Assembly: GCF_014639075.1 (NCBI RefSeq)
Contig: NZ_BMFS01000001.1
Coordinates: forward strand, 1-64,000
Origin: Glycocaulis albus
Lineage (GTDB): Bacteria; Pseudomonadota; Alphaproteobacteria; Caulobacterales; Maricaulaceae
DNA length: 64,000 nucleotides
Direction: 5' to 3'
Every line of letters begins with the position of its first letter. The first letter of the stretch is position 1. Both the position numbers and the translations under genes were made by a program. This document shows, one piece after another, positions 1 through 64,000 of the stretch. Below the pieces are notes generated by a model. It searched no databases and was not told the origin of the DNA. It saw only the letters and a program-made list of their open reading frames with translations.

Positions 1-2
1 TC

Positions 3-3000
3 CCTTCAAGGAGCTTGAATCACGACCCAGCTGATTTGGGAATCCCGTTTATGGGTACAGAACCTAGCGGCGGGATCAGCTTCAACTGTACCGGCTCGAT
101 GATCAATCCGCGCACCGTGATCAGCGCAGCGCACTGCTTCAACTCCAATCCGAACGAGATCTACGGTTTCCAGAGCGGCCCGTTGACCCCGATCATCGCT
201 TTTGGACCCGACACGCTGGCCTCCGGCGGACCGCTGTTCAACTGGATCGGTACAGGCAATCAGTTCATTGATGACCGCAACGGCCTGACCTTTGCGCTGA
301 ACGTGATGACGCCGGAGGACGGCGCGTTCGGCGGCGATCCCTTCCCCGCGGCCGATGTCGCCATGCTGACCACATTCGATCCGCTCTTCACCCTGCCGAC
401 CTATGGCATGCTGTTCAGCCCGATCCCGGAAGACGTGCTCAATGAAGGCGTGCACGTCAACATGATCGGTTACGGCTCGTTCAATCCCGGGTCTGACAAT
501 TCGCTGCAGGATATCAATGGCCGCCGCCGGGCCGGCGAAAACATGTTGGGCTTCCTGGGCAATTTCAACCAGTTCTTCAGCGCACTGGGGCAGCAGGACA
601 ATTCCTTTCCGGGTGGCAGCAACACGCAGATGATGTACTGGATCGATTTTGATCAGCCAGACCGGACCGGCGAGTGCGGCCGCGAGAACGCGTTCGGGTT
701 CACCAATTCTGTCGTCTGTTCGGACTGGGACGGCTTCAGCGGCGCGCTGGTCGACGGCGACACGTTTCTGCTCCCGGGCCCGTCGCTGGACATCTTCCCT
801 GGCGATGCGCTGCCCAATGAGGTGGGTACTGCGGGCGGCGATTCCGGTGGCCCGCTCATGGCCATGAATATCTTCTCCAACCCGCTTATCCTCGGCGTTC
901 TGTCGGGCGGCTTTGTCGATGGTTCCCTGCAGGCTGCGGGGCAGGATTATGGCGGGGTCAGCTATTATAACCCGCTCTACGCCTATGCGAACTGGATTGC
1001 GGAGAACAATCCCTACAAATACGTCACCAATAGCGGTGGCGGGGACTGGTTTGACGAGACGATCTGGGTGCAGGCGATCGATCCGAACTATTTCGTTTAT
1101 CAGGACGGCGAGATCGTAAACGGTCTGCCTGACGGGCCTGATCTGGAAACGGGTACCGGTACGCCCTGGGGCGTGGTGTTTGACACCGATGTTGCCGATT
1201 TCGCGCCGGCCGGGTCAGCGGCGGCCTCCGCAGGCGCTCCGGCCGGTCTGTCGATTACCACCGATTACGCGGCGGACGGGCTGATTGTCACCGTTGGCGG
1301 CGACGTGCAACGCGGCACGCCCGGCTCTGGCGACGCTGCCAACGCGGCCGAAGCGCCTGAAGCTGTCGATGATGGCGAGATGACCACCCAGAATACCGGG
1401 CCGGGCTCCACAGGCTTTGTGCCGGAGAATTTCTACGGTGATCAAGGTGTGGAGGCTCCGCGCTTCTATGACGTGACGCTGGCTGCAGACGGCGATGTCA
1501 CCCTTTCAGGTGCGTTTGTGGAAATTGACCGCCTGACCCTTGCCGGTTCTGGTGCCGGGCTCACCATTGCCGCTGACGCCGATATGTGGAGCCTGATCTC
1601 GACCGAGCTCTTCGCCGGTACGCTGACCGTCAATGGCGGTTTCATCACCCGCGAACTGGTGAACTGGGGCGGGGTAGTCCGCGGTACAGGCGTAATTGAC
1701 CTGTTTGACCCCAACTTCCTGTTTGGCAATGGCCAGCTCATGTCGGGCGCATTCTTCAACGTCGCCGGCATCGTCAATCCGGGTCTGGCCAGCGCTGGCG
1801 GCCTTCTGGTCAATGGTGACTATATCCAGACATCAGGCGGGATGTTCGTCGTCGACTGGAATGCCAGCACGAACAGCCTTCTGCTGGTGGACGGGGACGT
1901 ATCGCTGGCTGGCGGCGTAGCGGTGAACCCGGTAGATGGTTACGTGCCGCAGTTCGGCGACCGCCGCACCGTGCTGGAATATTCCGGCGATCTGGTCGGC
2001 GAGTTTGACGGCGTGATGGACCTGCCGGGCGTGCTTTTCGCGACGCCGGTTTATGGCGCCGGACAGGTAGAGCTGGTGCTGGATGCGGAAGATTTCACCA
2101 GTTTCGCGAATTTCACGAACCCGTCCCAGACCGCTCTGGGCAATCGTCTCGACGAGCTGCGCGGCAACCCGCAGGCCGGTCCGGTAGCCCAGCTCTACCA
2201 GATCATCGACCTGTTGCCGAACGGCCCTCTGGAAGACGCGTTTGAAAACCTCGTTCCGCATGAGGGCTTCCAGTTCCGCCGGGCGCTGAGCGGTCATAGC
2301 GACCTGCTCGGTGATGCCTTGCGCGGACGCATGCTGCAGGGTGCGCCGGCGGGCACGCCGACCGGCGGCGGCCAGACCATGTTCAACCTGATGGGGTCTG
2401 AAGCCTCCGCGGGGATGAGCGGCATGGCGATTGCCGATGCCATGCGCATGAACGGGTCTGCCATGCAGGACGAGGCGCAGGATCTGGGCAATGGGTTCGA
2501 GGTATTCTTTGCGGGCGGTCTGGTGGACGGGTCAGCGCCCACCACGTCCAGCTCGGCCAATGCCTCGACCGAAGGCGGTTTCGCCATGGCCGGCGTTGAT
2601 TACGGCCGGTCCGTCGGCTGGCGGTTTGGCGGTGCGATCGGTTTTGCCACCTCGGAAAGCGAGCAGGTGCTCGCCGGTGGCGGCTCGGCGTCAAGCCGCG
2701 TGGAGAGTGTGCAGGTGACCGGTTATGCGGCCTATCGCAGCGACACGATCCAGGCCCTGCTGGCGGCGAGCTATGGTGACCATACCGCCCGGGCGGGCCG
2801 CACCGCTGTTGTCGGCGGCGTGTCCCTGCCGGTATCGGGTTCGCTGGGCGCGACCAGCTATGACCTGACGGCCCAGATCGGGTATACGGTCACCAATGGC
2901 GCGCTGCGCGCAACGCCGGTTGCCGGTATCACCTGGCAGCGCATCGAGATGGATGCCGGCAGCATGGCCGGCTCGCCCGCGGCCTTCGACCTGACGAGCT

Positions 3001-3341
3001 ATACCGACTCCTTCACGACCGCGCGTGCCGGTCTGGATGTCGGCTATATCTTCTCCGGTCCGGGCTACACGTTCGAGCCGCGCGCCTATGCCGGATATGC
3101 CAACCGGCTGAGCGATGAGAGCGAAACCATTAGCGGTGACTTTGCCGGAACGCCGGGCAGCCAGGGCTTTGTGCTTGCCAGCGGGCTGGACGCGGAAAAC
3201 GAGTGGTTCGAGCTCTCGGTTGGGGGCATTGCCCGCATGGATAACGGGATTGACCTCTCTGTCTCTTACGAGACGCGGGCGGGCAATGACCGTATCCGCG
3301 ATGTCGATGTCTTCATGCTGGGCCTGCGCACCCGCTTCTAG
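3..3341 (+). CDS. Autotransporter trypsin-like serine protease (5' end outside window)
   Basis: The frame is open to the left edge, so the true start and signal peptide lie outside the window; the in-window TTG at 15 is unlikely to be the start. The N-terminal part is a chymotrypsin-fold protease. Counting from the TTG, His40 lies in ISAAHC, Asp114 in PAADVAM and Ser277 in GGDSGGPL, giving a complete triad. About 160 residues separate Asp and Ser, more than in trypsin, so there are inserted loops. A Gly/Asn/Val-rich beta-repeat passenger follows (about 440-680). The last 280 or so residues are an autotransporter barrel ending in LGLRTRF with a terminal Phe, the usual outer-membrane signal. 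Such proteins cross the inner membrane by Sec and display the protease at the cell surface. The passenger substrate cannot be told. A strong terminator follows, and the next gene is convergent. Confidence 0.85.
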   Translation, partial: PSRSLNHDPADLGIPFMGTEPSGGISFNCTGSMINPRTVISAAHCFNSNPNEIYGFQSGPLTPIIAFGPDTLASGGPLFNWIGTGNQFIDDRNGLTFALNVMTPEDGAFGGDPFPAADVAMLTTFDPLFTLPTYGMLFSPIPEDVLNEGVHVNMIGYGSFNPGSDNSLQDINGRRRAGENMLGFLGNFNQFFSALGQQDNSFPGGSNTQMMYWIDFDQPDRTGECGRENAFGFTNSVVCSDWDGFSGALVDGDTFLLPGPSLDIFPGDALPNEVGTAGGDSGGPLMAMNIFSNPLILGVLSGGFVDGSLQAAGQDYGGVSYYNPLYAYANWIAENNPYKYVTNSGGGDWFDETIWVQAIDPNYFVYQDGEIVNGLPDGPDLETGTGTPWGVVFDTDVADFAPAGSAAASAGAPAGLSITTDYAADGLIVTVGGDVQRGTPGSGDAANAAEAPEAVDDGEMTTQNTGPGSTGFVPENFYGDQGVEAPRFYDVTLAADGDVTLSGAFVEIDRLTLAGSGAGLTIAADADMWSLISTELFAGTLTVNGGFITRELVNWGGVVRGTGVIDLFDPNFLFGNGQLMSGAFFNVAGIVNPGLASAGGLLVNGDYIQTSGGMFVVDWNASTNSLLLVDGDVSLAGGVAVNPVDGYVPQFGDRRTVLEYSGDLVGEFDGVMDLPGVLFATPVYGAGQVELVLDAEDFTSFANFTNPSQTALGNRLDELRGNPQAGPVAQLYQIIDLLPNGPLEDAFENLVPHEGFQFRRALSGHSDLLGDALRGRMLQGAPAGTPTGGGQTMFNLMGSEASAGMSGMAIADAMRMNGSAMQDEAQDLGNGFEVFFAGGLVDGSAPTTSSSANASTEGGFAMAGVDYGRSVGWRFGGAIGFATSESEQVLAGGGSASSRVESVQVTGYAAYRSDTIQALLAASYGDHTARAGRTAVVGGVSLPVSGSLGATSYDLTAQIGYTVTNGALRATPVAGITWQRIEMDAGSMAGSPAAFDLTSYTDSFTTARAGLDVGYIFSGPGYTFEPRAYAGYANRLSDESETISGDFAGTPGSQGFVLASGLDAENEWFELSVGGIARMDNGIDLSVSYETRAGNDRIRDVDVFMLGLRTRF

Positions 3342-3364
3342 GGCGCTCAGATTGCAAACAGGAA

Positions 3365-3395
3365 GGCCGCCCCGGATCATCGGGGCGGCCTTTTT
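3365..3395 (+). terminator. Rho-independent terminator of the autotransporter gene
   Basis: A perfect 10-bp GC stem (3365-3374 with 3381-3390) has a 6-nt loop and is followed by five T. It lies 24 bp after the autotransporter stop codon. It may also limit read-through from the convergent gene on the other strand. Confidence 0.85.
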
Positions 3396-3415
3396 GCTAC
3401 GCGCAGGTATAAAGT

Positions 3416-3784
3416 CTAGCGGTTGCGCTCCACACGCACACGCACACCATTGGTCATGGCGCCAGCCCATGCGGCGCCTGCATTTTCGCGCTGGCCGGCA
3501 AACAGCGTGTCTCCGGCCCCGTCGACAAAGACAAGGCGCCCGCCATCATCTTCCTCAAATTGCCAGAACATGGTCTCGGCAATCGCGAGCTCGCAGTCCG
3601 GTGACACGGCCGCGAGGCCGGCAGCGCCCCTCATCAGAGCCATGGCACCGTCCGGGCGGCGTGCCGGGGGCATCAGCACCAGGGCGCATTGCGTGCCGTT
3701 CTCGGCCGTAGCGGTATAATTGCCGGCAATGGAGGCGGCTTGCGGCGTCTGGGCGGCAAGCAGGAGGGCGACAATCAAGCTCAT
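3416..3784 (-). CDS. Small secreted protein, resembles AprI/Inh-family protease inhibitor
   Basis: A 122-aa protein with an N-terminal hydrophobic signal segment (MSLIVALLLAAQ). The ATG at 3784 is preferred because AAGGGA lies 10 nt upstream; the in-frame TTG at 3793 is too close to it. The mature part has two cysteines (in GTQCALVL and SPDCELAI), a Trp (MFWQFEED) and a late GAGDTLF turn. This order (Cys, glycine-rich stretch, Cys, Trp, Leu-x-x-x-Asp-x-x-Gly) matches the pattern I recall for Inh/AprI metalloprotease inhibitors, small periplasmic barrels with one disulfide. The gene is convergent with the autotransporter protease, so protection of the periplasm is possible. However, Inh proteins inhibit serralysins, not trypsin-type enzymes. 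Assignment is by pattern only. Confidence 0.5.
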   Translation of the reverse strand: MSLIVALLLAAQTPQAASIAGNYTATAENGTQCALVLMPPARRPDGAMALMRGAAGLAAVSPDCELAIAETMFWQFEEDDGGRLVFVDGAGDTLFAGQRENAGAAWAGAMTNGVRVRVERNR

Positions 3785-3868
3785 TACGGCCAAATCCCTT
3801 GCTGGAGCGGTATCGGCTCACAGCCTAGCGCCGGATTGGCGCGGCGTCGCCCCCCGCTGACGGGCCGG

Positions 3869-4588
3869 CTACATGGAGCGCTGGCTGACGCGTTTTGACA
3901 CCTCGGCGGCGCTTTCCTTGCGTTCGCTATAGCGGTCCACGAGATAGTCCGCGCAATCGCGCGTCAACAGGGTGAATTTCACCAGCTCCTCCATGACATC
4001 GACGATACGGTCATAGAGGGAGGAGGGTTTCATCCGGTCATGCTCGTCAAACTCCAGCCAGGCTTTGGGGACCGATGACTGGTTGGGAATGGTGATGAGG
4101 CGCATCCAGCGCCCCAGCACGCGCAGCTGGTTGACCGTGTTGAAGCTCTGCGACCCGCCCGAGACCTGCATCACGGCCAGCGTCTTGCCCTGCGTAGGGC
4201 GCACCCCGCCGAGCGCCAGCGGAATCCAGTCGATCTGGGCCTTCATGATCCCGGTCATGGCGCCATGGCGCTCGGGAGAGCACCACACCATGCCTTCAGA
4301 CCACATCACCAGACCGCGCAGTTCGGCGACCTTGGGATGCGCCACATCCGCATCGTCCGGCAGAGGCAGGCCGGACGGGTTGTAGATGCGGGTTTCTGCG
4401 CCAAGGCGTTCCAGTATTCGGGCGGCTTCTTCGGTGGCCATGCGGCTGAAGGAGCGTTCCCTCACTGAGCCATAGAGCAGCAGGATGCGTGGCCTGTGCG
4501 TGGCCCGCGTGGCGGGGAAGAGCTGCTCTGGCTCCACATCGCGGTAGCAGTCCTCGTCGAGATGGGGCGTGGTGAGATCAAGGCTCAT
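3869..4588 (-). CDS. arsH: ArsH, NADPH-dependent FMN reductase of arsenic resistance
   Basis: A 239-aa flavodoxin-like protein. The N-terminal tail (residues 1-33) and the FMN-phosphate loop [13 protein letters not shown] are typical of ArsH, as is [17 protein letters not shown], where the flavin isoalloxazine ring is held. Family members oxidise trivalent organoarsenicals or reduce quinones and metals with NADPH. This is the last gene of the arsC-acr3-arsH run, and its ATG overlaps the acr3 stop (TGATG), so translation is probably coupled. Expression should depend on the ArsR-controlled promoter upstream of arsC. Confidence 0.93.
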
Positions 4589-5649
4589 CAGGGCTGCTCC
4601 GCAGGGAATTTCGCGCGCGTCCGGTTGGCGAGCGCGACCAGCGACAACATCACCGGGACCTCCACCAGCACGCCCACTACCGTTGCCAGTGCTGCGCCGG
4701 AATTGAGCCCAAAGAGCCCGATGGCGACGGCGACGGCCAGTTCAAAGAAGTTCGAAGTGCCGATCAGCGCGCAGGGCGCAGCGACATTGTGCGGCACTTT
4801 CCACAGGTAAGCCGCGCCATAGGCGACACCGAAAATCGCGTAGGACTGGATGATGATCGGCACCGCGATCATGGCGATCACCAGCGGCTGGGACAGGATC
4901 GTACCGCCCTGGAAGCCGAAGAGCAGCACGACAGTGGCGATGAGGGCCGAGATCGAGACCGGCTTGATGCTTGCGTTGAAGCCGTCGAGGCGCGCCATGC
5001 CGCCGGAACGGATGAGCCAGCGGCGCACAGCAATGCCAGCGATGAGCGGGATCACCACATAGAGCCCGACCGAGAGGAGCAGCGTCTCCCAAGGCACCGA
5101 AATGGAGGTGACGCCCAGCAGCAGCGCCACGATGGGCGCAAAGGCCACTACCATGATGGCGTCATTCACCGAGACCTGAACAAGCGTGTAGGCCGGATCG
5201 CCCCGTGTGAGCTGCGACCAGACGAAAACCATCGCCGTGCAGGGTGCGGCGCCCAGAATGATGAGGCCTGCAATATATTGCTCGGCGTTTTCCGGCGCGA
5301 TGAAGCGGGCGAACACGCCTTCAAAGAAGATCACCGCCAGCAGGGCCATGGTGAAGGGCTTGATCAGCCAGTTCACGGCGAGGGTGATGATGAGGCCCTT
5401 GGGCTTCTCGCCCACGCGGGCCAGCGCGCCGAAATCGGCATTCACCATCATCGGGAAGACCATCGCCCAGATGAGGATGGCCACTGCCAGATTGACCGAG
5501 GCGTATTCCAGGCCTGCCAGAAAGCCGAACACGCCAGGTACCAGCGCCCCCAGGCCTATTCCGGCGATGATGGCGAGGCCCACCCAGACCGAGAGCCATT
5601 TCTCGAACGGGCCGATGCCGGCAGGCGCGGCGTCGTTTGCAGTACTCAT
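4588..5649 (-). CDS. acr3: ACR3-family arsenite efflux permease
   Basis: A 353-aa polytopic inner-membrane protein with about ten hydrophobic segments. It has the conserved Acr3 cysteine in [13 protein letters not shown], which in studied homologues is needed for As(III) transport. The acidic motif [18 protein letters not shown] in the second half is also diagnostic of the BASS/ACR3 superfamily. It exports arsenite produced by ArsC. It sits 11 bp after arsC and overlaps arsH by one base, forming one transcription unit. Confidence 0.95.
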
Positions 5650-5660
5650 AGGCCTGTCCT

Positions 5661-6164
5661 TCAGGGTTGGAAATCGGGGATGGGCGCGCCTGCATGGGCT
5701 GCTTTCAGGGCGGCTTTCAGAACGGCTGGATCAGACAGATCACCGTCAAATGCCAACACCGCCTCGATACGCGCTTTCAGCGCCTGAAAAACCTGCTCGA
5801 AGGCCTCGCGGCAGGCCGCGTCCGGCGTGACATAGGCGGGGTCGGGCAGGCCCCAATGCACCTGTACCGGCGCGCCTGGCCAGATCGGGCAGGCCTCGCT
5901 GGCGGCCGAATCGCACACCGTGATGACGCCGTGGATTCCGGGCGCACCGGCTTCGGCAAATACGTCCCAGCTTTTCGAACTCAAGCCCTCAATTGGGAGG
6001 CCATGACGGGCGAGCGTTTCCAGCGCTATCCGATGCGGCTCACCCTTTGGCTTTGACCCGGCAGAGACGGCTGTGACCACCCCCTTGCCTAGCGCACTGA
6101 ACAGCGCCTCGCCGAGGATGGAGCGGGCCGAATTGCCGGTACACAGGACGAGGATGCGGATCAT
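5661..6164 (-). CDS. arsC: Arsenate reductase, low-molecular-weight phosphatase (thioredoxin-linked) type
   Basis: A 167-aa cytoplasmic protein that reduces As(V) to As(III) for export by Acr3. The P-loop CTGNSARS (Cys8 to Arg14, CX5R) is at the N-terminus. Two further cysteines in [12 protein letters not shown] (Cys84 and Cys92) fit the thioredoxin-coupled mechanism, and the general-acid Asp lies in GLPDPA. The family is normally about 130-170 aa. It is the first gene of arsC-acr3-arsH and is transcribed away from arsR. Confidence 0.93.
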
Positions 6165-6194
6165 GGGCGGCCTCTGGAGCGCGTGCTTGTCCGA

Positions 6195-6237
6195 TCTCTA
6201 GCCTTGACATTTCAATATTTCAAGAAGTATTGAAATG
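6195..6237. promoter_or_regulatory. ArsR operator with divergent arsR and arsC promoters
   Basis: A perfect 10-bp inverted repeat (6208-6217 and 6228-6237, spacer 10 bp) fills the space between arsC and arsR. On the plus strand a consensus TTGACA (6204-6209) is followed after 17-18 bp by a weak -10 (about 6227-6233), placing the start near 6240. On the minus strand TTGAAA (6223-6218) is spaced 17 bp from TAGAGA (6200-6195), leading to arsC. The palindrome covers parts of both promoters, as expected for an autoregulatory ArsR operator. The repeat is seen directly; the protein contact is inferred. Confidence 0.75.
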
Positions 6238-6239
6238 AA

Positions 6240-6605
6240 ATGTCAGATCGACCCGAACTTGCCGAGGCGCAAGCCTGTGCGCAGCTCTCCGCCCTCGCTC
6301 ATGAGGGCAGGTTGCGGATATTCCGCGCACTCGTCTCTGCAGGCCCCAAGGGGCTCGCCGCAGGCGTGCTGGCAGACAAGGTCGAGATCAGCCCCAGCAA
6401 TCTGTCGGCTCATCTGGCAGTGCTGACTACGGCTGGCCTCGCACAGGTCACGAAAGCCGGACGCCAGCGCATCTATGCGGCTGATCTGGCAGCAACCGCG
6501 GAACTGGTCAGCTTTCTGGTCGCCGATTGCTGCGGCGGTGATCCGGATCTGTGCCGCGATGTCACGGCGAAGCTCGCGGTATCGGCGCTAAGGGCTTGCA
6601 ACTGA
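6240..6605 (+). CDS. arsR: ArsR-family As(III)-responsive repressor
   Basis: A 121-aa winged-helix regulator. The recognition helix is VEISPSNLSAHLAVL and the wing is KAGRQRIY. Three cysteines near the C-terminus (Cys97 and Cys98 in ADCCGG, Cys105 in DLCRD) form a plausible As(III) site. That position recalls the C-terminal site of Acidithiobacillus ArsR, not the classic CVC motif in the DNA-binding helix, which is absent here. No Shine-Dalgarno precedes the ATG, and the predicted transcription start falls on or next to it, so the mRNA may be leaderless. It is divergent from arsC. Confidence 0.93.
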   Translation: MSDRPELAEAQACAQLSALAHEGRLRIFRALVSAGPKGLAAGVLADKVEISPSNLSAHLAVLTTAGLAQVTKAGRQRIYAADLAATAELVSFLVADCCGGDPDLCRDVTAKLAVSALRACN

Positions 6606-6630
6606 CGCCCGCCCGTTTGAACTAGGGGCG

Positions 6631-7500
6631 ATGAACCAATATCCCGCTGACCTTTATCCCGTTCCGCCCGCGCCGCCACAGTCGGCCAAAGAGCTTGTTG
6701 ATCAGCTGATTGACGAGCGTGCGCCGCGTCTTCGCAAGCACCCGCGCCTGTGGAATGTGGTCCGGCCCACGGCCGGTGCGCTGATGGGCTATCGCGAAGC
6801 GATCCGTATGGTGGAGATCGTCCGGCCGATGCGGGCACGCGAGGCGTTCGACTGGGCCACGCAGTATCTGGAGCTGACCGTAAACGCGCACGGGCTTGAC
6901 GCCATTCCCGATACAGGACCATGCGTGATTATCGGCAACCATCCCGGCGGCATCGCTGACGGCATTGCGCTCTGGCAGGCCATCCGCGAAAAGCGCCCTG
7001 ATCTTTGCTTTCTGGCCAACCGGGATGCGCTGCGTGTCTGTCCGGGTCTTGAAGACATGCTGATCCCGGTAGAGTGGCGCAAGAATGCACGCAGCCGGGC
7101 CAATGCGCGCGATACGCTTCGAGGCTCCATGGAAGCACTCAATCAGGGCCGCTGCCTTGCCATATTTCCGTCGGGCCGCATGGCGCGCTGGCGCTGGAAA
7201 CGCTGGGGGCTGGTGGAGGAGCCGTGGGCGCCAACGGCGATCTCGCTGGCCCGGCGCTTCAATACCCCGGTGGTGACGCTCGGCGTGCGCCAGTCCATGC
7301 CCGTCGCCTTCTATGCGCTGGACCAGATCCATGAGGAGCTGCGCGATATCACGCTGTTTCACGGGCTGATGCGCCAGCGCGGCAAGACCTATCGCTTGCG
7401 CTTTTCCGATCCGGTACCCGCCCGCGAGATACCGGGCAGCGAAGCGGAAGCCACCGCCACGATACTGGCACAGGCCGAACAGCTCGCCTGGGGGCGGTAA
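6631..7500 (+). CDS. PlsC-like lysophospholipid/glycerol-phosphate acyltransferase
   Basis: A 289-aa protein with an acyltransferase core. The catalytic motif is IIGNHPGGIADG (about residues 102-113), a variant in which five residues separate His and Asp instead of the usual four, as in some alphaproteobacterial relatives. The second block is IFPSGRMARW, followed by AISLARRFNTPVVTLGV. The enzyme should transfer fatty acyl groups to a glycerol-phosphate or other lipid acceptor at the inner membrane; the acceptor is unknown. AGGGGC lies just before the ATG. The gene ends in a bidirectional terminator shared with ahcY. Confidence 0.75.
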   Translation: MNQYPADLYPVPPAPPQSAKELVDQLIDERAPRLRKHPRLWNVVRPTAGALMGYREAIRMVEIVRPMRAREAFDWATQYLELTVNAHGLDAIPDTGPCVIIGNHPGGIADGIALWQAIREKRPDLCFLANRDALRVCPGLEDMLIPVEWRKNARSRANARDTLRGSMEALNQGRCLAIFPSGRMARWRWKRWGLVEEPWAPTAISLARRFNTPVVTLGVRQSMPVAFYALDQIHEELRDITLFHGLMRQRGKTYRLRFSDPVPAREIPGSEAEATATILAQAEQLAWGR

Positions 7501-7535
7501 GAAAAACCCCGGCGGACCGCTCCGCCGGGGCTTTT
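7501..7535. terminator. Bidirectional intrinsic terminator between acyltransferase gene and ahcY
   Basis: A perfect 10-bp stem (7507-7516 with 7521-7530) has a 4-nt loop. It is flanked by GAAAAA on the left and CTTTT on the right, so it can stop transcription from both convergent genes. Confidence 0.85.
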
Positions 7536-7556
7536 CATGCGCAAAAGGCGAAACGC

Positions 7557-8975
<1,419 letters not shown>

Positions 8976-9027
8976 GGATGATCCTTCTTTTCGCGGAGTT
9001 CTAAGCGGGAGTGCTTGATCAGCGCGG

Positions 9028-9056
9028 TGTATAGCCCCCGCGCGGGTACAGCGCAA
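9028..9056 (-). promoter_or_regulatory. Possible ahcY promoter
   Basis: On the minus strand TTGCGC (9056-9051) is followed after 17 bp by TATACA (9033-9028), about 50 bp before the ahcY start. The -10 matches consensus in four positions and the -35 in three. This is weak evidence from pattern only. Confidence 0.35.
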
Positions 9057-9219
9057 ACGCTGCACTGCCTGCTGTCACGGCTCTGACACAGGGAATTTGC
9101 AAACAAGAGGTTAAACCGGCCCGTTTTTTGTATACACTCTCTTAACGAGGGGCGTCTGTGCCATTGGCTTACAGCCGTGACGAGCACGAACATGGCGCGT
9201 GATGAGGGGAATACCAGGC

Positions 9220-10779
9220 ATGGCGATACTGCCGACAGCTCACGCTACCCAGCGCTTTGGCAGCCGGGCGATCGATTTCTACGTGGCACCAGGACAGGTT
9301 ATCGGATCGGATCCGCGCGCCCGCGCAGACGAGCGGCGCATCCAGGATCTCGATGGCGAACGTCATCCGGTCCGGATCGGCAAGCGCGACTTTGCGCTTG
9401 ATGCCGGGGACTATGCCGCCGTGATACGCATGCAACCCGGTCCGAAACGGCGCTCAAGCCCGGTTGCGGTGGTCAATTACCGTACCGGCAGCTGGACGCG
9501 CACCAGCCAGGACAATACCCGCGTCCTGTCGCGTGCCGGAGTGTCGCGTAACGCCAACTGGCTGCTGACCCTTCTGGCGCTGACCCTTCTGGCGCTGATC
9601 ATTGTATGGCCGCAAATGCTGACCCTGCTTGGCCTGTTTGCACCCGGACTTGCCGCCGGCCTTCCCTCGTTTGACGTGTTTTCAGCGCTTGTGGCTATCC
9701 AGCCCGGGCTGGCTGATGCGCGGCTTGCCGGTTCGGTACCGGCGGTCTCGGACATTATCGCGGAACTCGCGCCCCAATTGTCAGGGTTTGAAGGGGCTGT
9801 GATCTTTGCCGGCATTACGCTCGCCGGCGCCCTTCTGGCACTGGGTGCGCGCTCCTGGCGCTTTGCGTGGGTGCCGGTTTTCCTGATCATCACGCTGGCT
9901 GGCGCGGTGGCCATTGGCGGACCCGAGACGGCAGCCATTCCGGCCCTTCTGGCGCTGGCTGGCAGTGCAGCCCTGTTTATTGTGGCCGGGATCATCAATC
10001 GCTGGCGTGATGCGGCACGGCTGGAGGCGCGTATCGCCCGGCTGGCTGACCATGTCCTGCGTCATCCGCCGCAGGAGATGGTGACCCGCCGCGAAATGCC
10101 TGCCGGGTTTACCGAAACGGCTGGCGATACCGGTATAGACGCGGCGGACGAGGGCCAGGATGACCGGGCAGATATGCCGGCCGCCCCTGTGGCGGCAGCG
10201 GCTGCGGCGGCTGCCAGCATCTCCAGTGCTGATGGCACGCAAGAGGCTGCGCTGGCTGCCACACCGGCAGAGACCGCCCCGGATGCGGACGATCACGCCG
10301 AAGCCGGACCGGCCATCACGGCCGGCCCGGACGACGGGGCACAACCGGTCTCGCTTGAGGCAGGCGAGGCGGCCGGAGCGGAGACGCAAGCCGGGCACGA
10401 TCCGCGTGCCGAAGCCCGGTCCATGGACATCCCCCCGCCGCCGCCCATGCCCTCTGAGGCTGTCTCTGGTGATACGGGGGCTGAGCGCGTGAACCGGGAT
10501 GCCGAAACCACCGAGGCCGGGGCTGGCGCCCTTACCGGGCCGGTGGTCACTGATACCGAGACGCTGCAGCCTGATGCGCCCGTCGAGACGGCGGGCATCG
10601 TATCGCCTGACTCCGGTAATGCCGCTGCTTCGCTGGAAAGCGATGCGTCCGAGGATGCTTCACTGGCGGCAGGCGATGCGTTTGGCGGTCAGGAAGACCC
10701 CGCTGCCGCTGCTGTTGACGGCGATCCGGAAGACGCGGTCACGGGCGGTGAGGATGCCGGCAAGCCACGCGAGGGCTGA
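9220..10779 (+). CDS. Unknown inner-membrane protein with long acidic Ala-rich tail
   Basis: A 519-aa protein with no recognised family. The ATG at 9220 is chosen because GAGGGGA lies 9 nt upstream; earlier in-frame GTG/ATG codons lack this. Residues 1-95 are soluble and basic (GKRDFALDAGDYAAVIRM). Four hydrophobic segments follow, around NWLLTLLALTLLALIIVW, GAVIFAGITLAGALLALG, FLIITLAGAVAI and ALLALAGSAALFIVAGII. The last 250 or so residues are a low-complexity Ala/Asp/Glu/Pro-rich region that is probably disordered. The gene abuts the HPr gene tail to tail: the two stop codons touch without overlapping. The function is unknown; the layout suggests a membrane-anchored scaffold, which is inference. 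Confidence 0.75.
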   Translation: MAILPTAHATQRFGSRAIDFYVAPGQVIGSDPRARADERRIQDLDGERHPVRIGKRDFALDAGDYAAVIRMQPGPKRRSSPVAVVNYRTGSWTRTSQDNTRVLSRAGVSRNANWLLTLLALTLLALIIVWPQMLTLLGLFAPGLAAGLPSFDVFSALVAIQPGLADARLAGSVPAVSDIIAELAPQLSGFEGAVIFAGITLAGALLALGARSWRFAWVPVFLIITLAGAVAIGGPETAAIPALLALAGSAALFIVAGIINRWRDAARLEARIARLADHVLRHPPQEMVTRREMPAGFTETAGDTGIDAADEGQDDRADMPAAPVAAAAAAAASISSADGTQEAALAATPAETAPDADDHAEAGPAITAGPDDGAQPVSLEAGEAAGAETQAGHDPRAEARSMDIPPPPPMPSEAVSGDTGAERVNRDAETTEAGAGALTGPVVTDTETLQPDAPVETAGIVSPDSGNAAASLESDASEDASLAAGDAFGGQEDPAAAAVDGDPEDAVTGGEDAGKPREG

Positions 10780-11055
10780 TCACTCGCCCTCGTCGAACCC
10801 GTTTTCGATGAGGGCGCGCAGCGCCTCGATCAGGGCCGTGGCATCGCTGCCATGCGCGGTGAGTGTCAGCCGGGTGCCAGGCCCGGCGCCCAGCATGAGC
10901 AGATCCATGATGGAACGGCCATCGGCTTCATCGCCGTCCCGCTCGACCGTGACCGACGCCTGGAATTCCCGGGCCAGGCCGACAAATTTTGCGGCTGCGC
11001 GGGCGTGCAGCCCCCGCTTGTTCACAATCATCACCTCGGCCGTGGATGTATTCAC
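10780..11055 (-). CDS. HPr-family phosphocarrier protein
   Basis: A 91-aa PTS phosphocarrier. Active-site His17 lies in NKRGLHARAA, and the regulatory-serine region is GRSIMDLLML, with Ser48 at the position of Ser46 in model HPr. In alphaproteobacteria such proteins work in a regulatory phosphorelay (EI-Ntr, HPr/NPr, EIIA) and not in sugar uptake. The start overlaps the EIIA stop (ATGA). The kinase/phosphorylase that would modify the serine (hprK) is not in this cluster. Confidence 0.93.
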   Translation of the reverse strand: MNTSTAEVMIVNKRGLHARAAAKFVGLAREFQASVTVERDGDEADGRSIMDLLMLGAGPGTRLTLTAHGSDATALIEALRALIENGFDEGE

Positions 11056-11456
11056 GACAGCCCGTCGATCAGGTGGGAGCCAACCGTGATATAGCGCCGG
11101 CCCGCGCTGGAGGCATTGGCGGCGAGGTCGGCAAGATTCATGCGGCTACGCGCCTCGGCCAGGGTGATCATCATGGGCAGGTTGGCGCCCGCGATCACTT
11201 CGACCTTGCACTTTTCAAGAAGCGACATGGACAGGTTGGACGGCGTGCCGCCGAAAATGTCTGTCACGATAATGACGCCATCGCCGCTGTCTGCGGCCTC
11301 CACTGCCGCGCGGATGTCACCGCGGCGCTGCTCCATGTCGTCATCGGCCCCGATCGATACGGGTACGCATGCTGCCAGCCGGCCGACAACATGCTCGGTT
11401 GCTGCCACCAGTTCCTGGGCAAGCTGACCGTGGGTGACGATGACAAGGCCGATCAT
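11052..11456 (-). CDS. PTS EIIA component, mannose/fructose (ManX-like) family
   Basis: A 134-aa single-domain EIIA protein. Predicted phospho-accepting His9 lies in LVIVTHG at the N-terminus. The conserved VTDIFGGTPSNLS segment sits mid-protein. No EIIB or EIIC gene is nearby, so it probably acts as a signalling acceptor for phosphate from HPr. Translation is coupled to the downstream HPr gene (4-bp overlap). The 102 bp between this gene and chvG is too short to encode hprK. Confidence 0.93.
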   Translation of the reverse strand: MIGLVIVTHGQLAQELVAATEHVVGRLAACVPVSIGADDDMEQRRGDIRAAVEAADSGDGVIIVTDIFGGTPSNLSMSLLEKCKVEVIAGANLPMMITLAEARSRMNLADLAANASSAGRRYITVGSHLIDGLS

Positions 11457-11558
11457 GGAGACTCGAAGAGCGGGGCGGGGCGAAGTGTGACCGCCATGTA
11501 ACCTTGCATTTCAGATATGTGAAAGGGGCGTCTTGCAAAGAGGCCACAGCCGTGCCTT

Positions 11559-13199
11559 TCAGGACACGCCCGGGAGCTCAATGACAAAGCGGGCGCCGTG
11601 TGCCGGGCTGGCCCGGTTTTCAGCGTGGATCGTGCCGCCATGGGCGGAAATGATCTGACGGGCAATGGCCAGGCCCAGACCGGAATGGGTGCCGAATGCC
11701 GCTCCCGCCGGACGCTGGGTGTAGAACCGGTTGAAGATGGTTTCCAGTGCCTCGGATGGAATTCCCGGCCCGTCGTCCTCCACCGTGAGGATGAAGCCTT
11801 CACGGGCGTTGGCGTGCTTGCGCTGTATGGCCATACGGACCTTGCCCTCTGGCGGTGAAAAGGTCAGCGCATTGTCGATCAGATTGGTGAAAACACGGCC
11901 CAGCGGCTCCTCGCGTGCCGCAATGAAGGCTTCGGTAAGACTGGTCTGGAGTTCAAGCTGGCCGGGCAGGGCGCGCTCGCCATCGATATAGACGCGCACA
12001 ATGTCGCGGATCAGGCGCACCAGATCGACGGGCGTCACCTGGTCGCGCGCGAGTTCGGCATCCAGCCTCGAGGCATTGGAAATGTCGGTGATCAGCCGGT
12101 CAAGGCGCTGCACATCCTTCTGGATGACGCCGACCAGCCGCTCACGCGCCGCATCATCGCGCGCGCGTACCAGAACCTCTGCCGCGGAACGGATGGAGGT
12201 GAGCGGGTTCTTGATCTCGTGGGCGACATCGGCGGCGAAGCTTTCGATGGCGTCCAGCCGGTCGTAGAGCGCGTCCGTCATGGCGCGGAAGGCCTGTTCC
12301 AGGTCGCCGATCTCGTCGCCCCGGCGCGAGAAATCCGGCAGAGGTACGCGCCTGCCGCCGGCCAGCTGGACGCTGCGCGCTGCGTCCGACAGGCGCTTTA
12401 CCGGGCCGGCGATGCGCAGGGCCAGCAACGCGCCGAACGCGACAATGATCAGCGCGGCAAAACCGAGATAGGGCAGGATGGCGACCCGGTCAGCGGCAAT
12501 CAGTGCGTCGTAATCATAGGATTCATAGGTGACAGAGCCGACAATGGTCTGGACCGGCGCGATCGCCAGCGTGACCGAGACGACCCGCTCGCCATAGCGC
12601 CCGCGCCGGACACCGGCCACGGCCTCGCCGGTTGTCTGGGCGAGCGCGATTTCCTCGCCCAGCGAGCGTTCGCGGGTCTGGCGCTCCTCGGACGACAGGA
12701 AGAAACCGCCAACAAAATCGCGCATGGCCCGCCACAGGCCGGTGAAAAAGCCTTCCACATCGCGCTGGCCCGGTGGAGGCAGGAGCTCGACGCTGACCCG
12801 CCCGGCGCTGAGATAGCTGTCGGCGGCGAGGCGCCCTTCCGGGCCGTGGATCATGGCGCGTGTGCCCTCCGGCACATAAAGCCGGGCCAGCACTTCGGCT
12901 GCGATGCGGGCATTGAGGACCGGTTCGGGCGAGCCTTCCACCGCCGTTTCGGTGATGACATTGCGGATAATGTCGGCCTGCTGGGTGAGCGAGTCGACCT
13001 TGGCGTCGATCAGGCCGGTGCGGTTCTCGATCAGGGCCAGCGTGCCCAGCGCCAGCAGTCCCAGCGCGAACAGGTTGGCAACAAGAATGCTGGCGGCCAG
13101 CCGTGAAAACAGGGCCTGGCGGAGCGTGGAGGGAAGCGCTGCAAGCCGCCTCCAGAGGCGGCGCGGCTCACGCTTCCTTGTAGCGGTATCCGACGCCAT
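11559..13199 (-). CDS. chvG: ChvG-type membrane sensor histidine kinase
   Basis: A 546-aa kinase. Membrane helix 1 is at about residues 35-57 and helix 2 at about 239-262, enclosing a periplasmic sensor domain of about 180 residues. HAMP follows, then HisKA with phospho-His327 in [13 protein letters not shown] and a HATPase ending with [17 protein letters not shown]. ChvG/ExoS kinases sense acid or envelope stress with ChvI. The ATG at 13199 lies inside the 3' end of chvI (32-bp overlap); the frame also has a TTG at 13220. The cluster order chvI-chvG-EIIA-HPr matches relatives apart from the missing hprK. Confidence 0.9.
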
Positions 13200-13875
13200 A
13201 AAGGGTCTCGATCCCGTCAAAGCTGTCGTCGACGACGCGGAATTTCTTGCGGATGCGTTTTATGTGGCTGTCGATCGTGCGGTCATCAACATAGACCTGG
13301 TCGTCATAGGCCGCGTCCATCAGGTTGTCGCGGCTCTTCACATAGCCCGGCCGGTTGGCCAATGCCTGCAGGATGAGGAATTCCGTCACGGTCAGGCGCA
13401 CCGGTTTGCCGTTCCACAGGCAGGCATGACGATTGGGGTCCAGCGTGAGCGATCCGCGCACCAGCGCCTTCTGGTCGCTTTCCCCGGCCGGCAGGTCGGC
13501 GTCATCGGGCTGGGCCCGGCGCAGGACCGCCTTGATCCGCTTGGCCAGAAGCTGGTGAGAGAAGGGCTTGGCGATATAGTCATCGGCTCCCAGATCAAGT
13601 CCCAGCGCCTCGTCAAATTCCCCGTCCTTGGAGGTGAGGAAGATCACCGGCAGGTTGGAACTCTGGCGTACCCGGCGGAGCAGTTCCAGCCCGTCCATAC
13701 GCGGCATCTTGATGTCGAAAATGGCCAGATCGGGCGGATTGTCGGCCAGTACGCCCAAGGCTTCGACCCCGTCGGTGAAGGTCTGCACCTGATAGCCTTC
13801 ACCCTCGAGGAAGAGGGAGACGGAGGTGAGAATATTCTCGTCATCATCGACAAGGGCGATCTGGGCCATGCGCAT
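13168..13875 (-). CDS. chvI: ChvI-type OmpR-family response regulator
   Basis: A 235-aa regulator with a receiver domain (acidic pocket VDDDE, phospho-Asp54 in LAIFDIKMP, Lys in YIAKPF) and a winged-helix output domain ending in [14 protein letters not shown]. The ATG at 13875 has AGAGGA 5 nt upstream; another ATG lies two codons later. The gene is transcribed with chvG. A possible promoter (TTGCTC-N16-TAGGTT) lies in the gap shared with the divergent unknown gene at 14028. In rhizobia ChvI controls surface polysaccharide and acid-response genes; its targets here are unknown. Confidence 0.93.
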
Positions 13876-14027
13876 ATTGATCCTCTGATCAGGGCAAGTC
13901 ACTGCAAACCTACAGCGCTGCCCGCCCGGAGCAAGGGGGTTGGGCGAGGCGCATGGTTACGAGCGGTTAAGCATAACACGCCAGTGTGGCAAGCGGCGGG
14001 GCAATAACAAGGGCGCAGGCTGGTTCC

Positions 14028-15773
14028 ATGGCCAATGGAAAAGTCCATTTCGAGGTCTTCCTGAAGAAGCATCCCAAGGCTGAATGGGTGCTGGTGGAAG
14101 CTCTCAACGAGCGCTCGGATGCCATTACCCTGGCCGACCGGCTGGTCGCGAAGATGCCACGTGGCTCGGCCCGTGTCGCGCGCGAAACCTGGAATGATGC
14201 CAGCGGCACGTTCAGCTCTGTCACCATTCACGAGGTGGGCGCTGAACGCTTCAGCGTGCCCAAGGAGAAAACCGGAGAGGCTACGCTGCCCTGCGTGACG
14301 CCGGAGGATCTGGCCGGACCGGCTGCCCGTGACACGGTGCGGCGCGTTCTTGCGCCCTGGCTGGAGCGCCAGGAAATCTGCCCGCTGGAACTGCTCTACC
14401 GGCCAGACATGGCCGAAGCGCTGGATGCGTGCGAAAGCGATCTGCAACATGCCATCCAGAAGGTGGCGATTGCCCGGTCGCAAAACTCCGATGCCTCGGT
14501 TCACGCCTATGTCCGGCTTCTGACCGAGCTGGTCCAGCGGGCTATTGAAAAGGCGCGTAAAGATGCCAAGCGCAAGGCCCAGGACCCGAAGAATGCCAGC
14601 TTCCGGGAGCTGACCGAGAAAATCCACGCCGAGGGCAGTGCGGAAACCCGCCTGCGCCGCGCCATTGCCGAGCGGCTGGCCAATGCATCGGGCATGGCCC
14701 GCAAGGCGGAGATGCTGCTCGATTTCCACGACGACCTGCCCGAGGATCCCGAAGCGCGTGCCTTCGCTGCCAGGGAGGCTGACGCCTTTCTCGCCGAAAT
14801 GCTGTCCTTTGACCGTGCGCTGAACCAGATTATCGGCCAGAGCCGCGATCTTGGCAGCCATGTGGAACGCCTCACCAGCGTGTTTGCCGGGGCGCAGACC
14901 CATCCCAGCATGAACGGTGCGCCCGGCAATGCGCGCCGGCTCGCCTCAAAGTTCGAGGCCAGACAATTGCCCGACAGCAAGGGCGAGATTGCCCGGCGCG
15001 TGCTTGATGCGCTGCGCCAGCCCAAGCGGTTCAAGCCTGACAATGTGCTCGAGGAGATCGCGCTGTCGCGCTCGCTTGCCCAGCGGCTGATCGCAGCGTC
15101 CGGCGACCATCTCAATCCGCAGGCTCTGGTGGAGGCCTTCACCGTGCGCTCGGCGCGGCTCCTGTCACCGGAATCGATCGAGGAAGCCCTTAAGAACGTG
15201 CCGACACCTGCTGACGAGGTCGCCCGGCTATTATCGATGGAAGACAATCTGGTTGGCGAACAGAACAAGGTGAAGCTGGCCGCTTACGTGCGCGCAAAGC
15301 TGTCGTCGCAGAAAATGGTGAGCTGGTTTGTAAAAGGGCCCGGCCAGCCGTTCGAGCGGCTGGCCACGCTCACCTCGCTGCAGAAGCGTGCGATCAAGGG
15401 CACGTTCCCGGAAGCGGCCAAGCTGGAGATGAGCGACGCGTTCGACCAGCTGGGTACTGCCATCATTCATGACAATCAGCTGTTTGAACGTATCACCGCG
15501 TCAAACCTGCCCGCCCTTGACCGGGCTGCCGGTCTCTTGCGGCTCGCTGCGCAGGATATCCTGCCGCTCGGGCGCTGCCAGCAGGACGCGCAGGCGCGCG
15601 CCATGCGTCTCCTGTCGTCCGAAATGGGACGGGCCGAAGCGCGTGCCGACAACGGTCCTGCCAAGCTGCAGGAATTGCAGGGCCTGCTGGCCAGCATCCA
15701 GCCGGCACCCCGGCCGGCGAAGACCGAGGCGGCAGGCGACACCCAGCCTGTTGCGGCCGAGGATCAGGCCTAA
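14028..15773 (+). CDS. Conserved-looking hypothetical protein, 581 aa, helical
   Basis: I do not recognise this family. The ATG at 14028 opens MANGKVHFEVFLKKHPKAEW; an earlier in-frame GTG lacks a ribosome site. There is no signal peptide or membrane helix. The first 100 residues look like a small alpha/beta domain (VALNERSDAITLADRL, FSSVTIHEVG). The rest is strongly helical and charged, with many Arg/Glu/Ala heptad-like stretches, and ends in a short Pro/Ala tail. It is divergent from chvI with a 152-bp gap. Codon use matches its neighbours, so recent transfer is not suggested. A cytoplasmic scaffold or regulator is possible, but there is no direct evidence. Confidence 0.8.
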   Translation: MANGKVHFEVFLKKHPKAEWVLVEALNERSDAITLADRLVAKMPRGSARVARETWNDASGTFSSVTIHEVGAERFSVPKEKTGEATLPCVTPEDLAGPAARDTVRRVLAPWLERQEICPLELLYRPDMAEALDACESDLQHAIQKVAIARSQNSDASVHAYVRLLTELVQRAIEKARKDAKRKAQDPKNASFRELTEKIHAEGSAETRLRRAIAERLANASGMARKAEMLLDFHDDLPEDPEARAFAAREADAFLAEMLSFDRALNQIIGQSRDLGSHVERLTSVFAGAQTHPSMNGAPGNARRLASKFEARQLPDSKGEIARRVLDALRQPKRFKPDNVLEEIALSRSLAQRLIAASGDHLNPQALVEAFTVRSARLLSPESIEEALKNVPTPADEVARLLSMEDNLVGEQNKVKLAAYVRAKLSSQKMVSWFVKGPGQPFERLATLTSLQKRAIKGTFPEAAKLEMSDAFDQLGTAIIHDNQLFERITASNLPALDRAAGLLRLAAQDILPLGRCQQDAQARAMRLLSSEMGRAEARADNGPAKLQELQGLLASIQPAPRPAKTEAAGDTQPVAAEDQA

Positions 15774-15797
15774 TGCCCGTTATTATGACGGAGTTTG

Positions 15798-16280
15798 CTA
15801 CTCGCCGCCGGCCTGGACGACCGAGCCTGCGATTTCCAGCAAAGTGCTGACCGATGTGGACAGGGCGCCCAGCGTGGTGCCGCCATTGAGCACATCATAG
15901 CGTGAGAACACGACACTATCGCCTTCCAGCACCACCAGCTTGATGGCGGCATAAGTCTGGTTGACCTGGTTTGCCACCTCCAGCGTGGCGGGCGTATTGG
16001 TGAAGACCAGCTCGGTGAGCATGCCCTGGCACTGTCCGTCCTCGCACACCGTTCCCGCAACCAGATAGTTCATGGTGCCGGTGGTGGCGATGAGCAGGGG
16101 CTGGCCCTGATCGGTGACGGTTTCATTGGTGATCTCGTGGCCCAGACCGGTCACCAGTGTCCGCAAGCCCTGGGCATCGATGCGCTCGATCACCGGTCCT
16201 GTGCCCTGGGCCGCAGCGGGCGCCGCTGCCGCCAGGCAGATCGAGGCGAGCGCCATACCGGCGCGGATAAGCATGGTCAT
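15798..16280 (-). CDS. Secreted YbjN-domain-like protein
   Basis: A 160-aa protein with a signal peptide (MTMLIRAGMALASICLAAAA, cleavage likely after AQG). The ATG at 16280 has GAGGGA 7 nt upstream. The mature part starts with LRTLVTGLGHEI and continues with DQGQPLLIATTGTMNYLV, a Cys pair in VCEDGQCQG and a helical end. This order resembles YbjN-type sensory-transduction domains, a broad fold related to type III chaperones. Function is unknown. It is convergent with the 581-aa unknown gene. Confidence 0.6.
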   Translation of the reverse strand: MTMLIRAGMALASICLAAAAPAAAQGTGPVIERIDAQGLRTLVTGLGHEITNETVTDQGQPLLIATTGTMNYLVAGTVCEDGQCQGMLTELVFTNTPATLEVANQVNQTYAAIKLVVLEGDSVVFSRYDVLNGGTTLGALSTSVSTLLEIAGSVVQAGGE

Positions 16281-16341
16281 GAATATATCCCTCAAAATCA
16301 GATCGCCGCGAAGTGTGCCGTCTCACGCCGGAACTGGCAAA

Positions 16342-16671
16342 TCACACAGCCGGGCGCGTATGTGCCGCCTCGCCGAGGCTGCGCAGGAGTGTCCACGCAT
16401 AGATGCCGCTATCGTGGCCGTCATCAAAAACAAGGCGGACCGCGTAGCGTCCGACAGGTTCTGCGGCGGTAACCCTGACCTGATCGGCGTGGGGGACGGC
16501 GCGCTTCTGGCCAGGGCCATGGCCCTGCACCTCGGCGGACGGGCTTTCACGGCGCAAGAGCGCATACGGGATGTCAAACACGGCGCCGTCGTCAAAACTG
16601 ACGCGCAGGCGTTTGTGCGATGTCTGGAAGGCGAGGCGAACCGGCCAGGGCGTATGCGGGCGCTCAGCCAT
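16342..16671 (-). CDS. DUF971 / gamma-butyrobetaine-hydroxylase-like N-terminal domain protein
   Basis: A 109-aa protein. Recognisable features are [27 protein letters not shown] near the start, [27 protein letters not shown] and the ending [11 protein letters not shown]. These match the DUF971 fold found alone in bacteria, sometimes linked to Fe-S cluster work. The start at 16671 (MAERPHTPW) gives family length and overlaps the next gene's stop by 8 bp. It belongs to the minus-strand run from 17585 to 16342. Confidence 0.8.
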
Positions 16672-16882
16672 CGATGCGGCGGGCTTCTTCAGGCAGCATG
16701 ACCGGCACGCCTTCGCGTACGGGGTAGGCAAGACCGGCGGCACGCGAGATCAGCTCGCCTGCTTCCCGGTCATACTCCAGCGTCTGGCGGGTGACAGGAC
16801 AGACAAGGATTTCCAGCAGTTTCGGGTCCACATGGGCCGAGCGGCGCGGATTGGCGGTCTGGCTGTCTTTATCAGTGCTCAT
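16664..16882 (-). CDS. Trm112/UPF0434-family small protein
   Basis: A 72-aa protein with the typical core [20 protein letters not shown] and the end [19 protein letters not shown]. Only one cysteine of the zinc-ribbon-like CP motif is kept, as is common in the UPF0434 branch. Eukaryotic Trm112 activates methyltransferases; the bacterial role is unclear. The ATG at 16882 has no clear ribosome site. It overlaps the DUF971 gene downstream. Confidence 0.82.
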
Positions 16883-16922
16883 GGGCAGGGTGTTTAAGGC
16901 AAAGCCGGTATGTCCGGCAAGC

Positions 16923-17585
16923 CTAATGGAGTCTGCCAGCCGGACCGGATGACGGCCCGCGAGAGGCATGTTCCAGCGCCCCCTCCATGAGCGATGTCAG
17001 AAGCTCGCGGCGCACACAGGGTTTGGAGGCCTGCAGCAGCGCCTGCTTGCAGGCGGCATCAAAGGGGGCCGCCATGGCCACCTTGCCGGTAATGGCCGAG
17101 AGGGGCGCATGCTCCATGGACGACCAGTCGGCCTCGATCCCCGCGTGCTGGAAAAAGCGCTGCAGAAGGGCGAGGAAGCCGGCCCGGTCGGCGCCCGCCT
17201 CGTCGGCTGGCGGTCCCTCGATATCGTGCTCGAACCCGGCATAATCGGCCCGTCCCACGCGGTAAGGGGTCTTCAGCCGCGGCTGGGCGGTCAGGGTGAA
17301 GCGCGATACGCCCACCAGCACGATCAGATAGCGCCCGTCACTGGTTTCAGTGTGCTTGGCAATGCGCCCGGCGGTCCCCACGCGCTCCAGATCGGGATGC
17401 TCGCGCGGCCCTGTCTCGCGCGGCTGAATAATGCCCAGAAACCCGTTTCCGCTCATGGCGTCGTCGACCATGTTCAGATAGCGCGGCTCGAACACGTTCA
17501 GCGGCAGCGCCTCTCCAGGCAGCAGGATGCAGCCACGGATCGGAAAGAGGGGCAGCGTATCCGGCAAGGCGGGGTGTGCGGGCAT
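16923..17585 (-). CDS. LON substrate-binding-domain protein
   Basis: A 220-aa stand-alone LON N-terminal domain without the AAA+ or protease parts. It opens [20 protein letters not shown] and [14 protein letters not shown], followed by [14 protein letters not shown] and [12 protein letters not shown], all diagnostic. Its role in bacteria is not settled; proteolysis adaptors have been suggested. AAGGA lies close to the ATG. It is probably co-transcribed with the Trm112-like and DUF971 genes and follows the cnoX-like gene by 76 bp, a pairing common in alphaproteobacteria. Confidence 0.88.
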
Positions 17586-17661
17586 GAGTCCTTACGAGCC
17601 TCCTGGTCGTGCTGGCGCGTTCCCGGTAGACATAGACTTGTGCCGGCCTGCCGCCAGTATT

Positions 17662-18585
17662 CTAGCTGAACAGGATGGAGGAGAGGCGCTTGCGGCCGGC
17701 CCTGGTCAGAGCCGATGTCTGCCCGGCGGCATCAAAGACACGCAGCAATAGCTGGCGGGCTGCGCCGTCATTCCATTCGCGGTCTTCCGCGATGCTGTCG
17801 AGAAGCTGGGCGGCGGCACCGTCAAGATCGCCGGCGCCGATCAGGGCGCGGGCCAGATCATAGCGAAGCGCGGCTCCCTTGCCGCCTGCTGCTTCCAGCG
17901 CGGCCCGGGAATCAGCCGGATCACCCGCATCCTCGCCCTCGCTGGCCAGCTCCATCGCGGCACGCACGCCGGCGATCGCGCCATCACCGGCCTTGGCAGG
18001 CGGTACCTGCGCCAGAACGCCTTCAGCGCCTTCCCGGTCGCCTTGCGACAGGAAGACGCGCGCCATCCCGGCCAGGGCACGGATATTCTCCGGATCGGCT
18101 TGCAGGACGGCGGCAAAATCCTGCGCTGCGCCGCCGGCATCACCCTGTGCGAGGGCGTTTTCAGCGCGCTCAAGCACCTCATCAAGCGCGGCCTCGTCGA
18201 TATCGCCGCTGACACGCTTGATGAAGTCGTTGACCTGGCTTTCGGGAAGCGCGCCCATGAAACCGTCAACGGGCTGGCCGTTCACGAAGGCCAGCACGGC
18301 CGGGATGGACTGGATGCGCAGCTGGCCGGCCACTTGCGGGTTCTCGTCGATATTGATCTTGACCAGCTTCACCTTGCCCCCCGCCGCATTGACGGCCTTC
18401 TCGATGACCGGGCCCAGCTGGCGGCACGGGCCGCACCAGGGCGCCCAGAAATCCACGAGGACAGGCACCTGTTTTGACACCTCAACCACATCGGCCATGA
18501 AATTCTGGTCGGTGGAGTCCTTCACATGGCTGCCGGTGGGGTTGTTTGCCGGATTGCTGGCGGGCTGCTTGCCGAAAATCTGCAT
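17662..18585 (-). CDS. cnoX: CnoX/YbbN-like thioredoxin with TPR region
   Basis: A 307-aa cytoplasmic protein. The thioredoxin domain covers about residues 20-130, with an active site WAPWCGPC and the cis-Pro segment RIQSIPAVLAF. A helical TPR-like region follows (about 140-300), with ALAQGDAGGAAQDFAAVLQ and RALAGMARVFLSQGD. CnoX proteins hold clients for GroEL and DnaK under oxidative stress. Unlike E. coli CnoX, which has a degenerate SxxC site, this protein keeps CGPC, so it may be redox active as described for the Caulobacter protein. The gene symbol is by similarity. Confidence 0.85.
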   Translation of the reverse strand: MQIFGKQPASNPANNPTGSHVKDSTDQNFMADVVEVSKQVPVLVDFWAPWCGPCRQLGPVIEKAVNAAGGKVKLVKINIDENPQVAGQLRIQSIPAVLAFVNGQPVDGFMGALPESQVNDFIKRVSGDIDEAALDEVLERAENALAQGDAGGAAQDFAAVLQADPENIRALAGMARVFLSQGDREGAEGVLAQVPPAKAGDGAIAGVRAAMELASEGEDAGDPADSRAALEAAGGKGAALRYDLARALIGAGDLDGAAAQLLDSIAEDREWNDGAARQLLLRVFDAAGQTSALTRAGRKRLSSILFS

Positions 18586-18682
18586 GACGGATCCCTGAAA
18601 ATGCCGGTCCGGGCGGCGGCCCGGACATGTCGATATGTTGCGTTCCTAGGTGGACCGGCCGGGGCCAGACTGCAAGTGGCCG

Positions 18683-19219
18683 TCACGCCGGAACAGTGAA
18701 ATCCATGATTTCAGGCTCGCGCCCCAGCGCCGCCAGAAAACGCAAAAGGCCTTCGCGTGATATGGCCGTGGTCGCGTCGTTTTTCAGCGGGTGAAAATTC
18801 ACTGTCTCATGCGCCATCAGGGCGGCATCGAGAATGAAGCGCACCTTGCGTTGCGGATCATTGATGAGCGCGAATGCCGTCACCGAGCCGGGCGTTACAC
18901 CCAGCACGTCTTCCAGACGGTCAGCCGATCCAAAGGAGAGCCGTCCGCAGCCCAGCCGCTCATGCAGGCGTTTAAGCTCTATCTGTGTCGAATGTTCCGC
19001 CGATATGAGGATCAAATTGCCCTTTTTGTCTTTCAAAAACAGGTTCTTGGTATGGCCGCCCGGCATGTGGGCCTTGATCTGGTCGCTCTCGGCGACCGTG
19101 AAGACCGGCGCATGGTCGTACGTGGTGTGGGCAATGCCCAGCGCATCGAGAAAGCTGAACAGACCCTCGCGGGTCACAGGCGGGGCGGGCAAGGGGACAG
19201 GCGGGACGGAAGCGTTCAT
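18683..19219 (-). CDS. Prolyl-tRNA editing protein (ProX/YbaK family)
   Basis: A 178-aa free-standing trans-editing protein that hydrolyses mischarged aminoacyl-tRNA-Pro. It contains [16 protein letters not shown], the conserved Lys in [34 protein letters not shown] and [14 protein letters not shown]. The ATG at 19219 has AGGAAGA 5 nt upstream; the upstream extension of the open frame is not coding. The gene runs away from the tRNA-Gly gene. Confidence 0.9.
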
Positions 19220-19284
19220 GGCGTTCTTCCTGCCCTGCCCGGCACCGCGAATGCAAGAGATGAAATGAACGCCGCAGTGAAGGC

Positions 19285-19313
19285 TTGCCAAACCATTCGC
19301 GATGCGCGATATA
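19285..19313 (+). promoter_or_regulatory. Possible tRNA-Gly promoter
   Basis: TTGCCA (19285-19290) is followed after 17 bp by GATATA (19308-19313), about 45 bp before the mature tRNA. This matches the TTGCnn-N17-TAT-like pattern seen ahead of several other genes here. Confidence 0.45.
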
Positions 19314-19357
19314 CCGCGCCCTCTGGCCTTCGCGGCCAGCCCCGGTAACGCATATGA

Positions 19358-19432
19358 GCGGGCGTAGCTCAGGGGTAGAGCATCACCTTGCCAAGGTGAG
19401 GGTCGTGAGTTCGAATCTCATCGCCCGCTCCA
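19358..19432 (+). tRNA. tRNA-Gly (anticodon GCC)
   Basis: The 7-bp acceptor stem pairs 19358-19364 with 19422-19428. The anticodon loop TTGCCAA has GCC at 19390-19392, and the T loop reads GTTCGAATC. The discriminator T (19429) is followed by an encoded CCA. A weak hairpin with an AT tail at 19438-19458 may end transcription. No integrase or duplicated 3' end is nearby. Confidence 0.97.
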
Positions 19433-19537
19433 TTTGCCGGATCTAAATCCGAAATTTTGATTCTGGCTGGCAGAGCGACACGGATCGTTCAAGCAAGCTA
19501 TTAAACCTGCTTGTGTGAAGCGGGTATAATTGCGCCG

Positions 19538-19747
19538 TCAGGGCTTGGGCCCATCGCGCTTTTCCTGGCTGCCCTTACCCGCCTGGCCACTTTCGCGCGG
19601 CGCGGCCGGAGCGGGCGGGTCGGAGGCCGGAAAACTTTCTTCCAGTGCCTCGTCCAGCGCCTCCTCATCATCCGGCTTTTGCGGACGGCGCTTCGATGGT
19701 GGAACAGGTTTCGGGGTCGGTGCCGGTCTCGGCTTGCGGTCGGTCAT
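19538..19747 (-). CDS. Small hypothetical protein with ALEESFPASDPPA motif
   Basis: A 69-aa Pro/Lys/Glu-rich, probably disordered soluble protein. The central motif DEALDEALEESFPASDPPAP is one I recall from many small proteobacterial proteins of unknown role. The ATG at 19747 is supported by CAGGAG 6 nt upstream. It lies between tRNA-Gly and the SDR gene. The region from 19748 to 19943 shows no other gene. Confidence 0.65.
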   Translation of the reverse strand: MTDRKPRPAPTPKPVPPSKRRPQKPDDEEALDEALEESFPASDPPAPAAPRESGQAGKGSQEKRDGPKP

Positions 19748-19943
19748 GTCAGGCTCCTGTCATCGGTACCTGCCCTTGAAACCCCTCTGACCGGCCTTGT
19801 GTTCCGTGGCTGATCCGCCTGCGTGTTGCTGGCGTATAGAAAGCACGGGTCTCCCTTTGAGCGTCCCCAGCCTGCCATCGTGAGACCCGAAGGGCGCTGC
19901 CGGACTGTCCTGTCCCCGTCCGGCGGCGCCCGCCTTTGCCTGC

Positions 19944-20633
19944 CTACCAGTCGAGATCCTCGCCGCTGACATGGAAGAAGCGGCCATTCATGGCCGGATT
20001 GGCGCGGGCAATGAGATCGAGCTGGCCTTCCACGCATTCATTCACCGTAAGCGTGCCGCCCGCCCCGCCCATATCGGTCTTCACCCAGCCGGGATGGAAG
20101 ATGAGCGTGATGATGCCCTTCGCCTTGAGATCGATGCTAAGGGACTTGCCGATGGCGTTCAGCGCGGCCTTCGACATGCGATAGGCATAATAGCCGCCAC
20201 TGGTATTGTCCGCGATGGAGCCCATGCGGCTCGACTGCAGGGCGATCACCTTGAGCTGGGACTGCGCGACCTGACCGGCAAAGGTTTCCGCCAGCTCCAG
20301 AGCGGCAAAAGCGTTCACCTGTGCGATTTCAGCCATGGCGGCATAGTCGGTCTGGCCAAAGCCCTGCTCGCGCGGGCCGAACATGCCCGCATTGGCGAAC
20401 AGGATGTCGATCGGGCCTTTGACCTGTCCGGCCAGCGCCTTGCCCGCGCCGGGGCGGCCAGCATCGTATTCCAGCATGGACAGGCGTCCGTCGCCGGGGT
20501 CGAGCGCCTTGAGGTCCCCGGCCCTGCCGGGATTGCGGCAGGCTGCGCTGACATGCCAGCCGCGCGAGAGCAGGACGCGTGTATGTTCCAGGCCAATGCC
20601 ACGGTTGGCGCCGGTGATGAGCATGTGAGGCAT
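19944..20633 (-). CDS. Short-chain dehydrogenase/reductase (CsgA-like SDR)
   Basis: A 229-aa NAD(P)-binding enzyme. The nucleotide loop MLITGANRGIGLEH is at the start. DILFANAGMFGP marks strand 4, SSRMGSI carries the catalytic Ser, and YYAYRMSKAALN holds the YxxxK pair. HPGWVKTDMGG follows. The ATG at 20633 is preferred over longer upstream forms. Substrate unknown. A second SDR of the same general type lies at 35884-36630. It is divergent from the glutamate dehydrogenase gene. Confidence 0.88.
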   Translation of the reverse strand: MPHMLITGANRGIGLEHTRVLLSRGWHVSAACRNPGRAGDLKALDPGDGRLSMLEYDAGRPGAGKALAGQVKGPIDILFANAGMFGPREQGFGQTDYAAMAEIAQVNAFAALELAETFAGQVAQSQLKVIALQSSRMGSIADNTSGGYYAYRMSKAALNAIGKSLSIDLKAKGIITLIFHPGWVKTDMGGAGGTLTVNECVEGQLDLIARANPAMNGRFFHVSGEDLDW

Positions 20634-20839
20634 GGTTCGACAGTCTCCGCAGAAAAAGGACTTGTTTTCAGTCACGCAACGAACCACACCGCGCGCCAAT
20701 TGGTCCAGCCTTGCTGTCCATCATGCCGCAGTGGCGTTCATCGCTTGAACGGCGCAGCAGTGCAGCTAGGCTGGCGCCTTCCCATGCGGCGCGCGGCACC
20801 GGCGTGCGTCCGCCAGTCCGAAACGGAGCGTCCCCGAGC

Positions 20840-23800
20840 ATGACCGCTGTCGTCAGTTCCGCCCATGCCTTTGATCGCGAAGAGTTTCTCAAGGCAGCCC
20901 GCAAGCACTGGAAGGCCCGCTTTGGCGGGCTTGACGATGCGGCGGCGAGCTTTGCCGAGCAGGTCTGGGAAGATTCCCTGTCTGATGATCTGCAGGGCAT
21001 TTCCCAGGATGACGCACTGACGGTGTTTGCCGATTTCTGGGAGTTCGCGTCCGAGCGCGCCAGCGACAAGATAAAGGTGCGCGTGCGTGAAGGTCAGGGC
21101 AGTGACGGCAAACCGCTGGGCCGCGACATTGTCGAGGTGATCGGCCAGGACAGGCCGTTCCTGGTGGATTCGGTGATGGGCGAGATCGCCTCTCACGGGC
21201 TGGACGTGCTGGCCATGGTGCACCCTATCGTTCAGGTGCGCCGCAATGAGGATGGCAAGCGCAGCGGCAAGGACGGCCGTGTAGCCGCCGAGTCCATGAT
21301 CCAGGTGCATGTCGATCTGCTCGACCAGTCTGCGCGCGAGGCGCTGGAGTCAGAGGTGCGTGCCACGCTCAGCGATGTGCGTGAGGCGGTTGAGGACTGG
21401 CGCGACATGCGCGCGCGCATGGATGAGTGCCTGGAACATCTCAAGGCGGCCAATACCCGCGCGCCCCGCGAGGAGGTGGAGGAATCCCTCGCCTTCCTGA
21501 GCTGGCTGCGTGATGACCATTTTGCGTTTATAGGCTGCCGCGCCTACGGGTTTGATGTCGACGAGGATGGCAATCTGCGTTCACGCGAGCCGGAAATCCT
21601 CAAAGACAGCGGGCGGGGCATATTGCGTGACCCTGAACGCACGGTCCTGCGCCGCACTTCCGAACCGCTGGTGATTGTCCCCGCGATCGAGGCCTTCCTG
21701 CGCGCGCCGAGCCCGGTGATCGTTGCCAAGGCCAATATGAAAAGCCGCGTCCACCGGCGCGTCTACATGGACTATATCGGGGTGAAGCGCTATCGCGATG
21801 ATGGTGCGGTGATCGGTGAAACGCGCTTTGTGGGCCTGTTTACGGCAGAGGCCTATGACCAGATGGCGCGCGACGTGCCGCTGATCCGGCGCAAAGTGCG
21901 CCGCGTGCTCGACAAGGCCAGCAAGGCGCCAGGCTCGCACTCGGCGAAAAAGCTTCAGCATATTGTCGAGAACTATCCGCGCGACGAGCTGTTCCAGACG
22001 TCCGAAGAGGATCTGCTGAAGATCAGCCTTGGCATCCTGCACCTGTTTGACCGGCCGCGCACACGCCTCTTCCTGCGCCGTGACCAGTTTGACCGCTTTG
22101 TCTCGGTCCTGCTCTACGTGCCGCGTGACCGCTATAATACGCGCGTACGTGTCGAGGCGGGCGAGCTGATCCGCAAGGCGTTCAATGGCCGCCTGTCGGC
22201 CTTCTACCCCATGTTCGGTGATGGCGCGCTGGCGCGTGTCCACTTCATTATCGGGCTGGACCCGTTCAACCACCCGGAACCCGACCCGGCCGAGCTGGAG
22301 CGTGAGATCGCGCTTCTGGCGCGCACCTGGGAGGACGAGCTGGAAGCCGAGGCCCGGCGCGATGACGATGCCGACTCGCTGCGGGCGGTGCGCACTTATC
22401 TGGACGGCTATACCGCCGGCTACCGGGAACGCTACCAGCCCCTGTCGGCACTGGCCGATATCGCGCGGCTGGAGGCCCTGTCGGCTGACAATCCGCGTGG
22501 CGCGCGTGTCTATCGCGAAACCGATGATGACGATGCGCATCTGCGTGTGAAGCTCTACAGTCACGGTCACATGCTGGCGCTGTCCGACGTGCTGCCGGTT
22601 CTCGAGAATCTGGGCCTGCATGTCGAGGCGGAGGCCGGTTATCCGGTCCAGCGGCAGCGCGACGGCGAGGAACGTGAAACGCTGTGGGTACATGAGTTCG
22701 AGGTAGGCGCCCGGTCTGGCGAGTTCGCAGAGCTGGAAACCCTGGCGCCGCTGTTTGAGGACGCGGTACTGGCGGTTCTGGACGGGCGCACCGAAGATGA
22801 CGGCTTCAACACGCTGGTGCCGGCCATCGGGGTGAGCTGGCGCGAGGCGGCTTTCCTGCGCACCTGTGCGCGCTACCGCCAGCAATCAGGCCTTGATCCG
22901 TCGCAATCCATCCAGGAAGAGGCACTCAGCGGTCACCCGGAAATCGCGCGCTGCCTGCTGGAATTTGCCCGCCTTCGCTTTGATCCCTCGCTCGATCTCG
23001 ACCACAAGACGCGGGAGGAAAAGGCCGATGCGCTGGAAAAGGAATTGCGCGGCAAGCTGGATGCGGTTTCCAGCCTTGACCATGACAAGGCGCTGCGCCG
23101 GCTGGTCAAGCTGATCAAGTACACGCTGCGGACAAATTTCTACCAGACAGACGCCGATGGTCAGCCCAAGCCCTGGATCTCGCTGAAGATTGCCAGCCGC
23201 AAGATCCGCGACCTGCCCGCGCCCAAGCCCTATCGCGAGATATTCGTGTGGAGCCCGCGCGTGGAAGGGGTCCATCTGCGCTTTGGCCCGGTGGCGCGCG
23301 GCGGGCTTCGCTGGTCGGACCGGCGCGAGGACTTCCGCACCGAGGTGCTGGGCCTGGTGAAGGCTCAACAGGTGAAGAACGCCGTCATCGTGCCGGTCGG
23401 CTCGAAGGGCGGTTTCTATCCCAAGCAATTGCCCAAGCCGTCTGACCGGGAAGCCTTCATGGCCGAAGGCAAGGAGAGCTATCGCACCTTCCTGCGCGGG
23501 CTGCTGGATATTACTGACAATCTGGATGCTGACGGCAATGTGGTGGCGCCGGAAAACGTTGTGCGCTGGGACGGGGAAGATCCCTATCTTGTCGTCGCCG
23601 CCGACAAGGGCACGGCCAGCTTCTCCGATATCGCCAATGGCGTGGCCACCGATGAGTATGATTTCTGGCTGGGCGATGCCTTCGCCTCTGGCGGGTCTGC
23701 CGGTTATGACCACAAGAAGATGGCGATCACCGCGCGGGGCGGCTGGGAATCGGTCAAACGCCATTTCCGCGAGCGCGGCAAGGATATCCAGTCAGAGCCC

Positions 23801-25771
23801 TTCACCGTCATCGGCGTTGGTGACATGTCCGGCGATGTGTTCGGCAATGGCATGCTGTTGTCGAAGCAGATCCGCCTTCTGGCCGCCTTCGACCATCGCG
23901 ACATCTTCATCGACCCCGACCCGCAGGACACCGAAGAGAGCTGGAAGGAGCGCAAGCGCCTGTTCGAGATGGACCGCTCCAGCTGGCAGGATTACGATTC
24001 CAAGCTGATCTCGAAGGGCGGGGGCGTGTTCTCGCGCTCTGCCAAAGCGATCCAGCTCAATGACGAGATCCGTGCCCTGACCGGGCTTGAGGGCAAGAGC
24101 GCGACGCCCAGCGAGGTCATGCATGCCCTCCTCAAAGCCGAGGTGGAGCTGATGTGGTTTGGCGGGATCGGCACCTATGTGAAGGCCGCTTCCGAACAGA
24201 ACTACCAGGTTGGCGACAAGAATAATGATGCCATCCGCGTCGATGCCGAGGAGATGAAGGCCTGTGTGGTCGGTGAGGGCGCCAACCTGGCCATGACGCA
24301 GGCAGCCCGCATCGCCTTTGCCCGCAGGGGCGGCAGCGTGAATGGCGACTTCATCGACAATTCGGCAGGCGTCGACAGTTCCGACCATGAAGTGAATATC
24401 AAGATCCTGCTCAACCCGATGATGCGTGCAGGCGATATGAGCCGTGAGGAGCGCAATACGCTTCTGGAATCCATGACGAATGACGTGGCCGAGCACGTGC
24501 TGCGCCACAATTACGACCAGACGCTTACTCTGACGCTCGCCCGCGAGCGCGCGCCGGAAGACCTTGATGTGCACGAGCGTGTGATGGAGAGCCTGGAGGC
24601 CGAAGGCCGGCTTGACCGCGCGGTAGAGGGTCTGCCGGGCAAGGAGACCATCCGCGGCCTGAAAGATCAGAATGATGGTCTGTCACGGCCGGAAATCGCC
24701 ATCATCACCAGCTATGTGAAGATAGCCCTGTTCGACAAGGTCGTGGCCTGTGACGTGCCGGACGACCCGCACTTCAAGGACACGCTGGTCACCTATTTCC
24801 CCAAGGCCCTGCACAAGTTTGCCGACGCCATGGACGGGCACCGGCTGAAAAGGGAGATCATCGCCACGCGCCTTGCCAACGATCTGGTGAATATGGGCGG
24901 GCCGGACTTCCTGCAGCGTGCGCTGGAGCTTAGCGGGGCCGACACGCCCGCCATCGCCCGCGCCTTTGCCGCCGCGCGCGAGATTTTCCGTATCGACGAT
25001 CTCATGGCCCAGATCAATGCGCTCGACAACAAGGTGCCAGCCAGTGCGCAGATCAGCCTGCACGAGGAGGTGCGCCGCCTGCTTTTCAAACAGACGGTCT
25101 GGCTTGCCCGGCGTGCGCGCGCCGAGGAGGCGGGCAAGGCTGCGCCGGTGGGCGATATGATCGAGCGCTACCGGCAAGGTGCCGACCAGTTGCGCGAATG
25201 GGGTGAAAGCGTGCTTTCCAGCCATGAACGCGCCGGTGTCGCCGGACGCCGTGCGCGGCTGAAAGACCAGGGCGCACCGGCAAAGCTGGCTGGCATTGCG
25301 GCGCTTCTGCAGCCCCTTGTTCCAAGTACGGACATTATCGATCTCGCTGGCAGCGCCGGCTGGCCGCTGGCGGCGGCTGCACGGGCCTATCATGCCATTG
25401 GCGAGCGTTTCGGGTTCGATCCGCTGCGCTCTGCGGCCAGCTATCTGACCTCCGACCAGCACTGGGACCGGCTGGCCACGCGCCGTCTGGTGGAGGATCT
25501 GTTTGCCAGTCAGCTGGCCATCTCCACCGCAATTGCACGCTACGCCGATGCGGCGGGTGGCAAGCTGAAAGCGGGTGTGGAGGATCCGTCCGAGGACTGG
25601 GCCGGGGAGCTGGTCTCGTCCTGGCAGGTCACCCATGCCCATGAGGTGGACCGCACCGATCATCTGATCGAGCAATTGTCGGCCTCTGGCGGGTGGACCC
25701 TTTCCAAGATCGCCATTGCCTCCACCGAGCTGCGCGAGCTGGCGCAGAACGCGGCGAAGGACGAGGGGTGA
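20840..25771 (+). CDS. gdhB: NAD-specific glutamate dehydrogenase, large (180-kDa) type
   Basis: A 1643-aa enzyme converting glutamate to 2-oxoglutarate and ammonium with NAD. Long N-terminal ACT-like regulatory segments precede the catalytic centre, which contains RGGLRWSDRREDFRTEVLGL, VPVGSKGGFYPKQLP with the catalytic Lys region, and GVGDMSGDVFGNGMLLS of the NAD domain. The C-terminal helical region is family-typical. The ATG at 20840 (MTAVVSSAHAFDREEF) is chosen; 43 further codons upstream are open but not family-like. It is monocistronic, followed by an inverted repeat. The gene symbol is by family analogy. Confidence 0.95.
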   Translation: MTAVVSSAHAFDREEFLKAARKHWKARFGGLDDAAASFAEQVWEDSLSDDLQGISQDDALTVFADFWEFASERASDKIKVRVREGQGSDGKPLGRDIVEVIGQDRPFLVDSVMGEIASHGLDVLAMVHPIVQVRRNEDGKRSGKDGRVAAESMIQVHVDLLDQSAREALESEVRATLSDVREAVEDWRDMRARMDECLEHLKAANTRAPREEVEESLAFLSWLRDDHFAFIGCRAYGFDVDEDGNLRSREPEILKDSGRGILRDPERTVLRRTSEPLVIVPAIEAFLRAPSPVIVAKANMKSRVHRRVYMDYIGVKRYRDDGAVIGETRFVGLFTAEAYDQMARDVPLIRRKVRRVLDKASKAPGSHSAKKLQHIVENYPRDELFQTSEEDLLKISLGILHLFDRPRTRLFLRRDQFDRFVSVLLYVPRDRYNTRVRVEAGELIRKAFNGRLSAFYPMFGDGALARVHFIIGLDPFNHPEPDPAELEREIALLARTWEDELEAEARRDDDADSLRAVRTYLDGYTAGYRERYQPLSALADIARLEALSADNPRGARVYRETDDDDAHLRVKLYSHGHMLALSDVLPVLENLGLHVEAEAGYPVQRQRDGEERETLWVHEFEVGARSGEFAELETLAPLFEDAVLAVLDGRTEDDGFNTLVPAIGVSWREAAFLRTCARYRQQSGLDPSQSIQEEALSGHPEIARCLLEFARLRFDPSLDLDHKTREEKADALEKELRGKLDAVSSLDHDKALRRLVKLIKYTLRTNFYQTDADGQPKPWISLKIASRKIRDLPAPKPYREIFVWSPRVEGVHLRFGPVARGGLRWSDRREDFRTEVLGLVKAQQVKNAVIVPVGSKGGFYPKQLPKPSDREAFMAEGKESYRTFLRGLLDITDNLDADGNVVAPENVVRWDGEDPYLVVAADKGTASFSDIANGVATDEYDFWLGDAFASGGSAGYDHKKMAITARGGWESVKRHFRERGKDIQSEPFTVIGVGDMSGDVFGNGMLLSKQIRLLAAFDHRDIFIDPDPQDTEESWKERKRLFEMDRSSWQDYDSKLISKGGGVFSRSAKAIQLNDEIRALTGLEGKSATPSEVMHALLKAEVELMWFGGIGTYVKAASEQNYQVGDKNNDAIRVDAEEMKACVVGEGANLAMTQAARIAFARRGGSVNGDFIDNSAGVDSSDHEVNIKILLNPMMRAGDMSREERNTLLESMTNDVAEHVLRHNYDQTLTLTLARERAPEDLDVHERVMESLEAEGRLDRAVEGLPGKETIRGLKDQNDGLSRPEIAIITSYVKIALFDKVVACDVPDDPHFKDTLVTYFPKALHKFADAMDGHRLKREIIATRLANDLVNMGGPDFLQRALELSGADTPAIARAFAAAREIFRIDDLMAQINALDNKVPASAQISLHEEVRRLLFKQTVWLARRARAEEAGKAAPVGDMIERYRQGADQLREWGESVLSSHERAGVAGRRARLKDQGAPAKLAGIAALLQPLVPSTDIIDLAGSAGWPLAAAARAYHAIGERFGFDPLRSAASYLTSDQHWDRLATRRLVEDLFASQLAISTAIARYADAAGGKLKAGVEDPSEDWAGELVSSWQVTHAHEVDRTDHLIEQLSASGGWTLSKIAIASTELRELAQNAAKDEG

Positions 25772-25774
25772 AGC

Positions 25775-25881
25775 CCTCGTCCTTCGAGACGGCTTCTGAC
25801 GAAGCCCCTCAGGATGAGGGCTTGGCCGTGCTTTTCCCCTCATGCTGAGGGCGAGCGAAGCGAGTGTCTCGAAGCACGAGG
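25775..25881. repeat. Pair of inverted copies of a ~44-bp extragenic palindromic element
   Basis: Two related copies (25775-25819 and 25838-25881) lie head to head, so each pairs with the other. Their shared frame is CCTCGT-CTTCGAGAC at one end and CCTCA-TGAGG at the other. Similar elements are widespread between alphaproteobacterial genes. The pair sits just after the glutamate dehydrogenase stop and before the Rieske stop, so it may help end transcription from both sides. Confidence 0.8.
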
Positions 25882-25887
25882 GAAAAG

Positions 25888-26223
25888 CTAAGCCGCGACG
25901 ATTGCCCCGTCTGACACCGCCACCGGTACAGGTTTGAGGCCCGCCTTCCCGGCGGGCCCGCCCGTGCAGGCGCCGCTTTCAAGGGCAAAGCTCGCCCCGT
26001 GGAACGGGCAAACGATGAACTGGCCTTCGCTCACAAGGGTACGCCCCGAGGGCAGGCAGAGCGGGCGTCCCTGATGCGGGCAGACATTCACATAGGCGAA
26101 GGCCTCGTCGCCCTTTCGTACCAGCAATATGGGCAAGGGCTCATAGTCTGAGGGGAAGGCGCCCGGATCGGCCAGCGCGTCGAGACGGCCCAGCACGGTG
26201 CCGGGCGGGGGCATGTCGCTCAT
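25888..26223 (-). CDS. Stand-alone Rieske [2Fe-2S] protein
   Basis: A 111-aa Rieske domain with cluster ligands in NVCPHQGRPL and IVCPFHGASF. No catalytic oxygenase subunit or reductase is adjacent, so it is probably an electron carrier or a nitrite-reductase small-subunit-like protein. The ATG at 26223 has GAGAG 7 nt upstream; a GTG at 26229 would overlap gpsA. It follows gpsA with a 2-bp gap and is co-transcribed with tsaD and gpsA. Confidence 0.88.
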   Translation of the reverse strand: MSDMPPPGTVLGRLDALADPGAFPSDYEPLPILLVRKGDEAFAYVNVCPHQGRPLCLPSGRTLVSEGQFIVCPFHGASFALESGACTGGPAGKAGLKPVPVAVSDGAIVAA

Positions 26224-26225
26224 GG

Positions 26226-27221
26226 TCACGCGCTCTCACTGGTAAAGGGCCGCGCCAGCAGGGCGTTGATGGCCGCATCGACGCTGGCCTTGCCGCTGAC
26301 AATGGCTGCCACCGCCTCGCAGATCGGCATGTCGACATGGTGGCGCGCGGCCAGCTCCATGACGGCGGGCGCGGTGGCGACACCCTCTGTCACAGAATTG
26401 CGCGCGGCCATGATGTCGGCAAGCGATTCGCCGCGCCCCAGCGCCAGCCCGCACGACATATTGCGCGATTGCGGCGAGGAACAGGTCAGTACCAGATCGC
26501 CCAGCCCGCACAGGCCCGTCAGCGTTTCACGCTGCGCGCCCAGCGCTACCGCCAGGCGCGTCATCTCGGCAAACCCGCGCGCGATCAGGGCGGCATGGGC
26601 CGACCGGCCCAGCTCGCGTCCTTCGACAATGCCGGCGGCAATCGCCAGCACGTTTTTTACCGAGCCGCCAATCTCCGCACCGATCAGATCATCGGCGAGA
26701 TACGGGCGAAAACTGGCCGACCCGATCATGGCAATGAGCTTTTCGCCTGCGCTGGCGTCCGTGCAGGCGAGCGTGACGGCGGTCGGCAGGCCGCGCGCCA
26801 CATCGGCGGCAAAGGACGGACCGGAGAGGACGGCCGGCACCGCGTGGGGCAATGTCTCGCCGAGCACATTACTCATCAATTTCAGGCTGCCCCGCTCAAT
26901 GCCCTTGGAGCACAGCGCGACCGGCGTGCCGGGTCTCAGATGCGCGCGGAAGGCTTCAAGGCTGGCCCGCATATGCTGGGCGGGGGTGACAACCAGCCAG
27001 GCACCACACGCCGAGAGGTCTGCGGCGTTGTTGGTGGCGCGGATGGCGGGATCGAGCTTGATCCCTTTCAGGAAGACCGGGTTCTCGTGTGTCTCGTTGA
27101 TGGCCGCCGCCACCTCCGGCTCGAATGCCCAGAGCGTTGAGGGCGTGCCGGCGCGCGCTGCCGCCTGCGCCAGTGCCGTACCCCAGGCGCCTGCCCCGAT
27201 AATGCCCAGTCTTGCGCTCAT
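26226..27221 (-). CDS. gpsA: NAD(P)-dependent glycerol-3-phosphate dehydrogenase
   Basis: A 331-aa enzyme that makes sn-glycerol 3-phosphate for phospholipid synthesis. The N-terminal dinucleotide fold starts [52 protein letters not shown] and the catalytic-Lys segment [16 protein letters not shown] follow, then [16 protein letters not shown]. The start overlaps the tsaD stop (ATGA), indicating coupling. Confidence 0.96.
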
Positions 27222-28354
27222 GCCTTTGGTCCCTTCTTTCCAGACCCTAGCAGCGGATCATCGCTGGCGGCACCGGAATCCAGCGGCCAGCGCGCCCGCG
27301 CGGGCACATCAAGATCGTCACTGATGCCCAGCCGGAAGCGCTCTGCGCCTGCCAGCGCGATCATGGCGGCATTGTCGGTGCAGTATTTCAGGGGCGGGAA
27401 GAGCGTGCGGAAGCCGCGCGTCTCAGCCTCCCTGATCAGAGCCTTGCGCACGGCGGTGTTGGCGGCCACGCCGCCTGCCGCGACCAGTACCCGGGCTTGA
27501 GGGTTGTGCGCTGCATACAGATCCAGCGCCCGGCCCGTGCGTTCAGCCAGATGCGCCGCGATGGCGGCTTGCGCAGCGGCGGCAAGGTCGGCACGGTTGG
27601 CGTCTGTCGGGGCCTCCACCGCGTCATAGCTGCGCTTGACCGCGGTTTTCAGGCCCGCAAACGAAAAATTGCAGCTCTTGTCGTGTGCCAGCATGCGCGG
27701 CAGGGGGAAGCGCGACGGGTCTGTGGCTTCGGCGGCGAGCTTTTCCAGCGCAGGTCCCCCGGGAAAGCCAAGGCCCAGCACCTTGGCGGATTTGTCGAAG
27801 GCCTCACCTGCTGCGTCATCAATGGTGGAACCGAGCCGGGTCATCTGCCCCACCCCTTCCACGCTCACAAGCTGGGTGTGCCCGCCGGAGACCAGCAGGA
27901 GCAGCCAGGGGAAGGGCAAGGGCTCAACGAGGCGCGGTGAGAGCGCGTGACCTTCGAGATGATTGACCGCGATCAGCGGTTTGCCCGCGCCGATCGCCAG
28001 CCCCTTGGCGGTCATCAGCGCGGCCATCACCCCGCCAATGAGGCCGGGGCCCGCCGTGGCCGCAATGGCGTCCAGCGCGCCAAATTCCAGCCGCGCCTCC
28101 TCCATCACCTCGCGGGCGAGATGGTCCATGCGCTCGGCATGGCTGCGCGCGGCAATCTCCGGCACCACGCCGCCAAAGGGCGCATGATCGCTGTTCTGGT
28201 TGATGACGCGCTCGGCCAGTACTTCAGCCCTGCCATCGCCATGCAGGCGGACTATGGCGGCCGCGCTGTCATCACAGCTCGATTCAAGCCCCAGCACGGT
28301 AACGGGCTGGCCTTCTTGCGCGCCGGGATGGGTATGGGATAACGCCATACCCAT
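27218..28354 (-). CDS. tsaD: tRNA threonylcarbamoyladenosine (t6A) synthase subunit TsaD
   Basis: A 378-aa ASKHA-fold protein that, with TsaB and TsaE, adds threonylcarbamoyl to A37 of ANN-decoding tRNAs. It contains [31 protein letters not shown] with metal-ligand His, [12 protein letters not shown] with the second ligand set and [12 protein letters not shown]. The N-terminus is slightly long; two ATG codons (28354 and 28348) are possible. It is divergent from hemC, an arrangement frequent in alphaproteobacteria. Confidence 0.96.
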
Positions 28355-28395
28355 CCGTTAGCGCCGCTCCGGCAGGCTGACAACTCACGGAGATC

Positions 28396-29367
28396 ATGTT
28401 GAGCGCTTCCCTGCCTGTCATGGCGATAGCCACCCGCACCTCCCCGCTGGCCATGGCGCAGGCGCTGATGGTGCAGGCGCAGCTGGCGGCAGCCCATGGT
28501 GCGGGTGATGCGGATACCGCCTTTCCCATACTCGGGCTTGTCACTACGGGCGATCAGATCACCGACCGGGCGCTGCTGGAGGCGGGCGGAAAGGGGCTAT
28601 TCACCCGCGAGCTTGACCGCGCCCAGCTGGATGGCAAGGCGGCGTTTGCGGTCCATTCGATGAAGGATGTGCCCACACATCTGCCAGACGGGCTGGAGCT
28701 GGCCTGCGTGCTGGAGCGTGAAGACCCGGCAGACATTCTGCTCACCGCCGCTGGCCCGGGCACGCTGGAAGGCCTGCCGCAAGGCGCACTGGTTGGCACC
28801 GCCTCACTGCGTCGTCAGGCACAGGCGCTCCATGCGCGGCCCGACCTTCAGATCACCCTTTTACGCGGTAATGTCGGCACCCGCCTGCAAAAGCTCAAAG
28901 ACGGGCCGATTGCGGCGACATTCCTTGCCAAGGCGGGTCTCAGGCGGCTGGGGCGGCCGGAAGGGGACTGGCCGGGTGTTGATTTCGCACACTGCCTGCC
29001 CGCGCCCGCGCAAGGCGCCATTGGCATCACGATACGCAGCGATGATGACGCCGCGCGCGCAGCGCTCGCTCCGCTCAACCATGCGCCAACCGCTCTTGCC
29101 ATTGCGGCTGAACGCGGCGTGCTCGAAGCGCTGGACGGCTCCTGCCGCACGCCTCTGGCGGCGCATGGCGTGCTGGACGGCGGCGCGCTGCACCTGACCG
29201 CCGAAGTGCTCAAACCTGACGGCACGCAGCGCTGGCGCATGGAGGACACAAGGACCGGAATCGGCACGGTGAAAGCGGCCCGCGCCTATGGCCTGTCCCT
29301 GGGGCAGAGATTGCGGGACGAGGGAGGCCCGGCCGTGGAAGCCATCCTGGCCGGGTCGGGATCATGA
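28396..29367 (+). CDS. hemC: Porphobilinogen deaminase (hydroxymethylbilane synthase)
   Basis: A 323-aa cytoplasmic haem-pathway enzyme that joins four porphobilinogens into hydroxymethylbilane. Diagnostic segments are AIATRTSPLAMAQA, GGKGLFTRELD, AVHSMKDVPTHLP and TASLRRQAQ. The dipyrromethane-cofactor cysteine lies in LDGSCRTPLAAH. It starts the hemC-hemD-mic60-hemY run and overlaps hemD by 4 bp. Confidence 0.97.
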   Translation: MLSASLPVMAIATRTSPLAMAQALMVQAQLAAAHGAGDADTAFPILGLVTTGDQITDRALLEAGGKGLFTRELDRAQLDGKAAFAVHSMKDVPTHLPDGLELACVLEREDPADILLTAAGPGTLEGLPQGALVGTASLRRQAQALHARPDLQITLLRGNVGTRLQKLKDGPIAATFLAKAGLRRLGRPEGDWPGVDFAHCLPAPAQGAIGITIRSDDDAARAALAPLNHAPTALAIAAERGVLEALDGSCRTPLAAHGVLDGGALHLTAEVLKPDGTQRWRMEDTRTGIGTVKAARAYGLSLGQRLRDEGGPAVEAILAGSGS

Positions 29368-30092
29368 GCTTGCGCGTGCCGGTCATCGTCACGCGCACCC
29401 AGCCGGGCAATGCCCGCACCGTCAAGGCCGTCCGGGCGCGCGGGCTCCCGGCCATTGCCTGCCCCGTTTCGCAGGTCGTGCGTTCGCGCCGCGTCATTCA
29501 GGCCGACGGCGCAGATGCGCTGGCCCTGACGAGCGCCAATGCGCTGCAGGCCGTTCGTGATACAGGGCCGCTCATCCATCTGCCGGTGTTCACCGTCGGT
29601 GAGGGCACGGCAAAGGCCGCGCGCGAAGACGGCTTTGCCACTGTCACCAGCGCGGGGGGTGACGCGGAGACACTGGCGCGGACTATCGCCCGCACCCTGC
29701 CCGCCGGCCGTCATGTCCTGCATTTGAGCGGAGAGGACCGGGCAGGCGATCTGGCCGGCATGCTGGAGGTGCTGGGCTTCACGGTCACGACCCGCACGGT
29801 CTACCGGACCCGGCTGGCGCGCGGACTGACCGCGCGTGCCAGAGCGGCGCTTGAGGCTGGCCCTGCTATCGTTCTTGTCCATTCGGCGCGGGGCGCGCAG
29901 CGTTTTTTGACGCTTGTGGACGCGGCGGAACTGAGTGCTGTCTCCGCGCGTCTGGCATTCATCGCCATATCGGAGCGCGCCGCCGTGCCGCTGCACACGC
30001 GCGGCCTGGAAGCGCACATCGCCGGACAGCCGTCCGAGGAGAGCCTGCTCGCCGCACTCGATGAACTGGCGAAGCGGCGCGGCGCACCCTAG
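29364..30092 (+). CDS. hemD: Uroporphyrinogen-III synthase
   Basis: A 242-aa two-domain protein that cyclises hydroxymethylbilane with inversion of ring D. The family is poorly conserved, but position after hemC, PVIVTRTQPGNARTVKAV at the start, LTSANAL, VGEGTAKAAREDGF, the LHLSGEDRAGDLAG segment and the FIAISERAAVPLHTRG end are typical. Its ATG overlaps the hemC stop. Confidence 0.9.
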   Translation: MSLRVPVIVTRTQPGNARTVKAVRARGLPAIACPVSQVVRSRRVIQADGADALALTSANALQAVRDTGPLIHLPVFTVGEGTAKAAREDGFATVTSAGGDAETLARTIARTLPAGRHVLHLSGEDRAGDLAGMLEVLGFTVTTRTVYRTRLARGLTARARAALEAGPAIVLVHSARGAQRFLTLVDAAELSAVSARLAFIAISERAAVPLHTRGLEAHIAGQPSEESLLAALDELAKRRGAP

Positions 30093-30131
30093 AGTGGGCG
30101 AGACGCAAATCCGAAGGCACCAGACCTGATC

Positions 30132-31373
30132 ATGCAAGCGGACTCCCCCGAGAACACCCCTCCGCCCGGCGAGGCGGAGCCCATTGATGCCGAATTTGAA
30201 CCGGCCAAGCCTGAAAAGCGCTCCGGCGGCGGCAAAGCTGCTCTGCGTATCGCCGGGCTTGTCCTCACGCTTATCCTGGCGGGCGGTGCTGGCGGCGTGG
30301 CGGGCTGGTATGCGGCGGGGTTGAACCGGACGGACGATACGGCAGCCAGCACAGACATTGCCCGTCTGGAAAGTCAGCTCGCCGGGCTGGAGGCGCGCCT
30401 GAACGCGGCCGAGGACCGGCCCCTGACCGAGATGGTACCCACCGAAGCGCTACGTACATTCGACAGCGAAATCCGTGCACTGGAAGAGCGTCTGGAGACC
30501 CTTGAGGCCCGCCCCGCTGTCGTGGCGGGCGAAAGCCTTGATGAGGCCGCGCTGGAGGCGATGCTGGATGAGCGCGATGCGGCCCTTCGCATCGAGCTTC
30601 AGGCGCTGCGCGAACAGGTCGAAGGGTTGGGGACGGCCAGCGGCGGCACAACTGATCTGCGTCCTGTTCAGGAGGCCATCAACGCCCTTGAGACCCGTCT
30701 GACCGGGACTGCAGAGCGCTTGGAGGGTGAGCTTGCCGCCCTGTCGGCGCAGCAGGATGATGTGTCCGCACAGATGCGCGATACCCTGACCACACGTGAT
30801 GCAGCCTTTGACGCCCGGCTGAACACCCTCGAAGCCCGCCTGGCCGAGGCGCAAGCCAGCGCTGGCGGCGAAGCCGAAGCGGTTGAACGCTCGGCGGGGC
30901 GTATCCTTGCCTTCATCGCCTTGCGTGACATGGCCCGGGGATCGGAGAGTTTTGAAGCCGAGCGCGCCAGTCTGGCCCGGCTGTGGCCGGATGCGCCGGG
31001 CCTTGCCGCCCTGCAGCCCCATGCGCGCCGGGGTGTGCCATCGTCCGATGATCTGCAAGAGAGTTTCCCGGCTGCCGCAATCCGTTCGGCCTCGGGCGAG
31101 ACGCGGCGCTTTCTGGGCCTGTTCGAAATCCGCCCGGCCGACAGCAGTCCTGACAGCGCGCTGGCGCTGGTGGGTCAGGCCGAAAGCCGCCTGTCGCGCG
31201 GTGATCTGGCCGGTGCGGTGGAGGCTGCTGCCCGTCTGGACGGCCCTGCCGCAGAGGCTGCCTCTGGCTGGCTGGCGCAGGCGCGCGCGCGCCTGGACAT
31301 CGAAAATTCCCTTTCCACACTGCGCGGCGCGCTGAGCCGCGGCACCGCAATACCGGGCAGGAGCACACCATGA
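30132..31373 (+). CDS. Alphaproteobacterial mitofilin/Mic60-like inner-membrane protein
   Basis: A 413-aa protein. Residues 1-35 form an acidic, proline-rich cytoplasmic tail. One membrane helix (about 36-62, LRIAGLVLTLILAGGAGGVAGW) follows, then a long coiled coil (about 75-260) facing the periplasm. The C-terminal mitofilin-like helical domain begins near ILAFIALRDMARGSESFEAE and continues AIRSASGETRRFLGLFEIRP. Position between hemD and hemY is the classic bacterial Mic60 location. Homologues shape intracytoplasmic membranes and contact outer-membrane proteins. The stop overlaps the hemY start by 4 bp. Confidence 0.85.
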   Translation: MQADSPENTPPPGEAEPIDAEFEPAKPEKRSGGGKAALRIAGLVLTLILAGGAGGVAGWYAAGLNRTDDTAASTDIARLESQLAGLEARLNAAEDRPLTEMVPTEALRTFDSEIRALEERLETLEARPAVVAGESLDEAALEAMLDERDAALRIELQALREQVEGLGTASGGTTDLRPVQEAINALETRLTGTAERLEGELAALSAQQDDVSAQMRDTLTTRDAAFDARLNTLEARLAEAQASAGGEAEAVERSAGRILAFIALRDMARGSESFEAERASLARLWPDAPGLAALQPHARRGVPSSDDLQESFPAAAIRSASGETRRFLGLFEIRPADSSPDSALALVGQAESRLSRGDLAGAVEAAARLDGPAAEAASGWLAQARARLDIENSLSTLRGALSRGTAIPGRSTP

Positions 31374-32881
31374 TCCGCCTTATCCTTACCGTTGCCCTGT
31401 GCGTCATCACGGCGATCCTGGCGGTCTGGCTGACCCTCAACCCCGGTACGGCCAGTTTTGAATTTCTTGGCTGGCAGGCCGAGACCAGCTTTGCGCTTTT
31501 CATGGGCGTGCTGATCGTCGCGGCTTTCCTGCTGACCGTGCTCTGGTGGCTGATCGCCAAGATGTGGGGCGCGCCCGATGCCTGGCGCAAGTTGCGCCGG
31601 CGGCGGCGGCGTGAACAAGGCGTTGATGCGCTGGAGCGCGCGCTGATCGCAGCGGCTGCCGGTGAGGGAGAGCTGGCCGTGCGTCAGGCGGCACGCGCCG
31701 ATGCCCTGCTGGAGCGGCCTGCCCTGTCGCGGCTTCTGGCTGCCAGAGCCGCCGAGGCCGCCGGCAATCTCCTGGCCGCGCGCGGGCATTACGAGGCCCT
31801 GCTGGAAGACCCCAAGACCCGCCTTGTCGCCCATCGGGGCCTCTCCGTGCTGGCTGAAACGCAAGGCGAGACCGGCAATGTCATCACGCATGCCGGCAAG
31901 GCCTTTGCCGAAGCGCGCACCGCGCGGTGGGCGTTTGACAGCCTGTTCAATGCGCAAATTGCCGCCGCGCGCTGGGACGAGGCGCTGGAAACCCTCTCCG
32001 AAGGTGAAAAACGCCGCCATATCGCCCCCGACAGTGCCGCGCGGCGCCGGGCGGTAATCCTGACCGTCAAGGCGCGCCAGATGCGCCAGAGCGATGCCGA
32101 GAAAGCCGCTGAGCTCGCCGAGAAAGCGGCGCAGGCTTCGCCGGGCTTTGCGCCCGCCGCGGTGCTGGCAGGCGATCTCCTGCCCGCACGCCGCCGCCAC
32201 CGCAAGGCGGCGGATATTCTGGAAACCGCGTGGCGGTTGCGCCCGCATCCGGCCATTGCACGCACCTATGGCGAGCTTAGAAAGTCCGACACGGCAACGA
32301 AAAAGGCCGCGCGCCTGCGCGCGCTCGCCGAGTTCAATCCCGATAACCGGGAATCGCGCCTTCTGCTCACCGGCATCGCCCTTCAGCAGCGCAATGTCGA
32401 GGCAGCCCGCAGCGCCATCACGCCCCTGCTGGCCGAGACGCCCCTGTCTGCGCGCGTGTGCACGCTGGCCGCGCGCCTGTCGCGGCTCGAAGGCGATGAG
32501 GATGCCGCGCAGCGCTATCTCGCCCGCGCCGCCCATGCGCCCGGAGAGGCGGACTGGTCGGACATTGATGGGAACGGCGAAGCCTTCAATTTTGCCGAAA
32601 GCGACTGGCAGCGCCTGGTCTATGCCTGGGGCGACGAGCAGCGCCTTATCCATCCGCGCCATGAGCGCTTCGAGATGATCGCCGAGGCGCTCCCCGACCG
32701 CATTCTCCTTGAAGCCCCCAAACCGGCTGCGAAAGAACCCCCTGCCGCTGAAGAGGGCCCTGTCATCATCGCGCCTGCGCCCTTACCAGACCGGGAGAGA
32801 AGAAAGCGCGAGGAAACACCCGCTGCGGGTCCGCGCTTTGCGCCGGACGACCCCGGCGTGGATGAAGACGACAAGGGCTAG
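31370..32881 (+). CDS. hemY: HemY N-terminal-domain membrane protein
   Basis: A 503-aa protein with two N-terminal membrane helices (about 1-25 and 40-65), a very basic turn WRKLRRRRRREQG and a long TPR-like helical region. A Pro/Glu-rich tail ends it. HemY of this family is linked to haem synthesis genes, but it is not the HemY/HemG protoporphyrinogen oxidase of Gram-positives; its job is unclear. It overlaps mic60 by 4 bp, so the two are likely made in fixed ratio. Confidence 0.88.
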   Translation: MIRLILTVALCVITAILAVWLTLNPGTASFEFLGWQAETSFALFMGVLIVAAFLLTVLWWLIAKMWGAPDAWRKLRRRRRREQGVDALERALIAAAAGEGELAVRQAARADALLERPALSRLLAARAAEAAGNLLAARGHYEALLEDPKTRLVAHRGLSVLAETQGETGNVITHAGKAFAEARTARWAFDSLFNAQIAAARWDEALETLSEGEKRRHIAPDSAARRRAVILTVKARQMRQSDAEKAAELAEKAAQASPGFAPAAVLAGDLLPARRRHRKAADILETAWRLRPHPAIARTYGELRKSDTATKKAARLRALAEFNPDNRESRLLLTGIALQQRNVEAARSAITPLLAETPLSARVCTLAARLSRLEGDEDAAQRYLARAAHAPGEADWSDIDGNGEAFNFAESDWQRLVYAWGDEQRLIHPRHERFEMIAEALPDRILLEAPKPAAKEPPAAEEGPVIIAPAPLPDRERRKREETPAAGPRFAPDDPGVDEDDKG

Positions 32882-32892
32882 AGGACTGGCGC

Positions 32893-33540
32893 ATGGCAAG
32901 GCTGATCGTGGGGGTAAGCGGAGGGTCAGCCTCCGGCAAGACCGAGATTGCGCGCGCGGCGGCCCGCGCCGTCAAACCGATGACGGCGCTGGTCATGGCG
33001 GAAGATGATTATTACGGCGATCATGGCGCCTCGCCCGATTTCGAAGCCGCCCGCTTCAATTTCGACCACCCGGCCTCGCGCGATCATGCGCTGCTGGCTG
33101 ATCATCTCGAAGCGCTGCGGCGCGGCGATACGGTCAACGCCCCGATCTATGATTTCACCATCCACCGCCGCCGCGCCGATACCCGGCCCGTTACGCCGTG
33201 CGACATCATCCTGGTGGAGGGCATTCACCTGTTCTGCGACGAGCGGCTGAAAAACCTGTTCGATATCCGGGTCTATGTCGATGCGCCTGACGATATCCGC
33301 CTCGCCCGGCGCCTGCTGCGCGATGTGAACGAGCGCGGCCGCACGGCGCAATCGGTTGTCGGCCAGTATCTGGGGACAGTGCGGCCCATGCATCATGAAT
33401 GGACCCACCCCAATGCGGATTGCGCCGATATCGTCATCGGCAATGATGCCGCCGCGGCCCGCCCGGCCGACCATCTCGAAGCCTTTTTCGATGCGCTGGC
33501 AAAGCCGGTCGTGGAGGCGATAAGAGCGAAGCTGCGGTAG
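32893..33540 (+). CDS. Uridine kinase-like P-loop kinase
   Basis: A 215-aa protein of the phosphoribulokinase/uridine kinase family. The Walker A loop GVSGGSASGKTEIARA starts at residue 7. AEDDYYGDH, NFDHPASRD, PIYDFTIHRR and ILVEGIHLFCDERL follow in the usual order, and the lid carries RLARRLLRDVNERGR. It probably phosphorylates uridine/cytidine, though substrate is not proven. It begins 11 bp after hemY and so is probably the last gene of the haem run. Confidence 0.85.
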   Translation: MARLIVGVSGGSASGKTEIARAAARAVKPMTALVMAEDDYYGDHGASPDFEAARFNFDHPASRDHALLADHLEALRRGDTVNAPIYDFTIHRRRADTRPVTPCDIILVEGIHLFCDERLKNLFDIRVYVDAPDDIRLARRLLRDVNERGRTAQSVVGQYLGTVRPMHHEWTHPNADCADIVIGNDAAAARPADHLEAFFDALAKPVVEAIRAKLR

Positions 33541-33991
33541 GTAGCGCTTCACCAGAGCCCATCATCTTTGCGTCATTCCAGGCGCAGCGCGAAGCGCGCA
33601 GACCCGGAACCCAGATTCCGTTTCACTGGCGCATGCCGGGAAAACCAATAAACTCCAACCTCGTCACCCCCGCGCAGGCGGGGGCCCAGAGATCGTAGGG
33701 CGAACGCAGTGCCACGTTGCTCTGGGTTCCCGCCTGCGCGGGAACGACGCGTGTGATGGTTCAAGCTGGTGGTTCTTTGCGCCGAGTTCCCGCTCTGGTG
33801 TTTCCACGGGGTCCTGGCCCCCGAGCCGGAATCCATTTGCTCGTTTCACCGGCTTTAGCCGGGGAATCCCGTCCTCCACACCACACGCACAAGCGCGCTT
33901 GCGAAGACACGCGTTCGCGGATAGTTTGCGCGCCGCCGGGAAGGGGCCGTCCGCCTTGCCCGCGCACCCGCCCGTTATACGACGTGGCAAA
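33541..33991. other. 450-bp intergenic region with palindromic repeats
   Basis: No credible gene is present; short frames here are repeat-derived. It holds a large inverted repeat (33662-33749), a degenerate related element near 33571-33640, and further GGAATCC/CCGG-type half-elements around 33800-33875. A TTATAC (33975-33980) just before tRNA-Thr could be its -10 box, but no well-spaced -35 is clear. Confidence 0.6.
33662..33749. repeat. Large inverted repeat of two REP-like elements
   Basis: Two 30-nt arms (33662-33691 and 33720-33749) are inverted copies matching at 25 of 30 positions, separated by 28 nt. Each arm itself contains a short GC hairpin (CCCGC-GCAG-GCGGG type). The compensating changes (CCC...GGG in one arm, TTCC...GGAA in the other) suggest selection for structure or descent from a repeat family. 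Confidence 0.8.
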
Positions 33992-34067
<76 letters not shown>

Positions 34068-34158
34068 TTTTTCTCTGTCTCACGGCAATTGGCTTCGTTC
34101 AAGCTGCGGACCGGGTTTCGCGCATGAGCGCGGGCGGGCAGTCACCTTGCTGCTTCGC

Positions 34159-34180
34159 GGAGTGAGCCTGTTCTCACTCC
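34159..34180. promoter_or_regulatory. 22-bp perfect palindrome upstream of acyl-CoA synthetase gene
   Basis: An 8-bp perfect inverted repeat GGAGTGAG...CTCACTCC with a 6-bp centre lies 122 bp before the synthetase ATG. Size and symmetry suit a dimeric repressor of the TetR or GntR type, which often controls fatty-acid genes. It is followed by a C/A-rich tract, not a T-run, so a terminator is less likely on the plus strand. Confidence 0.45.
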
Positions 34181-34302
34181 ACCAACCAAACCCACCCCCT
34201 TCCCCTTTATCCTTCTTCCCCTATCATCCCTCGTTGAGCGGCCCGTCAGTGGCCGGAGCGTCAGGGCATGGCCCGGCGGAAGAGATGAGGGAGGAGACGC
34301 GA

Positions 34303-35874
34303 ATGATCGATGCGGGCAAGCTCGTATCCATGGCCGATGTGCTGCGCCAGCAGGCGCGCGAGAACGGCAAGGTGGCCGCGCAGATATTCCAGGATCGCAC
34401 CACCAGCTATGGCGCGCTGGACGCCCATGCCAGCCAAGTGGCGAACGGGCTGATCGCACTGGGGTGTGAGCCGGGCACGCGCATCGGTCACTTAGGCAAG
34501 AATAGCGATTATTTCGCCGAGCTTCTCTTTGGCGCGGCCAAGGCGGCTTGCGTGCTGACGGGCGTGAACTGGCGCCTCGCCGCGCCGGAGATTGCCTATA
34601 TCCTGAAAGATGCGGGCGTCACCACGCTGTTTGTGGACGCCGAATACTACCCGCTGGTGGAGAGCCTGCTGCCAGACCTGCCCGCGCTGAAAACCGTGAT
34701 TGCGCTCGATGGCGGGCATGCGGCATGGAAAGGCTATGCCGGCTGGCGCGACGGGCAGCCGGACGCTGATCCGATGCTGAAGACCGACCCGAAAGAGGAT
34801 GTGCTCCAGCTCTACACCTCCGGCACGACGGGCCACCCGAAGGGCGTGGTGCTCTCGCACGGCGCGTATCTCTCGCTATTCGAGCAGGGGCTGCATGACG
34901 GGTTTGTCACGTGGGAGCCGGGCGATCCGAATCTGGTGGCCATGCCCTATTTCCATGTGGCGGGCACGAACTGGGCCCTGCTGGGCTTCTATCAGGCAGC
35001 GACCAATATCATCGTAAAGGAAGTCGATCCGGTCGCCATTCTGGACCTGATCGAGCAACACAAGGTCCAGACCAGCTTCTTCGTGCCGGCGGTGATATTG
35101 TTTCTGGTGCAGGCGAGTGCGGCGAAACCCCGCGATTTCTCCTCGCTCAGGCTGGTTGCCTATGGCGCCTCGCCGATTGCGGAAGAATTGCTGCTGAAAG
35201 CAGCCAAGATTTTCGATTGCGGCTTCCTGCAATTCTACGGCCTCACCGAGACCAATGGCGCGGCGGTGCATCTGCCGCCTGCCGACCATGATCCGGCGCG
35301 CGGCAAGCTGCGCGCCGCCGGCAAGCCCAATGCCGGTATCGAGATCCGTGTCGCGGGCGAGGACGGCCAGCCGGTGGCGCAAGGCGAGGTGGGCGAGGTG
35401 TGGATACGCGGCACCAGCCTGATGACGGGCTACTGGAACCGGCCCGATGCCACATCAGAGGCGATCAATTCAGATGGCTGGTTCAAATCGGGCGATGCCG
35501 GGTATCTGGATTCTGATGGCTATCTCTTCATCCATGACCGGGTGAAGGACATGATCATTTCCGGCGGGGAGAATATCTACCCGGCGGAGGTGGAAAACGC
35601 GCTCTTCTCCCATCCGGGCGTGGCCGATGTGGCCGTGATCGGCGTGCCGGACGAGCGCTGGGGCGAGGCGGTGAAGGCGGTGGTGGTAAAGGCGCCGGGA
35701 TCGGACGCGACGCAAGAAGCCCTGATCGCGCACGCGCGCGAGCGCATTGCCGCCTACAAGGTGCCCAAGAGCGTGGATTTCATCGACGCCCTGCCGCGCA
35801 ACCCCACGGGCAAGATCCTCAAACGCGTGCTTCGCGAGCCGTACTGGAAGGGCCGCGACCGGGCAGTGAGCTGA
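34303..35874 (+). CDS. Acyl-CoA synthetase (AMP-forming, fatty-acid CoA ligase family)
   Basis: A 523-aa ANL-superfamily enzyme that activates a carboxylic acid as acyl-AMP and then acyl-CoA. Motifs: LQLYTSGTTGHPKGVVLSH (P-loop), YGLTETNGAAV, GWFKSGDAGYLDSDGYLF and the C-terminal lysine in NPTGKILKRVLR. The ATG at 34303 has GGAGGA 8 nt upstream; 87 upstream codons in frame overlap tRNA-Thr and are not coding. The medium- or long-chain preference cannot be read. It is convergent with an SDR gene. Confidence 0.93.
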   Translation: MIDAGKLVSMADVLRQQARENGKVAAQIFQDRTTSYGALDAHASQVANGLIALGCEPGTRIGHLGKNSDYFAELLFGAAKAACVLTGVNWRLAAPEIAYILKDAGVTTLFVDAEYYPLVESLLPDLPALKTVIALDGGHAAWKGYAGWRDGQPDADPMLKTDPKEDVLQLYTSGTTGHPKGVVLSHGAYLSLFEQGLHDGFVTWEPGDPNLVAMPYFHVAGTNWALLGFYQAATNIIVKEVDPVAILDLIEQHKVQTSFFVPAVILFLVQASAAKPRDFSSLRLVAYGASPIAEELLLKAAKIFDCGFLQFYGLTETNGAAVHLPPADHDPARGKLRAAGKPNAGIEIRVAGEDGQPVAQGEVGEVWIRGTSLMTGYWNRPDATSEAINSDGWFKSGDAGYLDSDGYLFIHDRVKDMIISGGENIYPAEVENALFSHPGVADVAVIGVPDERWGEAVKAVVVKAPGSDATQEALIAHARERIAAYKVPKSVDFIDALPRNPTGKILKRVLREPYWKGRDRAVS

Positions 35875-35883
35875 CGATTCCAG

Positions 35884-36630
35884 CTAGGGCAGAACTTCCT
35901 CGCCGGCAAAGTCAAAGCAGCGGCCTGACTGTTGCGGGGTCAGCGTGTCGATGACGTTGAGCAGGCACTCAGCGCTGTAATCGGGTGTGAACAGCCTGCC
36001 GTCGGGGACATTGCCCCGGAAGGGCTCTGACAGCGCGGTCTCGACCGTGCCGGGATGCAGGCCGACGATGAGCGCTTCGCGCCGCTTGCGGGCCAGTTCG
36101 ATGGAACAGGTGCGGATGATCTGGTTGAGGGCAGCCTTGGACGCCCGGTAGGCATGCCACCCGCCCAGCCGGTTGTCGGATATGGAGCCGACGCGCGCCG
36201 ACAGGGCGGCAAAGACCGATTTGCCCTCGCGCGGCAGGGCGTCCAGCAGTGCCGCCGCGACCAGGGCCGGGCCTGTCGTATTGATGGCAAACACGCGGGC
36301 CATGCTCGCCGCATCAAGATGCCGCCAGGTCTTTTCCGGGCCGAAATTTTCACCGTGCAGCACACCGCTGGCTACGATGGCGAGATGTACCGGGCCATTA
36401 GCGGCAACCGGCTCCAGCGCCGCCCTTATGCTGGCAGGGTCTTCCAGATTGATTGATCCGGCGCGGACCTTTGGGCCGTCCGGCACTTCGCCCGAACGCG
36501 ACAGGGCGTGAACCTCGCCGCAGCGCGTATCAGCCGCGAGATGGCGTACAAATGCCGCGCCTATGCCGCCGGACGCGCCAACGATCACGGCACGATAATA
36601 TTCAGGCAAGGAGGTGAGGGTGGTGCTCAT
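35884..36630 (-). CDS. Short-chain dehydrogenase/reductase (CsgA-like SDR)
   Basis: A 248-aa NAD(P)-dependent enzyme. The cofactor loop is AVIVGASGGIGAAFVRHL. IVASGVLHGENFGPEKTW stands at the NNAG position, and ALSARVGSI with WHAYRASKAALNQ carries the Ser and YxxxK. It lacks a normal NNAG motif (IVASG instead), as in CsgA/C-factor relatives. Substrate unknown. Confidence 0.87.
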   Translation of the reverse strand: MSTTLTSLPEYYRAVIVGASGGIGAAFVRHLAADTRCGEVHALSRSGEVPDGPKVRAGSINLEDPASIRAALEPVAANGPVHLAIVASGVLHGENFGPEKTWRHLDAASMARVFAINTTGPALVAAALLDALPREGKSVFAALSARVGSISDNRLGGWHAYRASKAALNQIIRTCSIELARKRREALIVGLHPGTVETALSEPFRGNVPDGRLFTPDYSAECLLNVIDTLTPQQSGRCFDFAGEEVLP

Positions 36631-36682
36631 GGCGAGAAGAGCTAGAGCACTGAGGCCTTACGAAAAGGGGGTGGACTGGCGC

Positions 36683-37108
36683 CTAGAGATGCAGAGCGTC
36701 GTTGGCCGCATCCTGGACCTTGCGCATCAGGCGGAAGCTCGCCGTGCGGTCCTTGCCATTGAAGAATTCGTTCTTGTCCAGGATCGTCAGGTGCGGTCCC
36801 AGCGCCTCGGCATCAACACGCGCCGATCCGGTCAGGATCAGGACCGGCGTGCCGCGCGCAATCTTCTCGGCTGTGCGCACTGTGTCGGTCGGGTCGATGG
36901 AGTCCGGCAGGCGCAGATCGACGATGATCAGATCATACTGGCGCCTGGCCAGCTTGCGTTTGGCGTCGCTCAGCGTGCGCACCACTTCCAGCTCGAACTC
37001 ATAGCCGCCAGCATCGCACAGGGCCTGCTGAAGCAGCATGGCATCGGCGAAGTCGTCCTCCACATGGAGGACGCGCAAGGTCTGGGTGGCTTGGGCTACA
37101 GCGTTCAT
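36683..37108 (-). CDS. Single-domain response regulator (CheY-like)
   Basis: A 141-aa receiver domain without output domain. The acidic pair is in LHVEDDFADA, the phospho-acceptor Asp64 in LIIVDLRLPDS, Thr in LILTGSAR and Lys in LDKNEF. It may be a phosphorelay intermediate. It lies 1.3 kb from the HK/RR pair at 38466-40111 with folD and yggT between, so a functional link is only suggestive. Confidence 0.9.
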   Translation of the reverse strand: MNAVAQATQTLRVLHVEDDFADAMLLQQALCDAGGYEFELEVVRTLSDAKRKLARRQYDLIIVDLRLPDSIDPTDTVRTAEKIARGTPVLILTGSARVDAEALGPHLTILDKNEFFNGKDRTASFRLMRKVQDAANDALHL

Positions 37109-37154
37109 GCCGACACGCTATCGTTGCGCGCTTAGCAAAGCGTAAATTTCCGCA

Positions 37155-38066
37155 TTATCCTGCGAGGGGATCGGCGATTGTTTCGCCGGTCCGTGCGGCG
37201 GCGGCCTTGAGCGTGTTGGCCAGCAGGACAGCAATGGTCATGGGGCCGATCCCGCCGGGCACAGGCGTGATATGGCCTGCGGCCTTTTCACTCGCCTCGA
37301 AGGCGACATCGCCGACCAGTCCTGTATCAGTGCGGTTGATGCCGACATCCAGCACGCACGCGCCCGGCTTTATCCAGTCCGCCTGCACCATTTCCGGGCG
37401 GCCCACAGCGGCAATCAGAATATCGGCCGAGCGGCAGACCGCAGGCAGATCGCGGGTGCGCGAATGGGCGAGCGTCACCGTACAGTTCTGTTCCAGGAAC
37501 AGAAGCCCGGCCGGCTTGCCGACAAGGATGGAGCGCCCGATCACCACGGTGTGCAGGCCGGACAGGTCGCCCAGCGCCTGCCGGGCCAGCCAGACACAGC
37601 CCGAAGGCGTGCAGGGGCGCAGCCCGTCCGCGCCCAGCACCAGCCTGCCTGCGCTGGTGGCGGTCAGCCCGTCCACATCCTTGGCCGGATCGATCGTCTC
37701 CACCACACGCCTGGTATCGATATGGGCGGGCAGCGGCATCTGCACCAGTATGCCGTCCACGGCCGGGTCGGCATTGAGGGTTTCCACCAGAGCGACCAGA
37801 TCGGCTTCAGCCAGGTCTGCGGGGCGCCGGAATTCCTGCGAGATCATGCCCGCAGCCTCTGTGCGCCTTACCTTGTTGCGTACATAGACATGGCTTGCCG
37901 GATCCTCGCCGACCAGCACCACAGCAAGGCAGGGTTTGCGCCCGATGCGTGCACTGAGCGATGCCGCCTCGCTTGCCACCGCGCTGTCGAGCGCCTGCGC
38001 GGCCAGCTTGCCGTCAATCAGGCTGGCAAGCCCTTCACGATGCCGGATGAAATCGGGTGTGCTCAC
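37155..38066 (-). CDS. folD: Bifunctional methylene-THF dehydrogenase/methenyl-THF cyclohydrolase
   Basis: A 303-aa enzyme interconverting one-carbon tetrahydrofolate forms. It has the substrate Tyr/Lys motif [13 protein letters not shown], the GILVQMPLP block, the [12 protein letters not shown] segment and [32 protein letters not shown] closes it. The start is a GTG at 38066, 6 bp after the yggT stop and without a visible ribosome site, so translation is probably coupled to yggT. Confidence 0.96.
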
Positions 38067-38072
38067 CGAACG

Positions 38073-38378
38073 CTAGCCCAGAAGCGGAAATATCTGCCCC
38101 ATGATCACCCATTCGCGCACGAAGAAGATGATCAGCAGCAGAACCAGCGGTGACAGGTCAATTCCGCCCAGCGGCGGCAGGATACGGCGGATGGGCGACA
38201 GCACCGGTTCGGTCAGCGCATTGGTGGCGCGCCAGATCGTATTGACGAACTGGTTGCGCGGATTGACGACATTGAACGCGACCAGCCAGCTCAGCACCAC
38301 ATTCACAAAGATTAGCAGCACCAGAATATTCAGTACCGGAATGATGAAATAGATTATCAGGGCCTGACCGAAGGTCAT
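38073..38378 (-). CDS. YggT-family membrane protein
   Basis: A 101-aa protein with two hydrophobic segments (IIYFIIPVLNILVLLIFVNVVLSWLV and LSPLVLLLIIFFVREWVIMG regions) and the family motif NPRNQF...TEPVLSPIRRILPPLGGIDLSP between them. The ATG at 38378 has GGAGA 6 nt upstream. YggT proteins are linked to envelope or osmotic functions but not well defined. Co-transcribed with folD. Confidence 0.9.
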   Translation of the reverse strand: MTFGQALIIYFIIPVLNILVLLIFVNVVLSWLVAFNVVNPRNQFVNTIWRATNALTEPVLSPIRRILPPLGGIDLSPLVLLLIIFFVREWVIMGQIFPLLG

Positions 38379-38465
38379 CGCTGTCTCCGTCTGGACGCAC
38401 GCGCAAGGCGTTGCAAGGGGTGGCGTCTGTCTAGACGCGCATTGCCCTGTCACGCAAGCGCGTGG

Positions 38466-38876
38466 TCAGTGCCGTCCGGGTATCTCTGCGTGGTCGCGCC
38501 AGAACCGGCACACCGCGTCAGCCATCTGCTGATAACCACCCAGGCTGTCGGGCTTGCGCAAGTAAGCATTCGCCCCGGCCTCATAGGCCCTGTCGATATC
38601 GCCTGGCTGGCTTGACGACGAGAACACGATGATGGGGACCAGTTCAGGGTCCTCGCGTTCGCGAAGCGCCTCGATGACCTCGTGGCCGGACAGGCCCGGC
38701 ATGTTCAGATCGAGCAGCATGACATCGAACCGGCTGGAACGAAGCGCATCAAGGGCGGCCTGCCCGCCGGGCACGTGCATCAGATTGGCACCCTTCATGT
38801 CGGCGAAGGCGCGCTTGGTCAGAAAGGCGTCGCTCTCATCATCCTCGACGAGCAGGAGACGGATACTGTTCGCCAT
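38466..38876 (-). CDS. Rcp1-like single-domain response regulator, partner of ethylene-receptor-like kinase
   Basis: A 136-aa receiver protein. It has LLVEDDESDAFLTKRAF, phospho-Asp56 in VMLLDLNMPG, VFSSSSQPGDI and Lys in YLRKPDSLGG. The EDDESDAFLT pattern and the long region before the last helix resemble Rcp1, the partner of cyanobacterial phytochrome. The ATG at 38876 has AGGGGA 5 nt upstream and follows the kinase stop by 26 bp, so the two form one unit. It has no output domain, so phosphate must be passed on or the protein acts by binding. Confidence 0.9.
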   Translation of the reverse strand: MANSIRLLLVEDDESDAFLTKRAFADMKGANLMHVPGGQAALDALRSSRFDVMLLDLNMPGLSGHEVIEALREREDPELVPIIVFSSSSQPGDIDRAYEAGANAYLRKPDSLGGYQQMADAVCRFWRDHAEIPGRH

Positions 38877-38902
38877 TGTCTTCCCCTTCGGGCCCCGCTG
38901 GC

Positions 38903-40111
38903 TTACGAGGTGACGCCGCCGGCCGGTAACGAACCCGCTGCCGGCAGGGTCAGGCAGAAGCGTGCGCCGTGAAGGTGGGTTTCGTCCAGCCAAATTTCGC
39001 CGCCATGGCTCTCGACGATCTCCCGGCAGAAGGCCAGGCCCACCCCCATACCCTGATAACGGGTGTTGTCATGCAGCCTTTTCATCATCTGGAAAATCGT
39101 CTCGGCGTGCGCCGGATCGATCCCGATTCCATTGTCTGTAATGGAAACCGCGACCATGCCGTCATCACCCTGCGCGGCATTTATCGTGATCACCGGCGGC
39201 AGGGCGGAACGGTATTTTATCGCGTTGGAAACCAGATTCTGAAAAAGCTGGGTCAAAAGCACCGGATCGCCCTCAACGTGCGGTAAATCCCCAAACTCCA
39301 GCGATGCGCCGCTGGCCTGTATGTCGTCTTCCAGCGCCGACATCACGCCGGTAATGACACGCCGCAATTCCAGTGCCTCGGTCTTTGGTGGCCGGTTCAC
39401 CAGCTGGGCATATTCCTGCAGGACAGCGATCAGGGTCTGGGCACGCAGCGCGCCCTCGCGCACCTTGGCCAGATGCTTCTGGCCGTCGGCGCTCATCGCA
39501 TCGGCCTCTTCCTGCTCGAGAAGCTGGGAGAATATCTGGATGTGACGCAAGGGGGCCTGCAGATCGTGCGCGGCGGCTGCCGCAAACTGGCGCAAGGCCG
39601 TATTGGCCCGTTCAAGGTCGCGCGTGCGCTGGCGGACGCGATGTTCCAGCTGGCCCGTCACGGCCATCAGCCGGGCTTCCGCCTCGTCGCGGCGCCCGAT
39701 CTCGGCCTGCAAGGCATGGTTGGATCGTTGCAGCTGTATGTTTGACGGCATGGCCAGCGCGCGCGGCAATAACGGCCACAATGCAAGGGCGGTAGCCACG
39801 GATACGGCTGCCGTGGCCGCTTTCAGCACGCCCTCGAACTGATAGTGCGGGTTCCATACCGTCCAGATGGAGAAAAGATGCGTCATGCCGCACAGAAGGA
39901 TGAAGGCCACGAACAGCCACATTACCGGGCGGTAGACCAGGTCGGGCCTGCGTATCGAGAAAATGGCCAGCGCTGCGGGAATGGAGAAATAGGACAGCGC
40001 GATCAGCGCATCGGACAGCACATGCGTCCACAATATGGACGGCTCCCACAGATAGCACATGCCGTGGGGCATGAAGCCGTGCGTTGATAGCGAATGCGTC
40101 ATGGGTTCCAT
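38903..40111 (-). CDS. Sensor histidine kinase with ethylene-receptor-type membrane domain
   Basis: A 402-aa kinase with three membrane helices (about 28-53, 60-84, 92-118) that closely match the ethylene-binding domain of plant ETR1 and cyanobacterial receptors. With a constant offset of 9, the ETR1 residues Asp25, Tyr32, Ile35, Pro36, Ile62, Cys65 and His69 fall on Asp34, Tyr41, Ile44, Pro45, Ile71, Cys74 and His78. Cys74 and His78 (CGMTH) are the copper(I) ligands. There is no GAF domain. A short coiled coil leads to a phytochrome-type HisKA (His182 in AAHDLQAPLRHI) and a HATPase with NLVSNAIKYR, DNGIGID and GMGVGLAFC. GGGAGG lies 10 nt before the ATG. The partner regulator gene follows. 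Confidence 0.9.
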   Translation of the reverse strand: MEPMTHSLSTHGFMPHGMCYLWEPSILWTHVLSDALIALSYFSIPAALAIFSIRRPDLVYRPVMWLFVAFILLCGMTHLFSIWTVWNPHYQFEGVLKAATAAVSVATALALWPLLPRALAMPSNIQLQRSNHALQAEIGRRDEAEARLMAVTGQLEHRVRQRTRDLERANTALRQFAAAAAHDLQAPLRHIQIFSQLLEQEEADAMSADGQKHLAKVREGALRAQTLIAVLQEYAQLVNRPPKTEALELRRVITGVMSALEDDIQASGASLEFGDLPHVEGDPVLLTQLFQNLVSNAIKYRSALPPVITINAAQGDDGMVAVSITDNGIGIDPAHAETIFQMMKRLHDNTRYQGMGVGLAFCREIVESHGGEIWLDETHLHGARFCLTLPAAGSLPAGGVTS

Positions 40112-40208
40112 GCGCTTCGGGCCTCCCCTGCTTAGCCGGCACTATCTATGCGGCAGGACGGGCGTCAAGCGGGCCACCGGCGATTTCGACGGCTGCTCCA
40201 TCATGTGC

Positions 40209-40238
40209 TTGACAAGATACGTGGCCGGGCACTACCTC
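40209..40238 (+). promoter_or_regulatory. Probable tRNA-Ala promoter
   Basis: A consensus TTGACA (40209-40214) is followed after 17-18 bp by CTACCT/TACCTC, and the tRNA begins 20 bp further on. The -35 is perfect, the -10 poor. It lies back to back with the kinase gene. Confidence 0.5.
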
Positions 40239-40257
40239 CCTGACCTCTTCGCGAAGT

Positions 40258-40333
<76 letters not shown>

Positions 40334-40768
40334 TTTTTCCAGGTTTTCCTCCGCGTTCGCCCGGCCGGTCCTAGCTGACGCTGCCGGCGCGTGATTGCGG
40401 TTTCAAACTCCGCAGTTCCGGCGCTGCGCCGCCGGCGCCATTTATCCAGACGTCCGAAAAAGTTCCGGATCGGCAGACATTTGCAGCTGCCGGTACCGGG
40501 TATGGGGCGCTAATGTGGCCGCGCCCCGTCAAGACGGCACCAATAAGGCAGCCTGTTCGCGCACCGGGCACCGCCGATGGGAGCGCCGTATTACAAAAAT
40601 TCAATACGTTAACCGGTGCCCAGAGCTTCACATGAACCGGAGGTGAACGCCATCTGACTGTATTTGTTGGCCTTTTATGGCCTCATTCAGGATTAATTTT
40701 CAGCAAACTCCGCCCCTACCCCTAAAACCTGCCGGGCAGATCCCCGGCATCGGACGAGCGGGGCGGGG
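40334..40768. other. 435-bp leader region of the nfrB-like gene, no gene seen
   Basis: Short open frames on both strands here have no ribosome sites or protein-like composition. The left half is GC-rich with small palindromes; from about 40590 to 40715 it becomes clearly AT-richer, as for a promoter region. TTAACC (40609-40614) could be a CtrA half-site, and GGCC-TTTTAT-GGCC forms a small inverted repeat. No recognisable GEMM (c-di-GMP) riboswitch core was found. Confidence 0.5.
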
Positions 40769-42526
40769 ATGGACTGGTTTTCTCTTCTAGAGGCGGCGGC
40801 AGGCCTGGTTGGGGGCTTGGGTGACTGGTTCACCGATCCTGTAACACGCGAAAGCCTGGGCGAGGCCGTGCGCATCTACTGGACGGTTCTGTCCTGGGCG
40901 ACGGTCTATGCGGCGCTGGTGATCTTTGTCTCTTCCATCGATGACACGTTTCTGGACCTCTATTACTGGGTGCTGACGGCGCAGAACCTTGTCTTGCGGC
41001 CCTTCCGGCGCATTCCCTCGGTCGAAAAGCTGCGTGCCATGCCCGAAAAGCGGCTGGCCATACTGATCCCTGCCTGGCAGGAGGCCGATGTGATTGCCCG
41101 GATGGTGGATCACACCATTCAGGAGCTGGACTATACCGCCTACGACATCTTTATCGGGGTATATCCCAATGATGCGGACACGATCCGCGAGGCCGACGCG
41201 CTGGTGGCCCGTCACGGCAATGTCTACCGCGCCAATGTCGGCCATCCCGGCCCGACCTCGAAAGCCGACTGCCTGAACTGGATCATCCAGAACGCGATCG
41301 CCCGTGAGCTGCAGACCGGCAGGCGCTATGACGCCTTTGTCATGCATGACAGCGAGGACGTGATTCATCCCCTGTCCTTCAAGGTGATGAATGCCTGGCT
41401 GGACCGCGCCGACATGGTGCAATTGCCGGTCCTGTCGATGCCGCGTGCCTGGAACGCGCTGGTGGCAGGCCACTATATGGACGAGTTTGCCGAATGGCAT
41501 ACCAAGGATCTCGTCGTTCGCTCCCACATGACCGCGCAAGTGCCCTCTGCCGGCGTGGCAACTGCGCTGTCGCGCCGCGTCATCGACCTTCTCAATGCCG
41601 AACGCGAGAACCTGCCCTTCAATACCGACAGCCTGACCGAGGATTATGATATCGGCCACCGGCTCTATGAGGCCGGGTTCAAGTCCGCCTTTGTGCGCTA
41701 TTTTGCGCGGGTCAGGTTGACGACGCCCAAAGGCAGGCGCCGCACGCGGGTGGAGCTCGTGTGCACGCGTGAATTTTTCCCCGACGCGATGACGGTGTCG
41801 GTAAAGCAGAAATCACGCTGGATGCTGGGCATTTCCTACATGGGCTGGCGGCAGCTGGGATGGGTCGGCCCGCTCGTCCACCGCTATTTCCTTTATCGCG
41901 ACCGCAAAGCCATCTGGACCGCGCCGACGGGCATGCTGGCCTACTTCATCACCCTCCAGTGGGCGTTGTACTGGCTTGTCTCGGCCGCCATTCCCGAAGC
42001 CGGTGGCCTGCCGCCGCTGATCGACCCCAAAAGCTGGGTCTGGTCGATCGTGCTGATCAATTTCTGGTTTCTGGTGAACCGGCTCGTCCACCGGATGATC
42101 TTCACCGGCATCACGCACGGGTTCAAATACCTGGTAATGGTGCCGGTGCGCATGGTGGTGGGCAACTATATCGGCTTTCTGGCGGCCGCACGCGCCAACC
42201 GGCGCTGGATCGTCCACCGCGTGACCGGTGTGGCGATCACCTGGGACAAGACGATGCACTCCTATCCCTCGCCGGAGGAGATACGCCGCACCCAGTCCAG
42301 CTTTGCCTCGCACGAGCGGCCCGTGGCGGCGCGCCCCGCCTTGCCGGAGACCCTGACCGCCGGGCTTGCCGCTTCGGTGCCGGCTGCGCCCCGTCCAGCC
42401 CTGCCTGCGCCATCGCAAACACCCTTCATTTTTGATCTGGACAGACGCGCCGGTGCGCTCATGGAAAGAGCGCCAGCCCCGCCGCCCATGCCTGTTCCGG
42501 CTCGTATAGCGGAGACCCTTTCATGA
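40769..42526 (+). CDS. nfrB: NfrB-like inner-membrane glycosyltransferase (GT2 family)
   Basis: A 585-aa protein related to E. coli NfrB, the glycosyltransferase of the phage-N4-receptor polysaccharide. An N-terminal membrane helix (about 36-55) precedes the GT2 domain, with LIPAWQEADVI at 99-109, the DxD-like DSED at 194-197, TEDYD at 290-294 and QKSRW at 347-351. Three or more membrane helices follow (about 375-470). E. coli NfrB (about 745 aa) carries a C-terminal MshEN domain that binds c-di-GMP; here the C-terminus is a short Pro/Ala-rich tail and no such domain is visible. The stop overlaps the nfrA-like start by 4 bp. The symbol is by similarity. Confidence 0.82.
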   Translation: MDWFSLLEAAAGLVGGLGDWFTDPVTRESLGEAVRIYWTVLSWATVYAALVIFVSSIDDTFLDLYYWVLTAQNLVLRPFRRIPSVEKLRAMPEKRLAILIPAWQEADVIARMVDHTIQELDYTAYDIFIGVYPNDADTIREADALVARHGNVYRANVGHPGPTSKADCLNWIIQNAIARELQTGRRYDAFVMHDSEDVIHPLSFKVMNAWLDRADMVQLPVLSMPRAWNALVAGHYMDEFAEWHTKDLVVRSHMTAQVPSAGVATALSRRVIDLLNAERENLPFNTDSLTEDYDIGHRLYEAGFKSAFVRYFARVRLTTPKGRRRTRVELVCTREFFPDAMTVSVKQKSRWMLGISYMGWRQLGWVGPLVHRYFLYRDRKAIWTAPTGMLAYFITLQWALYWLVSAAIPEAGGLPPLIDPKSWVWSIVLINFWFLVNRLVHRMIFTGITHGFKYLVMVPVRMVVGNYIGFLAAARANRRWIVHRVTGVAITWDKTMHSYPSPEEIRRTQSSFASHERPVAARPALPETLTAGLAASVPAAPRPALPAPSQTPFIFDLDRRAGALMERAPAPPPMPVPARIAETLS

Positions 42527-44211
42527 CCCACACCCGTAAACGCCTGACGCGCTTCCGGTTCAACTCGGCCATTGGCCTGCTTGCTGCCGGCCTGTTGCTT
42601 GAATCCGGGGTGGATGTCGACCGGGCGGTATCTGCCTTTGCCACTGATTCCGGCCAGCTTGCCTGCGGCTATGAGCATTTGCGCCAGCAGGCCGTCGCGG
42701 CTGGCACGGCGCAAGGCTGGATGATGGCCGGCGATTGTGCGGCGACGCTGGGCGACCCGGCGACCGCGCTGGAAGCCTATCTCTACGCGCACACGATTGG
42801 CGGCATGAATGCGGACGAGACCATCTATGTGCTGCGCTCAATCGGCTTTCAGGCAGAAGCGGCCGGTGATCTGAACCGTTCGCGCTGGGCCTGGGTGGAG
42901 GCGGCCGGCCTGTCGCAATCGCCCGGCGACCGGCTGCGGGCGGCGCGGGCCCTCCGGCTGGCGGGAGAGACGGGCGCCGCGCGCGCGCGGCTGGCTGCGC
43001 TTGACGAGACGGGATTCCAGGGCGGTGAGCTGGCACTGCTTTACGAGGAGCGTGCGCGCGTGATCTCCGCTGAACAGCCCCGTGAGGCAGCGATGTGGAT
43101 GGACCGCGCGATTGCCATCGAGCCGGCGGCCTTCCGGCATTTCGACAAGGGCCTGTGGCTGCAGGCAGCCGGCGATGATGCCGGGGCGCTGATCGCGCTG
43201 GAGGCGGCCTACGCGGCAGACCCGCTGAGCCGGGACATCGCGCTGGCCAATGCCTATGCCTACCGGCGTGCCGGGCGCCATGAGGATGCGGCGCTGATCT
43301 TTGCCGATGTGGCAGGGCGCGAGCAGCTCAATCTCGGCGTACGCGAGGAAGAAGGCTATGCGCGCGCCGCCGCCGGACAGCGCAGCGCCGCGGCGGCCGC
43401 TTTTCGTGATGCGATTGACCGGCACGCCGCCGCGGGGACGGGCGATGATGACCCGGTGCGGCTCTACCGGTTGCGCCGTGAGGTCGAGACGCTTGAACGC
43501 ACGACCTATTTCACGGGCTATCTGACCTGGCGCGATGACGCGGCTTTTAGCGGATTCACCCTGCCCGAACAGGGCAGTTTTGAAAGCCAGATCGGCGCCG
43601 AGGCGGGCTGGCGGCCAGAGGGGCTCTACCGGGCCGGGCGCGGGGTCACGCTCTATGGCCGCGCCTATCAGAGCCTTGATGCCGGATCGCTCTCGCGTGC
43701 CGATGACACACTCCAGCTTGGCCTTGGCGCGCGCTGGAAGCCCATTGCCGGCCATGATTTCAACCTCGCTGCAGAACGTCTGATCGCAGGCGGTGATCTG
43801 GCGCGCGATGCCTGGCTGTTGCGGGCGTCTTATGGATGGACACAAGGCGGAGACTGGAATCCGGTTGCGGATCGCTGGGTCTATACCAGCCTCTATGGCG
43901 ATCTGGCCTGGATCCCGGATGATCCGCAGTTCACGTCGGCCTATGCCTCTGTGCGCCACGGGCTTCGCTTCCGCACGGGCGAGGGCTGGGCTGTGACACC
44001 CTATGTCACGGCTGTCGGCCAGATTTCCGATGACAGCCTTGCCACGCGCGAACGGCTGGAGGCCGGCGCCGGTGTGATGGTTTCGCGCTGGTTCGGTGAG
44101 GATCAGTACCGCGCGTATCGTCACCGGGTCGATTTCGAACTGGAATACCGGGCGGGCATGGGTGACACGCCCGGCCATAGTGTCATCGGGCGCGTGGTGG
44201 TCAATTTCTGA
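42523..44211 (+). CDS. nfrA: NfrA-like outer-membrane export protein with TPR region
   Basis: A 562-aa protein. An N-terminal hydrophobic segment (about 13-28, FNSAIGLLAAGLLLESG) may be a signal or anchor. Residues 40-310 are TPR-like repeats, and from about 330 the sequence becomes aromatic and beta-rich, ending HSVIGRVVVNF with a terminal Phe, as for an outer-membrane barrel. This matches the C-terminal domain of NfrA-type proteins, which export the polysaccharide made by NfrB and serve as the phage N4 receptor in E. coli. The order nfrB then nfrA is kept. At 562 aa it is much shorter than E. coli NfrA (about 990), mainly through fewer repeats. Confidence 0.78.
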   Translation: MTHTRKRLTRFRFNSAIGLLAAGLLLESGVDVDRAVSAFATDSGQLACGYEHLRQQAVAAGTAQGWMMAGDCAATLGDPATALEAYLYAHTIGGMNADETIYVLRSIGFQAEAAGDLNRSRWAWVEAAGLSQSPGDRLRAARALRLAGETGAARARLAALDETGFQGGELALLYEERARVISAEQPREAAMWMDRAIAIEPAAFRHFDKGLWLQAAGDDAGALIALEAAYAADPLSRDIALANAYAYRRAGRHEDAALIFADVAGREQLNLGVREEEGYARAAAGQRSAAAAAFRDAIDRHAAAGTGDDDPVRLYRLRREVETLERTTYFTGYLTWRDDAAFSGFTLPEQGSFESQIGAEAGWRPEGLYRAGRGVTLYGRAYQSLDAGSLSRADDTLQLGLGARWKPIAGHDFNLAAERLIAGGDLARDAWLLRASYGWTQGGDWNPVADRWVYTSLYGDLAWIPDDPQFTSAYASVRHGLRFRTGEGWAVTPYVTAVGQISDDSLATRERLEAGAGVMVSRWFGEDQYRAYRHRVDFELEYRAGMGDTPGHSVIGRVVVNF

Positions 44212-44316
44212 GCCGATAGACTCTCTGCAGGCAAAGGACGGCCCGATTTCACTGGAAGACCAGGGCTGAGAGGCGTATAACCCCTGCCGGTTTATGGTTA
44301 GCGGCACAGGCAGGGC

Positions 44317-45192
44317 ATGGCGCTTCTCGCTTCCATACAGGCAGGCAGTATTGTCAAGACGGTGGCGGGCGCGGTGCTGGTCGCGGCGGGGCTTACCGTG
44401 TCCGGCCAGGTTGCCGAGGAATATGCCTTGCGTGAGCGGGCCTATGCGCTCGCCGGAAGCGGGCAGTGCCGCGCAGCACACAGCGCCTTTGCCGAGCTGG
44501 CCCGGTCCAGCGGGGATGTGCGCGACTGGCTGGCAGCAGCGACCTGCGCGATAGAGGCCGGTGACCATGACCGCGCGGTCACGGCGCTGCAGGCCGTGCT
44601 GGCCGAGCGTCATGTTCTCACCACGGATGAGCAGATTTTTGCGCTACGCAGTTATGGCTATCGCGCCGAAGCTGCCGGTGACGGAGCCGGTGCACGCCAG
44701 GCCTGGCGCGATGCCGCTGCCCTGTCAGGGGCAGCGCAAGACCGGCTGATGGCCGCCCGCGCGGCCCGTCTTGCCGGTGACCGTGCAACGGCGCACGCGG
44801 AGTTGGCCGCTCTCAGCCCGGGCGCATTACCGGCGCAGTTCGCCGCCATCTGGCATGATGAGCAGGCCAGCCATGCCCGCCTTGCCGGACGCAATCGCGA
44901 AGCGCTGGCCCATATCGAGCAGGCGATTACCGTAGAAGACACGCCATGGCGCCGCTATGAGCAGGGCGTGGTGATGACCGCGCTGGGCCTGCACCGGTCA
45001 GCTGCGGAGGCGTTGATGCTCGCGCACGAGGGCGCGCCGGACAATGCCAGCATCCTTGTCTCGCTGGCCTATGCCAGCCGGGCCAGCGGCGAGACGGCTT
45101 CCGCGTACGATTACTACCGGCAGGCAGTCCGTCTTGATCCCGGCCTGTCGCGCCTCAGTGCTGATTTTCCGCCTGAAAACAGCCGCTCCTGA
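44317..45192 (+). CDS. TPR protein, barrel-less paralogue of the NfrA-like protein
   Basis: A 291-aa protein with an N-terminal signal-like segment (about 11-31) and TPR repeats. It is clearly related to the TPR half of the preceding gene: both have an acidic-x-ILE-type LRS-G-x-x-AEAAGD word, then AAR-x-x-RLAG, a DEQA/EERA helix and a YEQG/FDKG helix in the same order and spacing. It stops where the barrel would begin. It is probably periplasmic and may assist or regulate NfrA/NfrB; this is inference. The gap from nfrA is 105 bp. Confidence 0.75.
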   Translation: MALLASIQAGSIVKTVAGAVLVAAGLTVSGQVAEEYALRERAYALAGSGQCRAAHSAFAELARSSGDVRDWLAAATCAIEAGDHDRAVTALQAVLAERHVLTTDEQIFALRSYGYRAEAAGDGAGARQAWRDAAALSGAAQDRLMAARAARLAGDRATAHAELAALSPGALPAQFAAIWHDEQASHARLAGRNREALAHIEQAITVEDTPWRRYEQGVVMTALGLHRSAAEALMLAHEGAPDNASILVSLAYASRASGETASAYDYYRQAVRLDPGLSRLSADFPPENSRS

Positions 45193-45242
45193 CGCCCGCC
45201 TGCCAACCGCTTGTTTACCGGTGACAGGCTAGGCTTGCGCTT

Positions 45243-45671
45243 ATGGATACCCTGTTTGCGACACTTCTGGCATCTGCCGCCCTTGCGCTATCGGCCCCGC
45301 CGCCCGCGGAAGAAGAAAGCGCTGCGCCTGCAGTGTCGGAGCGCATTCTCTCGACATCGCCAAGCTATGTCCGCATGGAGCCGGTATCGGCTTCGGTGCG
45401 GGCCGGCGCCTATATGGGCGGCGTTCTGGAGGTTCAGTTTGCGCTGGATATTCCAGATGAGGCGCTGCGCGAGCAGGCCCGGGCCAGCACGCTGCGCCTG
45501 CGTGATGGTTATGTCACGGCGCTGACCAGCTATGGCGGGCTTGGCTACCGGGCCGGTGACGTGCCTGATTTCGTGCGCATTACGCGCCTGTTGCAGCAAT
45601 CCACGGACAGGACGCTCGGCGCGCGCGGCGCGGAGGTCCTGATCCGTTCGATTGCGCTGCACGAGCCATAG
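45243..45671 (+). CDS. Small secreted protein, FliL-like C-terminal pattern
   Basis: A 142-aa protein with a signal peptide (MDTLFATLLASAALALSAPP). The mature region reads GGVLEVQFALDIPDEALREQA, then LRDGYVTALTSY and ARGAEVLIRSIALHEP. The combination of a beta strand, a RDxxxxxL helix and a late LIxxIxL strand recalls FliL-type periplasmic domains, but similarity is weak. It begins 50 bp after the TPR gene, so it may belong to the nfr unit. Confidence 0.55.
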   Translation: MDTLFATLLASAALALSAPPPAEEESAAPAVSERILSTSPSYVRMEPVSASVRAGAYMGGVLEVQFALDIPDEALREQARASTLRLRDGYVTALTSYGGLGYRAGDVPDFVRITRLLQQSTDRTLGARGAEVLIRSIALHEP

Positions 45672-45690
45672 GCTCGCCTCGGGGCGGTAA

Positions 45691-46014
45691 TTACGAGCGC
45701 GGGACGATGGTGAAGGTGACGGTCTCGCCGGTCGTGTTCTCGCCTTCCCAGCTATCGCCGAGGCTGAGGCCCTCCTGGATCGGCTGGCAATTGGTCTCGC
45801 CGGTGGCGCGGCTGGTGCACAGCTCGTCGCCCTGGACCTCCCAGGTTCCGGAAATGCCGACATCGCTGGAATAGGTGCCGTCCTCGCTCAGCATCACCGT
45901 ATAGGTGACGCTGTCGGACTGGACCTGAAGCGCATGTTCAAGCAGCGCATCGACAGAGGCGCCGTGATCGTCGGCGCCAAGAAGTGCCAGGCTGGCGGCA
46001 AGCATGGTCAGCAT
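45691..46014 (-). CDS. Small secreted hypothetical protein
   Basis: A 107-aa protein with a short signal peptide (MLTMLAASLALLG). The mature part is acidic and beta-rich, with YTVMLSEDGTYSSDVGISGTWEVQGDELCTS and TGETNCQPI containing two cysteines that could pair. This resembles small lipocalin-like or GLPGLI-type stress domains, without a firm match. AAGGGAG lies 8 nt before the ATG. A CtrA-type site is 71 bp upstream of the start. Confidence 0.6.
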   Translation of the reverse strand: MLTMLAASLALLGADDHGASVDALLEHALQVQSDSVTYTVMLSEDGTYSSDVGISGTWEVQGDELCTSRATGETNCQPIQEGLSLGDSWEGENTTGETVTFTIVPRS

Positions 46015-46084
46015 GAATAGATCTCCCTTGTGTTGCCCATGCCCCGTTGTGACGACGGGGCCGTCTGGCCCCGTTCCGGCATGG

Positions 46085-46099
46085 TTAACGCCAGCTTAA
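46085..46099. promoter_or_regulatory. Candidate CtrA box (TTAA-N7-TTAA)
   Basis: TTAA at 46085-46088 and TTAA at 46096-46099 are exactly 7 bp apart, the full Caulobacter CtrA consensus; the right half continues TTAACC. It lies between the pterin dehydratase stop and the start of the small secreted gene at 46014, in promoter position for the latter. It is the only full match I noticed in the intergenic regions. Confidence 0.5.
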
Positions 46100-46111
46100 C
46101 CAAAGCCCGGC

Positions 46112-46402
46112 TCAGGCGGAAGCGGCATCATTGATGAATCTGGCCATTTCGACGTCCAGCGCGCTGACGCCATCGCAGTCATGGGTCGTCAGGACGATTT
46201 CTACCTTGTTGTAAACATTGAACCATTCCGGATGATGATCCATCTTGTCGGCTTTCAGGGCGACGCGCGTCATGAAACCGAAGGCGGCATTGAAATCATC
46301 AAACTTGACCGTACGGGTGATGGCGTCGCGGCTTCCTTCTGCCTTGGTCCAGCCGTCCACCTGCTTCAGGGCGGCATCAGCGCCGATCTTTTGCGGGGCC
46401 AT
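46112..46402 (-). CDS. phhB: Pterin-4a-carbinolamine dehydratase
   Basis: A 96-aa protein that regenerates tetrahydrobiopterin-type cofactors; the active-site word is [35 protein letters not shown] and the end [15 protein letters not shown] complete the fold. The ATG at 46402 has AAGGAG 7 nt upstream; an ATG two codons earlier is too close. No phenylalanine hydroxylase gene is nearby, so the physiological partner is unknown. Divergent from the 90-aa gene at 46487. Confidence 0.93.
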
Positions 46403-46486
46403 GATCATTCTCCTTTGCCGTTTACCGAAAAAAGACTCATCGCGGGCATAGTCGGTTCCGGTGAAACAAGAAAGGAGGCGGCAGAC

Positions 46487-46759
46487 ATGACCCGCTTTCT
46501 CGTATCCGAAACCAATCCTGGCGGGCGCAAGCTTGAGGATATCCTCATCCAGCTGCGTGCTGAGGTGCTGACGCGTTCGACGAAAATCTCCGAGGACACA
46601 CGGCCCGAGGCCCTGCACGTCATGGCCAATAACATGAAGGTGCTGGAGCATCTGTCCGCAGCGATCGAGCTGGCACAGGACTCAACCCATCTTCTGGACC
46701 GTGCCTTTGGCCCGTCGGAAGCGGCCCATGGCGGTCCGCCGCGTATCGGTGTGGCCTAA
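46487..46759 (+). CDS. Small helical hypothetical protein (90 aa)
   Basis: A 90-aa protein, [20 protein letters not shown] at the start, then two amphipathic helices ([18 protein letters not shown] and [22 protein letters not shown]). AAAGGAGG 9 nt upstream is the best ribosome site in this region and fixes the start; the open frame extends far upstream antisense to phhB. No family recognised; a small dimeric regulator is conceivable. Confidence 0.7.
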
Positions 46760-46848
46760 GGCGCACTGCACTTCACGTTCTGCTTGAACTGAACGGCTCA
46801 AGCGGCCAGCCTTGCTGAACTCGCACCGTTCAGCATCAGGGCCGCGCC

Positions 46849-47988
46849 ATGACTTCCTTCCAGTTCAGAACCGTTCCCCACATTGTATCCGCGCCCGGCG
46901 CCGCGCCGGAGCTGGCCCGTCATGCCGCTCCCGCCCTGAAAGGCGCCAGACGCCTGCTGGTGGTGACCGACAAGGGCGTGATGGGGCTTGGCCTTCTCAA
47001 CAGTGCGCTGGAAGGGCTGAAAGCGGACGGTTTCCAGGTCCACGTCTATGACAAGGTGGTCGCCGACCCGCCTGAAAGCGTCATCGAGGAAGCCGTCACC
47101 GAGGGACGCGGATTCGGGGCCGAGGCCGTGATCGGCTTTGGCGGGGGCAGCCCGATGGACACCGCCAAGGTGGTCGCGCTCCTTCTGGGCTCTGACCAGC
47201 CGCTCGCCGACATGTATGGCATGGACCGGGTCAAGGGCCCGCGCCTGCCGCTCATCCTTATCCCGACCACGGCCGGTACCGGCTCCGAGGTCACCAGCGT
47301 CGCCGTCATCACCACCGGCGCCACGTCCAAGCGCGGCATTGCCGCTGCGCCGCTCTATGCTGACATGGCCGTGCTGGACGCCGATCTGACGCTGGGGCTG
47401 CCCAAGCATATCACGGCGGCGACCGGCATTGACGCCATGGTGCATGCCATCGAGGCGTTTACCGGCAAGCGCTTTAAAAACCCGGTCTCTGACGCGCTGG
47501 CGCTGGCAGCGCTCAGAATGCTCCACGCCAATCTGGAGCGCGTGTGCCAGGACGGATCGGACCGGGAGGCGCGCGCGGGCATGCTGCTGGGTGCCATGCT
47601 GGCCGGTCAGGCCTTCTCCAACTCGCCCGTCGGCGGTGTGCATGCCATGGCCTATCCGCTCGGCGGCATGTTCCATGTGCCGCACGGGCTGTCGAACTCG
47701 GTTGTCCTGCCGCCCGTCCTGCGTTTCAACGCCAGTGCTGCCGAGCCCCTCTATGCGGAGATTGCGGGCCATATCGGCTTGCATGCCAGCTCAGCCGGAC
47801 TGATCGAAGAGATGGAGCGCATCGCCGACGCGGTAGGCATAGAGCGGCGCCTGTCACAGCTCGGCATCAGCCATAATGATATTCCCGCCATGGCCGAGGA
47901 TGTGGCGGCCAATGACCGGCTATTGCCCAATAATCCGCGGCCCATGGCCTATGGCGATATCGTTGCCATGTATGAGGAAATCCTGTGA
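46849..47988 (+). CDS. Iron-containing alcohol dehydrogenase
   Basis: A 379-aa group III alcohol dehydrogenase. It shows [18 protein letters not shown] (NAD loop), [17 protein letters not shown], the metal-binding [12 protein letters not shown] and the histidine-rich [20 protein letters not shown]. It oxidises an alcohol or reduces an aldehyde; substrate unknown. It overlaps a thioesterase gene by 4 bp, hinting at a joint role in acyl or aldehyde metabolism. Confidence 0.93.
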
Positions 47989-48422
47989 GCGGGCGCGAAC
48001 CACCTGCCCGGCGTCCGGGCTATGGCGCGTTCGAGCGTATCGAGACGCGCTGGGCCGATAATGATGTCTACGGCCATATCAACAATGTCACCTATTACGC
48101 CTATTTCGACACGGCGGTTAACCGCTGGCTGGTCAAGGCGGGCCTGCTGGACATTGCCGCTGGAGACCCTATCGGCCTCGTGGTGGAGACCGGCTGCCGC
48201 TATCACGCGCCGGCGGCCTTCCCCGACCGGCTGGAGGCGGGCATACGCGTGGGGCGGCTCGGCAATTCCTCGGTGCGCTACGAGATCGCCATTTTCCATG
48301 AAGGCGGGGAGGAGGCCATCGCCGAGGGCCATTTCACCCATGTCTATGTGGACCGCAAAACCCGCCGCCCGGTCTCACTGCCCGATAGCTGGCGCAAGGC
48401 GCTGGAAAAGCTGGCGGGCTAG
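47985..48422 (+). CDS. Hotdog-fold acyl-CoA thioesterase (4HBT family)
   Basis: A 145-aa protein. It has the typical start [27 protein letters not shown], where the Asp of WADND is catalytic, followed by [16 protein letters not shown] and a closing [14 protein letters not shown]. The GTG start overlaps the alcohol dehydrogenase stop (GTGA). Substrate unknown. Confidence 0.92.
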
Positions 48423-48449
48423 CGCCCGAAGCCTTTGTGAGGACAGCCC

Positions 48450-49010
48450 CTAGTAGCCGAAATGCGAAAGGATAAGCGGGACGGCAACGACAAGCAGGAT
48501 CGGCCCGGTGATCAATCCGGCAATTAATGCGCGGGCCATCCAGTCCGGTCTGGCCGATGGTTCTGTGCCGGTACCGGCGATCAGCCTAAGCGCCTGATGG
48601 GTGCTGCCCGCCGCTGACGCGCGCTCAGCCAATTTCGTCAGCCCTTCAAGCGCGCCGTGTCCGCCACCTGCTGACTGCACCACAAGCTTGCGTGCAGCCC
48701 AGCGTTCCGGGCTTTCGTGACGCAGCTGGCGAGCTGACAGCCAGGCCATGCTCACGATCAGCATGAGCGGAAAAATGACCATTAGTCCGGCAACGAATGC
48801 GCTGAAGAACCCGTTCGAGACACCCGCACCGAACACGGCGGTTGCAAGCACGATGGCCATGCTGAATCCGGTCTGGAACCAGAAGCTGCCGAAGAGCCGC
48901 CGCATGGGCAGGGACACAAACCGCCCGGCCTCGTCTTCCGCGGCCCGGATAACACCGGCGCCGAAACCCGCCTTGGCCAGGACAGCCTTCTCCTTGTCCG
49001 TCAGGCTCAT
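48450..49010 (-). CDS. Hypothetical membrane protein
   Basis: A 186-aa protein with three hydrophobic segments: FWFQTGFSMAIVLATAVFGAG, FVAGLMVIFPLMLIVSMAWL and a C-terminal ALIAGLITGPILLVVAVPLIL. The N-terminus MSLTDKEKAVLAKAGFGAGV is cytoplasmic-like. GGGAGA lies 5 nt before the ATG at 49010. No family recognised. It is convergent with the thioesterase gene and follows thpR. Confidence 0.7.
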   Translation of the reverse strand: MSLTDKEKAVLAKAGFGAGVIRAAEDEAGRFVSLPMRRLFGSFWFQTGFSMAIVLATAVFGAGVSNGFFSAFVAGLMVIFPLMLIVSMAWLSARQLRHESPERWAARKLVVQSAGGGHGALEGLTKLAERASAAGSTHQALRLIAGTGTEPSARPDWMARALIAGLITGPILLVVAVPLILSHFGY

Positions 49011-49061
49011 GCCCGTCTCCCTCGGTGCCATCATGGCGAACCGGTCAACGTGTTTCCAGCC

Positions 49062-49604
49062 TCACCCTTCCAGCGGATATTCCGCCTCGATCTCGTAGGC
49101 GTTTGGGCCGCGGCCACGGGCGTGGCTGGAATAGAGGTAGAAGCGATCCGCCAGAAAAGGTTGTGACTTCCACAAGTTCAGCCGCTCTTCAAATTTCTGC
49201 ACCCGCTGAATCTCGGCCATGTTGAGATAGGCGACCGTCAGGTGCGGCGTGTAGCTGCGCTTCTCCATCTCCATGCCGGCCTTGATCCCGGTGCGGTGGC
49301 ACTGGCGGGCGAGGCGTTCGAGCGGTTCACCGCCCTCGACACCCAGCCAGAGCTGGGTGGGGCTCGCCTTGCCGAAATGGCCGGTACCTTTCAGGCGCAG
49401 CTCGAACGGGGCAATGCGTATGAGCGATAACTCATGATCGAGCTCCGCGATCACGTCTTCGGGCCACTCGCCATAGAAGGCGAGGGTGATGTGGAAGTTT
49501 TCCTCCGGGCGCCATTTCGCACCCGGCACGCCCTTCAGGAGCGGCGTCACCCGCTCGGCGATCTCGTCAGGAATGGGAAGGGCGGCGAAGATACGTAAGG
49601 CCAT
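49062..49604 (-). CDS. thpR: RNA 2',3'-cyclic phosphodiesterase (2H family)
   Basis: A 180-aa protein with the two catalytic HxT motifs, ENFHITLAFYG near residue 40 and YTPHLTVAYL near residue 125, plus the starting RIFAALPIPDEI. The family opens 2',3'-cyclic phosphates on RNA, yielding 2'-phosphates, and once was called 2'-5' RNA ligase. It is transcribed away from the rimP promoter. Confidence 0.93.
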   Translation of the reverse strand: MALRIFAALPIPDEIAERVTPLLKGVPGAKWRPEENFHITLAFYGEWPEDVIAELDHELSLIRIAPFELRLKGTGHFGKASPTQLWLGVEGGEPLERLARQCHRTGIKAGMEMEKRSYTPHLTVAYLNMAEIQRVQKFEERLNLWKSQPFLADRFYLYSSHARGRGPNAYEIEAEYPLEG

Positions 49605-49658
49605 GAGGCAAAGACCGCCATATTTCAGGCGTGGGGGTCAAGCCAGCCGCCTACCCCA

Positions 49659-49687
49659 TTGCATTTGACCCTTGGGGGGCGTATAAG
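49659..49687 (+). promoter_or_regulatory. Promoter of the rimP-nusA-infB cluster
   Basis: TTGCAT (49659-49664), a 17-bp spacer and TATAAG (49682-49687) form a strong candidate; the -10 matches consensus in five of six positions. Predicted transcription starts near 49694, about 100 nt before rimP. Confidence 0.6.
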
Positions 49688-49706
49688 CGCGCTCATCAGG
49701 TTCGAT

Positions 49707-49753
49707 GTGCCGGATGGCACTATCGGGCGGCTCTCACCGGGGGCCGCCTTTTT
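49707..49753 (+). terminator. Attenuator-like hairpins in the rimP leader
   Basis: A small stem (49707-49711 with 49716-49720, loop GGAT) is followed by a 6-bp GC stem (49726-49731 with 49743-49748) and TTTTT at 49749-49753. This is a complete intrinsic terminator between the promoter and rimP, about 40 nt before the start codon. Transcription of the whole cluster must read through it. Confidence 0.65.
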
Positions 49754-49792
49754 CATTGCCTATTCGGGCTGTTTGCCGCTTCGGAGCCGTCT

Positions 49793-50377
49793 TTGAGAAC
49801 ACGCAGCCGACACGATGAGATGATCGCCGTGCTCGCCGACCCGGTCGCTGAGGCGATGGGCTACGAGATCGTGCGCATCCGCGTGCTGTCGGGAAAGCGC
49901 CAGACCGTGCAGATCATGGCGGAAAAGGCCGATGGCACGATGGATGTGGAAGATTGCGCGCGCCTGTCGCGGGCCCTCTCCGATGTGTTTGAAACGAACG
50001 ATCCGATTTCCGGCGAATATGTGCTGGAAGTGTCCTCGCCCGGCATTGACCGCCCGCTGACCATGCTCGCCCACTTTGAACGCTGGGAAGGGTTTGAAGC
50101 CAAGATCGAGCTCGACCGGCTGGTGGAGAACCGCAAGCGGTTTCGCGGCGTTCTGGCCGGGATCGAGGACGGCAATGTGCTCATTGATCTTGATGGCGAG
50201 GAAGAAACCGCCGTCCTGCCGTTTGACTGGATTGCCGAGGCCCGGCTGGTTCTCACCGATGCGCTGATCGCCGAATCCCTTAAAGGGCGTGGCGGAGAAG
50301 CCCCGGTCTGGACGGACGGAGCCGAGACCGTGACTGAAGACACCCAAACCGACAAAACCTCAAAGACCAACAGATAA
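49793..50377 (+). CDS. rimP: Ribosome maturation factor RimP
   Basis: A 194-aa 30S assembly factor. It has DPVAEAMGYEIVRIRV, VEDCARLSRALSDVFE, the hallmark YVLEVSSPGIDRPL and the SH3-like C-terminal domain. The TTG at 49793 is preferred: CGGAG lies 6 nt upstream and the N-terminal helix aligns with relatives; an ATG at 49820 is the alternative. An acidic Thr-rich tail (about 20 residues) ends it. First gene of the cluster, 13 bp before nusA. Confidence 0.93.
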   Translation: MRTRSRHDEMIAVLADPVAEAMGYEIVRIRVLSGKRQTVQIMAEKADGTMDVEDCARLSRALSDVFETNDPISGEYVLEVSSPGIDRPLTMLAHFERWEGFEAKIELDRLVENRKRFRGVLAGIEDGNVLIDLDGEEETAVLPFDWIAEARLVLTDALIAESLKGRGGEAPVWTDGAETVTEDTQTDKTSKTNR

Positions 50378-50390
50378 CAGGATACTCATC

Positions 50391-52151
50391 ATGGCCATCG
50401 GGGTCAGTGCCAACAGGCTGGAACTTCTGCAGATCGCCCGCGCCGTCGCGCAGGAAAAGATGATTGATGAGCCGCTGGTGCTCGCCGCCATCGAGGAAGC
50501 GATCCAGAAGGCCGCGCGCTCGCGCTATGGCAGCGAGCTCGATATCCGCTGCTCGATCCATCCCAAGACCGGCGAGATGAAGCTGACGCGCCACACCACG
50601 GTGGTCGAGGAAGTCGAGAACGACTCCCAGGAAATCAGCCTGGAGGAAGCGAAAAAGATCGACCCGAATGCGGAAATCGGCACGGTGTTCGAGGAAGAAC
50701 TGCCCCCGATCGAGTTCGGCCGCGTCGCCTCCCAGACTGCCAAGCAGGTGATCACGCAGAAAGTGCGCGAGGCCGAGCGCGAACGTCAGTACGAAGAATA
50801 CAAGGACCGTATCGGCGAAATCATCAACGGCATCGTCAAGCGCGTCGAATACGGCAATGCGATTATCGATCTGGGCAAGGCCGAGGGCATTATCCGGCGC
50901 AATGACGCCATTCCGCGCGAGGCGCTGCAGCCCAATGACCGCGTGCGCGCCTATATCTATGATGTGCGCCCCGAAGTGCGCGGGCCGCAGATTTTCCTGT
51001 CGCGCGCGCACCCGGATTTCATGGCCGCCCTGTTCTCGCAGGAAGTGCCGGAAGTCTATGAAGGCATTATCGAGATCCCGCGTGTCGCGCGCGATCCGGG
51101 CAGCCGGGCGAAGATCGCCGTCATCTCCAATGACAGCTCTATCGACCCTGTGGGCGCGTGCGTCGGCATGCGCGGCAGCCGCGTGCAGGCGGTCGTCAAC
51201 GAGCTGGCGGGCGAGAAGATCGACATCATTCCGTGGAATCCCGATCCGGCCACCTTCATCGTCAACGCCCTGCAGCCGGCGGAAGTTGCCAAGGTGGTGC
51301 TCGATGAGGAAAGCCAGCGTATCGAGGTTGTGGTGCCTGATGACCAGCTATCGCTGGCCATTGGCCGCCGGGGCCAGAATGTGCGCCTTGCCAGCCAGCT
51401 GACCGGCTGGTCGATCGACATACTGACCGAGGTCGAGGAGAGTGAGCGTCGGCAGAAAGAGTTTACCGAGCGCACGGCCCTCTTCATCGAAGCCCTTGAT
51501 GTTGACGAGGTCATTGCCCAGCTTCTGGCAACGGAAGGCTTCACCGATGTCGAGGATCTGGCCTTTGTGGAGCTGGACGAGATCGCCGTCATTGAAGGCT
51601 TTGACGACGAGACGGCCGAGGAAATCCAGACCCGCGCACGCGAGTTCCTTGACAAGCAGGCCGCCGAGCAGGATGCCCGCCGCAAGGAGCTGGGCGTGGA
51701 CGACGCCATTCTGGAGATTGACGGCGTCACGCTGCCGATGGCGGTGAAGTTCGGCGAGAACGAGGTGTTCTCGGTTGACGATCTGGCCGGCATGACGCCG
51801 GATGACTTGCGCGGCTGGTACGAGACCCGTGATGGCGAACGCGTGCGCGAGCCGGGCATTCTCGATGGCTTTGATATCGAGGCCGCCGATGCCGAGCGCC
51901 TGATCATGAAGGCCCGTGTGGCGGCCGGCTGGATTTCCGAAGAGGATATTCCGGCGGAGGAGCCCGAAGAGGCCGAAGCCGGCGCAGATGCGGACGGTGT
52001 TGACGAGGCCGTCGAGGACGCGCTGGCCGAAGACGGCGAGTTCGATCTGGCCGCTCTCGAGGCGGAAGCGGAGCGTCTGGGCGTGGACCTTGAAACCCTC
52101 ATCAATGCCGGTGAGGAGAGCGAAACGGCGGAGGAAGACGAGAACAAGTGA
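50391..52151 (+). CDS. nusA: Transcription elongation/termination factor NusA
   Basis: A 586-aa RNA-polymerase-binding factor. An N-terminal domain (1-130) is followed by S1 ([16 protein letters not shown]), KH domains ([16 protein letters not shown] and [17 protein letters not shown]) and two helical repeats in the C-terminal region. The end is a highly acidic tail ([14 protein letters not shown] and beyond), longer than in E. coli. It overlaps ylxR by 4 bp. Confidence 0.97.
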
Positions 52152-52795
52152 GCCGCGGCGCACGGGAAACCCGCGTGAAGACGCCCCGGGAGAGGCGCTG
52201 CATCGCGAGTGGCGAGACCGCTCACGAGGCCAGTCTGATCCGCGTGGCGGTCAGCCCGGAAGGGCTGGTGGTGCCGGACATTTCGGCCAGGCTTCCCGGG
52301 CGCGGTGCCTGGATCAGCGCGAGCCGGGAGGCGGTGGCCACCGCCATGAGGCGCAAGGCCTTCCAGCGGGCGTTCGAAGGGCCGGTGACGGTACCCGAAG
52401 GGCTTGCTGATGAGATCGAGAGACAGCTTGCCGCACGGGCATTGTCGATACTGGGTCTCGCAAGGCGCGCAGGACGGCTCGCAATGGGGTATGATGGCGC
52501 CAGAGGTGCCATTACCGCATCGCCCCCGCCGGCCTGGCGTATCGAGGCCAGCGACGGTGCGACGGACGGCCGGCGCAAGCTGGACCAGCTTGCGCACGGC
52601 GCGGCGCCAGGTGTGCCGGTGGTGATGTACTTCAGCGCTGCCGAACTTGGTGCAGCGCTCGGGCGCTCCGGTGTGGTGCATCTGGTGCTGTCACCGGGAC
52701 CGGAGGCCGAGGCGTTCGGTGTGTTGATGGGCAAGCTGGCCGGTTTCCGTGCCATGGGCCCGCAATTGCCGGATGGACCGGCAAGAGAGAGTTGA
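52148..52795 (+). CDS. ylxR: YlxR-family RNA-binding protein fused to L7Ae-like domain
   Basis: A 215-aa protein. The N-terminal YlxR (DUF448) domain (about 10-95) has [18 protein letters not shown] and the PGRGAWIS motif. The C-terminal half (about 100-205) resembles L7Ae-type RNA-binding domains: [19 protein letters not shown] and [24 protein letters not shown]. Bacillus has these as two genes, ylxR and rplGA, side by side; alphaproteobacteria commonly fuse them. GTG start overlaps nusA. Likely RNA-related, tied to nusA-infB. Confidence 0.88.
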
Positions 52796-52920
52796 AACGG
52801 CAGGCAGGACCGCTAGGTTAGCGGGCCTTTCGCCAGAGCCGGATGGACAGGGCAGTAGGCATTGCTGCGGCGCAGTGCTTCGACAGGCCTTTTTATGCAG
52901 AGCCGCGATGAAAGACGTTT

Positions 52921-55488
52921 ATGAGCGACGCTGACGAACGCAATCCTTCGGGCCGCAAGCCCCTCACCCTCGGCGCACGTACCGGATCGGGCACCGTGCA
53001 GCAGAGCTTTGCGCGCGGCCGCTCCAAGGCGGTTGTGGTTGAGAAGAAGCGCAAGCGGATCGCGCCGGGCGCTGCCGGTGCGCCTGCGGGCAAGGATGCC
53101 GCCCCCGCGCAGGGCAAGCCTGCTGCCAGCGATGCCGACAAGGCGCGCGCGGCGCTGGCCGCCAAGGCCAAACAGCTCGGGCTGTCTGAAGAAGAGCTGA
53201 TCCGGCGCCAGCGGGCGATCGCCCGCGCCCGCGCCGAGGCTGAGGAACGCGACGCCAAGAAGAAGGCTGAAGAGGCCGAACTTGCCCGCAAGGCCGAGGA
53301 AGACCGCAAGGCGCTCGAAGACCAGCGCAAGCGCGAGGAGGCCGCCCGCAAGGAGGCCGAGGCCCGCAAGAAGGCCGAGGCGCAGCGTGTGGCAGCTCCC
53401 GACCCGGCTGACATTCCCGTTCCTGTTGATCCCGATACGGCCAAGCCCCAGCGCAAGGTCCTGGACAAGGACGCCCGTGCCAAGGATGAGGCCCGCGGCG
53501 GCGATGGCGACGATGATGACGGGCGGGCCAAGAAGAAGCTGGCACCGGCGGCCAAGGCTGCGCCATCACGGTCCAAGGATTCCGGTGAGCGCCGCCACAA
53601 GGGGCGCCTTACCATCCAGAATCTTGTCGAGGATGATGAAGGGCGCCAGCGTTCGCTGGCTTCCATGCGCCGCGCCCGCGAGCGCGAGAAGCAGCGCCGC
53701 ACGCAAGGCGGGGCCGAGCGCGAGAAGGTTGCGCGCGACGTTGTCGTGCCTGAAAGCATCACGGTGCAGGAGCTGGCCAACCGGATGGCGGAACGCGCCG
53801 CCGATGTGGTGAAATTCCTGATGAAGCAGGGCCAGATGGTCCGCGCCGTCGACTTCCTGGATGCCGATGATGCCGAGCTGATCGTCGAGGAGTTCGGCCA
53901 CCGCGTGAAACGGGTGTCCGATGCCGATGTGGAAGAAGGCTTTATCTCTGCCGATGACCCGGAAGACACCAAGCAGCCGCGCCCGCCGGTCGTGACGATC
54001 ATGGGCCATGTCGACCACGGCAAGACCTCGCTGCTCGATGCGCTGCGCTCCACGGACGTGGCAGGCGGCGAAGCGGGCGGCATCACCCAGCATATCGGCG
54101 CCTATCAGGTACAGCTGAAATCCGGCGACAAGATCACCTTCCTGGACACGCCCGGCCACGCCGCCTTCTCGGCGATGCGCGCGCGCGGTGCGCAGGCCAC
54201 CGACATCGTGATCCTGGTCGTGGCGGCTGATGACGGTGTGATGCCGCAGACGGCGGAGGCGATCAATCACGCCAAGGCGGCCGGTGTGCCGATGATCGTG
54301 GCGGTGAACAAGATCGACAAGCCCGACGCGACGCCCGACAAGGTGCTCAACGAGCTGCTTCAACATGAGATCGTGACCGAATCCATGGGCGGTGACGTCC
54401 AGTTCGTTCCGGTGTCGGCTTTGAAGAAGACCGGTCTTGATGAGCTGACCGACGCGATCACGCTTCAGGCCGAAATGCTCGAGCTGAAGGCTAATCCGGA
54501 CCGTTCAGCCGAAGGCATTGTCATCGAGAGCCAGATCGACAAGGGCCGCGGCCCGGTTGCGACCGTGCTGGTCAAGCGCGGCACGCTGAAACGCGCCGAC
54601 ATCGTTGTCGCGGGCGTGCAGTGGGGCAAGGTGCGTGCGCTGACCAATGAGCGCGGCCAGCAGATGAGCGAGGCAGGTCCTTCGCTTCCGGCCGAGATTC
54701 TTGGCCTTGATGGCGCGCCGGAGCCGGGCGAAGCCTTCTCGGTTGTCGAGAACGAGGCACGCGCCCGCGAGATCGTCGATTACCGCATGCGCCAGCGCCG
54801 CGACAAATCGGCCGGCACGGGCGGTGGCGGCACCTCGCTGGAACAGATGATGGCCCGCCTGCAGCAGAATGAGGTCCAGGAACTGCCCGTTCTCATCAAG
54901 GCGGACGTGCAGGGCTCTGCCGAGGCGCTGACCGGCGCGCTGGAAAAAGTGGGCAATGAAGAAGTGCGCGCCCGCGTCATCCACGCGGCTCCGGGCGGTG
55001 TGTCGGAGGCCGATGTGCAGCTGGCCAAGGCCTCCGGGGCTCCGATCTTTGCTTTCAACGTGCGTGCCAACAAGCAGGCGCGGGACCTCGCCGAGGCTGA
55101 AAAGGTCGAGATTCGCTACTACTCGATCATCTATGATGTGATCGATGACGTGAAGAAGACGCTGGAAGGCCTTCTGGCGCCGGAGAAGCGCGAAACCTTC
55201 ATCGGCTATGCCGAAATTCTGGAAGTCTTCAATATCACGAAGCTCGGCAAGGTGGCCGGTTGCCGCGTGACCGAGGGTGTGGTGCGCCGCGGCTGTGGTG
55301 TGCGCCTGCTGCGCAACGATACCGTCATCCATGAGGGCGAGCTGTCCACGCTCAAGCGCTTCAAGGACGAGGTCAGTGAAGTGCGTGCCGGGACCGAGTG
55401 CGGCATGGGCTTTGTCGGCTATCAGGACCTGCAGAAAGGCGACCAGATCGAGTGCTTCACCGTCGAGGAGATCGAGCGCAAGCTCTGA
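52921..55488 (+). CDS. infB: Translation initiation factor IF-2
   Basis: An 855-aa GTPase that brings initiator tRNA to the 30S subunit. A long charged Lys/Glu/Ala-rich N-terminal region (about 1-300) precedes the G domain, with [27 protein letters not shown] and [13 protein letters not shown]; the C-terminal domains end EIERKL. The start [18 protein letters not shown] matches the usual alphaproteobacterial opening. The ribosome site is weak, and an 8-codon frame (ATG 52908, TGA 52932-52934) overlaps the start. An intrinsic terminator follows. Confidence 0.97.
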
Positions 55489-55519
55489 CACCGGCCGGGC
55501 CTGAGTTGAGCCTAACCAA

Positions 55520-55547
55520 ACCCCGGCTGGGAACAGCCGGGGTTTTT
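55520..55547 (+). terminator. Rho-independent terminator after infB
   Basis: A perfect 9-bp stem (55520-55528 with 55535-55543) has a 6-nt loop and is followed by TTTT. It separates infB from the membrane-protein gene and rbfA. Confidence 0.85.
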
Positions 55548-55651
55548 CAATGCCGGGGCTTTCACGGCCAGCCGGACCCCGTCTTCAGGGAACGCAGGCC
55601 CGCCGGGCCGTGTTGAAGCCTGACTGCCCGCAGAACACAGAGGAAACCCGC

Positions 55652-56113
55652 ATGAACGCCTCGCTTGCCTTCCCCATTGTCATGGTCGTGATCGCCGGCG
55701 CGGCGGTGGCAACCCAGCCGGCCTTCAATGCCCAGCTTGCCGCCGTGCTGGGCTCGCCATTGCGCGCCGCACTGGTGAATTTCAGTGCCGGGGCGCTTGT
55801 CATGCTGGGTGTGGTGAGCGTTTTCGTACTGAGAAACGGTCTGCCGAGCCGGGAGACCCTGGCCTCGGTCCCGCCCCATCTGTGGATTGCCGGCGGGGCG
55901 CTGGGCGCGCTGTTTGTGACAACCGCCATGTGGGCGACCCCGAAAATCGGGGTGGGCGCATTCTTTGCGGTCCTGATTGCCGCCCAGCTGATCGCGGCGC
56001 TGGCCATGGATCATTTCGGGCTTCTGGGCCTTGATGTGCGCCCGGCCAATCTGGTGCGTATCGGCGGTGTGCTCCTTCTCGTCGCCGGTGCCATCATGGT
56101 GGTGCGCGGCTGA
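55652..56113 (+). CDS. YdcZ/DUF606-family membrane transporter-like protein
   Basis: A 153-aa protein with five hydrophobic helices. AAVATQPAFNAQLAAVLGSPL and AALVNFSAGALVML near the start are typical of the DMT-related YdcZ family, and GVLLLVAGAIMVVRG closes it. Substrate unknown. The ATG at 55652 has AGAGGA 7 nt upstream. It sits between infB and rbfA, genes usually adjacent in other genomes, and is bounded by the infB terminator and a probable rbfA promoter. Confidence 0.85.
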   Translation: MNASLAFPIVMVVIAGAAVATQPAFNAQLAAVLGSPLRAALVNFSAGALVMLGVVSVFVLRNGLPSRETLASVPPHLWIAGGALGALFVTTAMWATPKIGVGAFFAVLIAAQLIAALAMDHFGLLGLDVRPANLVRIGGVLLLVAGAIMVVRG

Positions 56114-56118
56114 CCGGC

Positions 56119-56147
56119 TTGCCAGCGCCCCTGCAAGCGCGTATCAC
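56119..56147 (+). promoter_or_regulatory. Possible rbfA promoter
   Basis: TTGCCA (56119-56124), a 17-bp spacer and TATCAC (56142-56147) lie about 70 bp before rbfA. A promoter here would make sense because a terminator stands between infB and this point. Confidence 0.45.
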
Positions 56148-56215
56148 CCGCCCCCTTTCCACGGGCGTCCCGGTTCAATCCCGGCCCGTCCTGCGCGGAA
56201 ACGAGGTAATTGCCC

Positions 56216-56584
56216 ATGAAAGCCCAGTCACAAAGGCAGTTGCGCGCCGGCGAGCTTGTCCGCCGCGCGCTGGCCGACATCATTGCCGAAGGCGCCATCC
56301 ATGATCCGGCGGTAGCCGGTGTGCCGGTGACCGTAACAGAGGCCCGTATGAGCCCGGATTTGCGTCATGCGACCGTGTTCGTCGCGGCCATGGGCCAGAC
56401 GGACCGGGTGAAGCTGGCAAAGGCGCTCGATCACGCGGCCGGCTATCTCCAGCGCGAGCTCGCCCGCCGGATCGATCTGCGCTTCACCCCGAAGCTGCGC
56501 TTTGAACCCGATGACCGGTTCGACGAAGCCGCTCATGTGGACGAAGTGCTCTCGCGCCCTCATGTGAAACGCGATCTGGACTGA
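56216..56584 (+). CDS. rbfA: 30S ribosome-binding factor A
   Basis: A 122-aa KH-like fold protein used in late 16S rRNA maturation. It has RQLRAGELVRRALADIIAEG, VTVTEARMSPDLRHATVFV and RRIDLRFTPKLRFEPDDRFDEAAHVDEVL. GAGG lies 9 nt before the ATG at 56216; the in-frame TTG at 56210 is less likely. It is followed 6 bp later by truB. Confidence 0.95.
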   Translation: MKAQSQRQLRAGELVRRALADIIAEGAIHDPAVAGVPVTVTEARMSPDLRHATVFVAAMGQTDRVKLAKALDHAAGYLQRELARRIDLRFTPKLRFEPDDRFDEAAHVDEVLSRPHVKRDLD

Positions 56585-56590
56585 ACCGGC

Positions 56591-57550
56591 ATGGCACGCA
56601 GGAAAAAGGGAAATCCGGTCGATGGCTGGGTCTTGCTGGACAAGCCGGCTGAAATGACCTCCACGCAGGCTGTGTCCGCCGTGCGGCGCATTTTCGATGC
56701 CCGCAAGGCCGGTCACGCCGGTACGCTGGACCCGCTGGCGACGGGGCTTTTGCCCATTGCGCTGGGCGAGGCCACCAAAACGGTGCCGTTCGCGCAGGAC
56801 GGGATGAAGACCTACCGCTTCACCATTCGCTGGGGTGTTTCCACCGACACGCTGGACGCGGAAGGCGAGGAGACGGCAGCAAGCGATGTGCGCCCTGAGC
56901 GTGAGGCCATAGAGGCCGTGCTGGGACGCTTTACCGGCGAGATCGACCAGATACCACCTGCCTTCTCGGCGATCCGTGTCGATGGCGAGCGGGCCTATGA
57001 TCTGGCCCGTGCCGGTGAGATTGTGGAGCTGGACGCGCGCACGGTGCGCATTGATGATGTGCGCCTGCTTGATACGCCGACAGCAGACCTTGCCGTGCTG
57101 GAAATGGTCTGCGGCAAGGGGACGTATGTACGCTCTCTGGTGCGCGACATCGCCGCCGCGCTGGGCGCCGAGGGCCATGTCGCGGCATTGCGCCGGGTGG
57201 CGGTCGGGCCGTTCGATATTGCCGATGCCATCACGCTTGCCGGTCTTGAAGCCCTGAAGGCCGAGGCCCGCGAGGCGCAAGCGCTCGAGCCGCTGCACGC
57301 AGCGGCGAGTGAGCTGCCCGTGCTGGAGGTTACACCCGATCAGGTGGCGTATCTGAGACAGGGGCGGGCCATAGTGGTGCCGCCTCGCCGGGTGGAGGCG
57401 CTGCGGGCGCTACGCTGCGAACGCTGGATAGGCGACCGGGACTGTTCGCGCTCGGTGCTGGCGATGGATGGCGACGAACCGGTGGCCATTGGCGACCTTC
57501 AGGCGGGCAAGCTCTCACCCTGGCGCGTATTTGTGCCGGCTGGCACCTGA
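56591..57550 (+). CDS. truB: tRNA pseudouridine-55 synthase TruB
   Basis: A 319-aa enzyme making pseudouridine 55 in the T loop of tRNAs. Key blocks: [38 protein letters not shown] with the catalytic Asp in [23 protein letters not shown] and [15 protein letters not shown]. Its start follows rbfA by 6 bp. Confidence 0.96.
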
Positions 57551-57589
57551 GCCTCGCGCCGATGTGAGCGTGAAATGGCCTTGCACGCC

Positions 57590-57618
57590 TTGCTATCGGC
57601 ACACTTTGCGTCCATAAG
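57590..57618 (+). promoter_or_regulatory. Possible rpsO promoter
   Basis: TTGCTA (57590-57595), a 17-bp spacer and CATAAG (57613-57618) lie about 75 bp before rpsO. The -10 resembles the TATAAG ahead of rimP. A separate rpsO promoter is the rule in other bacteria. Confidence 0.5.
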
Positions 57619-57694
57619 CACCGCGCATGACTGCCGACCTTGCTGGACGGTGCCCTGGCAAGGCCGGAATTGATCGGCACTGAGGAGATGACGA

Positions 57695-57964
57695 ATGTCA
57701 ATCACTGCAGAGCGCAAGGCTGCGCTCATCAAGGAATATGCCCGTGAGGCCAACGACACCGGTTCGCCGGAAGTCCAGGTGGCCGTGCTCTCCGAGCGCA
57801 TCGCCAACCTCACCGAGCATTTCAAGACTCACAAGAAGGACAATCACTCGCGCCGGGGCCTGCTCAAGCTCGTCTCCCAGCGCCGCCGCCTTCTTGATTA
57901 TCTGGCCCGTATTGACGAACCGCGTTACCGGGTCCTGATCGCAAAGCTGGGCCTGCGCCGCTAG
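57695..57964 (+). CDS. rpsO: 30S ribosomal protein S15
   Basis: An 89-aa ribosomal protein with the standard [19 protein letters not shown] and [24 protein letters not shown] blocks. GAGGAG is placed 8 nt before the ATG. A strong hairpin separates it from pnp, as in E. coli. Confidence 0.98.
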
Positions 57965-57980
57965 GCTCTGCTTCCCTTCA

Positions 57981-58012
57981 ACGCCGGTCACCCCTGGTGA
58001 CCGGCGTTTCCT
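57981..58012 (+). terminator. Hairpin between rpsO and pnp
   Basis: A perfect 12-bp stem (57981-57992 with 57996-58007) encloses CCT and is followed by TTCCTT. It could act as a weak terminator or as a processing hairpin; in E. coli the same interval holds a terminator and an RNase III site controlling pnp. Confidence 0.75.
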
Positions 58013-58057
58013 TAAGGGCCGTGATGGTCATGGCCCTGTCCGTACGTACGAGAGAAC

Positions 58058-60187
58058 ATGTTCAATATTCAAAAAGAGACGATCGAATGGGCTGGACGCC
58101 AGCTCACCATTGAAACCGGCCGCATGGCCCGCCAGGCGACCGGATCGGTTCTGGTCACTTACGGCGACACAAGCGTGCTCGCGACCGCCGTGGCGATGAA
58201 ACAGGTCAAGGACGGGATCGACTTCTTCCCGCTGACCGTGAACTACCAGGAAAAATACTTCGCAGCCGGCAAGATCCCCGGTGGCTTCTTCAAGCGCGAA
58301 GGCCGTCCGACCGACAAGGAGACGCTGACCTCGCGCCTCATCGACCGGCCGATCCGCCCGCTCTTCCCCAAAGGCTTCAAGAACGACACCCAGGTCATGC
58401 TGACCGTCCTGTCGCACGACATGGAAAACGATCCCGATATCGTGGCCATGGTCGGCGCGTCGGCGGCGCTGGTGCTGTCGGGCCTGCCCTTCCTCGGTCC
58501 CATCGGCGCGGCGCGCGTGGGTTACAAGGATGGCGGCTATGTCATCAACCCGACCATTGACGAGATGAAAGAGTCCGAGCTCGACCTCGTCGTTGCCGGT
58601 ACCGGCGACGCCGTGATGATGGTCGAGTCCGAAGCCAAGGAACTGACCGAAGAGGTCATGCTCGGCGCCGTGATGGCCGGCCACGAGGCCTTCCAGCCCG
58701 TGATCGACATGATCATCCGCCTGGCGGAAAAAGCGGCGAAGGAGCCGTGGGACTTCGTGCCGGAAGACCATTCCGAGCTGGAAGCGAAAGTTCAAAAGCT
58801 TGTCGGCAAGGAGATTGCCAAAGCCTACACCATCAAGGACAAGACCGAGCGCTATGCTGCGGTTGGCGCCGCGAAGGAAAAGGCCATTGCCGAGCTTGCC
58901 CTGTCGGAAACCAATCCGGACGGTGTCGATCCGGCGGTGCTCAAGGGCGTGCTGAAAGATGTGGAAGCGTCTGTCGTGCGCGGCGGCATCATCAAGACCG
59001 GCAAGCGCATCGATGGCCGCAAGCTGGACGATGTGCGCCAGATCGTGTCGGAAGTCGGTATCCTGCCGCGCACGCACGGCTCTGCGCTCTTCACCCGCGG
59101 TGAAACCCAGGCCCTCGTCGTTGCCACGCTCGGCACCGGCGAAGACGAGCAGATGATCGATGATCTGACGGGGATGTATAAGGAGCGCTTCATGCTCCAC
59201 TACAACTTCCCGCCCTACTCGGTCGGTGAAACCTCGTTCCGCCTGGCTCCGGGCCGCCGCGAGATCGGCCATGGCAAGCTGGCCTGGCGGGCCATGCGCG
59301 CGGTGCTGCCGGGTGCGGAAGACTTCCCTTACACGATCCGTCTGGTCTCGGAGATCACCGAGTCCAATGGCTCGTCCTCGATGGCAACGGTGTGTGGTTC
59401 ATCCCTCGCGCTGATGGATGCCGGTGTGCCGATCAAGCGTCCGGTTTCGGGCATCGCGATGGGCCTGATCAAGGACCCTGAAGGCATCGCCGTCCTCTCT
59501 GACATTCTCGGAGACGAGGACCATCTGGGCGATATGGACTTCAAGGTGGCGGGTACCGAAGTGGGTATCACCTCGCTGCAGATGGACATCAAGATCGCCG
59601 GCATCACGAAAGAGATCATGGAAACCGCGCTGAGCCAGGCTCATGCCGGTCGCGCCTATATTCTCAACGAGATGAACAAGGCGCTTACCGGTGCCCGCGG
59701 CGAGCTCGCCGAGACCGCGCCGCGCATTGAGCAGATGAAAATTCCGGTCGACAAGATCCGGGACGTCATCGGCACGGGCGGCAAGGTGATCCGCGAAATC
59801 GTGGAGAAAACCGGCGCCAAGGTGAATGTCGAGGACGATGGCACGATCAAGATCGCCTCGTCGGACGGCGCATCCATCAAGGCGGCCCGCGACTGGATCC
59901 ACTCGCTCACGGCCGAGCCGGAGCAGGGCGCGATCTATCAGGGCAAGGTGGTCAAGGTGATGGACTTTGGCGCCTTCGTGAACTTCTTCGGCGCGCGTGA
60001 CGGGCTGGTGCACGTCTCGCAACTCAAAGCCGAGCGCGTCAATCACCCCAACGATGTCGTCAAGGAAGGCGACCTTGTATGGGTGAAGCTGATGGGCTTT
60101 GACGATCGCGGGAAGGTCAAACTTTCCATGAAGGTCGTTGATCAGGACACGGGTGAGGAAATCGCCGCTGAAGGCGACGCAGCGTAA
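58058..60187 (+). CDS. pnp: Polyribonucleotide nucleotidyltransferase (PNPase)
   Basis: A 709-aa 3'-5' phosphorolytic exoribonuclease. Two RNase PH domains (about 10-220 and 310-540) have [14 protein letters not shown] and [19 protein letters not shown]; a KH domain (about 555-615, [18 protein letters not shown]) and an S1 domain (about 622-690, [18 protein letters not shown]) follow. It normally works with RNase E. It is followed by a strong terminator. Confidence 0.98.
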
Positions 60188-60210
60188 GCTTCGTTCCCTT
60201 GCCTGACATG

Positions 60211-60244
60211 AAAAACCCCGGACGGTAACGTCCGGGGTTTTTTT
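60211..60244 (+). terminator. Rho-independent terminator after pnp
   Basis: The stem 60211-60224 pairs with 60229-60242 (A-tract and T-tract included) around a GTAA loop, ending in a run of T. Its sequence is nearly the same as the terminator at 61711-61744. Confidence 0.9.
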
Positions 60245-60302
60245 GTTGCTGAAAACCAGTCCTGTGGTGGTTGACCCTCTGATCACTTGCTTTAAGAAAC
60301 TT

Positions 60303-60326
60303 GCGCGCCGGGCGGGGCCGGCGCGC
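60303..60326 (+). promoter_or_regulatory. Strong GC hairpin in the leader of the outer-membrane protein gene
   Basis: A perfect 9-bp inverted repeat (60303-60311 with 60318-60326, loop GCGGGG) lies 26 nt before the ATG and just before the GGGAG ribosome site. No T-run follows, so it is probably not a terminator. It could stabilise the mRNA or tune translation. A TTGACC at about 60269 may belong to the promoter. Confidence 0.5.
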
Positions 60327-60351
60327 GAATCAGCGGGAGTTATCCAATAAA

Positions 60352-61686
60352 ATGAAATATTTGTTTGCCGGTGCGGTGATAGCGGCCGCCATCGGGGGCT
60401 TTGCGCATGGCCAGAATCCGGTTGAAGGAGAACAGGCCTATTCACCGCTCGGTCAGTATGTCCGGGTAAATCCGGCGGTGAGCCTCGCCATGACCGATAC
60501 ACAGGAATTTGTGACCGGCGATGCGCCGTGGCTGCTGCGGGCGCGCCGCGCCGGTGTCATTGACGCCAATACGCTGACGATTGGCGGATACTTCAAGGCG
60601 GCACAATTCTTCGAACGGACGGACACGGCCGGGAAATTCCCGATCCTCAACCGTTTTCCCAACCAGCATGGCCCCGGCACGCGCAATGATGACTTCGTGG
60701 TCAATGCCGCGGGTATAGCCTTTACCGGAACGCTGGGTGACTGGCTGACGGGCTATCTGCAATACGAATACTCCGAAGTGACCTTCACCGGCGATCAGAA
60801 CCAGGTGCAGGCGCGGGAATTCTACGCCGTCCTCGGTAATCTTGATGTGTTCGGCGGCTATATCGCCTATGGCCGCAAGACCATCGATTTCGGCGAGCAG
60901 ACCGGCTACAATCCGTTCACCCACACCATCAACCAGCACTTCTTCTGGACGCTGGCGGACTCGCCTGTAGTCGAGCTCGGCTATATCGGTGATGACTGGC
61001 GTGTCTCTGCCACGCTTGCCGATGGTGACCGCATGCTGCGCACCGGCCAGACACTCGACCGCAATGGAGGCCTCGGCAGCAATTTTGCCCTGAAGGCGGA
61101 GCGCGTCTTCCGCTTCGATGAGGCGCGTGCCTTGCGCATCTCGGCCAGCTATCTGCACGACACGATCTACAACAATAATTTCACCGCCCACACCTTCCAG
61201 GCGATCAATCGCTTCGGGCCGCCCAACGCGCCGCGTCCGCCACGCGTCTATATCGCCGAGCGGGTTGGCCTGTGGGATGTGGCGGCGGAATACACCACGC
61301 CGCGCTACGATCTCGCGGTCGAATATACCCAGACAACGCGCCCCTGGGTGGCGGTGTCCTACAATAACGATACAGGACAGCCCCTGCCGGGCGCCCGAGA
61401 GCTCTCGGCGTTGAGCATTATGGGCCGTTACCGTACCGAAGTGGCCGGCTATGACGCGACGCTGGCGGCGGTGCTGTCCGGCTCCATTCTGGGTCCGGAC
61501 GGAACCGAATTCGATGCTGTCTACCAGCACGTGATCAGCGGCGAACTTCACCTGAACCGCTTTGTCGATCTGGGAGTGGAGCTGGTGCTGAATGAAGGTT
61601 GGCAGCCCTTTGTCGGCATCCAGGATGTCGCTGACAGCAGCGTGCAATCGCAAGCCCTGCTGATCGGACTGACCGCCCGCTTCTGA
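60352..61686 (+). CDS. Outer-membrane beta-barrel (porin-like, possibly LbtU-type)
   Basis: A 444-aa protein with a signal peptide (MKYLFAGAVIAAAIGGFAHG). The mature part alternates short aromatic strands and turns, such as LTIGGYFKAAQFFER, GIAFTGTLGDWLTGYLQYEY, FYAVLGNLDVFGGYIAYGRK and a final ALLIGLTARF with terminal Phe, as outer-membrane barrels require. NPFTHTINQHFFW and GYIGDDWRVSATLAD recall LbtU-like siderophore porins, but other porins cannot be excluded. The ATG at 60352 is chosen over an earlier start. It is a single-gene unit between two near-identical terminators. Confidence 0.75.
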   Translation: MKYLFAGAVIAAAIGGFAHGQNPVEGEQAYSPLGQYVRVNPAVSLAMTDTQEFVTGDAPWLLRARRAGVIDANTLTIGGYFKAAQFFERTDTAGKFPILNRFPNQHGPGTRNDDFVVNAAGIAFTGTLGDWLTGYLQYEYSEVTFTGDQNQVQAREFYAVLGNLDVFGGYIAYGRKTIDFGEQTGYNPFTHTINQHFFWTLADSPVVELGYIGDDWRVSATLADGDRMLRTGQTLDRNGGLGSNFALKAERVFRFDEARALRISASYLHDTIYNNNFTAHTFQAINRFGPPNAPRPPRVYIAERVGLWDVAAEYTTPRYDLAVEYTQTTRPWVAVSYNNDTGQPLPGARELSALSIMGRYRTEVAGYDATLAAVLSGSILGPDGTEFDAVYQHVISGELHLNRFVDLGVELVLNEGWQPFVGIQDVADSSVQSQALLIGLTARF

Positions 61687-61710
61687 GCGCGCATTCCGAC
61701 AACAGACATG

Positions 61711-61744
61711 AAAAGCCCCGGACGGAAACGTCCGGGGTTTTTTT
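61711..61744 (+). terminator. Rho-independent terminator of the outer-membrane protein gene
   Basis: The stem 61716-61724 pairs with 61729-61737 around GAAA, followed by a run of seven T. From CATG before the stem to TTGTTG after the T-run it copies the pnp terminator with only two or three differences. Confidence 0.9.
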
Positions 61745-61804
61745 GTTGTTCTGGCCCGACCCGCGTCCGCCTTTTTGCAATCAGCTGCGCGGGTTTCTTC
61801 TGGA

Positions 61805-61880
61805 TCCCCGGTCAAGCCGGGGAACCCGGTCTAGGGGTTTTGGTTCCACATTCCGGGGTCCCCGCCCCCGAGCGGGGACC
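61805..61880. repeat. Two REP-like palindromes
   Basis: A 7-bp stem (61805-61811 with 61817-61823) and a 9-bp stem (61857-61865 with 61872-61880) lie 33 bp apart. Their GGGGACC/GGTCCCC cores resemble the family seen at 33.6 kb. No gene lies here. Confidence 0.7.
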
Positions 61881-61898
61881 CAGTACCCGCATGTTTGC

Positions 61899-61930
61899 AA
61901 AACAAAGCCCCGGACGTTTCCATCCGGGGC
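61899..61930 (-). terminator. Rho-independent terminator of acnA
   Basis: On the minus strand, a 10-bp stem (61930-61921 with 61916-61907, one wobble pair, GAAA loop) is followed by TTTGTTTT. It lies 28 bp beyond the aconitase stop and shares the CCGGACG core of the two neighbouring terminators. Confidence 0.8.
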
Positions 61931-61958
61931 CTTGCATTCATATCGCTACGGAAGGTCC

Positions 61959-64000
<2,042 letters not shown>

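Follow-up and report, generated by a model that had tools for sequence, protein, structure and literature searches.

The window, a stretch of 64,000 nucleotides from Glycocaulis albus, carries on its reverse strand a gene for an ethylene-receptor-type sensor histidine kinase of 402 amino acids (38903..40111), followed by a gene for a single-domain, phytochrome-regulator-like response regulator of 136 amino acids (RR1, 38466..38876); both were assigned by Pfam matches and motif reading. The kinase stop codon and the RR1 start are 26 bp apart, and re-reading of the sequence confirmed the coordinates, lengths and spacing given in the first-pass annotation. A plausible ribosome-binding sequence is present for each gene, with GGGGAGG preceding the kinase ATG. 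From its N-terminus, the kinase consists of a His-Gly-x-Cys (HGxC) motif (H16, C19), an ethylene-binding domain (Pfam ETR1_N, residues 26-121, E=5e-38, 129.7 bits against a cut-off of 27), a coiled linker, HisKA (residues 172-237, E=7.6e-7) and HATPase_c (residues 281-391, E=4e-26), the latter two likewise above cut-off. The ethylene-binding domain initially read from the letters was thus recovered by profile search, and the kinase proved GAF-less as described, with neither GAF nor PAS listed by Pfam up to E=1. Judged by their profile scores, the ETR1_N, HisKA and HATPase_c assignments are far beyond chance. The phospho-acceptor of the kinase was read as His182 (HDLQAP), with the N-box at 292, G1 at 326 and G2 at 354. 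In RR1, Response_reg spans residues 8-109 and no other Pfam domain lies above cut-off; its motifs comprise the acidic patch E11-D13, the phospho-acceptor Asp56, FSSSS from residue 85 and Lys108.

The DNA of the ETR1_N match (39749..40036, reverse strand) encodes Asp34, Tyr41, Ile44, Pro45, Ile71, Cys74 and His78, hence 7/7 of the ETR1 binding positions, where Tyr41 corresponds to what we take to be ETR1 Y32. These residues lie at a constant offset of 9 as had been claimed, and their spacing fits the ETR1 numbers printed in the available part of PMC6586836 (D25, I35, P36, I62, C65, H69). The same source gives one copper(I) per ETR1 monomer, liganded by Cys65 and His69, and places the N-terminal cysteines of ETR1 at residues 4 and 6 (PMC6586836). 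The likeness to ETR1 that the first-pass annotation saw in an N-terminal Cys-x3-Glu-Pro word proved weaker than stated: Cys19 of the window is off the offset of 9 relative to ETR1 Cys 4/6, and only 10 of the 85 rows in an alignment of 84 loci plus the window query, in which the window counts twice (as query and as L001), have the Glu. In the 54-locus set described below, the conserved N-terminal element is His-Gly-x-Cys instead. Within the alignment, Cys, His and Tyr are kept in all 85 rows, Ile35 in 84 and Ile62 in 80; Pro is found in 69 and Asp in 70, the latter replaced by Asn in 13 rows and by Glu in 2. The full set of seven occurs in 51/85 rows, and most deviations in the other 34 concern Asp25 or Pro36; conservation of the set among homologues is hence not strict. 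Since the search patterns for this set included FMPHGMCY, its HGxC counts are biased and were not used. A second set comprises 54 loci that were located by the Pfam ETR1_N profile, whose match begins after HGxC, and recognised by our own profile; it leaves out 5 + 3 matches without a locus as well as L141 and L160-L163, missed by our own profile. All seven positions are present in 45/54 of these ETR1_N loci and in 25/26 loci of the family Maricaulaceae. His16, Cys19 and the copper pair are found together in 47/54 loci, all are absent in 4, and 3 are mixed.

An AlphaFold2 model of the kinase (46 sequences, mean pLDDT 88.6, pTM 0.65; residues 1-20 below pLDDT 50) displays helices 24-54, 61-86, 90-120 and 124-201, followed by the kinase fold, such that three membrane-length helices run into the long DHp helix. 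D34 is located in the outer half of helix 24-54, and C74 and H78 stand at i and i+4 on helix 61-86, as read along the model helices and not from interatomic distances. Assuming an antiparallel arrangement of helices 1 and 2, Asp34 and Cys74/His78 would come to lie at about equal depth in the model. A PDB sequence search with the sensor domain gave no match up to E=10. Foldseek placed bacteriophytochrome and other histidine kinases first for the kinase model, and the best 50 of 421 matches are all kinases. The best solved relatives of the kinase core by sequence are the RpBphP2 kinase 8f71 (E=3e-35) and other bacteriophytochromes, in line with the phytochrome-type core noted earlier. For RR1, the first solved relative is 6xvu (“Response regulator”, 6.7e-20) and the second 8avv, a bacteriophytochrome-fused regulator (1.4e-18). 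RcpB, RcpA and Rcp1 follow at about 2e-12 to 7e-12, no better than DivK and CheY chains; calling RR1 Rcp1-like is therefore fair insofar as these regulators are among its matches, but the likeness is not exclusive. Among the bacteriophytochrome systems (8f71, 8sgk, 8avv; RcpA/RcpB/Rcp1), the window kinase core finds its nearest solved relatives and RR1 its second-best one; a membrane ethylene-binding domain takes the place of their photosensory part.

The window genome has one ETR1_N gene. Among named relatives, Oceanicaulis sp. HLUCCA04 comes closest (85% identity), followed by Glycocaulis sp. PBR18_bin12 (72%); both belong to the Maricaulaceae. Within the genus, five of six genomes (own included) harbor the kinase, each with RR1 directly after it, and the sixth is without kinase. 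ETR1_N is present in 24/137 Maricaulaceae genomes above cut-off and in 28 at E<=0.001, and in 28/385 sampled alphaproteobacterial genomes, some of the copies being degenerate (own genome included throughout). In 12/15 fused, non-degenerate family loci, the kinase is directly followed by a receiver encoded on its own strand; of the exceptions, L146 has a receiver on the opposite strand, and none is in view in L005 and L147. No receiver was found beside the kinase in genomes G015 (L005, L091) and G497 (L147), so not every carrier depends on the regulator. Strong purifying selection acts on the sensor domain within the genus: against four congeners its dN/dS amounts to 0.04-0.14 by a plain Nei-Gojobori count, about the level of the linker and HisKA, whereas residues 238-280, which connect HisKA with HATPase, change rapidly. 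A quick sensor-domain tree (109 rows, 136 columns, no bootstraps, 48/105 inner branches open, the window included twice, divergent L136-L140 and letter-identical slices left out) places the window in a 15-row group (SH-aLRT 89) of exclusively fused kinases, comprising Maricaulaceae and one unclassified alphaproteobacterial record.

Several relatives display other architectures. All eight genomes of genus g10 (Maricaulis-type) above cut-off contain split receptors (L008, L148, L149, L150, L152, L153, L154, L156), in which the ethylene-binding domain forms its own ORF of 127-158 amino acids, with one open frame of 255, directly followed or overlapped by a separate histidine-kinase ORF. The two ORFs share a frame in 3/8 (L150, L154, L156) and not in the other 5, which argues for two genes. 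In the Maricaulis loci L045:4627-6723, L051:4608-6765 and L057:4700-6771, the kinase has apparent membrane segments of its own, with a long stretch in between. L120 and L124, from other families, show the same split arrangement and group with the Maricaulis-type receptors (SH-aLRT 94). In L116:772-2064 (G100), sensor domain and kinase share a frame that one stop codon interrupts, either a frame break or a split gene. Two family loci, L159:1357-2556 and L164:703-1941, keep the seven residues and HGxC in open frames of 400-413 amino acids, where our own kinase profile finds no kinase. Methylocapsa (L084:5770-6399, L081:273-917) encodes an ethylene-binding-domain protein that stands alone and has an additional hydrophobic stretch at its N-terminus; no kinase was recognised in these two fetched loci. 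A degenerate second kinase exists in genus g5 (L165:1396-2526, genome G484): it reads HYIAAAH at the seven positions, is without HGxC and has lost the copper Cys; G486 and G496 gave weak matches. Outputs likewise vary among relatives. Three gammaproteobacterial loci among 78 combine kinase, single receiver and a REC-GGDEF-EAL protein (L019:5956-9312, L023:5995-9334, L083:5968-9384; Reinekea, Cognaticolwellia, Pleionea), the GGDEF-EAL part being identified by Pfam in L019 and L083 and by sequence reading in L023, which points to a c-di-GMP output there. The regulator of L017 (Granulosicoccaceae) carries a LuxR-type (GerE) DNA-binding domain, and receivers of about the same size occur in L020, L021, L022 and L024.

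Downstream of the window pair, and co-directional with it, lie a YggT-family gene (38073..38375), folD (37155..38066) and a gene for a second single-domain receiver of 141 amino acids (RR2, 36683..37108), all on the reverse strand; yggT and folD are context, not parts of the sensor. The order kinase-RR1-yggT-folD-RR2-SDR is kept in 5/5 genus carriers. RR2 accompanies folD in the genus and in several further Maricaulaceae, with or without the kinase, and was not assigned to the sensor; it was seen in 5/16 compared folD loci (L096-L100) but not in the other 11, and further in L010-L012, L088-L092 and L095. Upstream of the kinase and divergent from it, a tRNA-Ala (cgc) is encoded on the forward strand (40258..40333), and beyond it, at 40769-45192, also divergent, follow genes for an NfrB-like glycosyltransferase, an NfrA_C protein and a TPR protein. 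We considered the NfrB/NfrA-like polysaccharide genes as the output and retained no more than a weak association. They adjoin the kinase in 4/5 genus carriers; in the fifth (L088) the match is limited to a fragment of the second NfrA-like gene, and in L091 and L095 they were not found next to the kinase. Furthermore, of the 723 positions of the c-di-GMP-activated NfrB model, the window NfrB covers just 6-481.

Copper supply was analyzed at the genome level. The window genome (estimated 100% complete, 27 contigs) yielded 0 matches to the copper-ATPase model TIGR01511 and 0 to the P-type ATPase model PF00122 at E<=0.001, in a search whose controls matched both models in 14/14 genomes (above cut-off in 13 for TIGR01511 and 14 for PF00122). 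Having no detectable P-type ATPase, it has no RAN1-type copper pump, and the plant copper-delivery route is missing; the copper ligands of the kinase are intact despite this, and the copper chaperones SCO1/SenC and PCuAC are encoded. Among the genus carriers, a copper ATPase above cut-off is present only in G003, the other 4/5 being without: the matches of G001 (single contig) and G002 are weak and lie in open frames of 927 and 950 amino acids, and G005 has no match. The kinase-less congener G004 has a copper ATPase. As the G003 matches lie on a second contig, the pump of the window strain could also reside on a plasmid that is missing. A link between receptor carriage and copper ATPase in the family was not found, since 19/24 carriers and 15/22 non-carriers have one above cut-off; the 22 non-carriers were picked from 113 genomes without ETR1_N above cut-off, and four of the 22 (G475, G477, G478 and G519) have sub-cut-off ETR1_N. 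At L124:820-1386, a SCO1/SenC gene stands directly upstream of the split ethylene-binding-domain gene, the sole such case among the fetched loci; the idea of SCO1 as a recurrent neighbor was dropped, as phmmer with this SCO1-like protein over the fetched loci returned only itself.

In plants, the copper ATPase RAN1 serves the receptors; how copper reaches ETR1 there is unsettled, with direct transfer from RAN1 set against a route through the ER lumen in a paper of 2025 (PMC12586476, available part). For bacterial receptors of this type, we tentatively raise a possibility that we regard as doubtful, namely that they may load Cu(I) from the periplasm via HGxC and periplasmic chaperones and without a P-type pump. 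The HGxC segment is located just outside helix 1. Residues 1-23 and 86-92 contain no Lys or Arg, and Arg54, Arg55 and Arg61 surround the loop between helices 1 and 2 (sequence and model), a charge pattern that suggests an N-terminus on the outside. Periplasmic loading is supported by this pattern, by the lack of a detectable P-type ATPase in the window genome and of a copper ATPase above cut-off in 4 of 5 genus carriers, one of them a single-contig genome, and by HGxC tracking the copper pair in the 54-locus set; as a general rule, it is opposed by the pumps of the 19 family carriers.

The first-pass annotation had regarded ethylene sensing in an alphaproteobacterium as new or little described, which the literature contradicts. 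AzoEtr1 of the alphaproteobacterium Azospirillum brasilense was shown in 2025 to bind labelled ethylene, with effects on biofilm and root colonisation and lowered c-di-GMP in Azospirillum (PMC11819568, available part), and a review describes putative ethylene receptors encoded in many proteobacteria (PMC7700396, available part). Given these precedents, the window pair is a further case of an already characterised sensor type. AzoEtr1 and AzoRR-etr1 have the same gene order as the window pair, also in the Sp7 plasmid record of the locus, and an output-less regulator of 135 amino acids compared with 136 here; AzoEtr1 keeps all seven residues and an N-terminal PHGxC (LPHGVC at its locus), as does the window kinase, and its ethylene-binding domain is ~50% identical to that of the window in a tblastn match (PMC11819568 and locus sequence). 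In contrast, AzoEtr1 has 525 amino acids, a PAS domain (PMC11819568) and a different kinase core, whereas the window kinase has 402, no PAS and a phytochrome-type core, so that the analogy is weak downstream of the sensor. Furthermore, AzoEtr1 lies outside the 15-row group of the window, in another group of the sensor-domain tree, and binding data and a phenotype exist for it (PMC11819568).

SynEtr1 (Slr1212) of Synechocystis, compared by its description, is likewise an ethylene-binding-domain kinase with a phosphorelay to a regulator, Slr1213. It is also a light receptor through a chromophore-binding GAF that was not seen in the window kinase, and Slr1213 activates transcription of a small RNA, a feature of which the window regulator gives no sign (PMC11819568, PMC7700396, available parts). 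Arabidopsis ETR1 shares with the window kinase the three-helix domain, the same seven positions and a histidine kinase core, but has a GAF and a fused receiver that the window kinase is without; ETR1 has RAN1 and the cysteines 4/6, whereas no RAN1 counterpart was found in the window genome and the window kinase carries HGxC instead. Among the literature matches listed, from which subscription papers were outside scope, no ethylene-receptor study in Maricaulaceae or another marine heterotroph appeared, a weak negative. By its domain content, what is distinctive about the window receptor is its short phytochrome-type kinase lacking PAS and GAF, and its lineage.

Domain, residue, synteny and selection evidence supports the designation of the pair as an ethylene-receptor-type kinase with a phytochrome-type regulator, and we consider it probable that the two form a bacterial ethylene-receptor two-component system. 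In such a system, membrane helices 24-54, 61-86 and 90-120 would hold one Cu(I) per subunit, liganded by Cys74 and His78 with Asp34 near, and ethylene would bind to this Cu(I). The resulting change would be relayed via helix 3 and the coiled-coil linker to the DHp helices and alter autophosphorylation of His182, by analogy through inhibition, and phosphoryl transfer to Asp56 of RR1, the presumed partner, would change in turn. Because RR1 is without an output domain, it must act by protein contacts or feed a phosphorelay. The outcome would likely be a changed attachment or surface state, by analogy with AzoEtr1 and SynEtr1. In line with the lowered c-di-GMP in Azospirillum, one may reasonably guess that RR1 output is linked to c-di-GMP and attachment; the window genome contains 6 GGDEF places. 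That the kinase might sense phytoplankton ethylene, or a copper or redox signal, was raised by the first-pass annotation and is a guess.

The copper site might instead be kept for another signal, such as copper availability, periplasmic redox or another small pi-ligand, with ethylene at most incidental. The mostly joint presence of copper pair and HGxC, and a genome encoding SCO1/SenC and PCuAC with no detectable P-type ATPase, are consistent with this. However, the non-ligand ethylene positions (Tyr, Ile, Pro, Ile) are kept in the window, all seven positions persist in nearly every family locus of the 54-locus set, SCO1, the one copper gene checked as a neighbor, does not recur among the fetched loci, and AzoEtr1, the experimentally tested relative, binds ethylene (PMC11819568); we hence regard a signal other than ethylene as unlikely. 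A decayed, non-signalling receptor or a chance match is very unlikely. Degeneration does occur in the family, as the paralogue L165 with its lost copper Cys illustrates, but the window copy combines its ETR1_N score with low dN/dS and complete catalytic motifs, and decay or chance is thereby refuted as far as sequence can refute it.

A further alternative concerns the partner rather than the signal: RR1 might not be the partner, or not the only one, and the kinase might signal mainly to RR2 or to another receiver or phosphorelay. RR2 belongs to the same directon as the kinase and is conserved in the genus, and in G015 (L091) a kinase without RR1 is found with RR2 behind yggT and folD. However, yggT-folD-RR2 also occurs in the kinase-less genomes G004, G018 and G019, and in G014 and G009 RR2 adjoins folD on another contig than the kinase. 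These two observations tie RR2 to folD and not to the kinase, and RR2 as a second kinase output was rejected on the kinase-less genomes. With RR1 at its short distance behind the kinase in 5/5 genus carriers, signaling mainly past RR1 appears improbable, and we retain the ethylene-receptor kinase acting through RR1 as the preferred reading.

With this pair, the known range of intact-looking ethylene receptors comes to include the Maricaulaceae, whose members are dimorphic bacteria. Its very small architecture, a sensor and a kinase, would suit biochemistry and structural work, for which the L165 paralogue may be usable as a natural non-binding control. If pump-less loading does not hold, the window receptor would be an expected further case beside those of Azospirillum and Synechocystis; if it is true, the window's genus and its receptor would offer a simple and natural bacterial test system for copper delivery to ethylene receptors such as plant ETR1.
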